A stretch of 64,000 nucleotides of DNA from Pycnococcus provasolii (lineage: Eukaryota > Chlorophyta > Pseudoscourfieldiophyceae > Pseudoscourfieldiales > Pycnococcaceae). Made by a program: the position numbers and the translations under genes. The stretch spans positions 248,001 to 312,000 of the forward strand of contig OW568886.1 of assembly GCA_938743325.2 (NCBI GenBank), given 5' to 3'. Of the stretch, positions 1 to 64,000 are shown in pieces. Numbering within the stretch: position 1 is the first letter of the stretch; every line of letters begins with the position of its first letter. Below the pieces are notes generated by a model. That model did no database searches and was not told the DNA's origin. It saw nothing but the letters and a program-made list of their open reading frames with translations.

Positions 1-846
1 AGGCTCATACAAGCTTTTCAAAGAGCTCGTCTGTGTGTGTGTGTGTGCTGTGTGTGCGTGTGTGTGTGCGTGTGCGTGTGTGTGTGCTGTGTGTGTGTAC
101 TCCTCTTACCTTAAGGACCTTACCTTAAGTTTACCTTAGCTTGCTGGACATCAGTGTGGTGGTGGGTGTGGTGGCCGGCTGTGTCTCTGTGTCTCTGAGA
201 GTGTGATTGTGATTCGCACTTCGCACTTGGCACTTGTCTGTTTCTTTCTTTCAAGAGACTTTGCTTTTTCAGAAGTTACTCTCAACTTCTCAAGTAAGGC
301 CTGTAAGGTTTCGTACTCATACACTGACTGGAGAACCTCCTGGAGCACTCAATCGCTCAGTCAGTCTGCACTTCATTCAGCACTGAAATCAACCAGGTAC
401 CTGATCAGACGTAACTGGTACGGTAGGTGAGGTAAGTGAGGCTGGCCTTCCTTCTACCTGCGCAATCTCTGCTGCACCTGGTATTGACATACTTCTTATA
501 GTTCACCGCCGACGCCGACGCAAAGCAGATTCTTTCATTCGCAAGTCGCAACAGCAAAGCAGGCCATTTCGCAAAGCAGGCCCGTGGGGTGAGATTCTCC
601 CAAAAACAAAAAAAAAAGAACAACCGAACTGGCTGGCTGGCTCCTCGGAGCAGGTTTTTGTTTTTTTTTACACTACACGCTTACTGTAGATAAGGTAAAC
701 CCATTCCGAAGGTTATATATTTTTTTGGTTTGGCGGGTTTGCACATCACGATCATCATCATCGTCATCACTATCACATCACACCTTTTACATTTGATAAC
801 AGCACATCATCGTCACAATACACAGTTTTATCGTGTTCAGCATAGC
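1..846. other. Left-edge intergenic region with GT microsatellite
   Basis: No convincing gene is seen. Positions 29-99 are an impure GT/GCGT microsatellite. The rest is T-rich sequence with no long codon-biased frame, and its 3' part is presumably the promoter and 5' UTR of the response regulator that starts at 847. The frame of that gene stays open upstream to 730 but has no ATG there. Confidence 0.6.
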
Positions 847-2475
847 ATGGAGTTTCCACCCATGGGCGGCGGAGTTCCTCCCGTGGACTCAGCGAACGAT
901 ATGACGATGGACGAACGAGCACCCACGCCCTTGCCTGGTGCCACGACAACAACAGCGAATCCGTTCTCTGACATGGCGACGACGACAAATCCTACACCAG
1001 CACATTTGGACTTGGACGCCGTGACAAATCCAGGCGCAAATCCATTCCAGGTACAGCAACCTGGAGTGATGACAAATCCAGAAGCATTCCCGGTGGACAC
1101 GCCATCGCCGAGTTCGGGAGGTGCACACGCATTTCCCGTCGGATTGCGCGTGCTCGTCGTCGACGACGACCCGATCTGTCTGATGATTGTCGAGAAAATG
1201 CTAAGGAGGTGCGACTACCAAGTCACAACGTGCAAATCAGGCCAAACGGCGCTGGAAATGCTACGGGCGAACAAGGAAGATCCGCCATTCGACATCGTCC
1301 TAACCGACGTGAACATGCCTGGCATAGACGGCTTCCTTCTGCTGCAGCAAATTGGACTCGACCTCGACGTGCCCGTCATCATGATGAGCGGGAACGGGGA
1401 TACGAACGTCGTCCTCAAGGGAATTACGCACGGCGCTGTTGACTACCTGCTGAAGCCCGTGCGCATGGAGGAGTGCTCAAATATCTGGCAGCACGTCGTA
1501 CGGCGCAAGACGGATGTGCTGAGCAAGGCACTCTCAGGACCGCTGCCAGATGGTGGGCCGGCGGAGTACGCCGACGCGCTGGGTAAGCACCATCGCACGG
1601 GAGATGACGACAGCGTAGGTGATACGCTGGAGTCTGCAGGAAAGGATCGCTCGTCGAAGAAACCTCGTGTGGTGTGGAGCCAGGAGCTGCATCAGAAGTT
1701 CGTGAACGCGGTGAACGAACTAGGCATCGACAAGGCGGTGCCCAAGCGCATTCTCGACCTTATGGAGGTGCCAGGTCTGACAAGAGAGAACGTCGCAAGT
1801 CACCTGCAGAAATATCGTCTCTTCCTGAAGAGGCTTGCGAAGGAGGGCATGGTACCTTCCCCCTCAGCGTTCTTCGAGCAGACCATGGGTGGCCAGCAGC
1901 AGCCACATCCGCAGCAGATGGCGCCAATGGCGATGGCTGCACCGCAGGCGCCGATGGGCATGGCACCTCAGGCACCTGGGCAGCCATTTGGCGCGGCGCA
2001 GGGTTTTGGTGGCGTTCCCGTTCCCGCGGGAGCGGCTGGGATGCCGAACGGCGCACCAATGCCTTTCGTCGCTCCCGGGGCAACCGCACCTCCGCCGACG
2101 AGCGCGAATATGCAGGCGCCGGGCGTTTACGGAGGATATCCGCAGGGTTACATGGCTGGTGCGCCTTCGAATGCTCAGATGCAACCAGGCATGGCGCCGA
2201 AAGGTCACGGCGGTGTACCACCACATATGCAGCATATGATGCAGCAACAAACACATCAGCAGCAGCAGCAGCAGCAACAACAACAACAACAACACCATGT
2301 ACTCTATGCTCAGGCTGGCCAGCAGCAAGCTAGGCAACAATCTGAGATGGTTATGAATGTAGGTATGGGCGGTACGACGATGGGAGACCATCAGACGCCG
2401 GCACCATCTACAAATCACGTTTTTCCAGAGGGGTCCACCGACGCAGCCTTTCTGGGTTTCTTGGAAGACATATAG
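847..2475 (+). CDS. Type-B response regulator (receiver + GARP/Myb DNA-binding domain)
   Basis: A transcription factor of the two-component phosphorelay, like plant type-B ARRs, expected in the nucleus. The protein is 542 aa from the first in-frame ATG. A receiver domain spans about residues 96-215, with the acidic cluster VVDDDP, phospho-acceptor Asp154 in VLTDVNMPG, and the conserved Lys in LLKPV. A GARP/B-motif domain lies at about 271-330 ([15 protein letters not shown], then [17 protein letters not shown]). The C-terminal third is Met/Pro/Gly/Gln-rich with a polyglutamine run near 462-483, as is usual for an activation region. Conserved phosphorylation residues imply control by a His-kinase/HPt relay. 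It is convergent with the next gene, 56 bp away. The family call is firm; the target genes are unknown. Confidence 0.95.
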
Positions 2476-2531
2476 TAAAACACGAAACTTTCGCTCATTC
2501 AAAATCATATGTATACATCATATTACAAATC

Positions 2532-3686
2532 CTATACACGAAAGTGGGTTACGGGTGACCCAGACTGCTGCACCTCGCTCGCCTTGGCGAATGCCGCCAT
2601 GAGGCTGTTAGCGTCGAGGCTATCTTCCTCTGCGGTTACGTATGCACCAGTCTGCGCGCGCTCACTCAATTCATCTAGGCGACGAACGCGCATGGTGCAC
2701 ATCCCATCCGCGTGCAAAGTGATTTGTTGGTACGCGGGCAGCGCGCCTCGATCGCACGTGAACGCCTCTGCATCCTCGAGGTATTGGTGGCACGTTGACG
2801 GGCACGACCTCTGCGCGCACCACGCGGGTAGGCCGTCGTCTGTCCCGACACGCGTGTAGAGGCTATGCGTGTGTCCATGCAGCAGGATGTATCGTACACT
2901 GTGTGTTGCATTTTCCGGTGGCGGTGGCAGGCTGTTGAGAAATTCGTCTGCGTTTGCGAGGCACTGTTTGTTCCAGACGGATCGCTCGTTTCCAGGTGGT
3001 ATGGGTGGATGGTGCATAACGACAAGAAATCTTCTTGAGGGATTTCGGGCGTGGGTATCTTCCGAGAGGACGGACCGCATCGCTTCGATGGCTTCGTGCG
3101 AGACAGCACCGTGGACGGCGTCGCCGTTGGCGTCGTGTTTTGCGGTGTCAATGATTAGAATGCGCCACGGTCCGTCACCATCATCATCACCGTCGCGTAT
3201 GTTTTTATTTTTGTGAGGGTTCAGCAGACGAAACGACGCTTTCGGTGGAATCGTCCATTTGTGTGTATGTGCGACTTCTTGCAGAGACTCGTATGACACG
3301 ACGTCGTGGTTCCCGGGCGTTATCACGACAACAGGATGATGCGGATTTTCCACCAAAGCTTGTTGTTCTTGTTGCGTTGAAAACGACTCCAGTTGCGATG
3401 CTTTGACTTTGATCAAAGAAGCAAGTAGTTCATACGAACTTGAAGAATCGTCGCCAGAGACATCGCCGGTGTGAATGAGGAAATCAAACGACGGCGAGGA
3501 ATCGCCATCCAAGTGGGAATCACCCCCAAGTTCACTGCATGAGAGCCATAAAACTTCACGGAGTGATTCAAACGCACGAATGCCATGACGCGACACATAC
3601 GAAGGATCTTGTAACAAATGTGTATCTGTGATCTGAACAAGACGAATAGCACTGCTGCTGGACGACGACATGGACGCCATTGACAT
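2532..3686 (-). CDS. Calcineurin-like metallophosphoesterase (CpdA-like)
   Basis: A 384-aa dinuclear-metal phosphoesterase. All blocks of the superfamily are visible in order: DTH near residue 21, GDVSGDD near 71, GNHD near 126, HHPP near 217 and GHTH near 265. Spacing resembles the CpdA class of 3',5'-cyclic nucleotide phosphodiesterases, but substrate cannot be read from sequence. The N-terminus is a short Met/Ser-rich stretch with no signal peptide, so it is probably cytosolic. A class III cyclase lies about 33 kb away, so a cAMP role is possible but inferred. The start ATG has two further in-frame ATGs within six codons. Confidence 0.93.
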   Translation of the reverse strand: MSMASMSSSSSSAIRLVQITDTHLLQDPSYVSRHGIRAFESLREVLWLSCSELGGDSHLDGDSSPSFDFLIHTGDVSGDDSSSSYELLASLIKVKASQLESFSTQQEQQALVENPHHPVVVITPGNHDVVSYESLQEVAHTHKWTIPPKASFRLLNPHKNKNIRDGDDDGDGPWRILIIDTAKHDANGDAVHGAVSHEAIEAMRSVLSEDTHARNPSRRFLVVMHHPPIPPGNERSVWNKQCLANADEFLNSLPPPPENATHSVRYILLHGHTHSLYTRVGTDDGLPAWCAQRSCPSTCHQYLEDAEAFTCDRGALPAYQQITLHADGMCTMRVRRLDELSERAQTGAYVTAEEDSLDANSLMAAFAKASEVQQSGSPVTHFRV

Positions 3687-3761
3687 ACACCTGGTGGAAT
3701 ATTCATTCGGCGGAGGAAACCAACAATCTCCGCGGAGTCTGGAGGAGCTGGCACAACCCCT

Positions 3762-3987
3762 AATCGTAATCCGAATTCTCAGCCCTAATTCTCAACCCTA
3801 ATCTGAAGGGGGTACTCATAGCAGTTCGGGGTTGGTTGGTTTCTGAAATGTTTCGGGGTTGGGTTCGACTTTCGGGGTTTGGGGAAAATGGGTCGTGTTG
3901 GGGGTTTAGGGGTTTAGGGGTTAGGGGTTTAGGAAAATGGGGGTTAGGGGTTTATTTAGGGGTTAGGGACTGGTTTAGGGGTTATAC
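3762..3987. repeat. Degenerate telomere-like TTAGGG/TTTAGGGG array
   Basis: Irregular units of CCCTAA (3762-3805) and then TTTAGGGG/TTAGGGG (about 3905-3985) lie 75-300 bp upstream of the minus-strand phosphoesterase. Most units read CCCTAA on that gene's coding strand. The units are interrupted and mutated, so this is not a functional telomere. Confidence 0.7.
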
Positions 3988-5250
3988 AGGGGTGCTTCAC
4001 CACGACAAGTAGTACTATCGTAAGGTTATGGGAAGGATTTTCGCCCAAGACGCCCATGGTGTGTCCCTTGTGGCGAGTTCACTTGAGCAGGCGAAATCTA
4101 GAGAGCTCTGCACTTCTGCAGATGAAAGGCCGAAGAAAGAAAAGGAAAGGAAAGGAAAGAAAAGGAAAGGAAAGAAAAGAGCAGAAGAGAGCCGTTGAGT
4201 GGCACCTCGCACCTGAATGACAAGGCAAGCACGTGACCAGTGACAAAGAGACCTGTGTGGTACTTCCTAGTCTACCTTACGATAGTCCTACTGTAGTACT
4301 GTGGTGGTCACTGCCTCACTGGTCAGTACTTCAGGCTCAAGAAGGATACATACCTTCGACCTTCGCACAGGACTACTGTACAGGGTGGTGCTCATCATCA
4401 GGCATCAGCGTTCCATCGTTCCACAGCGACGCTCAACAAGGTCCTCAAGCAATCAGGTGACCAAAAAAACCAGCAAGAAAACAAGGGAGGCTCCAAGAAG
4501 GCTCTACCCTAAAGGTTCTTTACGAAGGGGAAGAATTGAACAAAGAGGCCGCGCAAACTCCACGGCAGTACGCCACCACCAACTGCTACCAACCGCCTCT
4601 AGAGGCAGTAGGCACTGAGCCTGAGCCTGAGCCTCAAGCAGGCAGGCAGCGCCCCAATAACCGCGGCGAGGGTCCGAAAGAAAAGCATCAGCTGGAGGTC
4701 AGCTCACGTTCACCTCGCAGCCAACAACTGAGGTGCGCCACCACCAACTCCACCACCAACTCCACCACCAACCGTGTTGTGTGCGTGTTCAAGAACCACT
4801 TCGAGCTGCTCGCCAGTGCCTTCAAGCTGCTCGAGCGGTGCTTGCCCGACCGTCTGGAGTCGCCGGCCGGTCGTCTTCGTCCTCGTGCTCACAAGGTTTA
4901 AGGTGCGAGTGAGTGTAAGGTAGCGGCGTCGAGTAGTACCGTACGGTACGCGGCTTCTTTCGGCGTCGTACGCGGCTGATAAGCCTGTTAACATAGCAGC
5001 GCAGCGCAGCGTGTGTGTGCGTGTGTGTGTGCGTGTGTGCGTGTGAGCGTTGGTGCGCGTTGGTGCCTCTTGAAGGTTCGCTGTTCGCGTATTATTCTAA
5101 GCAAAGAATACGCTCACGAGGCCGGATACGCGCAGCGTTTCGTTTCGTTTCCTCGGCGTTGTGTTGTGTTAAAACACAACTTCACAAGGTGAAGTGAAAG
5201 CACTCAGCCAAGAGAGTCAAGCCTATTGTTTTTATTTGTTTTGTTCAGTC
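3988..5250. other. Intergenic region with simple repeats
   Basis: No gene is recognised. It holds a purine-rich AAAGG run (about 4135-4190), three copies of a CACCACCAACTC-like unit (about 4737-4772) and a GT microsatellite (5010-5046). A 12-bp inverted repeat pairs 4014-4025 with 4275-4286. The right end is probably the 5' UTR of the gene starting at 5251; the short frames here show no codon bias or recognisable motif. Confidence 0.5.
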
Positions 5251-6882
5251 ATGACTGCACGAACGGAGGATGTCGAGGGCCAGCTCGCAGAACTTCAGCG
5301 CAAGTACCGCATCATGGAGGGGAACAGAAAGAGCTACAGCGAGGACTCGCAGAAGGTCATCATGCACCAGAGGCAGACGATCGAAAAGCTCAAGGAGGAG
5401 AACCAGAGGCTCACGGCGGAACTCGAACTCGAAACCAAGGCGACCAGCAAGCCGCCCACGCTCGCGTACCAGGAACGCCTGTCGAGAGCGCAGGACGCCG
5501 CGGACCAGTACACGCGAAAAATTGAACTGGAGAAGCGCAAGGTGGAGGAGCTGAGCCGAGCCATCGAGATGTGCGAGGCGAAGTTCCTGGAGATGAGAAA
5601 GATGATGGGAGGCTTGTACAGCGCCAAGGACAACAACATGCAGGTGGCCAAGCAGGTCAAAGTGCTCGAGAACCGGCTCGACAAGGCGCTCGTCAACTTC
5701 AACGAAGCTCTCGCAAACAACAAGAGGCTGCGAGACGAAATCGACAGCCTGCGCCGCGAGCGCGTCGTCTTCGACAACATCTACAAGAAGATGGAGCGCG
5801 AGCTCACGGAGAAGAAGAAGGAGATGGCGAACATCATCGAGGTTGCTAATATTGGCTTCGAGGCGCGTGACCAGGCGCAGAACGAGATTGCCGCGCTCAA
5901 GGCGCAGGCGGACAAGGAGCAGGCGGCGTTCGAGGGCGAGATGCGCGAGCTTGCCAAGCTGCTGGAAGCTGACCGCAAGGCGCAGGAGGAGAAGCGCAAG
6001 AAGCAGCACGCGTTTGGATCCATGTCCATGGAGGAGGAGGCGAAGTTGCGCAAAAAGGTGCTGCGAGGCGCGTGGTCGCTCGCCAAGGAGAAAGCAAACG
6101 CGCACGTCGCGCAGGAGGCGGTGACGTCGTACGAGGAGGCGTTCGAGAAGATCAAGCACTCGACCGGCATCTCCGACATCGACGAGCTCGTCACGTCGTT
6201 CATCGAGGCGGAGGATGCGAACTTCTCGCTCTTCAACTACGTGAACGAGCTCAACTCCGAGATCGAGCGCCTCGAGGAGCACAACGCGGAGCTCAACGAC
6301 GAGGTGGCGAGGTTCATGGCGCAGGGATCGAGCGGCGACTCGCAGCGCAAGGTGATCATTGAGGACCTCGAGCAGCGCATCGAGGAGGCGAAGGAGAAGG
6401 CTGAGCAGTTCGACAAGAAGTCGGAGTCGACGCAGCGCGTCATCGGCGCGCTCTCGCAGGGTCTCGGCACCATCTTCACGAAGCTCGCGTGCTCGAAGGA
6501 CAAACTCGAGGAGATCTCGGCGCCGTCAGACCCGAGCTGGAAGCACTACATGTCGCTCGTGGAGGAGAAGAGCAACGAGGTGCTCAACCTGTTCTACGCA
6601 CAGCAGACACGAAGCGGGTCGGCCGCGGCGCCTAGGCCAGACTTGGAAACGGGCGTGGATGACACGAAGCCGCTGACTGTACTCGGACTTGGCCCGATGA
6701 CACCCGCAGGAACGTCGCAGATCAACATCGACCCGCCCTCCACGGCGGACGACTACGTCAGCGACGAGGACAGCGACGGCGATGGGGAGGATCGGCCATT
6801 CACGCGCGACGAGCTTCAGGCGAAGACGCTGAGGTCTCTGACGAAGCGTGGAAGCTCGAGCCAGCGACGCAAAAAGAAGTAA
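5251..6882 (+). CDS. Outer dynein arm docking complex subunit 2-like coiled coil (ODA1/CCDC114/CCDC63 family)
   Basis: A 543-aa, almost wholly coiled-coil protein. The N-terminal block LAELQRKYRIMEGNRKSY, followed by a Glu/Lys-rich heptad region, matches the conserved start of Chlamydomonas ODA1 (DC2) and animal CCDC63/114. These anchor outer dynein arms to axonemal doublets. Heptads continue to about residue 435, and the C-terminus is acidic then basic. It is shorter than Chlamydomonas ODA1, about 750 aa. The start is the first ATG; the frame is open upstream but only with a GTG. Its presence implies a motile flagellated stage. Coiled coils can mislead, so the exact paralogue is less sure than the family. 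Confidence 0.8.
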   Translation: MTARTEDVEGQLAELQRKYRIMEGNRKSYSEDSQKVIMHQRQTIEKLKEENQRLTAELELETKATSKPPTLAYQERLSRAQDAADQYTRKIELEKRKVEELSRAIEMCEAKFLEMRKMMGGLYSAKDNNMQVAKQVKVLENRLDKALVNFNEALANNKRLRDEIDSLRRERVVFDNIYKKMERELTEKKKEMANIIEVANIGFEARDQAQNEIAALKAQADKEQAAFEGEMRELAKLLEADRKAQEEKRKKQHAFGSMSMEEEAKLRKKVLRGAWSLAKEKANAHVAQEAVTSYEEAFEKIKHSTGISDIDELVTSFIEAEDANFSLFNYVNELNSEIERLEEHNAELNDEVARFMAQGSSGDSQRKVIIEDLEQRIEEAKEKAEQFDKKSESTQRVIGALSQGLGTIFTKLACSKDKLEEISAPSDPSWKHYMSLVEEKSNEVLNLFYAQQTRSGSAAAPRPDLETGVDDTKPLTVLGLGPMTPAGTSQINIDPPSTADDYVSDEDSDGDGEDRPFTRDELQAKTLRSLTKRGSSSQRRKKK

Positions 6883-7119
6883 ACGCCCATACATTCAGTA
6901 ACGTAATTGAGTTTACTTTGTCCAACCACAACGTGTCGTCGATGCACACCATATACACGCTATTTTGTTTTGTTTGAGCAGAAATGAATTTGAAATGATT
7001 TTGCTACATACAATGATTTGTTAATTTGTTATATGTTTCTACTTGAAGCAACTAGGGTACTGTGCGGCGAAGGATGCAACGTGCCGCCATTTGTTAAGAT
7101 TTTAAAAACTAGCAACAAT

Positions 7120-8568
7120 TCACCAGTCGTCGCACGCCATCGTTTTCGGACGTGACGGTTCGCCGTTCGGGCTTGACGGGTAGAACTTCTTGTACCACCG
7201 TCGCAGTGCCATGACGGGCCCGTCGTTCGCACGCAGCGGCGGCGTGGCGCGGTACATCTTGTTTCCCCACACCATGATGTCAGATTCCCACTGGCTGTAC
7301 CAGCTCCCGATCACGTACCACGCAATGACGCTCGGCACGGTGCGATCGGCGTACCAGCGGAAACGCGTTTCGAGCTGCATGACGTCCGTCGGCGTGTGCG
7401 ATTCGAGCAGGTACACCTTTCCGAGCTTGGGCAGGTCGAAGGTCAGGTAGTTGATTCCGCCAGGTCCAAGGAACTCGACGGTCGCCACCGCAGACGTCCA
7501 AGGCAGCAGTTTGCCGCGCCACATGAGCGTTGCGTTGTTGCGGAAGACGGCGCGGAACCAGTCGTGTTCACCCTCGGGGAGGTGGAACGAGCCGTCGTGA
7601 TTCACGCGCATGCCTGGAATCTTGGCCCACGAGCCGAGCCATGGCACGCAAAAGGCGGAGTGCAGCACCTCGAAGTGCGCGCTGTCGACGCCATTCTCAG
7701 CCCAGTCTTGGATGTGCATGTCGATGTCCGGAAGACGCCTCGTGCCTCGGAAGACGGCGTCGTCGTCGTCGATTGCGCCAATGCGCGGCAGTTCCCACGT
7801 CGGTTCGCGCGTATCGCCGACCCAGACCGCCGCGTAGCCGTAGTGGTCGCGCACCACGTACGCCGTGGCCATGGCGGACTTAACTTGAGGCGGTTTCCCT
7901 CCGTCTGGAGTTGACACGCACGTGCCGCTTTCGCCGTCGAAGCGCCACTTGTGAAACGGGCACTCGAGGCAGTCGCCGCACACGCGTCCTCCGCCTTCCC
8001 TTGACATGTCCGCGCCAAGGTGAGGGCAGTACGCGTCAACGCAGAATATTTTGTCGGAGTCCACGCCTCGGTACAGTGCAAACGTGCGTCCGAGCGCCTC
8101 GACGCGCAGTGGCGGCGCACCAGCCTTGAGCTCGTCGCACGTTGCGAGGGCGTACCATCCGTTTGGATACGCGCCTCCGTCGGGGAAAGAGCGCGCGCGC
8201 TGCAAGCGCCGACGTGCGTTTCTCGATTCCTTCTTGAGTTCGGTCTGTACAGCGTGCTTCACGTACGAGTTGAGTGCGTGTGCGACGAAGAAGGCTGTAG
8301 TGAGCACGAGGATGAGTGACGCGACTGTTGATGCCGAGAAGATTTGCCGAAAATCTGCTGTGAGTGACGTTGGCGCGATCCAGAACGAGTCTGCTGAAGT
8401 GCAGTTCTCCTTCACGCTAACGTTATTGCCCGTGGAAGCTGACGACGACGACGCTGCTGCTGCTGCATATGGTTGGCTTGCGATGAGCAGGATCGCGGCA
8501 AATAAAGTCGAGAAGAAAAGACGACGGACGTGCACGTTAGCTGTTAAGGTTTTCACGTTCAACGCCAT
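7120..8568 (-). CDS. Neverland/DAF-36-like Rieske oxygenase (cholesterol 7-desaturase family)
   Basis: A 482-aa membrane Rieske non-heme iron oxygenase. Two hydrophobic segments (about 17-39 and 81-100) precede the catalytic part. The Rieske 2Fe-2S ligands are Cys181, His183, Cys203 and His206 (CPHLGAD...ECPFHKWRF). The mononuclear iron site is in ENGVDSAHFEVLH, with Asp295, His298 and His303. The CLECPFHKW signature, the YPNGWYALA entry and the C-terminal region (from about residue 385, including WYSQWESDIMVWGNK) resemble Neverland/DAF-36 sterol 7-desaturases more than plant PAO or TIC55. Predicted role: oxidation of the sterol B-ring at the ER. Substrate is inferred; a different sterol or lipid is possible. 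The start is the first ATG. Confidence 0.85.
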   Translation of the reverse strand: MALNVKTLTANVHVRRLFFSTLFAAILLIASQPYAAAAASSSSASTGNNVSVKENCTSADSFWIAPTSLTADFRQIFSASTVASLILVLTTAFFVAHALNSYVKHAVQTELKKESRNARRRLQRARSFPDGGAYPNGWYALATCDELKAGAPPLRVEALGRTFALYRGVDSDKIFCVDAYCPHLGADMSREGGGRVCGDCLECPFHKWRFDGESGTCVSTPDGGKPPQVKSAMATAYVVRDHYGYAAVWVGDTREPTWELPRIGAIDDDDAVFRGTRRLPDIDMHIQDWAENGVDSAHFEVLHSAFCVPWLGSWAKIPGMRVNHDGSFHLPEGEHDWFRAVFRNNATLMWRGKLLPWTSAVATVEFLGPGGINYLTFDLPKLGKVYLLESHTPTDVMQLETRFRWYADRTVPSVIAWYVIGSWYSQWESDIMVWGNKMYRATPPLRANDGPVMALRRWYKKFYPSSPNGEPSRPKTMACDDW

Positions 8569-9319
8569 GTTTGCGAATTCACAACAAGCAACAGTAGGTG
8601 ATTTATCCTCGGGATGAGAATGAGAATAAGAATAAGAATGAGAATGAACAAGCTTTTAATATCAGACGACACACACACACAGACACGCGGCCAAGCAAGT
8701 TGAGATTGGAATGGAATGGAATCAATGAACGAAACGAAACGAAACGTGCTTAAGCTTTGGATGGAACCAGTTGAATGGCGAATGAGGAGGACACGCGCCG
8801 CGATGATGATTCCACTTTTTCACACAAACACTTTTTCACACAGTAAAGTTACAACACTTTACAGTATGTACCACACGTGTGTACGGCACGGCACGTCTGC
8901 ACGGTGAATGAAGTAGTACTATCCTGGCGCCGTGTGTCCACCGTGGCAGTTCTTCAAGTGGTTTCCAGCCGACCGTCGTCACCGTCGGCAAGTCCAAAAC
9001 GTTGTCAGTTGTGGCTGCCCAGTTGTGGCCAGCCGTCTTGGGAGGTGGTACGTTTACAAGCTCAATTGACGTCAGGCGCGTGTCCAACTTCCAACCGGCC
9101 GGCCGCAAACTCGCAAGAACTTGCAAGAGCTTGCAAGTTCGCGGCCCGACCTGATCATACGTTGATTCAGATGGTCAAGAAGGTGGATGAAGACAACGGC
9201 CGCGAACTGGCAAGGCGCTCTTAACAGGCGAGCTCACTAGCTCACTGGCCGTCCGCCGAGTTTAAGGTGGAGTATTCTTGACCACGTGAATAAACAAGGA
9301 AAACCAACGGCGAATAAGA
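8569..9319. other. Intergenic region with dispersed-element copy
   Basis: No gene is seen. A GAATAA/GAATGA short tandem run lies at about 8617-8646. From about 9085 to 9290 there is a diverged copy of an intergenic element also seen near 35.5 and 38.2 kb. It has CCGGCCG, repeated CTTGCAAG and the ATGGTCAAGAA / TTCTTGACCA words. Confidence 0.5.
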
Positions 9320-12082
9320 ATGAGCTCACCTGCAAGCTCGACAAACTTCACCAGAGAGACTTGTTGCCAACGTTTTGATACCTCCTGGGAATCCAACGAA
9401 GCTGTCGCCGAAGGAGAGTCCCGCAGTCCCGCACGCGCCGCGATGGCCTCGGCCGCACGCACGCTCTTCGAGCAAGTCGACGCGAACGGCGACGGCGTTC
9501 TGTCCCTGCACGAACTGCGAGCGTGGCTTGAGAAGAACGGCGAGGAGTCGCTCGGAAACTCGCTCTTCTCTGCTTTGGATACGGATTGTGACGGTGTCGT
9601 GACACTGGAGGAGTTCTCTGAGGGATTTGAACAGGTCATTAAGCATAAAAAAGACACGCCTGGCTCAACCGAGCACGTCTTTCCTCAACTCAGTGTGCGT
9701 CTTGCGTGGCTGAGACGATTCGCAGAATCATGCAAGGGCAAGAAGTACACGTGGACTGCTACACACCACCTTAAGGCGGAGCATGGCGGTGGTAAAGATG
9801 ACGTCGTGCAAATCAACGTGGATAACCTTTTAGAGCACCGCGAGCGCACGAACGCCGCAGGCAAGGATGGCGATGGCAAACCCACAATAGTGCAGTACAC
9901 CGAGATTCCGTTCGAGCTCATGACGACGAACGACGTGTGCTTTGGTATCGTTAAGCCTGCGACGGAGCACGTCAGAACCTCGTATGTCGAGTTGCTGAAA
10001 AGCACCGAGCCTGCTGAGGTGAAGTCTGCAACGGCGTTTGTGTCGCACGCCTGGAAGTACATATTCGTGAACGTCGTCGATGCGCTTAGCCATCTCTCTG
10101 AGGATTCGTTCGTGTGGTTCGACGTGTTCACCGTCAACCAGCATGCGAGCTCGCAAGTTCCAACTGACTGGTGGTTCACGACTTTTAAGGAGGCAGTCGC
10201 GAGTATCAAACACACCGTGCTTATTTTGATGCCTTGGGATGATCCCATTCCGCTGACGCGCGCTTGGTGCATCTGGGAGATTCTAAGCACCATTACCGGG
10301 TTGGCGAAGCTCGAGATTTGCTTACCGGCGGTGGAGCAGGAGGCGTTTGCGAAGTTCCTCGTCACTGAGGGCGCAGGACAAGTGATAGTGAAAATGGTGA
10401 AGATTGACGTACAGCGTGCCGAGGCGTTCAAGAAAGAAGACCGTGACGCCATTCTTGAAGCGGTGAAGAAATTTCGAGGTGGCCCGTCTGAGGTGAACAA
10501 GCTCATTAAGGACGAGATGCGAAGCTGGGTGGTGGAGAGTGCGAAACGTGCGTTGGGTACGCTGGATTCAGAGGAGCGAGCGACATCAAACTTGTTGACG
10601 AGTGTCGCAATCTTGCTCAGGGACCAAGGCAAGCACGACGATGCGGAGCCACTGTTACGCGAGGCGCTCGACGGATATCGTCGCGAGCTCGGCGATGCGC
10701 ATCCAAGCACGCTTCACTCCATCAATGAACTCGCACTTTTGCTCCAGCGACAAGGCAAGTACGACGACGCCGAGCCGCTGTTACGCGAGGCGCTCGACGG
10801 TTCTCGTCGCGAGCTCGGCGATGCGCATCCAAGCACGCTTTTGTCCATCAACAACCTCGCAGTCTTGCTCCAGCGACAAGGCAAGTACGCCGACGCCGAG
10901 CCGCTGTTACGCGAGGCGCTCAACGGTTCTCGTCGCGAGCTCGGCGATGCGCATCCAGACACGCTCAACTCCATCAACAACCTCGCAGGCTTGCTCAAGC
11001 AACAAGGCAAGTACGACGACGCCGAGCCGATGTTCCGCGAGGCGCTCGACGGTTATCGTCGCGAGCTCGGCGATGCGCATCCAGATACGCTTACGTCCAT
11101 CAACAACCTCGCAGCCTTGCTCGATGAACAGGGCAAGTACGCCGACGCCGAGCCGCTGTACCGCGAAGCGCTTGACGGTTATCGTCGCGAGCTCGGCGAT
11201 GCGCATCCGCACACGCTTACGTCCATCAACAACCTCGCAGTCTTGCTCAAGCGACAACGCAAGTACGACGACGCCGAGCCGCTGTTACGCGAGGCGCTCG
11301 ACGGTCGACGACGCGAGCTCGGCGATGCGCATCCACAGACGCTTATATCCATCAACAACCTCGCAAACTTGCTCTATGAGCAAGGCAAGTACAACGACGC
11401 CGAGCCGCTGTTACGCGAGGCGCTCGATAGTTCTCGTCGCGAGCTCGGCGATGCGCATCCAGACACGCTTAGCTCCATCAACAACCTCGCGATTTTGCTC
11501 AAGCAACAAGGCAAGTACGCCGACCCCGAGCCGCTGTATCGCGAGGCGCTCGAGAATTCTCGTCGCGAGCTCGGCGATGCGCATCCAGACACGCTTACGT
11601 CCATCAATGGCCTCGCGCTCTTGCTCAAGCGACAAGGCAAGTACGACGATGCGGAGCCGCTGTACCGCGAGGCGCTCGACGGTCGACGTCGCGTGCTCGG
11701 CGATGCGCATCGAGACACACTTACGTCCATCAACAACCTCGCAGTCTTGCTCAAGCAACAAGGCAAGTACGACGACGCCGAGCCGCTGTACCGCGAGGCG
11801 CTCGACGGTCGACGACGCGAGCTCGGCGATGCGCATCCGGATTATGGAACTACGTGCTACAATTTCGCGATTTTTCTGAACAAGCAAGAGAAGTTCGATG
11901 AGGCGGCTTCCTATTTCGAACGAGCGGCGCATGCTTACGAGCAAACCTACGGTGCCGACCACGAAAAAACTCGCGATGCGCTAGCTCAAGCTGCTGATGC
12001 TCGTAAACGAAGCGAAGCGAGTGTCCAGCATGCCACACGCCGTTACCGGCGGGTTAGACGTCCGCCAAAAGTCGGCGAATGA
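9320..12082 (+). CDS. EF-hand / TIR-like / kinesin-light-chain-type TPR protein
   Basis: A 920-aa multidomain protein. Two EF-hands with intact Ca2+ loops lie at about 54-65 and 87-98. A middle domain (about 238-360) starts FVSHAW and contains VWFDVFTVNQH and PLTRAWCIWEI. This pattern resembles TIR-like domains, in which the WC..E part faces the active region. From about 423 to 890 there are eleven 42-residue TPRs of kinesin-light-chain type. Ten are nearly identical (QGKYDDAEPLYREALDG, RRELGDAHPDTL) and the last is diverged. The order suggests a Ca2+-regulated scaffold or signalling/defence-type protein rather than a true kinesin light chain. Function is unknown; a start at residue 42 is also possible. 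Confidence 0.8.
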   Translation: MSSPASSTNFTRETCCQRFDTSWESNEAVAEGESRSPARAAMASAARTLFEQVDANGDGVLSLHELRAWLEKNGEESLGNSLFSALDTDCDGVVTLEEFSEGFEQVIKHKKDTPGSTEHVFPQLSVRLAWLRRFAESCKGKKYTWTATHHLKAEHGGGKDDVVQINVDNLLEHRERTNAAGKDGDGKPTIVQYTEIPFELMTTNDVCFGIVKPATEHVRTSYVELLKSTEPAEVKSATAFVSHAWKYIFVNVVDALSHLSEDSFVWFDVFTVNQHASSQVPTDWWFTTFKEAVASIKHTVLILMPWDDPIPLTRAWCIWEILSTITGLAKLEICLPAVEQEAFAKFLVTEGAGQVIVKMVKIDVQRAEAFKKEDRDAILEAVKKFRGGPSEVNKLIKDEMRSWVVESAKRALGTLDSEERATSNLLTSVAILLRDQGKHDDAEPLLREALDGYRRELGDAHPSTLHSINELALLLQRQGKYDDAEPLLREALDGSRRELGDAHPSTLLSINNLAVLLQRQGKYADAEPLLREALNGSRRELGDAHPDTLNSINNLAGLLKQQGKYDDAEPMFREALDGYRRELGDAHPDTLTSINNLAALLDEQGKYADAEPLYREALDGYRRELGDAHPHTLTSINNLAVLLKRQRKYDDAEPLLREALDGRRRELGDAHPQTLISINNLANLLYEQGKYNDAEPLLREALDSSRRELGDAHPDTLSSINNLAILLKQQGKYADPEPLYREALENSRRELGDAHPDTLTSINGLALLLKRQGKYDDAEPLYREALDGRRRVLGDAHRDTLTSINNLAVLLKQQGKYDDAEPLYREALDGRRRELGDAHPDYGTTCYNFAIFLNKQEKFDEAASYFERAAHAYEQTYGADHEKTRDALAQAADARKRSEASVQHATRRYRRVRRPPKVGE
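10587..11860 (+). repeat. 126-bp coding tandem repeat (TPR array)
   Basis: Ten head-to-tail 126-bp units, each encoding one 42-aa TPR, lie inside the gene at 9320-12082. Neighbouring units share long identical stretches at the DNA level, for example CGTCGCGAGCTCGGCGATGC in most units. This points to recent unit duplication or gene conversion rather than selection on protein alone. Confidence 0.9.
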
Positions 12083-12285
12083 AGATCACTAGCTTGTGTT
12101 ATGTTTAGGGGTTGGCGTGCTCATGTGCGACAGGCTGAGCGCAACTCATCGTACCGTGGTACTTACAGTAAGTATCTAGCACCACGCAATCAATCACGAG
12201 AACGAATGATTGAGCGATAACTGATAAATATGAACTGTAGTTCTACTGTAAATATATTGTATTTGGTGTATTCAGTATGTTACAG

Positions 12286-13353
12286 TCACGCGTCGTCACG
12301 CCAGCGTTTCTGCGCGAGGCGTTTGCGCGCCTTGGGATTTGCGCGCTTCTCCTCGCGACGAGGTACGACGCGCTCGGGCAGGTCTTCGGCTGTCTTCGCG
12401 AACGTGACTCCTGTGTGCTCCGCGTACTTTTTGTCGTAATACGCGCTAAATTCCTCCACCCAGTCTCGAGGCATGCCACAGAACCACATGCACTCGAAAG
12501 GGCTGTTTGTTGTGCCCGCGCCACCGCCGCCGGCGCTGGAGCGGGCGGCCCGCTCAAATGCACCGTCACCCGCCCCTCCGACGACGATGCCGCCGCCATC
12601 TCGCCCTGGCGCCCAGAAACGATACTGCTGTCGCGGTACCAAAAAGCACATCGTCCAGTCGTCGTCAAAGAAGCCGTCTGCGATTGCTCTTGTGAATCGG
12701 CTTCCCTTGTAGCAGAAGTTTGGCAGAAGCAGAAAGAACGGTCGACGCGTTCCGTCGGCCCTTTTTGTGGTTGCGAAGGTGAGACATTTCGGTATGTGGT
12801 CAGCCGAGAATGGCGGGTTTGTGATGAGGATGTCGTGCTCCGGCATGGATTCTTCCGTGTGCGCGTAGAAGTCCTCGCATTTGTTGTACACGTCCGTGAA
12901 TCCGAGCGTTGCTAGGTGTTCTTTGCAGCTTCCTTCGCAGAAAAACGGGTCGTATATACGCAGCGCCTCTTTTGGATTCTTCGTCGTCTCTTCCGAAGCA
13001 GCGCCACCAGACCCGTCACTGGGATGCGTCGTCGCTGCGGCATCAGCATCAGCGCCTTGCTTCTTATTCATTTTCCTTTGTTTTTTCAGCAAGGTTCTTC
13101 TTTTTTTCGCTTTCTGCGAAGAGATTTTCTGCGCAACGAGAAACAGAACGGGCTCGATGTCGCGGTAGGCGACAAAGGGCGTTTCGCAGTGGTCTAAAGG
13201 GTCGGATTCGTACGGCCGAGCAGATGACGGCGTCAAGGAGGGACAGAGCAGGTGGTTGCTGTACTTCGTAGACGACGCGGAAGTGACGTACTTCGAGACC
13301 TTGCGAGGACGTTCATTATTCGCGCCATGCGAGGATGAAGGAGGCTTCTCCAT
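12286..13353 (-). CDS. Putative class I SAM-dependent methyltransferase with NPPF motif
   Basis: A 355-aa protein. YDPFFCEGSCKEHL (about residue 133) looks like a divergent SAM-binding motif I, and ILITNPPFSADHIPK (about 175) is the NPPF motif of amino-methyltransferases acting on adenine N6 or glutamine. PFFLLLPNFCYKG follows in the usual place. Residues 84-125 are a basic then Ala/Gly-rich insert and the C-terminus is basic (ARKRLAQKRW), consistent with nucleic-acid contact or nuclear targeting. The family is found in algae and protists without a firm assigned substrate, to my knowledge. It is convergent with the TPR gene. Confidence 0.7.
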   Translation of the reverse strand: MEKPPSSSHGANNERPRKVSKYVTSASSTKYSNHLLCPSLTPSSARPYESDPLDHCETPFVAYRDIEPVLFLVAQKISSQKAKKRRTLLKKQRKMNKKQGADADAAATTHPSDGSGGAASEETTKNPKEALRIYDPFFCEGSCKEHLATLGFTDVYNKCEDFYAHTEESMPEHDILITNPPFSADHIPKCLTFATTKRADGTRRPFFLLLPNFCYKGSRFTRAIADGFFDDDWTMCFLVPRQQYRFWAPGRDGGGIVVGGAGDGAFERAARSSAGGGGAGTTNSPFECMWFCGMPRDWVEEFSAYYDKKYAEHTGVTFAKTAEDLPERVVPRREEKRANPKARKRLAQKRWRDDA

Positions 13354-13759
13354 AGTCTAGGATGAGATAGATGTGAAGCCGATGTGAATAAGCCGACGCC
13401 GTGAAGAAGAAGACGCCGTGAAGAAGCCACCACCGTGAATAAGCCACCCCTGTGACAACACCTTGAATAATCCGCCGCCGTGAAGCCGCCGCCGCCACTG
13501 CTGCTGCTGACAGGAATGGATGGCCAGAGGGGCAAAACAAAACGAAAAAAGTCAAAAACGAAAAAACCAAACCCCTAAAACACCAACCCCTAAAACACCA
13601 AACCAAACCCCGAAACAAACCAAACAAACCCCGAACTTTTTTCTAAACCCCCAAAGAGTAAAAAAACATTAGGGGTTGGAGTTGGAATTAGAATTAGAAT
13701 TAGGGGTTACAGGTTACGGCGTCCGGTTCCGCCACCGTCCCCCTTCATTCTTGGATGCC
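13354..13759. other. Divergent promoter region with imperfect repeats and CCCTAA-like words
   Basis: About 400 bp between two divergently transcribed genes. The left part is an imperfect GCCGTGAA(G/T)AAGCC repeat (about 13383-13490). The right part (13560-13690) holds AACCCCTAAAACACC and related units, then TTAGGGGTTGG, i.e. degenerate telomere-like words close to the start at 13760. It is likely a shared bidirectional promoter. Confidence 0.5.
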
Positions 13760-15259
13760 ATGGCGGCGGCGGCGAATCACGACGACTATACCTATGATGA
13801 CGACGAGTATGATGACGACTACGACGACAATGTCACTGAACCTTCCCAAGGTAGGTTTCCGTCACCTCACAATGTGCCCGCACCATTACCATTAAAGGTT
13901 GGTGGGCCTTCCATTAAGGTGGTCTCTGCCGTGCGTGTTCACTCGTGCTTGTCCTGCCCGCCCAAGGATATTGCGACACATGCGGACGGCACGCAACCGA
14001 CGTGCCACGTGAAAGAATTTCAAGCAGAGGCGATGGCTATTCTCGAAAAGGTGAAAACGTGCTTGTTTGGTGTGAACGCGAACGGAAGTTCTTCAGCAAC
14101 ACCACCAGCAGAAGCAGCAGCGCCGTCTTCTGAGAAAATAGAGGCGCTGTACAAAAAGGCGGCGCAGGCACGCCTGCCCCTGCCGACGACGATGAACAAG
14201 CCGCCAGCCTCACAGGAGGAACCGCCTCAGAAAAGACAGAAACAAAGCGCAACGACAACAAATCAAACGACAACGCCAACCGCACAAACAAACGCCATTT
14301 CCGCTCGCGAAGAAAGAAAACAGGCGCTGCTCACGTGCCCGCTCGCCACCGCACGCGAACGTCTCGAGCAGAAAACGGACCCGGGAGACGGTTGGCTCAC
14401 GGGAAGCATCGATAGGAAGGCTCACGGGAAGCAGCGATCTGCAACAGCTTTACAGCAAACGGTGAACAAGCAGTATGAGACCACGCCGGTGGCGCTTGGA
14501 AATGGCTCGAGCGGAAGCAGCGATAGTACACTCATCCCAGGAAAAAGCGTGCTCGTACGCGTGGGCGTTCACAGTGCCGCAAACCCATCGCGCGTCAGTC
14601 AAGAACTCCTGCTTCCGGCAAATATGCCGCTCGATGCGCTACGACGAGCTGTGGTGTGTCCCAGCGACGACGTTGCTCGCGTCATGTCCCTTGGCGCTGG
14701 CGACTTGGCATCAGGCGCGCTCGTGCGCATAAACGACGAACTCGTTCCCGCAACATGTGGACCCTGCGTTGACTATGCCAAGCCACTGCTGGAGTATGCC
14801 GAGTCGCACTTCAAGGACAAACGTTCGCGCGGTCCCGCCTGGCGTCTTGCGGCTCGTCCGCTTGAAGAGTACACGTTCGCCGACGTCGTCGACGGCCTGC
14901 ATCGCGGAGCGCACTTCGTCGCAGGGTACGTACACGCGGGCGCGTGCGAGCACCGCCTTTCGATCGTCGACACACGTCTCGTGCACGAGGATGACGAGCT
15001 TGACTTTGGCGCATATCCGCTGGAGGTGATGCACGAGCGCGACCGGCGACGCAAGTGCATGTGCTGCCTGAGCCTTCCCGCGGTGACAGTTTCTTGGTGC
15101 GATCGTCGTGCACCCGACGCACCAACTTTCTGGTGTGAGGAATGCTTCTCAAGACTGCACCAAAAGCCCGATGGTAGTTCTGTGGATGGTGTCGCGGACA
15201 TGGCCACCTTTCCATACTTTGCCGAGCCTGTGTCTGGAAATAATCGAGCCTGTAAATAA
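13760..15259 (+). CDS. snRNA-activating protein complex subunit 3-like (SNAPC3/SNAP50)
   Basis: A 499-aa protein. The C-terminal 150 residues carry the SNAP50 zinc-binding signature: HAGACEHRLSIVDTRLVHED, then YPLEVMHERDRRRKCMCCL, then FWCEECFSRLH. The family subunit binds the proximal sequence element of snRNA and U6-type promoters for RNA polymerases II and III. The N-terminal two thirds is low-complexity (acidic Asp/Tyr tract, Ala/Gln-rich) and not conserved. The start is the first ATG; the frame is open upstream only with a TTG. The largest Pol III subunit is encoded in the same window, at 54.7 kb. Confidence 0.88.
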   Translation: MAAAANHDDYTYDDDEYDDDYDDNVTEPSQGRFPSPHNVPAPLPLKVGGPSIKVVSAVRVHSCLSCPPKDIATHADGTQPTCHVKEFQAEAMAILEKVKTCLFGVNANGSSSATPPAEAAAPSSEKIEALYKKAAQARLPLPTTMNKPPASQEEPPQKRQKQSATTTNQTTTPTAQTNAISAREERKQALLTCPLATARERLEQKTDPGDGWLTGSIDRKAHGKQRSATALQQTVNKQYETTPVALGNGSSGSSDSTLIPGKSVLVRVGVHSAANPSRVSQELLLPANMPLDALRRAVVCPSDDVARVMSLGAGDLASGALVRINDELVPATCGPCVDYAKPLLEYAESHFKDKRSRGPAWRLAARPLEEYTFADVVDGLHRGAHFVAGYVHAGACEHRLSIVDTRLVHEDDELDFGAYPLEVMHERDRRRKCMCCLSLPAVTVSWCDRRAPDAPTFWCEECFSRLHQKPDGSSVDGVADMATFPYFAEPVSGNNRACK

Positions 15260-15326
15260 TTTGTCTGAATATTCTTCGTTTACTTTTCTTATTTTTTTAA
15301 TTAACAACTTCCATGAATGCCTAGCC

Positions 15327-16505
15327 TTAGAATGCCGCGTCGTCGTCGTCTAACGTGTCCAGATCAAAACCTGTATTGCTCATCTCAAGCCATCCGCGCA
15401 TGCGCTTCTCGCGTTGTCGTCGTCGATGCCAGATGAATGCTCCCACGCCCACGCCAATTGCGCCGAGCACGCCGAAAATGCCTCCTGCGATAGCCCCTCC
15501 GTTCGCACCTTTCTGGCCGCCGCCGGAGCTGCTTTCTTCTTCCCTGCCATCGTCGACAGACTTCGTCGAGGATGGTGTTGCCGCATCGTCGCCTTTCGTG
15601 TCCTTTTCTGATGTCGCCGGACACTGCAGCGGCTGTGGCCTTGCCTTTTCCTCGTCCACACCCTCTGGAATGACTGGCCTGCACTCGACGTGTTTTCCGA
15701 CGCACAGAGGTGCATCCGTTCCTTTCACGACGGCGCCAAAGTCGACCCAGACTTCGTCGCTGCGGCTCGGGTTGTTGATTTCGCCCTCGACGCGGTGCGT
15801 GTGCGTGTGTGCAAAGTCGCGCGTCGACCGGCTTACGCCTTCGTGAGCCCATATCGCGCGTACGAAACCCGCCTGCGCGTCGAGTCTTCGGTCGCCTCGT
15901 TCGTCGTCGGGCGTCGTGACTGCGCGCGACCACCTCACGACGGTAAGTCTTGCGGTTGCGTTGTACTCGAGTTCGACGTCCTTGAGGTCGTCCTGTCCAC
16001 CGCATATTGCGTCCGAGTCCGTGATTGGCTGTCCGTTGATTTTCCCGTACGCGTCTCGTCTCTTTGGCGGTTGTCCTTCGACGTCTCCGGCGGCAAACTG
16101 CCAGATGTCCGCCTCTTCCATGGCATCTCCGTACGGCCCCCCGTGTATTCCAAAAGCGAGCCAACCTCGCGTGGGCATGGCCATGCAGAACTTGAATGCC
16201 CGTCGTTGTGGGTCGTGAGCGATTCCTAGCAGTATAGGTTGCGACGATCGCGATGCGGAGTCTTCTCCAGACGCGCCAATTTGAAACACCGACGGAATTC
16301 CAAAAGATGAGCAGAAACTTAAGTTTTCTTTATTTAAAGAGGTTCCGTCAAGAGAACCGCTGTACACGAAGTGGTTGTGGTTGTGCTGCTGCTCCTGTGC
16401 ATTTGCAAAGACAGCAACGCCATGATGACCATCCCCACCATACTGTAGGACTGCTAATGCTAATGCAGTGATGAAGAAGAAGAGATATCTCATGATGAAA
16501 GACAT
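15327..16505 (-). CDS. DOMON-domain type I membrane protein
   Basis: A 392-aa protein with an N-terminal signal peptide (hydrophobic core at about 5-21), an extracellular DOMON domain, a Ser/Glu-rich stalk, one transmembrane helix near residues 336-355 and a short basic then acidic tail. The DOMON is recognised from GWLAFGIHGG, a methionine- and Asp-rich ADIWQF strand, a DAYG turn and the final VVRWSRAV strand, a fold that can bind heme or sugar. No cytochrome b561 domain follows, so this is not a typical CYB561-DOMON protein. The ligand is unknown. It is convergent with the SNAPC3-like gene. Confidence 0.78.
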   Translation of the reverse strand: MSFIMRYLFFFITALALAVLQYGGDGHHGVAVFANAQEQQHNHNHFVYSGSLDGTSLNKENLSFCSSFGIPSVFQIGASGEDSASRSSQPILLGIAHDPQRRAFKFCMAMPTRGWLAFGIHGGPYGDAMEEADIWQFAAGDVEGQPPKRRDAYGKINGQPITDSDAICGGQDDLKDVELEYNATARLTVVRWSRAVTTPDDERGDRRLDAQAGFVRAIWAHEGVSRSTRDFAHTHTHRVEGEINNPSRSDEVWVDFGAVVKGTDAPLCVGKHVECRPVIPEGVDEEKARPQPLQCPATSEKDTKGDDAATPSSTKSVDDGREEESSSGGGQKGANGGAIAGGIFGVLGAIGVGVGAFIWHRRRQREKRMRGWLEMSNTGFDLDTLDDDDAAF

Positions 16506-17472
16506 CTTCCCTAAACGATCAATGATGACCCTGGTGAGGATGACCCAGATGACCCAGCACTAATGTAATACAGTAGAATAGAATGGGACGGAGGAAGGGG
16601 AGCCGCCACTTAGTCTAGCTAGGGAGGTTGTGATGTGGTACCAGACGTGATGACTTATGATTGCGAAGAATCAATCCTCTTGTTTTGTTGTTGTTGGCGA
16701 TGGCTAATAAAGAGGTCGGGAAGGGAAAAGGGGAAACGCACCCACGCTCACGAGAAGGGAACCCCGACTGACATGAAGTTGTGGATGGTCCCGACCAGAC
16801 GTTCCCTTAAAACTTGTCTATTTTTTTAATGGGGATTAAAATTGCATGGACCACCTCAACCTCGAGGGAATCCTTCAATCCCCTGAGGGAATCGTTCAGT
16901 AGAACTACGGGTACATCTTCAGTCGGCATCAGCCAAATTCCCACATAACCCTAACCCACATAACCCTAACCCTAACCCACATACATAACCCTAACCCTAA
17001 CCCTAACCCTAACCCTACCCCCCTGGATCCCCTGGATGAGCCCTGGATGAGGGAGCGCACGCCCTGTGCACGGCCCCTCTGGGAGGTTCTTCTTTCTCCC
17101 AGTCCCAGAGGTTTTCAGTCAGGTGATTCCGTCCCAGTCCCACCTGTTCTAAAACCCGGTGGGGCCGTGGGGTTTGGTTTGTCCCTTCTGAATTCTTCTC
17201 CCCATATGGAACTGGAAGGAAGAATCGTGTCCCCTCCCTCCTCCTAGGTGGCCTGTTCTCCTGGGACCCGTCCATCACCTGCTTCGCATTCATTCCGCAG
17301 GCTCCATCCCGCTTTCTTCACCAGCATCATTGTCTTCCTGGACGCCATACGTTACACCTGAAAGGAGTTCGCTTCTTCAATCAAGTCCTGAATACAGCCT
17401 GTTTGTTTCTTTTTCTTTTTCTTTTTCGTTCATTTTCCTTTTTCATTTTCTCTTGGATTTGGATACAGTAAG
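16506..17472. other. Intergenic region with CCCTAA array
   Basis: No gene is recognised. The clearest telomere-like run in the window lies at about 16946-17018: repeated CCTAACC, with nearly perfect CCCTAA units in its second half. It is followed by a short CCCTGGAT(GAG/CCC) repeat to about 17050. The array sits about 450 bp upstream of the ArfGAP gene and reads CCCTAA on its coding strand. A pyrimidine-rich TTTTTCTTTTTC tract (17405-17450) precedes the start codon. Confidence 0.6.
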
Positions 17473-18903
17473 ATGTCCGCGAAACACCAAGTTTCGGAGG
17501 CGCAGAACCGGCTTCACAAGAAGATTTTACAGGATTTGTTAAAGCAGCCAAATAATAAGAGATGTGCAGACTGCTCGGGAACGAACCCGCCGACGTGGGC
17601 ATCCGTCAACCTTGGCGTGTTCGTATGCCTCGCATGCTCAGGCGTGCACCGCTCACTTGGCGTGCACGTCAGCCAAGTGCGATCGACCGTGCTCGACACA
17701 TGGCTACCGCACCAGGTCGAAGTCATGCGGCAAATCGGTAACGCGCGTGCGAACGAGTACTACGAATCCAACCTGGAACCCGGATTCAAGAAACCGGACG
17801 AGTCGTCGAACGTGAAGCTGCGCGACTTCATCAGGAACAAGTACGAACTGCGCGTCTACGCGGACCGATCGCGGAAAGGACCTGTGCTTCTTGACGAAGA
17901 AAACGGAAATGCGACGCAGCCGCCCCCTTCTTCTTCTTCTGCTCAGCAAGAGAGCAGGCAGCAGCAAACACCACCGGCGCAGGCGGCACCTTCGCCGCTC
18001 ATGGACCTTCTCGGAGGGACTGCTGAGCCAGCACCCGCACCCGCTGCGCCGTCGGCAACGAACGGATTTGCAGACTTTGGGGGATTCAGTGGCGCAAACA
18101 CCGCCGCTGCGCCCGCGTCTTCCGAAGGGGACTGGGGCGCCTTCAGCGGAAATGCGCCGGCGCCGGCGAGTGCAGACCCGTTCGCCACGCAACGTGCAAG
18201 TGGTGGCGACCCATTCGCGTCCACGACGCCTGCCGAGCCTGTGGCAAAGCCACCGGCGGAGAAGGGTGGACTGCCTCAGGACGTGCTCGCGGCATTGAAC
18301 AGCACGCCGCAGCAGACAGGAATGGCCGGATTTGGAATGATGGGTGGCATGCAGCCGCCGCAAATGCAGATGCAACAACAACAGCAATTACAGCAGCAGC
18401 AGCAGCAACTACAACAGCAACAACGTCAGCAGCAGATGGGTGGCATGAACATGAACATGATGGGAGGAGGCATGATGCCGCCGCAGCCGCAGCAGCAGCA
18501 GATGGGTGGAGGCATGATGCCACCACAGCAACAAATGCGCGGCATGATGCCGCAGCAGATGATGGGTGGCATGATGCAGCCGCAACAGCAGATGGGTGGC
18601 ATGAACATGATGGGAGGAGGCATGATGCCGCAGCAGCAGCAGATGATGATGGGAGGCATGATGCAGCCGCAGCAACAGATGGGCATGGGTGGCATGAACA
18701 TGGGCGGCATGATGCCGCAGCAGCAGCAGCAGATGATGATGATGGGCGGCATGATGCAGCCGCAGATGCAGATGCAGCCGCAGATGATGGGCGGCGGCAT
18801 GATGATGGGAGGAGGCATGACGCCGTCGCCAACGACAGCCGGAACGGCGTCGATGCCGCCGCCAGATAAGAAGGATCCGTTTGCAGACCTCGCCTCGTTT
18901 TAG
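17473..18903 (+). CDS. ArfGAP zinc-finger protein (SMAP/AGD5 type)
   Basis: A 476-aa Arf GTPase-activating protein acting in Golgi/endosome vesicle traffic. The N-terminal ArfGAP finger is at residues 31-55 (Cys31, Cys34, Cys52, Cys55), with the catalytic arginine at 60 in SGVHRSLG. The block LDTWLPHQVEVMRQIGN and the following FIRNKYE are characteristic of SMAP/AGD5. The finger loop is one residue longer than the usual CX16C spacing. The C-terminal half is low-complexity, first Ala/Pro-rich with DPFA motifs that may bind clathrin-adaptor ears, then a Met/Gly/Gln/Pro repeat region (about 295-450) and a final KKDPFADL. SAR1, another coat GTPase component, is encoded about 8 kb away. Confidence 0.93.
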   Translation: MSAKHQVSEAQNRLHKKILQDLLKQPNNKRCADCSGTNPPTWASVNLGVFVCLACSGVHRSLGVHVSQVRSTVLDTWLPHQVEVMRQIGNARANEYYESNLEPGFKKPDESSNVKLRDFIRNKYELRVYADRSRKGPVLLDEENGNATQPPPSSSSAQQESRQQQTPPAQAAPSPLMDLLGGTAEPAPAPAAPSATNGFADFGGFSGANTAAAPASSEGDWGAFSGNAPAPASADPFATQRASGGDPFASTTPAEPVAKPPAEKGGLPQDVLAALNSTPQQTGMAGFGMMGGMQPPQMQMQQQQQLQQQQQQLQQQQRQQQMGGMNMNMMGGGMMPPQPQQQQMGGGMMPPQQQMRGMMPQQMMGGMMQPQQQMGGMNMMGGGMMPQQQQMMMGGMMQPQQQMGMGGMNMGGMMPQQQQQMMMMGGMMQPQMQMQPQMMGGGMMMGGGMTPSPTTAGTASMPPPDKKDPFADLASF

Positions 18904-19033
18904 ATTTACTCTTGTTGGTGGTGGTGTATGAGCGAGCGAGTGTGTGCGTGTGTTACCATACCAGTCTTCGATTGTTTGGTTCATTCAACAAAAATATGAT
19001 TTAATCAAAGAACAAACCAAAGTTTACTTCACT

Positions 19034-19897
19034 TCAGTGGAGTCTTGTCGCGGACACCACTATGCCATCCTCATCCGCGTACACGTGGTAGCCAGGCTTG
19101 ATCGTAACGCCTCCCACGACGACATCGACGTCGCGTTCCCCTTCGTCGCGCTTCGAGCTCTTGAGCGGGTGTGTGTCGCGCGCCTTGACGCCGATGTTCG
19201 TCTCCTTGAGCGCACGCGAGTCGCGCACGCACCCGTCGACGATTACGCCTTCCCATCCGTTCGAAGCACCCTCTGCCGCAAGCATGTCACCAAGCAGCGC
19301 GCATCGCATGGAACCACCTCCGTCGACGACGAGCACCTTTCCCTTCCCATCTTCCTGCGTGAGTGCCTTTCTCACGAGCGGGTTATTTTCGAAGCACTTG
19401 ATGGTAGTTGCGGTTCCCATGAACTTGACCCGTCCTCCGTAGTCCCTGAATCCGGGTGCAACGCAAGCGACTTGTTTGCTTTTAGCGATGATGTCGACGG
19501 GGTCCGGCATATGTTCGTCCGTGAGGTCGCACGTCGCGGGTATGTTCGCGAGATCGTCCGCTGGAGGAACGGTAAGTCTTGACGACGACGACGACGACGC
19601 AAAGCCGTGCACACGAAACGAGTCGTAACGAGTCTTGACGTTCGACGACGACGACGACGACGACGACAACGAAGGTGCAGGTGCAGGTGCAAGGGATAAA
19701 CGAGCAAGTGAACGAGTAAGTGAACCCAGGTAATTATGGTTCAAATAACCTGACCAACCTGACCTTGAATGGCAAGACGAAGAAAAAGCCATTGAAGTCA
19801 AAGGCCGAGAAAGAAACATTTTAGTGGTACCTGTAGTGGTAGAGACATTGACAAACCGAGGAAAGGAAAAGGAAAACACCCCATGGGAGCACGCCAT
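19034..19897 (-). CDS. RraA-like protein / HMG-CHA aldolase fold, probably organelle-targeted
   Basis: The C-terminal 170 residues match the RraA family (ribonuclease E activity regulator / 4-hydroxy-4-methyl-2-oxoglutarate aldolase). It opens with ATCDLTDEHM, has VVDGGGSMRCALLGDMLA, then GVIVDGCVRDSRAL and GIVVSATRL. The Gly-Gly-Ser/Arg and Asp residues are those that bind oxoacid and metal in aldolase members. About 115 residues of Ser/Arg-rich leader precede the domain, typical of a plastid or mitochondrial transit peptide. I used the first ATG; one ATG further in is also plausible. Whether it acts on RNase E or as an aldolase cannot be told. Confidence 0.87.
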   Translation of the reverse strand: MACSHGVFSFSFPRFVNVSTTTGTTKMFLSRPLTSMAFSSSCHSRSGWSGYLNHNYLGSLTRSLARLSLAPAPAPSLSSSSSSSSNVKTRYDSFRVHGFASSSSSSRLTVPPADDLANIPATCDLTDEHMPDPVDIIAKSKQVACVAPGFRDYGGRVKFMGTATTIKCFENNPLVRKALTQEDGKGKVLVVDGGGSMRCALLGDMLAAEGASNGWEGVIVDGCVRDSRALKETNIGVKARDTHPLKSSKRDEGERDVDVVVGGVTIKPGYHVYADEDGIVVSATRLH

Positions 19898-20000
19898 AGG
19901 AGTACAAGGCGCCAGGATTACCAAATAGGATTATTGTGTGTGTGTATGTATGCGCCAAGGAAGAAAGCAAACAAAAACAACGAGGACGAGAGGGCGTCGG

Positions 20001-20045
20001 AAACCCTAACCCCTAACCCTAGCTAGGGTACCCCAAAACCCTAAA
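20001..20045. repeat. Promoter-proximal CCCTAA cluster
   Basis: Three or four CCCTAA-like units around an AGCTAGGGTACC core directly abut the first ATG of the RCC1-like gene. Their closeness suggests the next ATG, at 20133, may be the true start. Confidence 0.55.
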
Positions 20046-21083
20046 ATGTGTTTTGTTTTTCCTTCGCCATTTTCGGAACCTGCTCATCGCCTCATCGGGT
20101 CCATTCATTCCGTCTTGAAGTCACACATAACGATGGACGAACGCGACAAGACAGAAGCCGCTGTCCGTGTCTTCTTCAAGTGGCAGCACGAACGCAGAAT
20201 CACCAAAGAGCGTGAGCGGCGACAACTACTATCACGCTGTGTGATTGCCGGAGGTAGTATGCACTCGCTGGCGTTGCGACCCGACGGGAGCGTCGCTTGT
20301 TGGGGAGGCAACTTGTGCAGCCAGGCGCCTCCCGAAGGCATACCGGGCGACTTCGTCGCAGTCGCCGGAGGTCTTTCTCACGCGCTGGCGTTGCGACGCG
20401 ACGGGAGCGTCAAGTGCTGGGGACGCATCTTCAACGGCCTGAACGGCGACATCATACCCGACGACATACCAGGTGACTTCGTTGCGATCGCCGCGGGTCA
20501 TGGTCACTCGCTGGCGTTGCGACGCGACGGCGGCATCGCGTGCTCGGGACAGAACCCCTACGGCGAGGCGCCTCCCGATGGCGTCGAGGGCGACTTCGTC
20601 GCGGTCGCCGCAGGTGAGAATCACTCGCTGGCGTTGCGACGCGACGGGAGCGTCGCATGCTGGGGAAACAACGAATACGACCAGGCGCCTCCCGACGGCA
20701 TGGACGGAGATTTCGTCGCGATCGCCGCAGGTAGTAACCACTCGCTGGCGTTGGGACGCGACGGGAGCGTCGCATGCTGGGGAGACGACACAGATTTACA
20801 GACGCCTCTCGGCGTCATCTACGGCGACTTCGTCGCGATCGCCGGAGGTGGTGGCCACTCGCTGGCGTTGCGACGCGACGGGAGCGTCAGGTGCTGGGGA
20901 TGCAACGAATACGGCGAGGCGCCTCTCGACGACATCTACGGCGACTTCGTCGCGATCGCCGCAGGTGGCTTTCACTCGCTGGCGTTGCGACGCGACGGGA
21001 GCGTCAGGTGCTGGGGAAACAACGAATACGACCAGGCACCCCCAGAAGGCGTCGTTGGGCAATTTTTTGCCCACAACGATTGA
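20046..21083 (+). CDS. RCC1/BNR-repeat beta-propeller protein (seven repeats)
   Basis: A 345-aa protein made of seven tandem repeats of about 39 residues, consensus GDFVAIAAG..HSLALRRDG followed by SVRCWG. These are RCC1-type blades, and seven is the number needed to close a propeller. The short N-terminal helix contains AAVRVFFKWQHERR, which looks like an IQ/calmodulin-binding motif. No catalytic residues or extra domains are present, so exchange-factor activity is not implied. The DNA repeats are very alike, suggesting recent homogenisation. Translation may start at 20046 or, more likely by context, at 20133 (MDERDKTEAAV). Confidence 0.8.
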   Translation: MCFVFPSPFSEPAHRLIGSIHSVLKSHITMDERDKTEAAVRVFFKWQHERRITKERERRQLLSRCVIAGGSMHSLALRPDGSVACWGGNLCSQAPPEGIPGDFVAVAGGLSHALALRRDGSVKCWGRIFNGLNGDIIPDDIPGDFVAIAAGHGHSLALRRDGGIACSGQNPYGEAPPDGVEGDFVAVAAGENHSLALRRDGSVACWGNNEYDQAPPDGMDGDFVAIAAGSNHSLALGRDGSVACWGDDTDLQTPLGVIYGDFVAIAGGGGHSLALRRDGSVRCWGCNEYGEAPLDDIYGDFVAIAAGGFHSLALRRDGSVRCWGNNEYDQAPPEGVVGQFFAHND

Positions 21084-21330
21084 CTGTAACAAACTAATGT
21101 TGAGAACCTGATGAATGAAACTACAGCTCCTCTACAGTACATACTATACATATATGACCAGCCCTTTATGCGGGGAAGGAGAAATAGAAAAGTATCTCAG
21201 CTTGATCAAATACCACTTCTTATCCTTGCCGATGGTGAATATCAGAATATGTCACGTAACTTAACTTACTCGATCAGATTTTACAAATAAATAATTAAAT
21301 ACATATAGTACAGCATACAGTACGTCTCAG

Positions 21331-22587
21331 TCACGTATCAAGCAAACGCGTGCACCGACGTGTCCAAAAACGCTTGTGCCTTGTGGGAAGCTGACTCAGC
21401 AAGTCGACGAGCGAGCGATCGCTGTCACGAACCAGCGAAGCCTCCTCCGGAGTGAGACCAACGGGAACGAGACCGAGCGCGCGACGTGAGCTTGCGCTAG
21501 AACACAGCTTGAGCGCGGCACTCGCCGCGACTGGCGGGGCATTGGCGTAGGGGTCTCGCGATGGCGTGCTAGCCGTGCCATGTGGCCAGAACACGTTCAC
21601 GCTCGCATGAAAGGACCCACTCGCCTCTCGCGCCGCATGCAGCCAAAGAGAGGGAAGGTACAGCGCGTCGCCAGCACGCAAATGCGCCACCGCACCTTCG
21701 CGCCTCGCAAGCTCCTCGAACTCCTCGAACGTAACGGGAGGTGAGCTTAGCGCACCTCGACCTCCGAGCGACGCGTCGTGATCTGGAGACAGGAAGAACA
21801 CCTCCTTGTCTCCGACGACGCTCGCGAGAATGTTGTCCATGCAGTCGAAGTGCGCCCAAACGCTCACGCGCGCTCCAGACATGCGAAGCACGCTCGAGTG
21901 TGCATCCGAAGGGAGTAGAAGCTTCTCGAGAGCGGGAAGGCCGAGGGCAGCATGGAGCTGTGGAAACGTACTGTCAAGGCGGCTTGGCTCCTTGCGTGCA
22001 TCCGCGCCCACGCTGCGTAGGTAGAAGTGCGAATCGCCGTTCACCTTCGAGCATCGCTCCACGAGCTCGCCTATTGCCAGTGTTTCGAACGTGTAATTTC
22101 GCGTCGGATGAAACGTTAGCACCGGGGTGTGATCGCAGCGATGAACGACGACAGGACTCGACGTGTCACAGCACGACAGCAGTGCACTTGCATCCCAGTT
22201 GGCGTGCCACTTCGCCTCCGCTGATAAACGAGCCAGCTGAGGGAGCAGGCGGCGCACGATGCACGGCGTGTTCGATCCAATCACCCGCGTTTCGAAGTCG
22301 TCACGTGACTGTAGCGAAGCACCGTCCACCTCACGAAGTTTCCAGCAGCTGTCGTCGTCACGACAAGGGACGGTGGCGGCTTCTCTTTGTTTCGAGAGAT
22401 AAGCTGTTGCCGCCGCCGCCGCCGCTGCTGTTGCTGTTGCTGCTGCTGCCACTGCCGCGGATCCCACGACGACAGCGGCGCTTCGTCGACGCAACGACAT
22501 GGCTGCCGCCACCACGCCAGCCGCCGCAACTGCCGCTGCGGCAGTCGTGCCATTTGTTCCAGACGGCGTCGGCGGCGGCATCGGCAT

Positions 22588-22622
<35 letters not shown>

Positions 22623-24486
22623 GCTTCTTGAACGGGCTCACACAAACATCAGCAACCACGTGGTAGCATCCAGGCGCATATTGCTTCACCCGCACCGGCT
22701 GAGGCGGTGAATCGGCAAGCGTTGCCTGCATCTTATTTTCGCAATCGTCGCAGATCGACTGCATCTTGCGAATCACATCGCGTACCCACGCAGACTCGCC
22801 ATCCGCACCACCGTACGCCAGGCCATGGACGTGCAGTATGCCGCCAGTGGGCTTTAGCGCACGAACAGCCACATCGTACGAGCACTCCGAGCTCGGGAGC
22901 GTTCCAAGCAGCACACGATCCGCAACGCCGACAGGTGCCACGAGCCTGTTATCGCCCGTTCGAATGTCGATGCGATTTGCGTCAATGCCGTTCAGCGGGA
23001 GAGCCCGACGCAGCGCATCTGTGGCGGTGGTATTCCAGTCCATCGCGGTGACGTGCGCCGCTTGGCTGTGAACGAGCGCGTGTAGAGTGAAGTACCCTAT
23101 GCCGCAGAATAGATCGACGACGTGCTCGCCACTCATGTCAATGCTGCCCATGCGCTGCTTCTCCACGGCATTCCCACGACTGAACATGTTTGTGGTGACA
23201 TCGAAAAAGTATGTAACGCCCAGCTCGTTGTGCTTCACCCATCCGCTGTCGCCGTGCAAAAGCCGAATCGTCGATGTGCGCTTGCCATCCGCAGCAATGC
23301 CGCCATCTTTGGTGTTTCTCGTCGCGAGCCGTTGCACCTTGAGGTGCGCGGCGACATCTGCGAAGAACGATCGAATGCTGTCGGCAGAAGCGGCTTTGGT
23401 CGCGCTGTCGAAGAGCTCGTGGTTGAACGCGCTGCGCGGTAGGATTGCGATTTTATTGTTATCGCTGCCAAAGATGTCATATTTCTTTGGAAGCGTCGAT
23501 AGGGCGTCGCTGATGTTGGTGATGGGTGGAAGGTGGAGGTAAAGAAAGCAAGTGGCGATCTCAACGAGTGACGCTTTTGGTAGGGATGGTGTGCTGTTGT
23601 TGTTGTTGTTGGCGGTGGTGGTGGTGGTGGTGGTGTCCGCAGCGCGTGCTGCGGCAGCACGAGCGCGCGCCCGCCCGCGGCGAGACTTTGGTTTGCTCTG
23701 CTTCACGTCTTGAGCACGCACGCTCTCCTCAGCACGCTGCGTAGGCACCTCGTCTTGAGCACGCACGCTCTCCTCAGCACGCTGCGTGCGCATCTCGCCT
23801 TGAGCACGCACGCTCTCCTCAGCACGCTGCATGCGCATCCATCCGTCGCGCAACATGCGATTACACTCCTTTGTCCACGTCTCCGCTTGCTGCTTCGTCG
23901 TGATGCCATGCAGCGGAACCTCAAGGCGTGCAGTCGTACGCCACGTGACGACGAACTTGTCGCTTCCTCCTCGAGTCACGCCCGACTCTCGGAATCCCGC
24001 GTCGCGTCCCATGTTCGCCAGGGCGAACGCCGACGCCGCGGAGTTTGCTTCCATCGCGACGATCGGCGCCTCGCAGAGGAGCACGCCACCGTGGTGCTCG
24101 CCCTCGTCATCACCGCGGCACTGACACACGCGTTCGATCGTCGCGACGTCCACGGGGTCGTGCGAGACGAAAGTCCATTCGTTATGAAAGCGCACTGCGA
24201 CACGTCCCGAGCACGACGAGAGCGAAAATGCGTCATCAGATGCGTTGATGGCAAATAAGAGGCTTGAAACGCGTGCGTCAATCAAGCCTTGTGGGGACTT
24301 ATCCTTATTATGAGTGCCAGAAACAGAAGACGCAGATGAAGAGGACTGAAAATGACCCCCCACAGACTCGGGTAGGAATTCCAAGACGTGTGATCGTCTC
24401 TGACGGAACTCAAAGAACGATGCAGACCTCGACGAGCTCTTAAAAGAAGAAGAAGGAGGAGGGGCGACATTGGTGTCGGAGGACAT
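21331..24486 (-). CDS. Wybutosine-synthesis fusion protein: TYW3 + TYW2 + TYW5 (JmjC)
   Basis: A 1051-aa fusion for the hypermodified base at position 37 of tRNA-Phe. Residues about 61-220 are TYW3, the N4-methyltransferase: SLSSCSGR, FVSHDPVD, GFRESGVT, RLEVPL. Residues about 300-619 are TYW2, the aminocarboxypropyl transferase: SAM motif VVDLFCGIGYFT, FGSDNNKIAILP, VLLGTLPSS, GGILHVHG. Residues about 718-978 form a JmjC domain closest to the TYW5 hydroxylase: WAHFDCMDN gives His879 and Asp881, LPSLWLHAAR gives His950, and NVFWPH follows. Linkers are three 15-aa RAEESVRAQ repeats and a Pro/Ala-rich stretch. Known chemistry puts these as three successive steps (yW-86, yW-72, OHyW-72). TYW4 is absent. 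It starts at the first ATG. Confidence 0.88.
23706..23840 (-). repeat. 45-bp coding repeat (three copies)
   Basis: Three near-identical 45-bp units encode the 15-residue repeat with core QRAEESVRAQ. They form the charged linker between the TYW3 and TYW2 domains. A Thr/Asn-rich run follows. Confidence 0.85.
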
Positions 24487-24727
24487 ATCCCTGCAGGCCG
24501 ATGATTCGATGAACGCCGCCGCCGACGCCCCCCCCAAGAGAGAATGAAAAAGCCAAGTGGGAAATCCAAAAAACGGGCGAGGCGTGACAACACAGCTTGG
24601 CTCGTGGGAGGCCCGGGATTCCTCGTTGGTCCGGATCTTAGGACGGGAGAGTGTCGGGATTCATTCGGGATCCCGCTCCGACGGACTTTCTTGAACTACG
24701 ATAGGCCTCTCTAAACCTTTACGGTAG

Positions 24728-25523
24728 ATGGAGGGCAACGCTGGAGGCGCTCGCGAACCGATGCGTTTGCCGGGTGCGTTTGCCACGTACAAGCGCGGCG
24801 GCGCGGCGCTCGCGAACCATGGAGTGGGAAAGGACGCGAACGCGAATGCGGCTATCCAGGCGGTGGAGGAGGTTTTGCCTCCGAATATGTTCTTAGTGGC
24901 TAGTGCGTTGCTGGGATCTCTACAACACAACGTACACTCCGAATAGCGCGACGGTGAAGAAGCCGCATCGACTCATCCAGCTCAAGATGTCGTCGTCGTC
25001 GAATGTTATGCGCTTCACCTTGCAGCGAAGCGCGAACAGGATCATGCGCACGTTCACCTTGATACGAATGAAGAAGAAGTGCGATGAGACGAGGCGTTAA
25101 AACGACTTGCTACATCGCGCTGCCGACTCTTGTGGGATGAGGAGTCGCATAACGACAAGCGGACGTACGGAACACGCGAGCGCGCGTCGTCTGCTTCCGG
25201 ACCGGGAGAACTATGTGGCGCAGGCAACGCAAACGAAGGTAGCACATGCCACATGCGGTGGGAACGCCGGTGGCGCAGGTGTTACGAACGCCGGCGTCGC
25301 GAACGCCCGCGTCACAAACGCCGGCGACGGCGTCGTGCGGGCGAACGAATTTCAACCGGAAAAGGCGCGTTTTCATCGCGCGGAGATTTACGCCATCAAG
25401 GAGCTTGGAGGTGTGGATCGTGAGGGTGTTGTGAAGGTGGATCAGGCTGACGAGAGTCGCGTTGGCTTGATTGATGCGTTTGAGGTGGAGATGGCGGAGC
25501 GTGCGACTGCGCCGATGTATTGA
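24728..25523 (+). pseudogene. Unrecognised, apparently broken or intron-split locus
   Basis: Several short frames with gene-like composition follow each other on the plus strand: 24728-24946 (MEGNAGGAREPMRLPGAF), about 24903-25100, and a frame ending at 25523 with the most protein-like stretch (ARFHRAEIYAIKELGG). They are in different frames, and I could not place convincing introns. An imperfect AACGCCGGCGTC repeat lies at about 25260-25330. It could be a decayed gene, a gene with undetected introns, or chance. No family is recognised. Confidence 0.25.
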
Positions 25524-25652
25524 TAAAAAGAAGCATACATACTTCTTCTTTTTTCTTCTCTCTCTTTTTGGGAAGAAAAAAATTCCGAAGAGGAGAAATT
25601 GTTACAAACTAGTTTTTCTTTTTTTTGTTTTTGTTTTCCTCCTCTGGCAAAC

Positions 25653-26729
25653 CTACAGGTAGTACGTCAGCCACTTGAGTCCCTCTCCATAGCCCATGCG
25701 GCGCACAACGGAGCACATGAACACTTCGATGGGCCGGATGTTCGTGTCCTTGAGGCTCACCTTACCCTTCCCGGTGGTGTAGTTGGTCAACCCGAGCTGC
25801 ATGCGCAGCTCATCCTCGCTCGCCGCGGTCGGCTGGTCGATTTTGTTGCCGAGCACAAGGAAAGGCACGTGCGACAGCGAGTCGTCGGACAGCAGGCTGT
25901 CGAGCTCTCGTTTGGACTCGTGGAATCGGTCTCGTTGGTTCGCGTCGACGAGATATACGATGGCGTCCACCTTGGCGTAGTAGTCCTTCCACACCTTGCG
26001 CGCCGCCTCGTGTCCGCCGAGGTCGAACGCCTTGAACCTGATCTTACCGATGCACAGCTCCTCGCTCGTGGGGTGCTGCGTCGGCGTGTGCTGCGCGAGT
26101 CGCTCATCCTTCAGCATGTGCATCAGAGTCGTTTTGCCGGCATTGTCCAACCCAAGAAAGAGGATCCTGAGAATGAGGAGTAAAAAAGGTGGGTGATTTA
26201 TTTTGTGAGTGCTTGCGTATTATTTTTTTTTGTTGATGTGGGCGGTTGTTTTGCTTGGGCGCGCACACCACACCACACCACACCACACCACACCACACGG
26301 AAAAACCAGCAACTGGAAACCAACAACCCAACCCAACCCGACGAGAGAGAGGCGTGTCTTGTCTTGGGGACAAGACAGACAAGTGTTACGACAAGCTCGT
26401 CGTCGCGATCACCAAACCGAAGCGCACACCAAAGCGTGCCCAACACACACACACGCCAAGCCAAGCCAAGTCTCGCGAAGAAGCGTCGCGATCACCCACC
26501 AAAGAAGCGCACACCATGCCAAACCAACCGACACCACCAAGCCAACCACCACCACCAAAGCCCAAACCCAAGCCAACCACACCAAATTCACAAACAAACA
26601 TGACCATGACCAAAGCCAAGCCAATCACAAACAAACATGACCAAAGCCAAACACTACGTACTTGGCATCTTTGTGCCAGAGTCCCAGTGACGCCAATATG
26701 TTCTGGAAGAAGTCGAGCAGGAACGACAT
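25653..26729 (-). CDS. SAR1: SAR1-type small GTPase (COPII), two exons
   Basis: Exon 1 is 26662-26729 and exon 2 is 25653-26166, with one GT-AG intron of 495 bp (donor GTACGT, acceptor TCTCAG). The spliced product is 193 aa, the usual SAR1 length. The amphipathic N-terminus [18 protein letters not shown] inserts into the ER membrane. The G-motifs are [13 protein letters not shown] (not the DVGGQ of Arf), NKID and CSVV. SAR1 recruits the SEC23/24 coat at ER exit sites. The intron holds an (ACCAC)n microsatellite (about 26268-26298) and CCAAAGCC-like repeats. Confidence 0.95.
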
Positions 26730-26894
26730 TATTATTATTGCGAAAACTAACTCTGAGGGATGATCTGCGTCACTGCTCGAGGATTCGGAACTTCTTCTGA
26801 ACCTCCAACGCTCAAGCAAAACGCTCTCGGTCGGAGCACCCCAGGCAGCCAGGGGTGCTTTTGGGGATCCGCCTTGGAATCGAAATGGTTTTTC

Positions 26895-27112
26895 AGTTTT
26901 GGGGTTCAGGTTAGGGTTTGGGTTTTCAGGGTTCAGGTTGGGTTAGGGCTTGTTGGTTAGGGTTTGGGGTTCAGGTTGGGTTAGGGTTTGGTCGGTTAGG
27001 GTTTGTTGGTTAGGGTTTGGGGTTCAGGTTGGGTTAGGGTTTGTCGGTTAGGGTTTGGTCGGTTAGGGTTTGGGTTTGTTGGTTAGGGTTCGGGTTAGGG
27101 TTCGGGTGTGCC
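26895..27112. repeat. Degenerate telomere-like array (GGTTAGGGTTTGGGGTTCAG-type units)
   Basis: More than ten TTAGGG words are spaced by TTTGGGGTTCAGG and TTTGTTGG variants, giving a higher-order unit of about 50 bp. It lies 165-385 bp upstream of SAR1 and reads CCCTAA on SAR1's coding strand. It is not a chromosome end, since genes continue on both sides. Confidence 0.75.
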
Positions 27113-28202
27113 CCGCTTTTGCTTTTCTCATTATTACTGTATTTTCGCGGCCAGTTCGTTGTTGATTTCATGTTTTTCGTTTTTCATTTTTGTTTGTTTG
27201 TTTTTCGTTTCGTTTTTGTTTGGTTTGGTTTCTGCATCTGCACAGTTGAAGCGTGTGCTGTGTGCACCTGTGGCGTACGCCTTTTCGCCCTTCCGCCAAC
27301 CCGACATTCTGACGCACAGAAATCTAACCTGAACTATCGTAGTTGCTCGCAAATTAGCAAGTGATGCAAGTCCATGCGCCAAGCGACCAATTCTAAATTC
27401 TTGCAAGTTGCAAGGCATGGGCGCATTCATGACCACGCGCATGATCAGGCATGCAGATCGTTGATGCCAGAGTGTTTGTTTGTTACCCACGTAGCTACGG
27501 GTATGTTAGTCTACCGGGTAGGGAGGTGCCACTGCCATCTAGGAATATCTGGCGCATACAGCACATATGGTTCTCGTCGTGCGCATTAATTGAATCATCG
27601 ATCACCGCTGGAGACTACCAACTACATAGTACTACTCGTGCGATGCGATCTGCGCCACTTCACGAGTCCTGACGATCGCGCGTCCACACAAACACAAACA
27701 CTTTGTTGGTTTCTTGTTGATGTTGATACCGTACCGCAGCAGCGCCCCGCGGGCGCCCATAGGCCAGAGGCACTCTCAGAGGGTACGTACGGGCAGTCAA
27801 GCACACACCTTGTTTTGTGGGACCCTCGAAAACAGCAGTGTTACCAGACGAGTATTGCAGTGCGTGTATCACACTCTCGCCCTCTCAGGTAGGTGGTGCC
27901 AGGAGTGTGTCTCGCGTATCGTATCGTATCGTACTCCTCGTGCGCGTGTCTGTTCAGTTTGTGGCGTCTCATAAAGGTATTGAAAAGAACGTGCTCGTCA
28001 GTCAGTCAGTCAGTCAGTCAAGTCTTAAGCGGCGGCCTTAAGGTGTTCTTACAAGTGCAAGTGTTGTTTCTCGTAAAAGTGTATCTCCCGGGAGGCGTAT
28101 CTCGCGTGAAAGCTTCTTAGCAACTTCTTGTTTTGTTTTGGCTTTCTCTTTATTACACCTGCTCATTCACAAAGTCTTCTGTAAGCTGTTAACACCATCA
28201 CC
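27113..28202. other. Intergenic region with simple repeats
   Basis: No gene is recognised. T-rich sequence is followed by short repeats: CGTAT(CGTAT)n at about 27917-27935 and (GTCA)6 at 27997-28020. The stretch from about 27560 contains no codon-biased frame. The 3' part is probably the 5' leader of the gene at 28203. Confidence 0.5.
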
Positions 28203-29201
28203 ATGCCCAATCACTGGAGCCGCTCGTCAGACACGATCGGCGAGTTTGCCAACGCACAACGCAAGGATGCCTCTAAACACGCAAGTCCGTTCGACAGCAC
28301 GACGGACAAAATAACCGACGCCCGATCGCCCTTGCCAGACTCGCCACCCGTCGACACGCGCTACCACAGGTACCGGAACGCGAACAACATCTCCACGAGG
28401 CCGCTCGGGGAAATCAGCAACCCAGGGCACACGGGAAGCGGGATCCAGCACAGCGCGGCGGGCATCAGCACCGTCATCGCCGCCGAGAATCGCACGAAGC
28501 ACATATACGACCAAAGTCACACGGAGAAGGACACGAAAAGCTCCATCAGCTTCGCCGAAGGTGGTGTGTTCAGCTCCAACCCAATAGGATTCGGTGAAAA
28601 GCTCGAAAGGCCTATGACAGCGCAGGAGAAGTACGGAGCATACGCAGGAACGAGCGTCGCGTTCAGCCCGGAGGGACTGACACACACGACAAAAACGAGC
28701 GAGTTTGGATTCCGCTACTCGCAGGTGGAAGGCGAAAAAAACGCGTCGAGCGGACACCACCCGTCGTTCGACCACTTCTCGTCGAGCAACGTCGAGACGG
28801 GAGAGCGCGACTTCTTTCCCAACGCAGGCAAGGGCACTTCGAAGCCGCCGGACAGCATGCAGGCGCAGGGCCTCTCCTCGGCACAGGCACACAGGAAAGA
28901 CTTCTGGCACAGCGAAAGGCACTTCGAGAAGGACACGCAGGACAACTTCGTCGGCGGCGGCATGGTCATCAGCCCCAAGGCGAAGGAGGTGGACTTCTGG
29001 CACAGCCCGCAGTTCGGGAACATGGACACGAAGGACAACCTCGGCGCGGGCATGGTGCCCGTGGAGACGGCAAAGTCGGAGGACTTCTGGCACGGCGCGT
29101 CGAACAACAAGGGTGCGACGTACAAGACGCAGCTGTACGCCGACGACAGCGGATTCGGCTCGGCCGTTGATCCGTGCCCAAGCCACCCGATCCGCATCTG
29201 A
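28203..29201 (+). CDS. Unknown protein with three C-terminal DFWH repeats
   Basis: A 332-aa soluble protein, not recognised. It is rich in Ser, His, Asp, Lys and Gly, with no signal peptide, membrane helix or predicted coiled coil. The C-terminal third has three imperfect repeats starting DFWH (KDFWHSERHFEKDTQDNF; VDFWHSPQFGNMDTKDNL; EDFWHGASNNKGATYKTQL). Short aromatic/Asp repeats in disordered proteins are seen in some axonemal microtubule-inner proteins, so a ciliary role is conceivable given the dynein-docking gene nearby, but this is a guess. Codon use fits a real gene, and the ATG has a good CACC context. Confidence 0.65.
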   Translation: MPNHWSRSSDTIGEFANAQRKDASKHASPFDSTTDKITDARSPLPDSPPVDTRYHRYRNANNISTRPLGEISNPGHTGSGIQHSAAGISTVIAAENRTKHIYDQSHTEKDTKSSISFAEGGVFSSNPIGFGEKLERPMTAQEKYGAYAGTSVAFSPEGLTHTTKTSEFGFRYSQVEGEKNASSGHHPSFDHFSSSNVETGERDFFPNAGKGTSKPPDSMQAQGLSSAQAHRKDFWHSERHFEKDTQDNFVGGGMVISPKAKEVDFWHSPQFGNMDTKDNLGAGMVPVETAKSEDFWHGASNNKGATYKTQLYADDSGFGSAVDPCPSHPIRI

Positions 29202-29760
29202 TGCAAGTGCGTCCAGACAAGGCTGGGCAAAATTGTAAAACCGTCCGCCGTGCTGCATTCAAAGAAAACGCGTATTTAAGACAGGGCGGCGGCGGGTTTT
29301 TTGTTACTCTTTTCTCTTTTACCTTATTACATATACATTAATCTACTAAAGCTGTTAATCTACAGCAGTTACTCGGTTACCCTTCACCTTAAGCTTACAA
29401 ATAAAACACCAACCCTTACAATCCCAAATCGCCCATTTAAAAACCCTTCCACCCACCGCAAGTCGAAAACAATTGTCTAAAAATGACGGGCAGGACATGC
29501 GCATCATTTTGCAACCTTCACTTTTTTTTTTCCGTTATAAAAATAATGACGTTTTGGGTTGACCAATAGTGAAGTGAAACATAAAAATGGCGCCGACTTA
29601 AAAAGTTACGTGCCGGAGCGGGATCCCACAGGGACTTTTTTTTTCTCGACCTATTTTCTTGACCTATTATTTTCTCGGAAAATTGCAAATACGGTTCCGA
29701 GGAAATTGTAAACCGATCAAATCTTAAGATAAATTAAATTATATTTCGAATACACACACT
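29202..29760. other. Intergenic region carrying left 48-bp direct repeat
   Basis: AT-rich sequence without a gene. Positions 29320-29367 repeat, in the same orientation and with one mismatch, positions 30125-30172, which overlap the 3' end of the GH31 gene. The interval between the two copies carries the sugar-dehydrogenase fragment. Confidence 0.7.
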
Positions 29761-30117
29761 TTACGCCGCAGCAACGAGCAAGACGGCGAGCACGAAAACG
29801 GCGCCATCTGTCGTTGTTGTCGTCGCCTCTAACGTCGTCGTCGTCGTCGCCGGTGTAGTCGTCGTCGTCGTCGCCGCCGGTGTAGTCGTATGCCAAGCTA
29901 GACGGTAAACTGCGTTTTTCCCGTCATCTGAAATTAGGACGGAACCGTCGGGTAATAGTTCGACGTCAACTGGGCGACCCCATGCAGAGTTGGAGGATCT
30001 GTCAAGCCAGCCATCAATGAGCACGTCGTGCGTCTTAACCTCGCCCGTTGAGCGCAGCACGACACGATGGACGGAGTATCCAATCTTTCGGCTCCGATTC
30101 CACGAGCCGTGCAAAGC
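29761..30117 (-). pseudogene. C-terminal fragment of a sorbosone/aldose dehydrogenase-like protein
   Basis: A frame of about 118 residues without an ATG. It starts with LHGSWNRSRKIGYSVHRVVL and continues WGRPVDVELLPDGSVLISDD, the typical last blades of PQQ-type glucose/sorbosone dehydrogenases, normally over 400 aa. A Thr-rich tract and a C-terminal hydrophobic tail (VFVLAVLLVAAA) follow, like a GPI-anchor or membrane signal. The homology begins within about 8 bp of the right 48-bp direct repeat, so the rest of the gene seems to have been cut off by a rearrangement. Unsplit use as a distant exon is less likely, because the GH31 gene occupies the upstream DNA. Confidence 0.65.
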
Positions 30118-30124
30118 AACTAAT

Positions 30125-30172
30125 TACCTTATTACATATACATTAATCTACTCAAGCTGTTAATCTACAGCA
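30125..30172. repeat. Right 48-bp direct repeat at GH31 3' end
   Basis: It matches 29320-29367 at 47 of 48 positions and includes the last codons and stop of the GH31 gene. It is therefore probably the original copy, with the left copy a duplicated GH31 3' end. Confidence 0.8.
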
Positions 30173-33100
30173 ACCGGCGCCAGCGAGAACGAGAGGCGAG
30201 GCGATGGTGTGCCCGCATCCACGGGAATGCGAACCCAGAGGACGCGCGCTTCGCGATCGAGCGTCCACGCGGTGTGGGTCGCATTTGGCATGGCTGCGCA
30301 GTTGCCACCAGCTGCGTCGCATAACACGATGTTTGCCACGTCTGACCAGTGGCGCGACTCATCCAGTACGGTCCGCTCGCCATCAACCTCATTCGTCGTT
30401 GCAAGCGATGCTGGAGCGCCACTAGCAGCCACGTCGGACGACGAGGCGTCGAGCGCAATCTGAATCACGTGCACGCGACTTAGGCGGCTCTCTGAAATGC
30501 TTAGCGACAGATCGCCAGAAGAAAGCCTCCTTGTGCTCAACGTACACCCGTCGAAGCTCTCGCCATTGCTCCAGCCGCGCCCGTCCGCTGTCGGGAACAC
30601 CCACCAGTGCACCGCCGTTGCAAGCGACGTCGCGACGTCCGTCGCGCGTGCACCAAATAGGGATGCTGCGTCGTCGACCACGTCGTGCGCTTTCTCGCCA
30701 AGCGTTGTGACAGTCGGATCCAAAATGGGAATGGCACTACCCTCGATTGCAAATACGGGGATGAGGTCGTGCTCGAGTCGCGAGGTCACGCGAGCCTTCG
30801 AACAGCCGTGGTGGCGCGTGCCGCTGCTCTCGGAGTGACCACCGCGGATGCGAAAGCGCCCATCACGGCTGTCGAAGAGAATGCCGCCTCCGCCATCTGC
30901 GCCATCACGCGTCGTCGTAGTCGCATTCGTGAAGATGTCCAGATACGTGTTGCCGCATGGGAAGTACACATCGCGTCCCACCTGCCTCTCGTGCACCAGC
31001 GGAGCCACAAGCAGATTCTCCCCGAGCATGTACTGGTACGGCGAGCGAGCAGCCGCCACGTCATGAGGGTGGCTGAGGATGTGGTGCCGCATCAGCGGTT
31101 GTGCCTCCGTGCGTGCCGCATGCGCCGACATGTACAGGTATGGGAACAGCTGCGTGCGAAGCTTCGCGTACACGCGAAAGAAGGTTCGGCCCTTCAAGCT
31201 GTCCATGAACTTGTGCCTTCGTTTTGCGCCAAACAGGTTCGTGCCGCCGTTTCGCGTGTGAAAGTTTCCCGACATAGCGCCAAGCTGCACCCACCTTGCC
31301 ATCAGCTCGTACGTTGGGCCATTGAATGAGCAAGTGAAGCCGTAAACGTCCGACCCAGCGAATGCCATGCCCATGAGACCTTGGCTCAGCATCGCGACGA
31401 CGCTTCCCGCAAGGCCGCTCACTGCGCTGAAGTCGCACGTGGGGTCACCGGTCCAGCTATTGTACGTATTTCCTGGACTTTTGGAATACCCGCTGCGAAC
31501 AAAGTACGTTGCGTCTGGCGCATAGTTGCCTTCGGGATTCATTGCATGTTTCCCAACCAAGCGTTCGAGAGTGCGTGGCGGTTTCAACACGCTGCGAAGA
31601 TGCTTCAGGCATGCCGCCTGGTACAGCTCTGGGTACTGGTTGTGCATCAGAGAGGCGCTCACGTTGTTCGCGTACCAAAGGTCCGTATCGCCGTATTCGC
31701 CGTAGTCGTACATCCATCCCATGTATCCCACTTCCAGCGCGTCGTCAATGTGCTGCGCATACCACCGCTCGGTACCATTTTTCGAAAAGTCCAGGAGGCT
31801 GACATAAAATGGATCTGGACCGGCACCCTTGTACGCAAAGGTGAACGGCGCGTCGGGGCGAGGTGTCGCATACGGGTGTTGGCGTTGTAGAAGTGCCGAG
31901 GTGAGCGCGTCGATCTCGCTTGCGCACGTTCTCGTCAACGTGGGCGCACTGCTGCCAAGATGTGCCCACGCCTGCTGACGCTGGGCGGACGGGAGTTTTC
32001 GCAATGCCGCGTCGCAATCCATCTCCTCACCTAAAGACAGCCCAACGCTAGCAAGCCGTGCAAGCGCCGCCGACGTAGCGGTATCAAGGCGAGGTGGTTG
32101 TGGTCCCGTGCGTACGAGAAGTCCCATCTGCGAAGCGTCCTCCCACGCAAGTTCGTACGACGTCGCCACGAACGGGTTGAAGTAGGCAAACGGCGCAAGG
32201 CCAGCGGCGCGGTAAACGGAGTTATTGAACGCGACTTCAGATCGGACTTCGCGCTGATCGCCGTTGGGGAAAAAGTGCAAGGAGGTGTCCGCGACGGAGA
32301 TGGGAATGTCCCACTCCTGGTACATGCGAAACACGCCCAGCGGGTCCGATGGCTTCACGGTACTGAGCGCACTCTGGAATCCTTCCCATACGCCAAACTG
32401 GAATGGCGGCGGGATGAGCGGCACACCTGCGTGTGCACGCACGTACGCGTCGCGCGCAACTCTCGCGTTGCCTTCGCCGTCGTAGATATCAAGAGGCAGG
32501 CGCGCGTCCTCGGCGAAGACGGCATGTGTCCTTGTGGAAGGCGTGCCAGGCTGCCAGAGCGTTCGCGCGTACGTGTCGACGTGGACGACGTACCCACCAT
32601 CAGAGACGAGGAACGGGCTTGGCATGTATGTTGCCGTTTTCTTCGGCCAGCGTCTCCTGATATCTGGCACGAGGTCCCAGCCGCCATCCTCCGTCCAGCA
32701 GTACGCATCGTTTGTGATGGACGCGTCGCCTCGTTCGTTGGTGTTGAATCGTTCGCCAAGGCCATAGAGTCTTTCTTCGTCGGAGGTAGCCTGCCATTCG
32801 ACGCCTATGCGGTTTACGGGGCAGAGCAGGTTGAGCATGCCCGGGTCGCAGTGTACGGTTTTGATTTCCATGTGCAGCGACACTTTGTTTTCCGCAGGTG
32901 CGCTCGCGTGTATGAGGACGCGCACGTCCCCCTCGTGCGTCGTCTGAGCTTCGACGGTTGCGGCGTCGTTGTCGGTTGTGACGTTGATGAGTGACGTGAC
33001 ATCCCAGGAGCGAAGCACCTTGGCGACTCGTTCGCTGTACCCTTCGTACACGTGTCGCGTGATGTCGTCGACGACCAGCCTGCTGACTTGAATGCGCGTA

Positions 33101-33513
33101 ATGTTCAGAACCGCGCGGTTCTGCTTGAGGATTTGGATTCCAAGGGACGGTGCTGTTTCGCTGGTAAGTTTTAGTACATACTGGTTCTTGAGCGCGAACT
33201 CTTGTTGTTGTTGTTGTTGTTGTGTCTGTGGTAAAAAAGGCAAAGGTTGTGTCTTCTTCTTCTGCTGCTGCTGCATCGTCGTCGTCGTCGTAGCATGCTG
33301 TGAAGAAGAAGAACCACCTCGCAAAACTCGAGAACTCGCAGAAACAAAAGAAGAGCCGCCATCATCAACATCAACATCAACATCAACATCTTCTTCTACT
33401 ACTACAGGTACAGGTACATGCCAAGACGACGAAGACGAAGACGACGACGCACGACAAGACCCTACAAGACCCAAAATAACCAAGAAGAAACATGAGGCGC
33501 GCGCCATGTCCAT
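30160..33513 (-). CDS. GH31 family alpha-glycosidase, secretory
   Basis: A 1117-aa glycoside hydrolase. A signal peptide (about residues 1-22) and a low-complexity Ser/Asp/Gln leader precede a mutarotase-like N-domain (RLYGLGERF near residue 253) and the (beta/alpha)8 barrel. The predicted nucleophile is Asp603 in WMYDYGEYGD and the acid/base is Asp690 in WTGDPTCDF. The WM.DYGE form and the following NNVSASLMHNQYPELY resemble the sulfoquinovosidase-like branch (YihQ), but the sulfonate-binding residues were not identified, so substrate is open. Predicted in the secretory pathway or vacuole. Its last codons lie in the right copy of a 48-bp direct repeat. Confidence 0.9.
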   Translation of the reverse strand: MDMARASCFFLVILGLVGSCRASSSSSSSSWHVPVPVVVEEDVDVDVDVDDGGSSFVSASSRVLRGGSSSSQHATTTTTMQQQQKKKTQPLPFLPQTQQQQQQQEFALKNQYVLKLTSETAPSLGIQILKQNRAVLNITRIQVSRLVVDDITRHVYEGYSERVAKVLRSWDVTSLINVTTDNDAATVEAQTTHEGDVRVLIHASAPAENKVSLHMEIKTVHCDPGMLNLLCPVNRIGVEWQATSDEERLYGLGERFNTNERGDASITNDAYCWTEDGGWDLVPDIRRRWPKKTATYMPSPFLVSDGGYVVHVDTYARTLWQPGTPSTRTHAVFAEDARLPLDIYDGEGNARVARDAYVRAHAGVPLIPPPFQFGVWEGFQSALSTVKPSDPLGVFRMYQEWDIPISVADTSLHFFPNGDQREVRSEVAFNNSVYRAAGLAPFAYFNPFVATSYELAWEDASQMGLLVRTGPQPPRLDTATSAALARLASVGLSLGEEMDCDAALRKLPSAQRQQAWAHLGSSAPTLTRTCASEIDALTSALLQRQHPYATPRPDAPFTFAYKGAGPDPFYVSLLDFSKNGTERWYAQHIDDALEVGYMGWMYDYGEYGDTDLWYANNVSASLMHNQYPELYQAACLKHLRSVLKPPRTLERLVGKHAMNPEGNYAPDATYFVRSGYSKSPGNTYNSWTGDPTCDFSAVSGLAGSVVAMLSQGLMGMAFAGSDVYGFTCSFNGPTYELMARWVQLGAMSGNFHTRNGGTNLFGAKRRHKFMDSLKGRTFFRVYAKLRTQLFPYLYMSAHAARTEAQPLMRHHILSHPHDVAAARSPYQYMLGENLLVAPLVHERQVGRDVYFPCGNTYLDIFTNATTTTRDGADGGGGILFDSRDGRFRIRGGHSESSGTRHHGCSKARVTSRLEHDLIPVFAIEGSAIPILDPTVTTLGEKAHDVVDDAASLFGARATDVATSLATAVHWWVFPTADGRGWSNGESFDGCTLSTRRLSSGDLSLSISESRLSRVHVIQIALDASSSDVAASGAPASLATTNEVDGERTVLDESRHWSDVANIVLCDAAGGNCAAMPNATHTAWTLDREARVLWVRIPVDAGTPSPRLSFSLAPVAVD

Positions 33514-33738
33514 GATTCTTTTAGAGTGCCTTTTTTTAAAAAAAGTTTTTTTTAGAATACGGTAGGGTGGGGAGCCCTTTTTTAGAACCGCCTTGGGTGA
33601 GGTAACAATCCCAAATTGGTATCCCTGTGCTTGTCATTTCTTATTTGCCATCGCTGCAATCAACGTTGAACTGCTTTGCTTGTTCTTTGATTCCGTAAGA
33701 CAAGACAGTAAGTACTAGTACTAGCCTTAAAGGTAGGT

Positions 33739-35139
33739 ATGTCTTCTTTCTCATCAGCAGAAGCATCAGTAGTTGCGTCATCAGGAGTAGCGTGCGCGTC
33801 GTGCTTAAAACCTGATGCGACATTGCGTTGTCCGAAGTGCCAATCCCTTGCACTTCCACTCGAAATTAGCACGTTCTGCTCGCAGGAGTGCTTCAAGGAG
33901 AACTACAACACACACAAGGTGATGCACAAGACGAAGCCGACGACAGGATCGCAGCAAACGAAAGCCCCGGGGGAGTCTCTCGGAGCAAACAACCCCATGC
34001 TGAAAGCCTTGGAAAACGCACTCGGAGGAAACGCAGGCAACATGCCTCCTGAAATGCTCAACATGCTCGCGAGCATGAAAGATAACATGGCGCAAAGTAT
34101 AGACATCGATGCCGCCGTCAATGACATGCGTCGAACGGCGAACACGGCACTTCGGGCCGTCGCCAGAACGGCGAACGACGCGAGAGGGGAATCCGACGAT
34201 GGCGTTGGCGTCGTGGCGACAGTCAACCTGAAGTGCGGCGACGAAGTCATGCCGTGCAGCTGGCCGGAGCAAACGGGCAGAAGTCCGTCAGGACTATGCA
34301 TCGTCACAGACGAACAGATCGAGGCGGCGAACGTTCCTGAGTGGATCGTCAGAAATCTTAGGCGGCGATTCTACAACGACCGTCGCGAAAACATTCAGGC
34401 TGTTCCGACGAGTGCACGCGTGTTTCTGTGCCACAGCATGCAGCAATATGTCAACACGGCGCGCGACAGCGCGCATGCGAATGTGATCTACGACGCAGAC
34501 ACCGACGCGTACAGGGTATCGTGCGATGTGCGAGCAGGTGTGGAACTTCTCTATCCGCCAGACTGCGGCGACACATTTCGGCCAGGCTTCGCGGCACCAA
34601 GGCTCGATGATAGAGCGGCACGCGCGGCACTATCGTGGATAAGGGATATCGGGCGCCAGTACGCCCCTACACTACTCGCGGCAAGCGAGTTGCATGGCGT
34701 TGGCTTGGTCGCTGCGGCACGAATCGCGCGCAAGTCGCGCCTCGAGGTTAGCGTGAACCAGATGGATGAGCAAACGGAGACTGGAGAGAAGCGCGTTGGC
34801 ACCGTGCGCCACGATCTCGTGAACGAGAAGCTCGCTTCTTTGGGCGACGACATGCGGCGCATTGTGTTGGACGAGGTGCACCGTCGCTTTGGATTCGATG
34901 GCGTGCACATGACCATTCCCCTGGTTGGCGGTTTGAATCGCATCGTTCCTGCGCAGATGATGAACCATGAGACATCCCCTCCGATGACCTCGAAGGTTGA
35001 CTACGTGCGAGCGCGTATGACTTTCCTGTTCACGCGCGACGTTCCACAGGGCGTCGAGTTAACAGAGAACTACGAGAAGGAGACGTCGCCGGAGTACTTT
35101 CGCTGGGCGATCGAAGGTGGTCCTGATCCGGCGGATTAG
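33739..35139 (+). CDS. MetAP1-type zinc finger plus SET-like domain protein
   Basis: A 466-aa protein. Residues 19-64 form a zinc finger like the N-terminal zf of methionine aminopeptidase 1: CASC, LRCPKC, TFCSQECFKENYNTHKVMHK. No aminopeptidase follows. Instead, residues from about 154 look like a SET fold: DGVGVVATVNLKCGDEV, then near the C-terminus PAQMMNHETSPPM and FTRDVPQGVELTENYE, which correspond to the NHxCxPN and GEE.TxxY blocks. The usual Cys of NHSC is Glu here, so catalysis needs checking. A protein or ribosome-associated lysine methyltransferase is plausible but inferred. Confidence 0.65.
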   Translation: MSSFSSAEASVVASSGVACASCLKPDATLRCPKCQSLALPLEISTFCSQECFKENYNTHKVMHKTKPTTGSQQTKAPGESLGANNPMLKALENALGGNAGNMPPEMLNMLASMKDNMAQSIDIDAAVNDMRRTANTALRAVARTANDARGESDDGVGVVATVNLKCGDEVMPCSWPEQTGRSPSGLCIVTDEQIEAANVPEWIVRNLRRRFYNDRRENIQAVPTSARVFLCHSMQQYVNTARDSAHANVIYDADTDAYRVSCDVRAGVELLYPPDCGDTFRPGFAAPRLDDRAARAALSWIRDIGRQYAPTLLAASELHGVGLVAAARIARKSRLEVSVNQMDEQTETGEKRVGTVRHDLVNEKLASLGDDMRRIVLDEVHRRFGFDGVHMTIPLVGGLNRIVPAQMMNHETSPPMTSKVDYVRARMTFLFTRDVPQGVELTENYEKETSPEYFRWAIEGGPDPAD

Positions 35140-36059
35140 GCAAGATGCCACATATAAGAACTATGTAAGATGTCATGAGACATTTGTGTAGGCTCAATCG
35201 GCCACGACTCCCATCCCCTAGAAAAACCACCACTCGCTAAGCCACCAGAGTACTCGCTTGCCGCCCTCACCAACCAAACGACTGGCCAGCGTGCGCCTCC
35301 ATCCGGAAGTGCTCGAACTTCCTCGCCTCTTAGTGCACGCCCATCTATCGTCGGCGGTAGCAGTTTCGCAGCCTATCCATAGTCAACCTGTAACTTTAGA
35401 CTATCCTATACTGTAGTACTTACCAAACCTCCGACTTTAGAAAAAAACGACCCCCTTGCTAAAGGTTTGTGGTCCCTTGCACACCGGCCGCGAGTGTTTC
35501 TTGAAAGAGCTTGCAGGAGGCTTGCACGTTCCCGGCCGGTGTTGCATGGCGTTGATTAAGGTGGTCAAGATCCCGGCCGGTGTTGCATTGCATTGATTAA
35601 GGTGGTCAAGAATACGACCCGGTGGATCCCCGGCATTCCTTGCGACGCGTCATGTCACGGCAAGTTGCAACATGGCGGACTTCGTGAAAGACGCGTGGGA
35701 TCCCACATGCAAGGTGAGCAAGCCAGCAAAAGAAACAGGCCAACGACACCGGTGTCCTTTTTGATACCATTTGATCGGTCAGATACACATGCATCATGAT
35801 GTGAATTAATGATTAAGGGTGTCAGAAGAGTCCACTCACTAATGACACCTGAGTGGAGTGAGTGCATAAATTGATTTGCTTTTCAGCACCTCCCTTACAC
35901 TATGATGAAGCCTTTATGTATGTATGTGTCAGTGCTTCCTTTTCCCAGGAAAGGTTTACGGAGTGAGTGCCGGGAACGTTGTCCTGAGGAGGAGCTTCGG
36001 GGCCCCAACAATCTTCATCGTGCATAATAATCCCGGGCCTTAAGGGAGTCAACTGTCTG
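35140..36059. other. Intergenic region with dispersed element
   Basis: No gene is seen. From about 35470 it contains the word CCTTGCACACCGGCCGCGAG (35474-35493), repeated CTTGCAGG, then a 40-bp tandem duplication (35533-35612) with core TTGATTAAGGTGGTCAAGA. The same words recur, partly inverted, at 38133-38250 on the other side of the cyclase gene. Confidence 0.6.
35533..35612. repeat. 40-bp tandem duplication inside dispersed element
   Basis: Two adjacent copies of a CCGGCCGGTGTTGCAT(G/T)GC...GATTAAGGTGGTCAAGA unit. The inverse of the same unit lies at 38206-38250. Confidence 0.75.
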
Positions 36060-37913
36060 ATGGGATGGACGGCGTCCCATCAGTCAGGCATCCATCGCGG
36101 CGTCAGTCCCACCGCGTCAGTCTCGCCCTCCGCGATTATGCCAACGCAGCAAGGTAGTACTACTGGCGCGTTCCCTTCGACTGCAGGCCGTGGCATAAGT
36201 GCCGTGGATAGTGAGCATGGTCCCAGTGCAGATATTGATGAGCCCACTTCTTCCGCCGTGGTTGCTAAGCCATTGATGTCTAAGACGACTCCTCGGTCAG
36301 GGGACTTGGTCGGGAGCTTGTTTCTGTGGAGGTGGTGCTTGTGCGCTTCCAGGCCGCTTGTGCACGCAGCGGACTTCGCAGCGGAGTCGTCCACAAATAC
36401 GGAGATGATGAAGAAAGACAAATACGGAGGAAATACGACGCAGACGCACGTGGAGAAGGTGCTACCCCTAACCACGAACTCCACAACGACGGATGCTAAT
36501 GATGAGGGCTCAACGCACAACAAAAAATCCAACAAGCCGAAGCTGCAGCGTCGCGCCTCCAGCTTCCAGATTCTTGGCAAAAGTTCAGGCTTACTCACCA
36601 GCACGCGAGACGCATGCGCAATATCAGTGAAGAATGAGGCTAATAGAAACTCGCCGTCAGGTGAGGTCACGCGCATCCGTCTCGTGACGGAGAATAAGCC
36701 CGGCTTGCTGAGCACAGTGGTCGCTCTCTTCTCGTCGTTCAACCTCGCCGTGGAGAGCGCTGAGGTCAAGTCGCTCAAGGGAAATCGCAACAAGGTTGAC
36801 GATATCTTCCTCGTGTACGACTTCGACACAGGCAAGGGGCTCGCCGAAGACCTGTTCGAGAGCCTCGCGGAGTCCATCCGAGCAACCGTCAGCGTCCGCC
36901 TGCGCCAGAACGACATTCGTGTGGATCCCTCGCTGACCGTGAAGGCGCCGATTGGCAACGTTACACTCGTCTTCACCGACGTCGAGTCAAGCACAATGCT
37001 GTGGGACGAACTGCCAGCGTCTGTCATCGAGGACGCGCTCGAGGTGCACAACAACGTCGTGCGGAAGCTCCTCCAGAAGTACAGGGGCTACGAAGTCAAA
37101 ACGGAGGGCGACGGCTTCATGCTTGCCTTTGATTCTGCGCAGCGTGCCCTCGCATTCGCCCTAGCCCTCCAGGTTGACTTGCTTTCGGCGAAGTGGCCAG
37201 ATGAATTGCAGATGCACAGCGCAACGGAGACTGTGCTTGACGCGATTGGCGTGCCAATGTGGCGTGGCCTTCGAGTGCGCGCGGGAATTCACACCGGAAC
37301 GGCTATTGTGCGTCCCGACGTGAGGACGATGCTGTGCGACTACTTTGGGCCTGTGGTTAATTGTGCCGCTCGTATATCGTCGCTCGCGGTGGGCGGTGAG
37401 GTTCTCCTTTCGCATGCAACAATGACTAGCCTTGACACCGCAAACATTGATGATGACAGCGAATTCTCGATATTCGATGATGTGCAAACAACATGCCTCG
37501 GAGACCAGAAGATTCGTGGCATCTCCGAGCCCGTGGTCGTGCATCGTGCATGGCTTCGTGATGACGGAGCGCTCAGCGAACGCGCAGCCCAATTCGGTAC
37601 ATTGGAATCTCGCAATGACAAGAGTCCAATCAAAATCAAACGGCGCCTTTCGCTTGGTGAATTACACCCGAGTTCATCTCTCGACTCTCTCGACTCTTTC
37701 GACTGGACTACGCCGAATAATTCAGTCAGAGGTGGCGAAGCCTACTACTCCCTCTTTTCGCCTGAAGCCATGGAAGCTGCTTTTGACAAGAATGATAGTA
37801 GTTCTCCGGTTGTTGGCGACGATTCCGCCAGGGCTGGCGAACCAAAACCAAAATTTGAACGAACCGTGAATGATCACAATCCCGACGACGGATCTTTGGA
37901 AGAAATACCATGA
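36060..37913 (+). CDS. Class III adenylyl cyclase with N-terminal ACT domain
   Basis: A 617-aa protein. After a disordered leader, an ACT domain (about residues 200-285: IRLVTENKPGLLSTVVALF, typical ligand-binding loop) is followed by a class III cyclase homology domain (about 300-470). All catalytic residues are present: metal Asp307 and Asp351, Lys347 and Asp427 that select adenine, and Asn434/Arg438 for the transition state (FTDVESST, VKTEGDGF, DYFGPVVNCAAR). It should therefore make cAMP, probably as a homodimer, with the ACT domain sensing a small molecule such as an amino acid. The N-terminal start is uncertain; later ATGs exist. Confidence 0.9.
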   Translation: MGWTASHQSGIHRGVSPTASVSPSAIMPTQQGSTTGAFPSTAGRGISAVDSEHGPSADIDEPTSSAVVAKPLMSKTTPRSGDLVGSLFLWRWCLCASRPLVHAADFAAESSTNTEMMKKDKYGGNTTQTHVEKVLPLTTNSTTTDANDEGSTHNKKSNKPKLQRRASSFQILGKSSGLLTSTRDACAISVKNEANRNSPSGEVTRIRLVTENKPGLLSTVVALFSSFNLAVESAEVKSLKGNRNKVDDIFLVYDFDTGKGLAEDLFESLAESIRATVSVRLRQNDIRVDPSLTVKAPIGNVTLVFTDVESSTMLWDELPASVIEDALEVHNNVVRKLLQKYRGYEVKTEGDGFMLAFDSAQRALAFALALQVDLLSAKWPDELQMHSATETVLDAIGVPMWRGLRVRAGIHTGTAIVRPDVRTMLCDYFGPVVNCAARISSLAVGGEVLLSHATMTSLDTANIDDDSEFSIFDDVQTTCLGDQKIRGISEPVVVHRAWLRDDGALSERAAQFGTLESRNDKSPIKIKRRLSLGELHPSSSLDSLDSFDWTTPNNSVRGGEAYYSLFSPEAMEAAFDKNDSSSPVVGDDSARAGEPKPKFERTVNDHNPDDGSLEEIP

Positions 37914-38675
37914 AATACCATGATACTAATGTCTATATAACTTTAACTTCGCCACACAAAATGGTTGGGTAAACTTAATCATAATTGATTCAAATCCTGT
38001 CTGTTAATAATATAAATCCTGTCTGTTAATATTTAAATGTAAATAAAGGATAAAATACATAATTAAAATTTAAAATTCCACCAGTACGGGTAACTAACCA
38101 AACTCCGGCGAGTCAAAAAAGACTTGGAGAACCCTTGCACACCGGCCGCGAGCTTGCAGGAGCTTGAAACGGCTTGCAGACCTGTACGCGTTGCAAGTAG
38201 TAGTATTCTTGACCACCTTAATCAACGCCGCGATGCAACACCGTGGAAGTACAGTAAGTAAGTGTTATGCAACAACAAGGGACCTGTCTGTGCAAGGGCG
38301 CCCACTAAGCTTAGCTATTTCGTATAGATAGGATAGTCATCAACTGATCAACAACAACCACAAAGGGACCGTTGCGAATTACAGCAGATTTTTTTAAAAA
38401 GGTCAATAGACGTCAACGATCTGCACTGACTATCGTAGAACTAACCATAGGGTACGATGAAGTTAAAAGTTTGTGACTTGAATGATTAAAAAAATGAAAA
38501 ATACATACGCAAAGCAAAGCAAAGCAAAGCACGCAAAGCATGCGTGCCGGGGTTGGAGAGTCTCGTTTCGCCCCCGGCCCGCCCCGCGCCAAAAGTTGCT
38601 TGCACCGGGACCCACGGCGCGCGCCCCATTTCTTCGCCATTTTCCTTTTTTCGTCCTTTTCTCGCGCTTGATTTT
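37914..38675. other. Intergenic region with second dispersed-element copy
   Basis: AT-rich 3' flank, then the word CCTTGCACACCGGCCGCGAG at 38133-38152 and an inverted TTCTTGACCACCTTAATCAA with GATGCAACACC at 38206-38250. No gene is recognised. The frame of the next gene stays open upstream to 38544 but has no ATG. Confidence 0.6.
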
Positions 38676-40205
38676 ATGGCGGCTCCCTCCGTGGTGACTC
38701 CCTCCGCCGCAGTGGCCGTGGCCGTGGGTGTTGGGTCCCGCGTCACTCTGACAAATCTGCAAGCACGTCACGACCTGAACGAACAACTTGCGGTGGTGGT
38801 GTCGGCGCTTGCTCCTGGAGGGGTTGGTGGTGGTGCGGGAGGTGTTTCTTCTTCCGATCGCGGCGTGTTCCGTCTCGATTCCACCGGCGAACTCGTGAAA
38901 GCTCGTTGGATTAATGTCAAGCCATACTTGCCGGATGACTCGTCGCCTTCTGAAACTCCTGCTTCCGTCCAAGATGGTCGTTTGGTCGAACACGAAGGTG
39001 GGCTCACGTTCTGCTTCCTCCTCGACGCCGCGAGGTACGTCACGAACGTCGGAGGAGGACTCTCGTTGATTCCCATGCAATCGCCGAACGACGTAAATAC
39101 ACTGAGGTCGAGTGGGCCGGAAGGACTGCGTAAGCTCGCCTTTCTAACCAGCAGAGCATACAGCTACTGGAGATCGTATCCTCACGCAAGAGGGAGTGTG
39201 CACGCTGACATCGAAGAACTTGTCGACTACAACTTGGACAGACTCAAGGATAACGCACCGTCGCAGATCGTCGAAGCGAAGCGCGACCTCGCCGACTCCT
39301 CTCTTTGCGACGTCGAAAGGTGGGGCGACTCGCGTGCACGAATATTCGGGTTCTTCTACGTCGCAAGAAAGCGCGACGACGGAACGCTCCTCGTGTCAGC
39401 AGATTGCGAAAACGACGATACTGCCGCCGTCTATCTTGCCGTTGGCCAGTCGACTTCGCTCTACGATCTCATATGCGGCTCTGGCATGCAGTCGCCCGAC
39501 TCTGTCACTAGAGTCAAGCTTACGCTACTCCCTTACAGGCATCGACTCGTGTTTGACGGCGTCGTGCTCGCCGCGGAGAAAAATGCACCGCCAGATATGG
39601 CTTCACGAGTACACAGTCTAGCAGATCGCGCGGAGCAAGAGGGCCTCGTCGTTTCGAATCTGAGCGTAAATCGCGCCGACCTCTCGCGCTGCGTGCCGGA
39701 TGGCGCGACGATCGTGCGGACGCCGGAAAACGATGAAGCAGCAAAAGCTACGAACGATGCAGAGGAGGCGATGGGTTCGGCGGAAGCCAGCAGATTTGCG
39801 GCGTACGACGACCCGAAGTTTCAGAACATGCGTGCGATGCTCCATGCTGCGAAGAAACATGAGAAGGAGAAGGACCCGAACAGTTTGTGGGTGTTCCGCC
39901 GCGGTGGGTACACTGAGGAAGACAATCCCGGTCATGCAATTTTCATCATGGCAGGCGGCGATGGATCGATGCCTGCCATGCCGTTTCAAACGGAGCTGCT
40001 CGAACCGAATCCAAAGGAGCTTTTTGACAAGCTCTGCGAAGCTGTTCTCGCGCGCAAGGGTAAGGCTCCGTCGATGCTTGCGGTGGACAGCCTGCCTTGC
40101 GTCGCGCCTCTCAATGCAATGCTTGATAACACTGGAATTCGATGTATGTACTATCCACCCGCAAGCGAGGAGGAGACAGAGTACGCCTCGAGTATCAACC
40201 TTTGA
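38676..40205 (+). CDS. Conserved protein of unknown function
   Basis: A 509-aa protein with no recognised enzyme motif. The N-terminal 80 residues look like a small beta domain (VGSRVTLTNLQARHDLNEQL ... GVFRLDSTGELVKARWINVK), the pattern seen near MYND/ankyrin proteins. The middle contains KLTLLPYRHRLVFDGVVLA, a strongly conserved-looking block I associate with an uncharacterised protein family. The C-terminus has PKELFDKLCEAVLARKGKAPS, then a short domain ending CMYYPPASEEE. No signal peptide or membrane span is seen, so it is likely cytosolic. The start is the first ATG. Confidence 0.7.
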   Translation: MAAPSVVTPSAAVAVAVGVGSRVTLTNLQARHDLNEQLAVVVSALAPGGVGGGAGGVSSSDRGVFRLDSTGELVKARWINVKPYLPDDSSPSETPASVQDGRLVEHEGGLTFCFLLDAARYVTNVGGGLSLIPMQSPNDVNTLRSSGPEGLRKLAFLTSRAYSYWRSYPHARGSVHADIEELVDYNLDRLKDNAPSQIVEAKRDLADSSLCDVERWGDSRARIFGFFYVARKRDDGTLLVSADCENDDTAAVYLAVGQSTSLYDLICGSGMQSPDSVTRVKLTLLPYRHRLVFDGVVLAAEKNAPPDMASRVHSLADRAEQEGLVVSNLSVNRADLSRCVPDGATIVRTPENDEAAKATNDAEEAMGSAEASRFAAYDDPKFQNMRAMLHAAKKHEKEKDPNSLWVFRRGGYTEEDNPGHAIFIMAGGDGSMPAMPFQTELLEPNPKELFDKLCEAVLARKGKAPSMLAVDSLPCVAPLNAMLDNTGIRCMYYPPASEEETEYASSINL

Positions 40206-40312
40206 AAGAAGTGTGCCATCTAATTTTTTAAAAGTCGAACAACGCTTCGGGTTGAAGTTTACCATTAGTTTGGTACAAACAAAAAGAGAACAAAGACAGT
40301 TACTTCTACAAC

Positions 40313-41527
40313 TCAAAAGAGGCCGTTGCGGTCCAATTCAGGAGCGGGCAACTTAGCAAGAAATCCGTCGAGCTTGCGGTTGAAACCACTGGGGTTGTCC
40401 ATGTACGCTGCGTGATGCGCATCCTGCATCACATAAAGCTCCACAAAAGCTTCGCCAAATGCCTCGATGAGCTCCTTGTGCGCACCCTGCTGATACCGCC
40501 GGTCTTGGTCACCGTAGACGACGAGCGTGGGCGTCGTTTTCACCCAAACGCCGAACCGCTTCAGCTCGCTTGGCTTGTACGATGGAGCCACCATGACCAG
40601 GGCACGGATCGGTGGATTCGTGTATCCGCCCTCGCCGAGCGCACGCGACTGCAGAAGCAAGTTTGGCCACAACCACTCGCCGCTGTAGCTCGCGACCACA
40701 AGAACGGGCTCGGAGGAGAATTTCAGGCTGCGCACGGCGTTATTGAGGAACGCGATGGCGGCGTCCGACGACGGTGGTCCTTTGTCGGACGGAAACGCGG
40801 CGTTCGTCTTGGTGTTCCCATGGCCTGGCAGGCTAACGGCGGCGGCGTCGTATCCCAACGACGCGAGGAACGTCAGCGTTCCGGTGTCGCGCCACGTCGA
40901 CGCCGAGAAAGCCATTCCGTGGTAGAAGAGAACGCACGCCTTCACGGACCCTTCAGGCTTGGCACGCAGCGTTTGGACAGGCAGGTCGTGGACGTTGATG
41001 ACAGATTCTTCCACCTTGAGCTGCGGCACGGCGACGTCCCATCCTTCGACGCGTGGTTTGTGTTTGTGTGGTGGCGGCGCACCTAAGTGCATTCGCCTCG
41101 CCTCCTCGAACGCATCCTCTTGCGTATTTTCTTCTTCTCGTCTGAGTCCTGTGATTGGCGAGACACCAGGCGCTGCCTGCCCCGATGATGACGATAATGA
41201 CGATGATGATGAGGATAAAGATGAGGAGGATTCACCTTCAAGCTTCTCAAGAGAAGACTCCTCAAGAGAAGAGGCTGATACTAAAAAACCACCACCATCA
41301 AGTTCACCACCGTCCATGTCAAGATTAACAGGAGGGAGTGGCGCAAAGATGGACATCGTCAATAATAAAACGGCACTGAAAATAAGAACGAGTGTGCCAA
41401 CTTGCTTCATCATCATGAGAAAATAAACCAAGGATGGTTGATTCAAGGCAAACACTGAAGAAGACTGTGACGCTGACGACGACAATGACGCTGACGACGA
41501 CGCCAATGACGACGACACCTCCGGCAT
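40313..41527 (-). CDS. ABHD14-like alpha/beta hydrolase, membrane-anchored
   Basis: A 404-aa protein. A type II membrane anchor (TLVLIFSAVLLLTMSIFA, about 45-62) follows a Ser-rich leader. After a disordered acidic stretch comes an alpha/beta hydrolase domain (about 190-395). The oxyanion/entry block is VLFYHGMAFSASTWRDTGTL, followed by SLPGHG, nucleophile Ser near 280 in VASYSGEWLWP, acid in VVYGDQDRR and His in DAHHAAYMDNP. HGMAFS..TW and the SGEW..P elbow are typical of ABHD14. The human relatives have been described as deacetylase/esterase-type enzymes. A second start at the MMM cluster just before the anchor is possible. Confidence 0.82.
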   Translation of the reverse strand: MPEVSSSLASSSASLSSSASQSSSVFALNQPSLVYFLMMMKQVGTLVLIFSAVLLLTMSIFAPLPPVNLDMDGGELDGGGFLVSASSLEESSLEKLEGESSSSLSSSSSSLSSSSGQAAPGVSPITGLRREEENTQEDAFEEARRMHLGAPPPHKHKPRVEGWDVAVPQLKVEESVINVHDLPVQTLRAKPEGSVKACVLFYHGMAFSASTWRDTGTLTFLASLGYDAAAVSLPGHGNTKTNAAFPSDKGPPSSDAAIAFLNNAVRSLKFSSEPVLVVASYSGEWLWPNLLLQSRALGEGGYTNPPIRALVMVAPSYKPSELKRFGVWVKTTPTLVVYGDQDRRYQQGAHKELIEAFGEAFVELYVMQDAHHAAYMDNPSGFNRKLDGFLAKLPAPELDRNGLF

Positions 41528-41857
41528 GTCCCAAACACACCTGGAGAATCTTTGCTAAAAAATATAAATGCCTCGAGGGTCCCTGGCAGCCTGGTGGGGA
41601 AAGAAAAAATATGCCAAATGGGTAACCCTAACCAGAGCCCTAACCCTAACCCAGGTCCCTAAACCCTAACCCTAATCAGGCGTTAGCAGGGTTGGGTTCT
41701 TCCCTTCCTTCCTTCGGGCGGGCGGGCGGGCTCCCTTCTCCTGCCGCGGCCTGGGCGTGGCATCCTGTGCTTTTGTCGCCGCACCTTGCGTCGACATCAA
41801 GCACTCGCGCGTCGGAGTTACGCGCAGAGGTCACTGTAGGACTGTGTCCACAGTTTC
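41528..41857. other. Intergenic region with CCCTAA cluster
   Basis: CCCTAA-like units occur at about 41624-41680 (GTAACCCTAACC, CCCTAACCCTAACCC). A (CTTC)n and (GGGC)n run follows at about 41700-41732. No gene is seen. Confidence 0.5.
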
Positions 41858-42436
41858 ATGGCGGCACCTGGAGGCGCCGACCAACCCGAGCTCGCAGAGC
41901 AAATTCAGTTGCTCCGTGAGCAAAACAACCTGCTTGTGCAGCAGAACTTGCAGCTACAGCAGGGAAGGCCCGCGGCCAGGGTTCAACCACAACCAGAGCG
42001 TCGTCGTTTTCTCGAGCCTCCCACGGAGGCAGATCTCGACGAACAGCGTCTGTACCTGATCCCCGCTACGCTTACGCGCGGGCCGAATTCGCACCGTCTT
42101 CCCACGGACGTTGCGGGAGCTCAAGGTGAGCCACACCTGCTTAACCTTACCAGCGAGTACATCTACCTTCACTCGGTGGAGAAGGGCAAGAAGCACGACT
42201 CGACGGTGTTTCGCATTTTGCTGAGCTTGTTGTCGTACCTCGAAGTACTCGAGTTCGGCCTTTCAGCTGCTCGAGCATGCACACCCGTCGGGCACACGCA
42301 CCTGGCACATACACCTTGCACGCACGTCGCACCGTGCACGCACGCCTTGGACCCACGCTGGAAGCGCAACTGGCTCGCCGTGCAAACGCCGTGCACAGCA
42401 AGCCCGCGCGTCAGCGCGTGCGCGCGAACTCGCTGA
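41858..42436 (+). CDS. Hypothetical protein with N-terminal coiled coil
   Basis: An open frame of 192 codons. The N-terminus is a Gln/Leu-rich heptad (LREQNNLLVQQNLQLQQ), then a mixed region ending VFRILLSLLSYLEVLEFGL. The last 60 residues are Cys/His/Thr-rich with poor codon character, suggesting that the reading frame there is not conserved. It resembles, in type though not clearly in sequence, the short coiled-coil ORF at 53898. Both could be remnants of a mobile-element structural ORF or lineage-specific genes; no family can be assigned. Confidence 0.35.
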   Translation: MAAPGGADQPELAEQIQLLREQNNLLVQQNLQLQQGRPAARVQPQPERRRFLEPPTEADLDEQRLYLIPATLTRGPNSHRLPTDVAGAQGEPHLLNLTSEYIYLHSVEKGKKHDSTVFRILLSLLSYLEVLEFGLSAARACTPVGHTHLAHTPCTHVAPCTHALDPRWKRNWLAVQTPCTASPRVSACARTR

Positions 42437-42785
42437 CCAAGGTGGCGTTGACCGGTGGCGTTGACCGTTCCTACCTCCTCGTAGTGCGTCACGCGCAGGG
42501 ACGAGCGCGAGCGAGAAAACTCGAGGCGTCGTGCCACCTGCGGTGACGGTAACTGGGTGGGGTTACAGTCGTTTCCGTGGTCGGCCGAGGCCGCAGAAGC
42601 CGCCATAAGAACCGCCCCGGAGCATGTCATGGACGCCATGCCCCGGGGGAAACCTGACTTTTTGACTTTTTGGCACTTGACTTCCCCTCCTAACCCTAAC
42701 ATCGAGGGACGCAGTCCTGAAGCAAACTAGGTTTATTAGGGATAGGATTCTCGCAGCTGGCTGGCATCGTCGTCAAATTTCACAG
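42437..42785. other. Intergenic region
   Basis: GC-rich sequence with a TTGACCGGTGGCGTTGACCG duplication (about 42446-42466) and a single CCTAACCCTAAC motif near 42690, just upstream of the next gene. No supported gene. Confidence 0.4.
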
Positions 42786-43802
42786 ATGGCAGATGTGTTA
42801 ATAAGCACGCGCGTTCGACGTTCGATTTGTTATTGTCGGCACCGTCGCTCGTCCCTGGGCGGTCCTACGGCTACCACATGGAGCTTACGCGCGTCCAAGA
42901 AGCCTCTCTCTGCCGTCGAGTCGTGCTCAAACAGAATCCAGGAGCTTTGCGAGGCACTTTCTAACAGGGATGTACCAGAAGTTCTCGACTTTCTACCTGC
43001 CTGTGATGACGACGGGGAAGCTCCCTCAAGCTCGTCAAGAGGAACATCGTCACACTTCGTCAGCGGGTCTTCTATCAGCGCCGCCTTCGGACTGCAATCG
43101 GAGGGAGCTTCTGCCCTGGTAAGTGCTGCAAAGTGCTTCGACGCGTGTGCGCAGCGCATGCTGTTCTACGGCACCCCGTCACAGTCACGCGTGCTGAGCA
43201 GCATGGCTATCGGCGACATGACGTGCGTCCAAAGACTATTCGTCGAGGGTGCGAGTGGCGAGGAGGCAATTCTAACGTTCCAATGCATAAAAGAAGAGAG
43301 ACTCGCAGCCATTTATCGCGGCGGAGGAATCATTGAAGAGTTTGTGGTGGAAAATGTGACAGGCGAGCCTGTCGGCGAGGCACCGGAGCAGCCGGATAAG
43401 CGCAACCCTCCTGAAGCTGTCGTGTCTGCCCAGCTGCGCGCTTTGGAAGCGAGGGATGTCGGCCGCGTCTTCGCGTTTGCGTCGCCAGAGAATCGCGCGG
43501 TGACTGGTCCGGTTGATCGGTTCGCGACGATGCTGTCTACACCGCCGTACGACGTGCTGATGGGTGCGCAAGAGCTTAGGGTCGTACGGAGCGCGCAGCT
43601 CTCTCGAGAGAAATTTCTCGCGGTGGTGGAGGCGCGGGGCACGCGGTCGGGTGACGACGCCAGCACTCCAGCTCTTAATCGCGCGTTTGTGTGGAGTGTC
43701 GAGCTGCAGGTGGAGAGTGGGCTTTGGCTAACGAGCGGCGTGATGCCCGCACAGCCCCCACCGCCACCTGAGGGTACGAACATCCCGATGTTTGACTTGT
43801 AA
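42786..43802 (+). CDS. DUF4864-domain protein, probably plastid-targeted
   Basis: A 338-aa protein. The first 40 residues are basic, Ser/Arg-rich and poor in acids, like a transit peptide. The C-terminal half carries a DUF4864-like domain: PEAVVSAQLRALEARDVGRV, FAFASPENR, DRFATMLSTPPYDVL. This SnoaL-like module of unknown function is found in cyanobacteria and plants. The middle has a weaker related half (LCEALSNRDVPEVLDFLP), so the protein may be an internal duplication of the same fold. Biochemical role unknown. Confidence 0.72.
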   Translation: MADVLISTRVRRSICYCRHRRSSLGGPTATTWSLRASKKPLSAVESCSNRIQELCEALSNRDVPEVLDFLPACDDDGEAPSSSSRGTSSHFVSGSSISAAFGLQSEGASALVSAAKCFDACAQRMLFYGTPSQSRVLSSMAIGDMTCVQRLFVEGASGEEAILTFQCIKEERLAAIYRGGGIIEEFVVENVTGEPVGEAPEQPDKRNPPEAVVSAQLRALEARDVGRVFAFASPENRAVTGPVDRFATMLSTPPYDVLMGAQELRVVRSAQLSREKFLAVVEARGTRSGDDASTPALNRAFVWSVELQVESGLWLTSGVMPAQPPPPPEGTNIPMFDL

Positions 43803-43889
43803 CATAAAAATATAAAAGTGACATATACACAAGGCCCTAGCTAGACAAACGAGAGACGCCATAGGTAGACGCCATGGCTGGTTTTTGCC

Positions 43890-43938
43890 AACCCCTAACC
43901 CGAACCCCTAACCGCTCGCTAACCCTAACCCTAATCTG
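43890..43938. repeat. CCCTAA-like cluster upstream of OCP3-like gene
   Basis: AACCCCTAACCCGAACCCCT and AACCCTAACCCTAAT units end about 105 bp before the ATG at 44042 and read CCCTAA on its coding strand. Confidence 0.65.
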
Positions 43939-44041
43939 ACCTCTCCAACCTCTTTTTGACTTTTATCCTTTTTTTTCCCCCTTGTGGATAAATCCCTCCC
44001 TCCGGCAGTCCGGACCTCTTCCCAAACCCAACCCAACAAAA

Positions 44042-45631
44042 ATGGCGGCGGCGTCCGTGTCGTCGGCGTCGGCGTCACACTTCAGAAGAGTGTCTGTCCT
44101 CAAGCCTTCTCCTGCTCGCTGCTCGCCTTCTCATCATGGTCGTGCTCGTCGTGCTCAGAGTTCGTTCTCGTGCGTTCATCTGTGCTCCTTAGGCTGTGGT
44201 GGTGGTTTTCATGGTGGTTTTCATGATAGTCGTCTTGTAGTTCTTCCTGGCTCATGTAGTTCTTCGTTTCCTCGTGTTTCTCTTCTTCGTGCTTCTTCTT
44301 CTTCTTCGTATCTTCGCTTACAAGGTTATAAGTTTCGTCATGTTTCTGTTTGTGCGTCTGCAGCAGATAAATCGAAAGAAGAAGAAGACTCCGACTCATC
44401 ATCGTCGAGTGACATGTTTGACGACTTGGACGACGAAGACTCCGAAGACTCCGAAGACTTGACAGAGGAAGAAATGAACGAACTTGCAGAGTGGGAGCTG
44501 GACTGGGATTCCCTATCCGAAGAGCAGGCGGACGCCATCGAGCAAATCTTTCTGCAGGTGCGTATCACAAAAAGGAAGAGTTCAAATCTCCAAGCCCCTT
44601 TCAGCCTCTCGCGCACGTCGTAGTCTTATGGTCGAGTGCGCGAGAATTTGCTTTTAAGCAACAAGAGGGCAAGAAAGAATGGCACCATTTACCTGGTTTT
44701 CCTACCGAAAACGACCGTCGGCAAGAGAAAGTTTCTTACAAAGGGCCAACAAATAAACACACAACGTTCACAACAGGAATTTGGCGCTGACGGAGTTGAG
44801 GAGCTGACGAAAAGCTTGGACGACGCAGAGCTTGCGGAGCTGCCTGTGTGGGTAAAAGGACGAGGCTGGGTTTACCCTGGAGAACTTTCGGACGACGACG
44901 AAGCGGAGGACGACGAGGACGACGACGACGAGGACGACGGCCGCGATGGCGACAGGATGAGAAGTGAAGCGTCTTTGCGTCACATGGACAGCGTATTGCT
45001 TGACGAAAGTGAACAGCCGAACGTGTCGTCTGTTCGAGTGCCTCGCGGATCTGCCGCGGCACTGGAAGCATCAAAGAGAAATCAACAATATGGCAGCACC
45101 AGTAGCGGCACCGCCACTCGTGCGGATGGTCGGAATCGCGCAAATAAGGACACAAATCCGCATGGACTTGATGCTTGGCAACTTTCGCAGCTGCAGAGTG
45201 CATTGGCAGAGCACGGGCGTCGCGGATTCGAGGTGGCGAAGCTTTCGAAGAAGCTGGGACTCGGCCGCCGCGTTGTGTTGGAATGGCTCAAGGAGAATGG
45301 TGACACGATTCCCAAGATGGCTGGCGACGTCGAGCAGCGCGCGGACAAGGTGGCAGCCGCGGCGGAACGCAAGGCGGAACTCGCGAAGGCTGCTCTGGCG
45401 CCGGAATCGAACGACTGGCGAGGCCGGCAATTTGGCGCGGGCAAGATTAAGAAGAAGCAGCTTGTGACGCTGGACGCCGTGTTCGCCGCCAACCGCTATC
45501 CGAGCGAGAAGGTGCTTCGCGAGTGCGCGTCTCGCACGAAATTGCCTCAGTGGCGCGTGCGTGCGTGGTTCGCGGAGAAGCGCGGCGAGAAGCCGAGGGA
45601 ACGCAAGTCAACGGGTGCACGATTTGGATAG
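44042..45631 (+). CDS. OCP3-like homeobox protein, two exons
   Basis: Exons 44042-44557 and 44777-45631 join in phase 0 (donor CAG|GTGCGT, acceptor AACAG|GAA), giving 456 aa. The Ser/Arg-rich N-terminus is a likely transit peptide, followed by acidic tracts. A helix-turn-helix-like block (WQLSQLQSALAEHGRRGF, then KLSKKLGLGRRVVLEWLKE) matches the region before the homeobox in plant OCP3. The divergent homeodomain is at the C-terminus (LVTLDAVFAANRYPSEKVL, then LPQWRVRAWFAEKR). Arabidopsis OCP3 is a defence and drought regulator with a plastid leader. Here function is inferred; homology rests on the shared order transit-acidic-HTH-homeobox. Confidence 0.78.
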
Positions 45632-45742
45632 GCTACAAAGAATCAAATTGTAGGTGAACACAAGTCCTGTAAAACACAATTTTCCTCCCCTGAAAAACTT
45701 CATATTTGTTTTTTGGATTTTTTCATTTTTTCAAATCATTCC

Positions 45743-46525
45743 ATGGCGTCGTCAGCTCAGCCTGCACCCGCATCCTCGTCCGCCGCGCCGCAGCCACAGC
45801 CACAGCCACGCGGCGGTGCGCCCAACCTGTCTCGCCTCTTCGCAACCACGCCAATTTCAGGAGGAGGAGCAGCAGGCGATACGTTCGTCGGTGGTGGGGG
45901 TCTCACGCGAACGAAGAGCGCCGGCGTGTCACGCAGTGCCGCTGCACCTTCGTCGTACACAGCAGCAACAGGAGGGCCAGGAGGCGCGCGAACGAGTACA
46001 CGAGAGCAGCGGCGGGACGAAGGTGCGCTTGATGGACGCTTCGTCGTCGCGCTCATTGAGAATCGTGCGCGTGAAGTGGGCGTGGCGGCTTTTGACCTGG
46101 ATACGAATTCTGCACATTTGCACCAGTATGTCGAGGCGAGTCCCGCCATGCACGTCACAACACTGCACCTTCTGAAGCTGTATTCGCCGGAGGAGGTGGT
46201 AGTGGTAGCAAGCATGGCAGTGGCACGATCTGCGGACGTGTTTGGCATCGATGAGGCGATCGCACAGGCACACCCGTACGCCACGCTCGTCGGCGCGAAT
46301 CGAAGCGTGTTCAATGATACGCAAGGTCTCGCGCTGCTTAAGCAGCTCGCATCCCGTGCGGCACACCCACGAGGCATCGAGTGTGGGCGAGGGGGAGACA
46401 TCGTCAAGGAGGTTGAGCATGCGCAGGCTTACCTTGCAATGGCAGCGTTCGCGGCGCTGCTGGAGCGCATCGAGGCGCGACTGGCTCCGTCGAAACCAAC
46501 GGTACCGCCACAGCCCTATTCCAAT

Positions 46526-46566
<41 letters not shown>

Positions 46567-48931
46567 CCATGATGTGACAAGGCGACTGTGCGCGGGAATC
46601 GCCGATGGGACGCTCGATGTGACATTCAACACGCACACGCGCCACATGCAGCTCGATTCGAAGACGCTATCTGCACTGGAGGTGATTCGCTGTGCACGTG
46701 GTGCTGACGACGCGTCTAAGTGGTGCGCGGGGAGCATAATTGGCCGAGGCGATAATTTCGACAGGAATACGGGAGCGAGTCTCCTGTCCATGCTCTCTGC
46801 GGGAGTGAGCACGCACGGTGGTCGTCGCCTGCTTCGCGCGTCACTCGTGCAGCCCTCCATTCACGTGCCAACGATTCGCGCGCGCCTTGATTGCCTCGAC
46901 GTGCTCCTCGTCAACGAGCAGCTGCGTGCGGGCATTAGTCATTTTCTTGCCAAGGTGCCGATGAACTTCAATGCTGTCGTGGGAACCTTTAGTCTGCAGC
47001 GTCCAGGCGGCATCGAAGGTGGCGGCACTGCGAAGTCAGCTTCGGATTGCTCAGCATCTGTGAATCGCATATCCATGATGCTCAACGCTGTCTTGGCACT
47101 TCGCGAAGTGCTTCGTCTCGTACCATTCCTACGCATGGAGGTTGCGCCATTCACCGAGGAGGCAGCAATTTTCGCACACATCCATGGTCTGCTGGAAAAA
47201 CACGCGCAGTGTTTCGCTGATCTCGTCGCGAGCATCGATCGTGTTATCGACGTCGGGCAGATTGATGGCGCGACTGCAAAGGGTGCCGGCGGCGCCTTCC
47301 AGAACCGAATGGATGAGTGCTACGCGGTTCGCACTGGGATGGATCGCTTCCTCGACCTGAGCCGAGCTAATCTTCACGAACTCACTTTGCAGATGGGTGC
47401 GCTCATGGACACATACGCCCGCAACTATCGCATGCGAGTCAAGCAGCGATACAACAAACGCCGCGGATTCTACTTCGAGGTGCCCCTGCGCGACGACAAC
47501 GGCGCTCCAAATCGTATGCCAACGGAATTTCTGCAGATAGAGCCTGCAGGGCAAAAGTTGGTGAGCGCGACCACCGCGGACGTGATCCAAATCAACCGTA
47601 AGATTGTCGATGCCATGAGCGACATCTATCTGATGTCTGAGCGATGCCTTCTGAGCCTCTATGACGATGTGCGCGAGGCACTTGGCGTTTTGCAGGCGCT
47701 CGCCGGCTCCATCAGCTTGATTGACATGATGATGGGTTTCTCGCACTTCGTCACGCACATGAATGCCGAGCTAGCCACAGTCAGCGACTGCCTGTCTCGG
47801 TACAGCACTGGGGCAGGTAACGAGAACGACGGAGGGGGCCATGCGCCACCCCCGCGCTACACACGCCCAATATTCATAGAGTATCGCTGCACTCAGGAAG
47901 AGCAAACCGATACGCAGGCGGCGGCAGGCGCAACAGCGAATGCCAACAACATCAACACGCAACCTCCTCCTGCCGTCACTTCGTCGGCAAAGTGTCCAAT
48001 CGTTCAGATTGAGCAAGCGGAAGACGAAATGCAGCTGCTTGTTCTCGAAGATGCGCGCCACCCAATCATGGAGTACCGCGCGCTACAAGCACGAACTTCA
48101 AACACGGCGACGAGCGGACGCGTGCATGCCAACACGCTCCATCTCTCTTCCGCCGACCGTCTTTGCCTTGTGTACGGCGCTAATATGTCTGGAAAATCTA
48201 CGCTTCTGCAGCAGACCGGGCTCGTGGTGATCCTAGCGCACGCGGGATGCTACGTGCCAGCGTCATTCGCCTGCCTGTCGCCGCTTGCCAAGGTGTTCGC
48301 TCGTATGGGCGTGAGTGAGAGCCTGGTTCGCAACCAATCCCACTTTCTGGCGGAGACGAGCGAGCTAGCTCACGTTCTCAGCAATGCCACGGAGCGCTCG
48401 CTCGTGCTCCTCGACGAGGTGGGTCGCGCGACATCCACCAGGGATGGTGCCGCACTCGCGTACAGCGTGGCTGAGCACCTTGCGGCGGATCTGCGATGCC
48501 TCACACTCTTCACGAGCCACATCTCGGAGCTAAGTGCTCTCTGCGCGTATGAGCCAGCCGTACGTCTGCTCATGCTCGAGGCGAAAACGTCGACGAATGG
48601 CGACGCTGGTGGTGGAGGAGCACACAACAATAACAACAACAATGCTGCCATCCCGAAGCTGCATTTCACGTACGCTCTGCTCTCCCTCTCCGATGGCGCG
48701 CTCCCGCCGCAGTATGGCGTGGCGCTCGCGCAGGCTGTGGGTATGCCAGCTTCCGTGGTCGCGCGCGCGGCGGAGATTTCGAAGCGATGCGATGAGCGCG
48801 CGGGTGCTTTCTTAGAGAGGGCGGCACACGACGGCGGTGCACGCGGAGGCGCCAAGGATGGTGGCGTGGAAATGCGCGAGGCTGCGAGTGCCTTTGTCAA
48901 CGCGCTGCGCGAGGTGAACAAAAAGAGCTGA
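45743..48931 (+). CDS. MSH4: MutS homologue 4 (meiotic crossover factor)
   Basis: A 1062-aa MutS protein. MSH4 pairs with MSH5 to stabilise Holliday junctions in meiotic crossing-over. The N-terminal block VVALIENRAREVGVAAFDLD, and the lack of a mismatch-binding domain I, fit MSH4 rather than MSH2/3/6. The ATPase part has Walker A GANMSGKST (about 811), Walker B VLLDEVGRATS (about 885) and FTSHISEL. The usual GPNMSGKST proline is Ala and DELGRGTS reads DEVGRATS. Polyasparagine insertions occur near residues 260-275 and 958. The start is the first ATG. It implies a sexual cycle. Confidence 0.9.
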
Positions 48932-49009
48932 TTATTCATTCATTGCATCCTTTATTTCTTTTTCCTCTTTTTGAATTTATTTCATAATTTACATTGCTCA
49001 GTAAAAGTG

Positions 49010-51328
49010 CTACACTTCTTTCCATCTCGTCCAATTGACAACATCCCCAACTTCGCGCGCAAGCTCGTGCACGCACCCACGCCATTTCTGCCTAAGTCGC
49101 CGGACCGTCGACGGCCACGGCTTGAGATGAGAATGGTCGTGGTGATTTATGTGCTCGCGATCGCTGGATGACCACAATCCAAACGTCTTAAGATTGAGGA
49201 ATTTGTGGATTTGGTTCCTCACAGCCTCGGGTTCTGCCCAAAGATCTTCCTGAAGCACCACCATCACGCGCTCAGGACCAAAGGCGTCACGCCACGCGCG
49301 CACCCACACAGTGTCCATAAAGGCAAGAGCGGGATGTGCTGCATCTATGTCTTCTTCACATGAGCCTGATCCTCCGCCATTGTTTTTGTCCTTCTCTGGA
49401 AGTAATTCATCTTGTTGTTCTTCCACTTCATCGCGAAGCGAGAGATCGATGCGTTTTGGCAGAACACCTGTTCGTGCCCACAAATCGAAGGCACGCTGGG
49501 GTCCAACTGCTTCCTCTTCTTCTTCTCCAACGTGACGATGGTCGCCTCTTCTGGGCACGTAGTAGAGAAGTGCTGACCACGCGCGTGCGACAGGCTCACG
49601 GAGCATGAGAATCACCCTTGCCCAAGGCAGTAAGGAGTGGGCGCGCATCGCTGCTGTCACATCAGGTTGACCGTGCACGTGTCCGCCGTACACGTCGCCT
49701 GGTGAAACGTCGAGAACAATCTCGCCTACAGCTACGTCAGTTGGAAAACCATCGGCCCAATCAGCGACGCCACGTGCGTACAATGGTCGAGGTGCACGTT
49801 GGTAGTCTGGCGAAATGCTTGTGCCTGCGATAGGCCCTCCATCGCCGAGAAAGTAGCGACCTTTGCCGCCGTTGTTCCCCGTGCGCACTTGCGGATGCTG
49901 TGCCAGCAACGCATGCAAAGCTGTCGTACCCGCGCGCTTCATTCCTGGCACTAGTACGTTTGGCCAGCACATGCGCCGTCCTGATGGTAGCGTGGCACAC
50001 GGCGTTGCGCCGTTGTCGTCGAGGATCGTTGCCATGCGTCCGTCGGCAGGTTGGGACATGCAAAGCCTCTTACCCGGTGCGCCAACGCCGAGTAGTGCTT
50101 GACATCGTGGCGCGTACTCCTCGTCATTTTTCTTCTCCTTCTTAGTAGCATCGTCAAGATGATCATCATCATCAATGACGATGGCATTGTCGTCGTGGTG
50201 GCGAAGTGTCGTAATCATCTGTTCGTTGGCCTGCTTATGATTCTTGAAGATGCGCCGAAGTTTTGCTAAGAGTGCTGGCGGTGGACTTCCCGCCCGTTGT
50301 GTTCTTGTCGTCGTCTGCGGCATTGGTGTTGTGATCTGCTGGCAGCCGCACAGGTTATCATCATTGTTATTTTTATCGTCGTCGACGATGTCATCACGAA
50401 TCACCACAGCGTGCATGATCTTTGATGCAACTGCACAAGCTCCACGCTTCCGCATGGCTGATTCTGTCACGACGATGAACGTTACGTTTGGAAATGCGCG
50501 TCGCCACAGAGCAACTTGTGGCGCATACCATCCAGCCGCGATCAGCTGCAGCGGCCTTGTAGAATCCGGGCTTTTCGGCGAGGAGGCGGTCGCGGCGCAC
50601 CGCGCGTACGTATCGGTGACGTTCCACGACGACGACGATGCTGCGCAGGCTTTCCACGCAACAAGCTCGGCATCCAACAGTTGGTTGAGTGTTGTCCAGT
50701 ACGCCCCCGATCCTAGAAGCAAGTGTTCGTAGTGGTGATGAAATGAGCTGAGTGCTCGTGCCACTGGATCACGCAGCGTCACGACGAGCGCGCGAGGTGG
50801 TTGTTGCGCTTTGCGAAATGCTCGCGCCGCGCGATGTGCACTCCTCATCGGCAGCCTTAGATATGCAGGTGTTGCGTCCAGGCGCCAGCGATGAGGACAA
50901 GTAGCATCGCAGCTGTCCTCATCATACTTGTCGTCGTCGAATGCATCGTTCCATCGAGCTAGCCAATCAATCTTGTCGTCGTCGTCGTCGTCCTCAGCCT
51001 CATCGAATATGTGCGCCTCTTTGCCCACGACAGGAGTTTGGATGCGCACACCTGTTGCCTCGCACGGACACTGCGCAATCGCCGATGCGAGCACGGTCGT
51101 TCCAGCTTTTTGCGCGCCAAGGAGAAGAAGCGTGTGTGGAATAATAATGCTGCTACTATGATGATGATTATCTGCCGACGAGATGATTGAGTTCATTGAT
51201 TCGGCGTCGGCGTCGGCGCCGGCAATCATCATCAGCAAGGACAAGACCACCAGTAGTAACAAAAGCAGTGTAAAAAACAGTGGCAGGATTACTACCACCA
51301 CGAAAGACGCCATCATGTTCTTCAACAT
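49010..51328 (-). CDS. Double sulfotransferase, Golgi type II membrane protein
   Basis: A 772-aa protein with an N-terminal membrane anchor (about 9-36) and two sulfotransferase domains. Domain 1 has the PAPS 5'-phosphosulfate loop LLLGAQKAGTT (about 68) and the 3'-phosphate motif LRDPVARALSSFHHHYEH. Domain 2 has VPGMKRAGTTALHALL (about 466) and LREPVARAWSALLYYVP. Each is followed by a helix-rich segment like NDST/CHST enzymes. The linker is Asp/Asn/Lys-rich. Predicted to sulfate glycans or proteins in the Golgi. Whether both halves are active is unknown, although both keep the Lys/Arg and Thr of the phosphate loop. The start is the first ATG. Confidence 0.8.
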   Translation of the reverse strand: MLKNMMASFVVVVILPLFFTLLLLLLVVLSLLMMIAGADADAESMNSIISSADNHHHSSSIIIPHTLLLLGAQKAGTTVLASAIAQCPCEATGVRIQTPVVGKEAHIFDEAEDDDDDDKIDWLARWNDAFDDDKYDEDSCDATCPHRWRLDATPAYLRLPMRSAHRAARAFRKAQQPPRALVVTLRDPVARALSSFHHHYEHLLLGSGAYWTTLNQLLDAELVAWKACAASSSSWNVTDTYARCAATASSPKSPDSTRPLQLIAAGWYAPQVALWRRAFPNVTFIVVTESAMRKRGACAVASKIMHAVVIRDDIVDDDKNNNDDNLCGCQQITTPMPQTTTRTQRAGSPPPALLAKLRRIFKNHKQANEQMITTLRHHDDNAIVIDDDDHLDDATKKEKKNDEEYAPRCQALLGVGAPGKRLCMSQPADGRMATILDDNGATPCATLPSGRRMCWPNVLVPGMKRAGTTALHALLAQHPQVRTGNNGGKGRYFLGDGGPIAGTSISPDYQRAPRPLYARGVADWADGFPTDVAVGEIVLDVSPGDVYGGHVHGQPDVTAAMRAHSLLPWARVILMLREPVARAWSALLYYVPRRGDHRHVGEEEEEAVGPQRAFDLWARTGVLPKRIDLSLRDEVEEQQDELLPEKDKNNGGGSGSCEEDIDAAHPALAFMDTVWVRAWRDAFGPERVMVVLQEDLWAEPEAVRNQIHKFLNLKTFGLWSSSDREHINHHDHSHLKPWPSTVRRLRQKWRGCVHELAREVGDVVNWTRWKEV

Positions 51329-51347
51329 CCTCACTCACCACTCAGGC

Positions 51348-51404
51348 ACTCACTCACTCACTCACTCACTCACTCACTCACTCACTCACTCACTCACTCA
51401 CTCA
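51348..51404. repeat. (CACT)n microsatellite
   Basis: About 14 perfect tetranucleotide units lie just upstream of the sulfotransferase gene, where the frame remains open by chance. Confidence 0.95.
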
Positions 51405-51974
51405 CGAAATACAACTTGTAATCGCAGAAAAAAAAATTAAAAAACGTAAAAAACGTGTGCGTTATTATTCTCCGACCGACCGAGCCTCAGGCAGGGACTT
51501 ATTATTCTACCGGGTAGGGTAGGGTAGGAGAGAGAAAATAAGGTACTATGAAACGGCGCGTGCAGAAAGAAATTCAGAAATTGACAGCTCCCTCAGTCAG
51601 CTAACCCTAGCCCTAGTCTAACCCCTAAATAAATAAAACCCCTAACCTTAAATTAACGGGTCCCTAACCTTGAGGCTTGAGTGGACCAAAACCAGGTCTA
51701 CCGTGTTTGCGCAAACAAACGGTATTCCGTATTTCAAAAAAATCAAAAAAATCGGGGGCCCCCACTAGTCTATCCAGATCCCAATCAATGGACGTGATGT
51801 CATTGTGAGTAATAACCCTCAACAAGGGGGGTCCCTTTGAGCCCCCAAAGGTGTCACGGAAGGAAGGGGTCAGTCACCAGGACGGGTCCGTCATGCATGG
51901 TGTTCGTCCATGAGTGAGAAGGGTTCAACGACCAAACAAATCATCCTTCGTTCGTCGGTGGTGACTTCGTGGTG
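51405..51974. other. Intergenic region with CCCTAA-like cluster
   Basis: No gene. CTAACCCTAGCCCTAG, TCTAACCCCTAAAT and AACCCCTAACCTTAA units at about 51600-51670 lie 300-370 bp upstream of the flavin monooxygenase. A GGTAGGGTAGGGTAGG run occurs near 51513-51530. Confidence 0.5.
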
Positions 51975-53543
51975 ATGGTGATGATGGACTACTACGGTGC
52001 TGCTAGCTGGCGCGTTCAAGCGAAGGGAACAACAACAACGCCGATTCGCAGGAGGAATTGCTCGTACCGTCGTCGCCCGATGGCTCGTCGTGCGCTCCAA
52101 GCCGCGGAGACACAGAACGGTGGCGGCAGCAGGAATCCGAGCGCAATCGTTATCGGCGCAGGACCGGCGGGTGCTGCTGCGGCACTCGCTCTTGCAAGGA
52201 CGCGACGTTGGGACGTGCGTGTCTTCGAGCGACGCATGGAAGCGTGGGAAGCGAGCGCGCACCCGTCGAGCTGGAATGTCACGCTCACGCGCCGCGCCTT
52301 CGACACGCTCGAGGAGTTGGGTATAGACATAACAGCCCTCCGTGAACAAGGAACGCGCTTGCAGAGCCGTGTGATCCTAGGATCGGCGGGTAGTGCGCCA
52401 ACGACGGCGCCGATGCAGTTTGACAATCTCAACCTCGCCACATGGCGCATCGCCGAGCCGCTCGTCGCGGAAGCACGCCGTGAGACTGTCGAATTTGAGT
52501 TCGGATGCGAATGCCTTGGTATCCGCCAGGATCAGCAACATGATTATGATGGTGGTACGAATGCCCAAGTTCGGATCCTCAATGAGCACGGCGAGGTACG
52601 AGTATACGTCGCGGATCTCGTCGTAGGTGCGGACGGAGCCAATTCGGCGGTTCGCATGTCACTCACTCGCTCGTCGTTTGGATTCGAAGTGGCTCAGGAC
52701 TTTGAGGGTAGCTTGCAGTTTCGATCCACCACCATCCAGCTTCCGAAGCACGCTAAGCTCGGCTCAGATCGCATGGCTGATGAGGGTGTGAACCCTTCGA
52801 CGGGCCAGTTGGAGCAGGTTGGCGATGGACTGTACAACATCATGTCGCGAAAAGGCAAAGGTGCGGTTATCGTCTCGCCCAATCACAACCTCTCCGCCAA
52901 TCTCGTGATTGCGGAGTCTCTGCTGCATGGCGCGACTGAGCCGGAGGAGGTGAGGCGGCTAATTCTTCATGCTACGCCGGCAGTCGCTCCTCTCGTTACG
53001 AACGAAGCTGTGCTTGCGCTCTCAGCGTGTACTCCTCTTGCAAGCAAAACGGTGGGGATCTCTCGTTACTCAGACGGCGCTGTCGTGCTCATCGGCGATG
53101 CAGCGCACTCGATGCTGAACAACCTCGGACAAGGCGCGAATTCAGCGCTAGAAGATGTGCGCTTGCTCGTGGCACAACTCCATGACATCAAATCAAAGGC
53201 GGATATTCCTCTCGCGTTGAAGCGCTTCAGCGACTCTCGCAAGCGCGACATGGATGCTGCTTCAACGCTTTCAAAACTTGCATTCCACGTGGTTTCGTCG
53301 GTTCCAAGGAAGCTGGATTCGATGCTCTACCTGATCGTGTACAAAATGTGCCAACGGCTTCCGTTCGTCACGCCGTGGCAGACTGTCGTCGCCACGCGCC
53401 CGGACGTTTCATACACTGCCGTTGGACGTCTGCGATCCATCCAGAACAAGGCGATCTTGCTAGGGTTAGGGTTACTGCTGGCATTGTTCGCGATGAAGGT
53501 CGGGAAGGTTGGTTGGCCTCTCGTCGTGAAAAGTATGACTTGA
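51975..53543 (+). CDS. FAD-dependent monooxygenase (KMO/UbiH-like) with C-terminal membrane anchor
   Basis: A 522-aa flavoprotein hydroxylase. The dinucleotide-binding loop VIGAGPAGAAAALALA starts near residue 57 and VADLVVGADGANSAVR near 212. The FAD/DG motif GDAAHSMLNNLGQGANSALED near 374 resembles kynurenine 3-monooxygenase more than squalene epoxidase. The hydrophobic C-terminus (AILLGLGLLLALFAM) is a likely membrane anchor, as in KMO, which sits in the outer mitochondrial membrane. The basic N-terminus could be a transit peptide. Substrate is not proven; the proline usual after GDAAH.M is Leu. The start is the first ATG of a short cluster. Confidence 0.85.
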   Translation: MVMMDYYGAASWRVQAKGTTTTPIRRRNCSYRRRPMARRALQAAETQNGGGSRNPSAIVIGAGPAGAAAALALARTRRWDVRVFERRMEAWEASAHPSSWNVTLTRRAFDTLEELGIDITALREQGTRLQSRVILGSAGSAPTTAPMQFDNLNLATWRIAEPLVAEARRETVEFEFGCECLGIRQDQQHDYDGGTNAQVRILNEHGEVRVYVADLVVGADGANSAVRMSLTRSSFGFEVAQDFEGSLQFRSTTIQLPKHAKLGSDRMADEGVNPSTGQLEQVGDGLYNIMSRKGKGAVIVSPNHNLSANLVIAESLLHGATEPEEVRRLILHATPAVAPLVTNEAVLALSACTPLASKTVGISRYSDGAVVLIGDAAHSMLNNLGQGANSALEDVRLLVAQLHDIKSKADIPLALKRFSDSRKRDMDAASTLSKLAFHVVSSVPRKLDSMLYLIVYKMCQRLPFVTPWQTVVATRPDVSYTAVGRLRSIQNKAILLGLGLLLALFAMKVGKVGWPLVVKSMT

Positions 53544-53897
53544 CTTGATAAATCAACGTACAGTAAATCTTCAGTTCTACTTGTTTAATTGGGGTTTTTG
53601 ATTGGGGGGAGTCGCTCGCGCAGCTGGTTCTGGGCGGCCGCCCGGAGGGTCTCGAGACCCTCCGGCGGCCTCTCCCTTAAGGCTGCTCGCGCGTATCCAC
53701 TCTTGCTGTTGGTTGCTTGCTTCGCAAACAACCTAACAGCCGCACTACACACGAGTAGTGGGAGGTCGAACACACGCCGGACGCGTCTTCGAGGGACGTA
53801 GTTCGTGTACCGAAACGGTCTGAGTATCTACACTTAGATCTAAACATCAGCAACCTTCGATTGGAAGTTTACTGTTGGATTCTTAATCGATTGATTA
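53544..53897. other. Intergenic region with perfect palindrome
   Basis: Positions 53642-53665 are a 24-bp perfect palindrome (CCGGAGGGTCTC and its complement). It is too GC-rich and isolated to classify as a terminator with confidence. A 70-codon frame at 53589-53801 is probably chance. Confidence 0.45.
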
Positions 53898-54260
53898 ATG
53901 GGTGACGCGCCGAACGAACTCGAGGTTCTGGAAGCTCGTCGCGAAATATTGCAGCTGGAGATTGCGCTCGCGCAGGAGCGCCGCGCAGCTGCAGAAGCAG
54001 AGCAGAAGGGCAAGAAAGCGGCCGACGAAGGAGGCGAGCCCACGTTAGATTACGTGGTGCCGGCCAGCTATCCGGACGCTCGCCACGCGGAGTCGCTACC
54101 TACGGCTGGGATTCTGCGTCGTGGCAAGCCAACACTGCTATCCTTGCCGTCGAACCCTGTTCTTCAGCACCTAGAGGCTGAATCGGTGAAACAGGGACGC
54201 GCGTCCGGAGATCGACGGCGGAGCGGCGCACTGCGTCAACCGCGTTCATCTGGTGTGTAA
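53898..54260 (+). CDS. Short hypothetical protein with coiled coil
   Basis: A 120-codon ORF. The N-terminal 45 residues are a Glu/Ala/Arg heptad helix (LEARREILQLEIALAQERR). The rest is Pro/Ser/Arg-rich with no motif. It may be a small lineage-specific gene or, like the ORF at 41858, a remnant of a mobile-element protein. There is no adjacent polymerase or repeats at its ends, so this remains open. Confidence 0.35.
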   Translation: MGDAPNELEVLEARREILQLEIALAQERRAAAEAEQKGKKAADEGGEPTLDYVVPASYPDARHAESLPTAGILRRGKPTLLSLPSNPVLQHLEAESVKQGRASGDRRRSGALRQPRSSGV

Positions 54261-54663
54261 AAGATGACCTTCATTGGCAATACTGGCCCCCCCTAAAATC
54301 CTGAAACATAAGTTGCCGAACGTTATTAAGGGAGGGATGGGTGGGATGCCGGATGCGTGCAAGGTGCGAAAAGACAAGGAAGTTAGGGTTATAGTTGGTA
54401 GGATGGTAAGGAACTAGGGTTAGGGTTAGCGAAGCAGGCTGCTTTCGTCCCCCCCGGGCTGACGCGGCGGCGGCGCGTGGTGTCCTCCCTAAATTAAATG
54501 CTCGTCGGCGCATCTACATCTCATTCCATTCCCCACTTTGCTTGAGCCTGTCCTGTCATTGGCACCTGGCACCTGGTTCCTTTCTCCCTCACTCTCCCTC
54601 TCTTGGTGGTCTTTGTCTCGGTCTCGGTTTACTCTCTCGGTCTCTCTCTCCTGGGTCACTCTT
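54261..54663. other. Intergenic region upstream of the Pol III subunit
   Basis: Contains TTAGGG words (ACTAGGGTTAGGGTTAGCG at about 54415-54432) and a CT-rich leader (54590-54660: CTCTCCCTCTCTTGG and similar), probably the 5' UTR. Here TTAGGG lies on the coding strand, an exception to the usual CCCTAA orientation. Confidence 0.5.
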
Positions 54664-57600
54664 ATGGGCGACTCTTTGAATGTCGTGAATGGTGTCTCTG
54701 GTGGTAACTCGCCGGCATCACTCCCTTTAGCTCGTGATTTTGATGGTGATAATAATAATATGGCGCATCCATCAGAAGTTGGTGTTGCAGGTGTTGTTGG
54801 TGGTGTTCCAGCAGGTGGTGGTTCCGTGTTTCCTTCTTCAGCAGGTGTTTCCTTCAGTGGTGGTGATGCTCAGTGCCCGCCGTGCTCACCTCTGGGAATT
54901 CAAGCGCAAATCGAAAAACGGGCGCTGAACATGGTGCCCACGAAACCACTCTCATCAGCCACCACGGGCCTACACGCGCGCGGTAACGGCGCATCCACCT
55001 CCACGCAACTTCACAACCTCGCGTCATCCATCAGTCAATCGCAGCAAATTTCTGGAATCCAGTTCTCTCTCCTGAGCAGCACGGATGTCAAACACGTCTC
55101 CGAGCTAGTCGTGTCCAAGAGAAACCTGTACGACATGCCCGACCGTAAGCCTTCCGAGAATGGCTTGCTGGACCCTCGTTTGGGAACGTCCGACAAAAAG
55201 CAACCGTGCGAGACGTGCGGTGGACAACTCAAAGAGTGCGCGGGACATTTTGGACACATCAAACTCGAACTTCCCGTCTTCCACATTGGGTACTTCAAAC
55301 ATACGCTAACAGTCCTGCAGTGCATATGCAAGCAGTGCGCACGTGTCCTGCTGACCGACGACGAACACGCGCATTTCCTCAAGCTGCTGCGCTCGCCGAA
55401 GTGCGACCTCGGCATGCGACGCGGCCTCGCAAAGAGAATCGTCGAGAAGTGCAAGCGCGTACGCAAGTGCACGCGCTGCGGCTTTCACAACGGGCCCGTG
55501 CGCAAGGTGGCAAACGCTCTGAAGTTTCAGCACGACCGGCTCCACAAGGCGGAAAAGGAAATTAACGACAAGGAGAAAGGTCTGTACGCCAAGTTCTGCT
55601 CCGACCAGCAGAAGGACTGGGGCGAGACCGTCTCCGTGTCGAACAGCAGGGACGACCTCAACCCTCTGCGCACGCTACGCCTCTTCGAGCGCATACCGTA
55701 CGAGGATGTCATCCTGCTCGACATCGAGGGTGGCCGACCAGAGCACCTGCTGCTCACGCACCTTCCCGTGTCGCCCGTCTGCATTCGACCTTCCGTGAAG
55801 GTGGAGAACACGGCAGGAACGAACGAGGATGACATCACCATGAAGATGGTGAGCATCATCGAGGTGAATAATCGCCTCAAACTGGACATTGACCAAGGGA
55901 GACCGACTAATTCGCTGCTGGAGTGCTGGGATCACCTACAGACGCAGTGCGCGAGCCTCGTGAACAGCGAGCTTCCCGGGCTGCCGAGCTCCTTCCACAC
56001 GTACGGCTCCAAGCCAAGTCGCGGATTCGCGCAGCGCCTCAAGGGCAAGCAAGGTCGCTTCCGCTTCAATCTCAGCGGCAAGCGCGTCGACTTCACGGGA
56101 CGCACCGTCATCAGCCCTGACCCCAATCTGGACATCGACCAGGTGGGCGTGCCGCTGCACGTCGCTAAGGTACTAACGTACCCCGAAACGGTCAACGAGC
56201 ACAACATCGAGTTCCTGCGGCAGTGCGTCATCAACGGAACGAATGTACACCCCGGCGCCAGCTTTGTCACGCGCTCGCACAACACCGGTGGAAGCAGGGG
56301 AGGTAGTGCAGACGGCGGAGGCGCCGAGCGCGATAAGGTGTTCCTGAAGTACGGCGACCGTCAGCGAACGGCGGCTCAGCTGCGCGTCGGCGACGTGGTG
56401 GAGCGACACCTCATGGACGGTGACATCGTGCTCTTCAATCGCCAGCCAAGCCTGCATCGCCTAAGCATCATGGCGCACAAGGTGAGGGTTCATAAGCATC
56501 GCACATTCTCGTTCAATCTGTGCGTGTGCGCACCATACAACGCAGACTTTGATGGCGATGAGATGAACCTGCACGTGCCTCAGACGGAGCAGGCAAAGGC
56601 GGAGGCGAAGGTGCTGATGGGAGTTCACGAGAACCTTCGCACGCCGAAGGGTGGCGAGGCGCTCGTCGCGTGCACGCAGGATTTCCTCACATGCGCGTAC
56701 CTGCTGACGAGCCGCGACATCTTCGTGGATCGAGCGCAATTTGCACAGATTTGCTGCATGTTCACCCCCCCTGAGGAAAGGATGCGCATTCCGCCACCCA
56801 CCATCTGGAAACCAATTGCCCTTTGGACAGGCAAGCAGGTGATCAGCACGCTCATTCAGTCGTGCCGCACGGCATCAATGGGTGACGCGCGCGTGGTGCC
56901 AAGCTTCGAGGTTCCGGAGAAGGGATACACGCGGTCGAGCCACGGCGTGGATTCCCGTGAGCGTGAGGCGAAGGAGCTGTGTCCCGCGGATGGCTGGGTG
57001 GTTGTACACAAGGGCGAGCTCGTTGCTGGGCGCCTCGGAAAGGCTTCGCTGGGATCGGGTACCCGCACCGGTCTTTTCGCGACGCTGCTGGCTCAGTACG
57101 AGCCGGCGGTGGCAGCGAATTGTATGAACAAGCTAGCTCGGCTGAGTGCTCGGTGGATTGGAAGCCGCGGCTTTTCCATCGGGCTCGACGACGTCAAGGC
57201 TCCCGAGACGCTTATTGAAGGCCGAAACATGCGAATGGAGGAGGGATACCGACGCTGCGACGAGCAGATCGATGCGTACCGCACAGGGAGGCTGCAGCTG
57301 CAGCCGGGCTGCGATTTGGACGAAACGCTCGAGACGGTGGTGACGGGTGAGCTGAACAACATTCGCCAGGAGGCGGGAACTCTCTGCAGCAAATTGCTAA
57401 GCCGCCTGAACCCTGCGGTGGTGATGGCGACCTGCGGCTCGAAGGGAAGTCCGCTCAACGTGGCGCAGATGGTGGCATGCGTGGGACAGCAGACAGTCTC
57501 AGGACAGCGCTGTCCCGAAGGCTTCGACGGCCGTACGCTGCCTCACTTCGACGTGGGTGCACGCGAGCCAGCGGCGAAAGGTTTTGTGGCGAACAGCTTC

Positions 57601-59580
57601 TTCAGCGGCCTCACGCCGACGGAGTTCTTCTTCCACACGATGGGAGGACGCGAGGGACTCGTCGATACCGCGGTGAAGACGGCGGAGACGGGATACATGA
57701 GCCGACGTCTCATGAAGGCTCTCGAGGATCTCGGCATTTCGTACGATGGCACGGTTCGCACGTCCATGTCGCACATCGTGCAGTTCCAGTACGGCGACGA
57801 CGGACTGGATCCTATGCTCATGGTTGGGAAAGATGGCGTTCCGGTGGATTTCGAGCACGTGCTCAGCGGAGTGCTCGAGGAGAGTCGAAGTGGCGAGGCA
57901 GAGATGGAGGAGGAGACTGATGAACAGCTCCGTTCGCCGTGGGTGGATTTCGACGACGACGACCTATCATCAGGCCTCAGCATGTGGGCAGACGACCGAG
58001 ATGCCACGCAGGGCGACGTGTCCGTTCTCGCCGCATCTCTCATCGACGCGCTATTTCCGGCTGATGTGTTGTCGGGCGAAGGTCACATCATGGATCCGCT
58101 AAGTTCTGGCGAATCGATCCGCGATCGGCCTTCGGAAAAGTTCTCGAATGACCTGCGTTCCTTTCTGGTTCGAGCGGTGGAAATCCCACTCGATGGCATT
58201 GTACCAAGCCCACGTCAGCTCGCGCTGTTCACGCGTCGTGCGCTTTTGCAGTACCGACGCAAGCTCGTGGATCCAGGAACGGCCGTGGGTGCGATTGGAG
58301 CGCAGAGCATCGGTGAGCCGGGGACACAGATGACCCTCAAGACTTTCCACTTTGCTGGCGTAGCATCGATGAACATCACACTTGGCGTGCCCCGCATCAA
58401 GGAGATTGTGAACGCGTCGAAGCAGATCGCTACGCCCATCATGACGGCGGAACTCGTCAGACCGGACAACGAGACTTCCGCGCGCATCGTCAAGGGGCGC
58501 GTCGAGCGCACGACGCTCGGCGAGGTGGCATCGTCGATTCGCGTGATTCTCAAGCCGGACATCTGCGCCGTGCAGGTGGAATTGAATGCAAGGAACATAC
58601 AAAAGCTTCAGATTGACGTGGACGCATGGACCGTGGAGAAGGCGATTTTGCTGACGTCGAAGCTGAGGCTGAAGCCGAAGCACGTTCGCGTTCTGAGCGC
58701 AGACCGGCTGATCATCGCGCCGCCGGAGCCTAAGGACAAGTCCAAGGGGGGTGGTTCGTCGTCGAAGGACAAGGACAAGGAGGAGGAGAAGGAGAAGGAT
58801 ACATCGAAGGACAGCGAGGAGGATGGCAACAGGCCAGGTGCCATCTTCACGGCTGTGCAGCGCCTTCGGGACCTTCTCAAGGATGTGGTGGTTGTCGGTG
58901 TTCCTGCGGTGCACCGCGCGGTGATCAACCGCGAGGACGGAGGCGATCGAGGTCCGAAGTACAACTTGCTGGTTGAGGGCACGAACCTGCTGAGCGTGAT
59001 GACGATTGATGGCGTCGACGGGCTGCACACGTCGAGCAATCACATTTTTGAGATGGAGCGCGTTCTTGGCATTGAGGCGGCGAGACGGGCGATCCACACG
59101 GAGATTGATGACACGATGAAGCATCACGGCATGAGCATCGACCCACGCCACCCAGCGTTGCTTGCGGAGATTATGACGGTGCGTGGCGAGGTGAACGGCA
59201 TTACGCGGTTCGGCATTGCAAAGTTGCGTGACAGCGTTCTCATGCTGGCAAGCTTCGAGAAGACGACAGATCACCTTTTTGATGCCGCGGCACGTGGACG
59301 AACGGACGAGATTTGCGGCGTCAGCGAGTGCATCATCATGGGAACGCCCATGCCATTGGGCACAGGTGCGGTGACTTTGTTTCACAAGATTGATGACGCA
59401 AGCGAGGGAAAGGAGGAGGAGGACGAAAAGAAGTCTCAGGTTCTGAAGAAGGAGGATGATTGGGTTCTATTGGATGACGCTGGCGATGCGTTGTGTGATG
59501 ACGACGACGAAAGCAAGCACCATTTGAGCACAGACGATCCTTTGGGTGGCGTACTGCTGAGCCATCTTGTTGTTGTGTGA
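54664..59580 (+). CDS. RPC1: DNA-directed RNA polymerase III largest subunit
   Basis: A 1638-aa protein, the catalytic subunit of Pol III, which makes tRNAs, 5S and U6 RNAs in the nucleus. Zinc clusters ([24 protein letters not shown]) and the clamp are followed by [20 protein letters not shown], then the active-site [10 protein letters not shown] at about residue 626 with its three Mg-binding Asp. Later blocks [40 protein letters not shown] and [20 protein letters not shown] are Pol III-type, not RPB1, which has a CTD, nor RPA1. It is longer than the human subunit (1390 aa) because of an unstructured N-terminus and acidic insertions near 1090-1130 and 1360-1390. The start is the first ATG. 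Confidence 0.96.
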   Translation: [1638 protein letters not shown]

Positions 59581-59782
59581 TTGATAGATAGATTGTTCTT
59601 TTTTTTTTTTTTTGTGCGTGTGTGTGTAAAAACGAACTTTTACTTGTAAGTTACCATCTAAAAAGAATGATTGATTTCCCCACCCCATCGTCAGCGCGAC
59701 GCAGTCGCTTCCTTTTATTTCTCAACGTTTTGTTTTGCCATGGCAACTTCCCTGCCACTCACTCACTCAAATGTCCTTGGAA

Positions 59783-60883
59783 TTAGGGTTCGAATTGGGG
59801 AAGGTCACGGTAGTCAATCTTGCTGAATTTGCTCGTTGAAACTAACGGTGGCTTCCCACAGTCGAGTGCCATGTGGTGTGGAATGCACTTTCCACCCTTT
59901 TGATGCGTTTTAAATGTAAGGATGCACTTTTCAGGTGTAGAATGGCCTCCTCCAAAGCGTCCAGCCATCGTACAAATTGCATTCTTGCGGCTGATATCGT
60001 CAATCGCACATACCCACTTTTCATTGTAGTAGTAGTGATTCGTGAGAGTGAACGTCAAGCCATGCGCTTCTGACTTCGCATAGAAGTACTGAGTTTCGTA
60101 TAGGGGCCGTGGCGGTACAAACTCGAGAAGCTGACGACGACGGCCATCACCACCCGCATCACCACCATCACCACCAATGACCAAAGATGGACCAACAACA
60201 AAACCACCATCACCACCAGGGATCTCACCAATGATGCTGCACCCATCACCATGGCACCCACCACCACCAGAAGCGTGAGTGACAGTGTACCAAGTAGCTT
60301 CACTCGCATCATCAGGATGTCCCCAGAAGGGAAGACAGTGTTCTTCCTTCTTTACTTCGCAAGGACCAGAGTAGTAGTCAAACTTGGCATACTTGCGATA
60401 CTTCCATGTAAACGGCGAGTACCACTTCGGCTTGGGGTAGAACGTGTCGCACGGGTAGTACTCGTCCTGCTCGTACTGCTTCCCATAGTACGGCCCAACT
60501 CCATATTTAGAGTCGTACTTGCTGTAGCCGTATCCAGAGTCGTACTTGCTGTATCCAGAGTCGTACTTGCTGTATCCAGAGTCGTATCCAGAGTCGTATC
60601 CAGAGTCGTACTTGTTGTCATTGTACTTGTTGCTGCTGTACTTCCACGTCCACGGCGCCCACCACTTGTACTTGGGATAGTAGCCTGATTTGTATTCATC
60701 ACCGTAGTAGCCTGAGTTGTATTCATCAACGTACGTCGTCGTCTCATAAGTCGTCGTCGTCGATTTGTCTGCGCTCACACCACTCACGGCACTGAGCATT
60801 ACGACGACAGCAAGCAGAGCGACCAGAACGGCTGATGACGCCGTGACGATCGATCGCATGTTCCTGACATTCGTCGTCATCAT
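59783..60883 (-). CDS. Secreted Tyr/Gly-rich repeat protein, paralogue 1 (short form)
   Basis: A 366-aa protein from the first ATG with a signal peptide (hydrophobic about 12-33, cleavage near VSA|DKS). A Tyr/Lys/Ser/Asp-rich segment with tandem SGYSKYD units and WYSPFTWKY blocks is followed by a Cys-containing domain (HCLPFWGHPDD, HYYYNEKWVCAIDDI, CTMAGRFGG, KCIPHHMALDCGK). It ends at QFEP with no leucine-rich repeats. This architecture suggests a cell-wall or extracellular-matrix protein; Tyr-rich repeats can be cross-linked. The downstream paralogue shares up to 100% DNA identity. No family name is known to me. Confidence 0.75.
   Translation of the reverse strand: MMTTNVRNMRSIVTASSAVLVALLAVVVMLSAVSGVSADKSTTTTYETTTYVDEYNSGYYGDEYKSGYYPKYKWWAPWTWKYSSNKYNDNKYDSGYDSGYDSGYSKYDSGYSKYDSGYGYSKYDSKYGVGPYYGKQYEQDEYYPCDTFYPKPKWYSPFTWKYRKYAKFDYYSGPCEVKKEEHCLPFWGHPDDASEATWYTVTHASGGGGCHGDGCSIIGEIPGGDGGFVVGPSLVIGGDGGDAGGDGRRRQLLEFVPPRPLYETQYFYAKSEAHGLTFTLTNHYYYNEKWVCAIDDISRKNAICTMAGRFGGGHSTPEKCILTFKTHQKGGKCIPHHMALDCGKPPLVSTSKFSKIDYRDLPQFEP
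60225..60487 (-). repeat. Segment identical to 63738-64000 (tandem gene duplicate)
   Basis: 263 bp is identical to the right edge of the window, at an offset of 3513 bp. Similarity continues to the left with about 96% identity down to about 59795/63311, covering the Cys-rich domain of both paralogues. It may extend further right beyond the window. Confidence 0.95.
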
Positions 60884-61563
60884 CTTCGTTACTACCACTA
60901 TTATGGTATACTGTTTTGTATGAGCCAATCAACAAACGCCTGCGCGCTGCCAATCTATCAGGTATGATGAGGACCAACCGACCAACGCGTGCAGTGATTG
61001 ATGAGGACGAATCAATGAGCGAGCCAATCAATGAACGAAAGGAGCCAAGGTACCATACAAGCCTGCAAAAGTAGTAAGCTGGCTGCACTAACGAACCACC
61101 ACTGGGCACCACTCACGAACACATGCAGGAGGCGTGACATGTTTCGCATGAAACTAAATTGGCGAACAAATAACGGGCGGAGGGGCCGAGGGAGCTGGTC
61201 CGGGGCCGCGGGGAGAAGAAGAGTTCGGGGTTTATTACGATTCGGGCAGGCGGCTTGTTGTGATCCTTAATAAGCTTGCATACCTTCTGCTGTACATAGA
61301 CTAGTGAGCTCGCACGACCGTCCCGAGGCGTTCTCAGTGGACATCGTGATTGCCGCGGTCGTCCGGACGTCGCTATGTACAACAAACAGTTGACAACTTA
61401 AGAAGCGTGCGTGCGCGAGTGCCTTGCGAGCGTTCAGAAGAAGAAGTTTTTTGTTTTTGTTACGACGACTTACGAGTTACGACAAACCTAAAATTCATAC
61501 TGTATGTATATGCAACTAAGCACCCACCCACCCACCTGGGCAGCATCATTCATTTATCACTCA
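60884..61563. other. Intergenic region between the paralogues
   Basis: No gene is supported. Sequence with AATCAATGA-like repeats (about 60995-61040) lies upstream of paralogue 1. The rest is the 3' flank of the LRR gene. Confidence 0.5.
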
Positions 61564-63254
61564 TCAGCGGCATGCATTCGACGGGCATCTACCACTTATC
61601 GACGAGAAGAGACCGTCATCATCGCTTCCGCACACGGTGGGAGCATCGCTGGCTCCATAGCAAGCAAACAATCCAGAGAAGGATCTTTGCTCTAGTTTGC
61701 TGAGGTCCGCGTCGAGGAATCGTTGGTCCTCGTCGTCGCCGATGCACACAGAACCTCCATCTACAAGGTTGGGTGCGCAGAGTGTCTGGAGATTGCTGTT
61801 GGCGAAAACCTGTAAAGTTGGAGGAGGATAGATTGTCAGAGGGAAAAAGGATGGAGGGTAGGAGGTGAGTTTGGTGTTGTTGTGACGATGAATGTATCTG
61901 CTGTGTTGGTTGCGTACCCAGAATTGGTTGCTCGATGTCTCCAGCACAGGCATGCTGATGCCGACGAGGTTCTCGTTGTCGCGGATCTGTTGTTGTTTCG
62001 TTTGTATTGGATGGTGGATTGAAGGTACTGTAAGTTTGGTGTTGTTGTTGTTGTTGTGGTGACGATGAAATGACGAATCTATTTGTTGTGGGAAAGAATG
62101 AAAGAGACATCGGATATCACGTACCGAGAGTGAGTTAGTTGTGCTGAGCTTGGGCAGGCTGAGTTGCTCGAGGTTCTCGTTGTTACTGATCTGTTGTTGT
62201 TTTTGTTTGTATTGAAAGGTGGTACTGTAAGTTTTGGTGCTGTTGTTCTTGTGACGACGATGAATCCATTTGATGACGGGTTGTCACGTACCTGGAAGAC
62301 ATTGGTCACTGTCGTCAAGTCAGAGAGCTTGACGTCGACGAGTTCAGGATTGCCAAACATCTGTTGATTTGTTTGTTGTATGGAAGTTTTGTAAGGAAGA
62401 AGAGTGAGTGAGTAAATTTCATACGCAGCGAGTGATACGATTTGTTATGGAAGAACAAACAAATTCAAGGAATACAAAAGGTGAGAGTGAGACGTACTAG
62501 GACGCTTCTCGCCTCCATCAGCGCACACAAGTCCACCTTTGCGAGATTCGGGTTGCCTCCGATCTGTGTGTTCAGGGAGGGGTGTTGTTTTGTATGTGTC
62601 GTTGAGTGGTGAGTACATGGTGAGTTTTATGCAATCAGTTGAAAAGTCAATTATGAAAGGGATACGTACTTGGACGCCCAAATTCGAGCTACCCACAAGA
62701 CGAGGCGCGTAGATGCTCGTCAAAGAGCCTTCACTGATAGGGTCCGCGAACTATTGTTGTTGTTATTATTTGTTGTTTGATGATACGAATGGTTGTTGTG
62801 TTGTTGTGAATTTGTGATTTGGTTTGTTAGTGAGGTGCTACCAAATGGAATGTGTGTGTTCTGTCGAAGACACGCCATATTATTGTAGAAGAACATAAGG
62901 CAGAGCACCAAGAAGAAGGAGGAAGGGTCGAAGGGAAAGCAAGTAAGGAGGAGGAGTGCACGTACCCCGAATAGACCGTCCGGTCCTGTCACCCAGTTGG
63001 CGAAGCGAGCCTCCGCAAGATTTTCGAGTTCTCCAAATTCAAACTTAAAATCCACCTCCTGGGACGATTCGATGCATGGGAATGACACGACGGTGATGGC
63101 AGAAGGATCGCCGCCTAATAGTAAGATGTCAAACGCGATCCTGCCGAGGGTGATTGTTTCTCCTTCGAATGGCTCGGTGTCGCACGAGGTATACTTGGTA
63201 CCAACCAGGCGCCTACTTCCATCACAAGTATTGCACTCCTCGAGATCTTGCTGA

Positions 63255-63301
<47 letters not shown>

Positions 63302-64000
63302 GATGTCCTTGTGGGGAATGTCACGGTAGTCAATCTTGCTGAATTTGCTCGTTTCAACGTACGGTGGCTTCCCACAGTCGAGTGCCATGTGGTGTGGAAT
63401 GCACTTTCCACCCTTTTGATGCGTTTTAAACGTAAGGATGCACTTTTCAGGTGTAGAATAGCTTCCTCCAAAGTGTCCAGCCATCGTACAAATTGCACTC
63501 TTGCGGCTGATATCGTCAATCGCACATACCCACTTTTCATTGTAGTAGTAGTGATTCGTGAGAGTGAACGTCAAGCCATGCGCTTCTGACTTCGCATAGT
63601 AGTATTGAGTTTCGTATAGGGGCCGCGGGTAAGAAAGTTCGAGAAGCTGACGACGACGGCCATCACCACCCGCATCACCACCCGCATCACCACCCGCATC
63701 ACCACCCGCATCACCACCATCACCTGGGACAATGGGATCACCAATGATGCTGCACCCATCACCATGGCACCCACCACCACCAGAAGCGTGAGTGACAGTG
63801 TACCAAGTAGCTTCACTCGCATCATCAGGATGTCCCCAGAAGGGAAGACAGTGTTCTTCCTTCTTTACTTCGCAAGGACCAGAGTAGTAGTCAAACTTGG
63901 CATACTTGCGATACTTCCATGTAAACGGCGAGTACCACTTCGGCTTGGGGTAGAACGTGTCGCACGGGTAGTACTCGTCCTGCTCGTACTGCTTCCCATA
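61564..64000 (-). CDS. Secreted Tyr-rich/leucine-rich-repeat protein, paralogue 2, 5' partial, seven exons in window
   Basis: Exons (transcription order): 62966->64000, 62670-62750, 62498-62563, 62292-62360, 62125-62190, 61918-61986, 61564-61809. All six introns are 101-215 bp, phase 0, with GTACGT or GTACGC donors and AG acceptors. Exon 1 repeats paralogue 1 (Cys-rich domain), then a 15-Thr run from TTG repeats and a beta-rich part (VSFPCIESSQEVDF). Exons 2-7 each begin one leucine-rich unit of Ecm33/receptor-L type, I..N.NL..L.LP.L, of 22-27 residues. The last exon adds a Cys-rich tail ending SNACR, with no membrane anchor. Probably a cell-surface or wall protein. The N-terminus is outside the window. 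Confidence 0.85.

Follow-up and report, generated by a model that had tools for sequence, protein, structure and literature searches.

One open frame in the green alga Pycnococcus provasolii joins TYW3, TYW2 and a TYW5-like JmjC domain

Does a single algal protein carry three consecutive enzymes of wybutosine synthesis? The question is raised by one locus of Pycnococcus provasolii, within a window of 64,000 nucleotides (contig OW568886.1, positions 248,001 to 312,000), that is, the whole stretch of DNA analysed here. A first-pass annotation had read, from the letters alone, an uninterrupted fusion of TYW3, TYW2 and a TYW5-like JmjC hydroxylase, and had placed it in a green alga. The host is indeed a chlorophyte, of the class Pseudoscourfieldiophyceae. 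The genome that we searched has 32,333,900 bases in 46 contigs, with C26 at 616,396 bases and two small contigs, C45 and C46, of 24,277 and 80,243 bases. The published assembly of strain CCAP 190/2 has 44 chromosomes, a mitochondrial sequence of 24.3 kb and a plastid sequence of 80.2 kb, in total 32,253,916 bases, with a longest scaffold of 1,490,684, an N50 of 757,545 and an N90 of 486,817 (PMC11130579).

We found that the frame is real and that it contains all three domains. The open reading frame spans 21331..24537 on the minus strand, and translation from the ATG at 24486 gives the protein laid out in Table 1. The coordinates first proposed for it are correct, and it is stop-free over its 1051 codons. 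A Pfam scan of the frame returned three domains, each above its curated cut-off, and no LCM or Kelch match. When the genome was searched with the frame, a single site was found (100% identical, open frame of 1109 aa, zero stops); the sole other match at E <= 0.001 was a JmjC domain on contig C2. Since the three Pfam matches are independent and each has an E-value < 1e-22, we rule out a chance result or a spurious long frame.

Table 1. Coordinates of the fused frame, its parts and the second TYW5-like protein of the genome (window positions unless a locus is named)
Feature	Location	Strand	Remarks
Whole coding frame, TYW3 - linker - TYW2 - linker - JmjC	21331..24486	(-)	1051 aa plus stop
TYW3 domain, residues 59-227	23806..24312	(-)	Pfam PF02676, 4.6e-27
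Linker 1, residues 228-300	23587..23805	(-)	repeats, then R/A-rich and T/N runs
TYW2 region, residues 301-619	22630..23586	(-)	Pfam PF02475, 5.6e-25
TRM5-TYW2_MTfase Pfam core, residues 419-584	22735..23232	(-)	PF02475
Linker 2, residues 620-717	22336..22629	(-)	largely Pro/Thr/Ala triplet runs
TYW5-like JmjC domain, residues 718-1000	21487..22335	(-)	Pfam PF13621, 1.3e-23
P0002, second TYW5-like JmjC protein	L002:433-2934, G000 C2 about 708-710 kb	(-)	833-codon frame

Two other places in the window caught our attention. Two neighbouring frames, at 59783-60928 and 62720-63574 and both on the minus strand, share by eye a near-identical segment of ~85-90 residues (TNHYYYNEKWVCAIDDISRK...) that has no Pfam match at E <= 1e-5, and are perhaps a recent tandem duplication in an unknown family. 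An EF-hand protein on the plus strand (9320-12082) contains 11 TPR_12 stretches, whose mutual likeness suggests a recent repeat expansion.

The first two domains were assigned as had been proposed. The TYW3 match scores 95.2 bits against a cut-off of 27, covers positions 13-210 of the 211 of the profile and is the only match of its family in the genome. The nearest solved structures are archaeal UPF0130 (TYW3-like) proteins, and the motif SSCSGR at residues 90-95 is common to the archaeal structures 2drv, 2qg3 and 1tlj. The TYW2 region reaches 88.6 bits with PF02475 (cut-off 28), a family with three matches in the genome: this frame, a TRM5-like protein and one match below the cut-off. Its best solved relative is MJ1557 (3a27, 9.7e-20), at 73 bits versus 34 bits for Trm5b. 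Among NCBIfam models Taw2 comes first (1.2e-26, 93.9 bits versus 38.2 bits for Trm5b), with all scores below the archaeal equivalog cut-offs. By these scores the region is nearer to TYW2/Taw2 than to TRM5. Residues K443, D483 and D512 were noted in it. K443 presumably corresponds to human K225 and is kept, and D483 presumably takes the place of human E265 and is changed. In the structure-search alignments the archaeal proteins MJ1557 and PH0793 both have R at the first of these places and E at the second. K225 and E265 are described as critical in human TYW2 (PMC3386263); the E to D change in the alga would be a conservative one.

The third domain matches Cupin_8/JmjC over residues 730-969 (84.6 bits, cut-off 27.4). 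Its best solved relative is human TYW5 (C2orf60; 3al5, 3al6) with an E-value of 5.7e-24 for 3al5, versus 0.35 for JMJD7-type proteins and 0.45 for FIH. In the alignment with the 338-residue human chain, 84 of 258 columns are identical. The iron site that had been noted is intact: H879, D881 and H950 (the Fe(II) triad) and K894 (2-oxoglutarate) fall opposite H, D, H and K in the human enzyme, which we take to be residues 160, 162, 235 and 175 in native numbering. Human TYW5 is not known to be fused with either TYW2 or TYW3.

Cupin_8 has 31 matches in this genome, in 30 frames, and we compared all of these frames with human TYW5 alongside 18 proteobacterial loci. The latter came from a genome contig collection in which 64 pattern matches yielded 18 relatives, all of them proteobacterial records, which served as the outgroup. 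Two frames of the alga stand out. A JmjC domain on C2, in a protein that we call P0002, scores 149 bits and the fused domain 89 bits, followed by a bacterial sequence at 54 bits and another frame of the alga at 47 bits. The H/D/H triad, an Asn near the iron and the 2-oxoglutarate Lys are identical in all three TYW5-like rows (fusion, P0002 and human TYW5), and the C-terminal motif D.Y.N..P.AAS.A (D.YxNxxPxAASxA) is common to them. We then placed the 30 frames, eight bacterial loci, human TYW5 and a piece of human KDM8 in one tree (40 rows, 217 columns; FIH and 10 of the 18 bacterial loci were left out, the loci by thinning of similar ones). The fusion, P0002 and human TYW5 form one clade (support 97/88), in a tree with many long branches outside that clade and a human TYW5 row of odd composition. 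The fused domain thus belongs with human TYW5, apart from KDM8 and from the remaining JmjC proteins of the alga, in agreement with the annotation. A JmjC protein unrelated to TYW5 is ruled out by the scores and the tree.

Structure prediction was less discriminating. The AlphaFold model of the fused domain was built from 13 rows, 12 of them bacterial, and is of modest quality (pLDDT 56, pTM 0.63). The six best Foldseek E-values all belong to human TYW5 chains (8.1e-13), and JMJD7 comes next (1.2e-9). The TM-scores are around 0.5 and do not separate TYW5 (TMq 0.48, TMt 0.57) from FIH (TMq up to 0.50) or JMJD5 (TMt up to 0.62). Human TYW5 is thus the best match both by sequence and by Foldseek E-value, and on the similarity scores and the tree the fused JmjC domain is of TYW5 type.

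The account of this domain in the annotation is nevertheless incomplete. The likeness to TYW5 holds, but P0002 scores higher against the human enzyme (149 versus 89 bits), so the fused domain is not simply "the" TYW5 of the alga. P0002 belongs to the same clade as the fused domain but has a different partner: behind its Cupin_8 domain (2.1e-32) lies an aldo/keto reductase at the C-terminus (PF00248, 5.5e-38). AKR4 enzymes are among the best solved relatives of that reductase. We know of no function for this pairing. A resemblance of the P0002 N-terminus to the N-terminal domain of TYW2 was rejected, as 872 of 2000 shuffled sequences score equally high and Pfam is empty there at E-values up to 10.

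P0002 may therefore be the working TYW5, in which case the fused domain would be a diverged paralogue with another job, such as hydroxylating a protein or a different RNA, or simply assisting in tRNA binding. The gap in scores against human TYW5 speaks for this view (149-154 bits, with an E-value of 3.9e-43, for P0002 versus 87-89 bits for the fused domain), as does the branch of the fused domain, the longest of the three members of the clade (1.42 versus 1.1 and 0.98). But the fused domain keeps every Fe and 2-oxoglutarate residue and the C-terminal motif, and the three sequences are about equally distant from one another (36.2, 32.6 and 35.5% pairwise identity). Moreover, its fusion partners are the very enzymes that make the substrate of TYW5, which points to yW-72. 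We regard a different job for the fused domain as unlikely, though to be taken seriously. Either of the two proteins, or both, may be the working TYW5, and this is our main reservation.

Our preferred reading is that the frame encodes one trifunctional enzyme that makes yW-86, yW-72 and OHyW* on tRNA-Phe. The DNA architecture is certain; the trifunctional enzyme is likely, and we put it forward as the probable reading of domain content. Its substrate would be G37 of cytosolic tRNA-Phe, already processed by TRM5 and TYW1. The TYW2 domain would produce yW-86 by moving an aminocarboxypropyl group from AdoMet onto 4-demethylwyosine, and the TYW3 domain would methylate yW-86 to yW-72. Using Fe(II) and 2-oxoglutarate, the JmjC domain would then hydroxylate the side chain of yW-72 to give OHyW*. 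The flexible low-complexity linkers could pass the anticodon loop among the three sites, and such linkage might speed the hand-over of the tRNA. The reading presumes a single mRNA and a single protein from the frame, activity of all three domains and yW-72 as the substrate of the fused JmjC domain; we infer each of these. Against it count the higher score of P0002 and the longer branch of the fused domain, the modest fold model with its undiscriminating TM-scores, D483 in place of the critical human E265, the triplet-repeat linker before JmjC, the negative search for a cytosolic tRNA-Phe gene, and the negative scans of viral contigs for a relative with the same fusion.

The middle part of the plant TYW3-TYW2 fusion is a Kelch region. 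The land-plant precedent invoked by the annotation exists: Arabidopsis At4g04670 likewise has TYW3 ahead of TYW2 in one polypeptide and is listed as Tyw3+Tyw4c+Tyw2 (PMC2956550). In that protein TYW4c lies between TYW3 and TYW2; in the alga none was detected there (linker 1 has no Pfam Kelch match), and a TYW5-like JmjC domain follows TYW2 instead. Nor is it new that TYW5 should be joined to another enzyme of the pathway, since TYW4 of Trypanosoma brucei is reported to have a TYW5-like JmjC extension, which has been likened to TYW4 of Aspergillus oryzae (PMC4417183). The partner differs: in the alga it is TYW3-TYW2, which act just before TYW5, and in T. brucei and A. oryzae it is TYW4, which acts after it. 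The JmjC domain of the alga could thus descend from such a TYW4 extension rather than from a stand-alone TYW5, and the fusion would then be what is left, after rearrangement, of a larger TYW2/3/4/5 protein. Both precedents can be read in favour of this origin, as can the presence of two TYW5-like domains in the genome; against it, LCM and Kelch are unmatched in the fused frame. We think this origin improbable. Its product would still be hydroxylated, and it is compatible with the trifunctional enzyme.

The frame might also yield two proteins, TYW3-TYW2 and a separate JmjC protein, through an internal start, for example at Met663 (MSLRRRSAAVVV...), or through splicing or early polyadenylation. 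Linker 2 is made of triplet runs and is stop-free in four of six frames, the coding frame included. An open frame there costs little, and its openness alone is weak evidence for a continuous product. The Met in linker 2 is followed by an Arg-rich, Ala/Val-rich stretch that could act as a leader peptide. On the other side, the frame runs without a stop from TYW3 through TYW2 into JmjC. That TYW2 has no stop behind it is the stronger argument, because TYW3-TYW2 without JmjC would require splicing, early polyadenylation or a non-stop mRNA. A missed stop is unlikely in an assembly from HiFi reads with a QV of 58.2 (PMC11130579), and a single pathway unites all three domains. Separate products are in our judgement very unlikely. 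Linker 1 is itself repetitive: it contains most of an array of 2.9 copies of a 45-bp tandem repeat (23709-23839), the rest of which overlaps the last part of the TYW3 match.

Linker 2 also contains two hydrophobic stretches (residues 647-665 and 672-690; Kyte-Doolittle 1.77 and 1.79) with an Arg-rich turn between them. A membrane hairpin here is a lead only, because the insertion-energy sum, a rough one, is positive (2.1-2.6) despite the high Kyte-Doolittle values. The TYW1 protein of the alga (L096:581-2971, C6) has a similarly hydrophobic N-terminus, MLAYLLAVAKALVFLAW..., with Kyte-Doolittle values of 1.72 and 1.64 and an energy sum of 2.0-3.0, reckoned likewise, and may be membrane-anchored as well. 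One could picture TYW2, TYW3 and TYW5 working in series, anchored by the hairpin of linker 2 beside TYW1, with the P0002 reductase processing the hydroxylated side chain, so that without TYW4 the pathway would end in OHyW* or a new oxidised or reduced derivative. We offer this as a long shot.

The trifunctional enzyme would depend on the rest of the pathway, and part of it was found. TYW1, which the annotation suggested looking for, is present on C6, where the protein has a flavodoxin, a radical SAM and a Wyosine_form domain, and the TRM5-like protein is encoded on C18. No convincing TYW4 was found among the four LCM matches of the genome. One of them is nearer to the PP2A methyltransferase LCMT1 than to yeast TYW4 (77 versus 40 bits) and has no Kelch match, two have LCM alone in Pfam, and the fourth was judged by the family search and the list of open frames only. 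With a BUSCO completeness of 86.9% (PMC11130579) and introns possibly hiding exons, this absence is weak evidence.

The annotation had held that the fusion skips TYW4, which is mistaken. According to PMC4682802, TYW5 uses yW-72 and OHyW is then finished by TYW4, an order also given by PMC7694415, where TYW4 is in addition named with TYW5 for hydroxylation. The sources are not uniform: the legend of a figure in PMC4417183 has TYW5 hydroxylate yW-72 while the introduction has it turn yW into OHyW, and in PMC4810244 yW is converted to OHyW by TYW5. As TYW5 precedes TYW4 on most accounts, the fusion joins three consecutive steps and skips none. Should TYW4 really be missing, OHyW* would be the last product of the pathway; from the gene content, OHyW* or OHyW is a reasonable prediction for the alga.

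The presumed substrate was searched for as well. A gene for cytosolic tRNA-Phe was not found in the nuclear genome by pattern, ARAGORN or Rfam. A 30-base plant-type tRNA-Phe pattern with three mismatches allowed had zero matches in the genome, and none of the six loci matching GACTGAAGATC contains a tRNA according to ARAGORN (without and with introns) or Rfam. Scoring 63 of 587 tRNA candidates gave 27 matches to RF00005, 24 on C45 and C46 and three nuclear. The nuclear genes, on C11 and C3, are one Tyr and two Trp, all intron-bearing (42 and 64 bases according to ARAGORN, with the Trp intron at position 35).

We found no description of a TYW3-TYW2-TYW5 fusion in the openly licensed literature, covered mostly as titles and abstract openings; within that scope it is an unreported combination of known families. 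Two scans of viral contigs gave no convincing case of the same fusion: 24 pattern matches included no relative, and one match at query residues 579-603 was judged to be chance. As to the nucleosides themselves, OHyW has been detected in T. cruzi (PMC13210174), and the available text of PMC2956550 reports wybutosine derivatives as undetected in Arabidopsis and cites them for wheat tRNA-Phe.

TYW5-type domains, described in these papers for humans, trypanosomes and Aspergillus, are now found in a green alga as well. If the trifunctional reading is true, the frame encodes a naturally occurring chain of three enzymes that take a single tRNA base through consecutive steps. It opens the question of hydroxylated wybutosine in a chlorophyte, and of whether linkage aids the hand-over of tRNA-Phe between sites; the strain is maintained by a culture collection, and its genome sequence is publicly available (PMC11130579). 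Different lineages have joined different neighbours of this pathway, TYW3-TYW2, TYW4-TYW5 and here TYW3-TYW2-TYW5, and the reason is testable.
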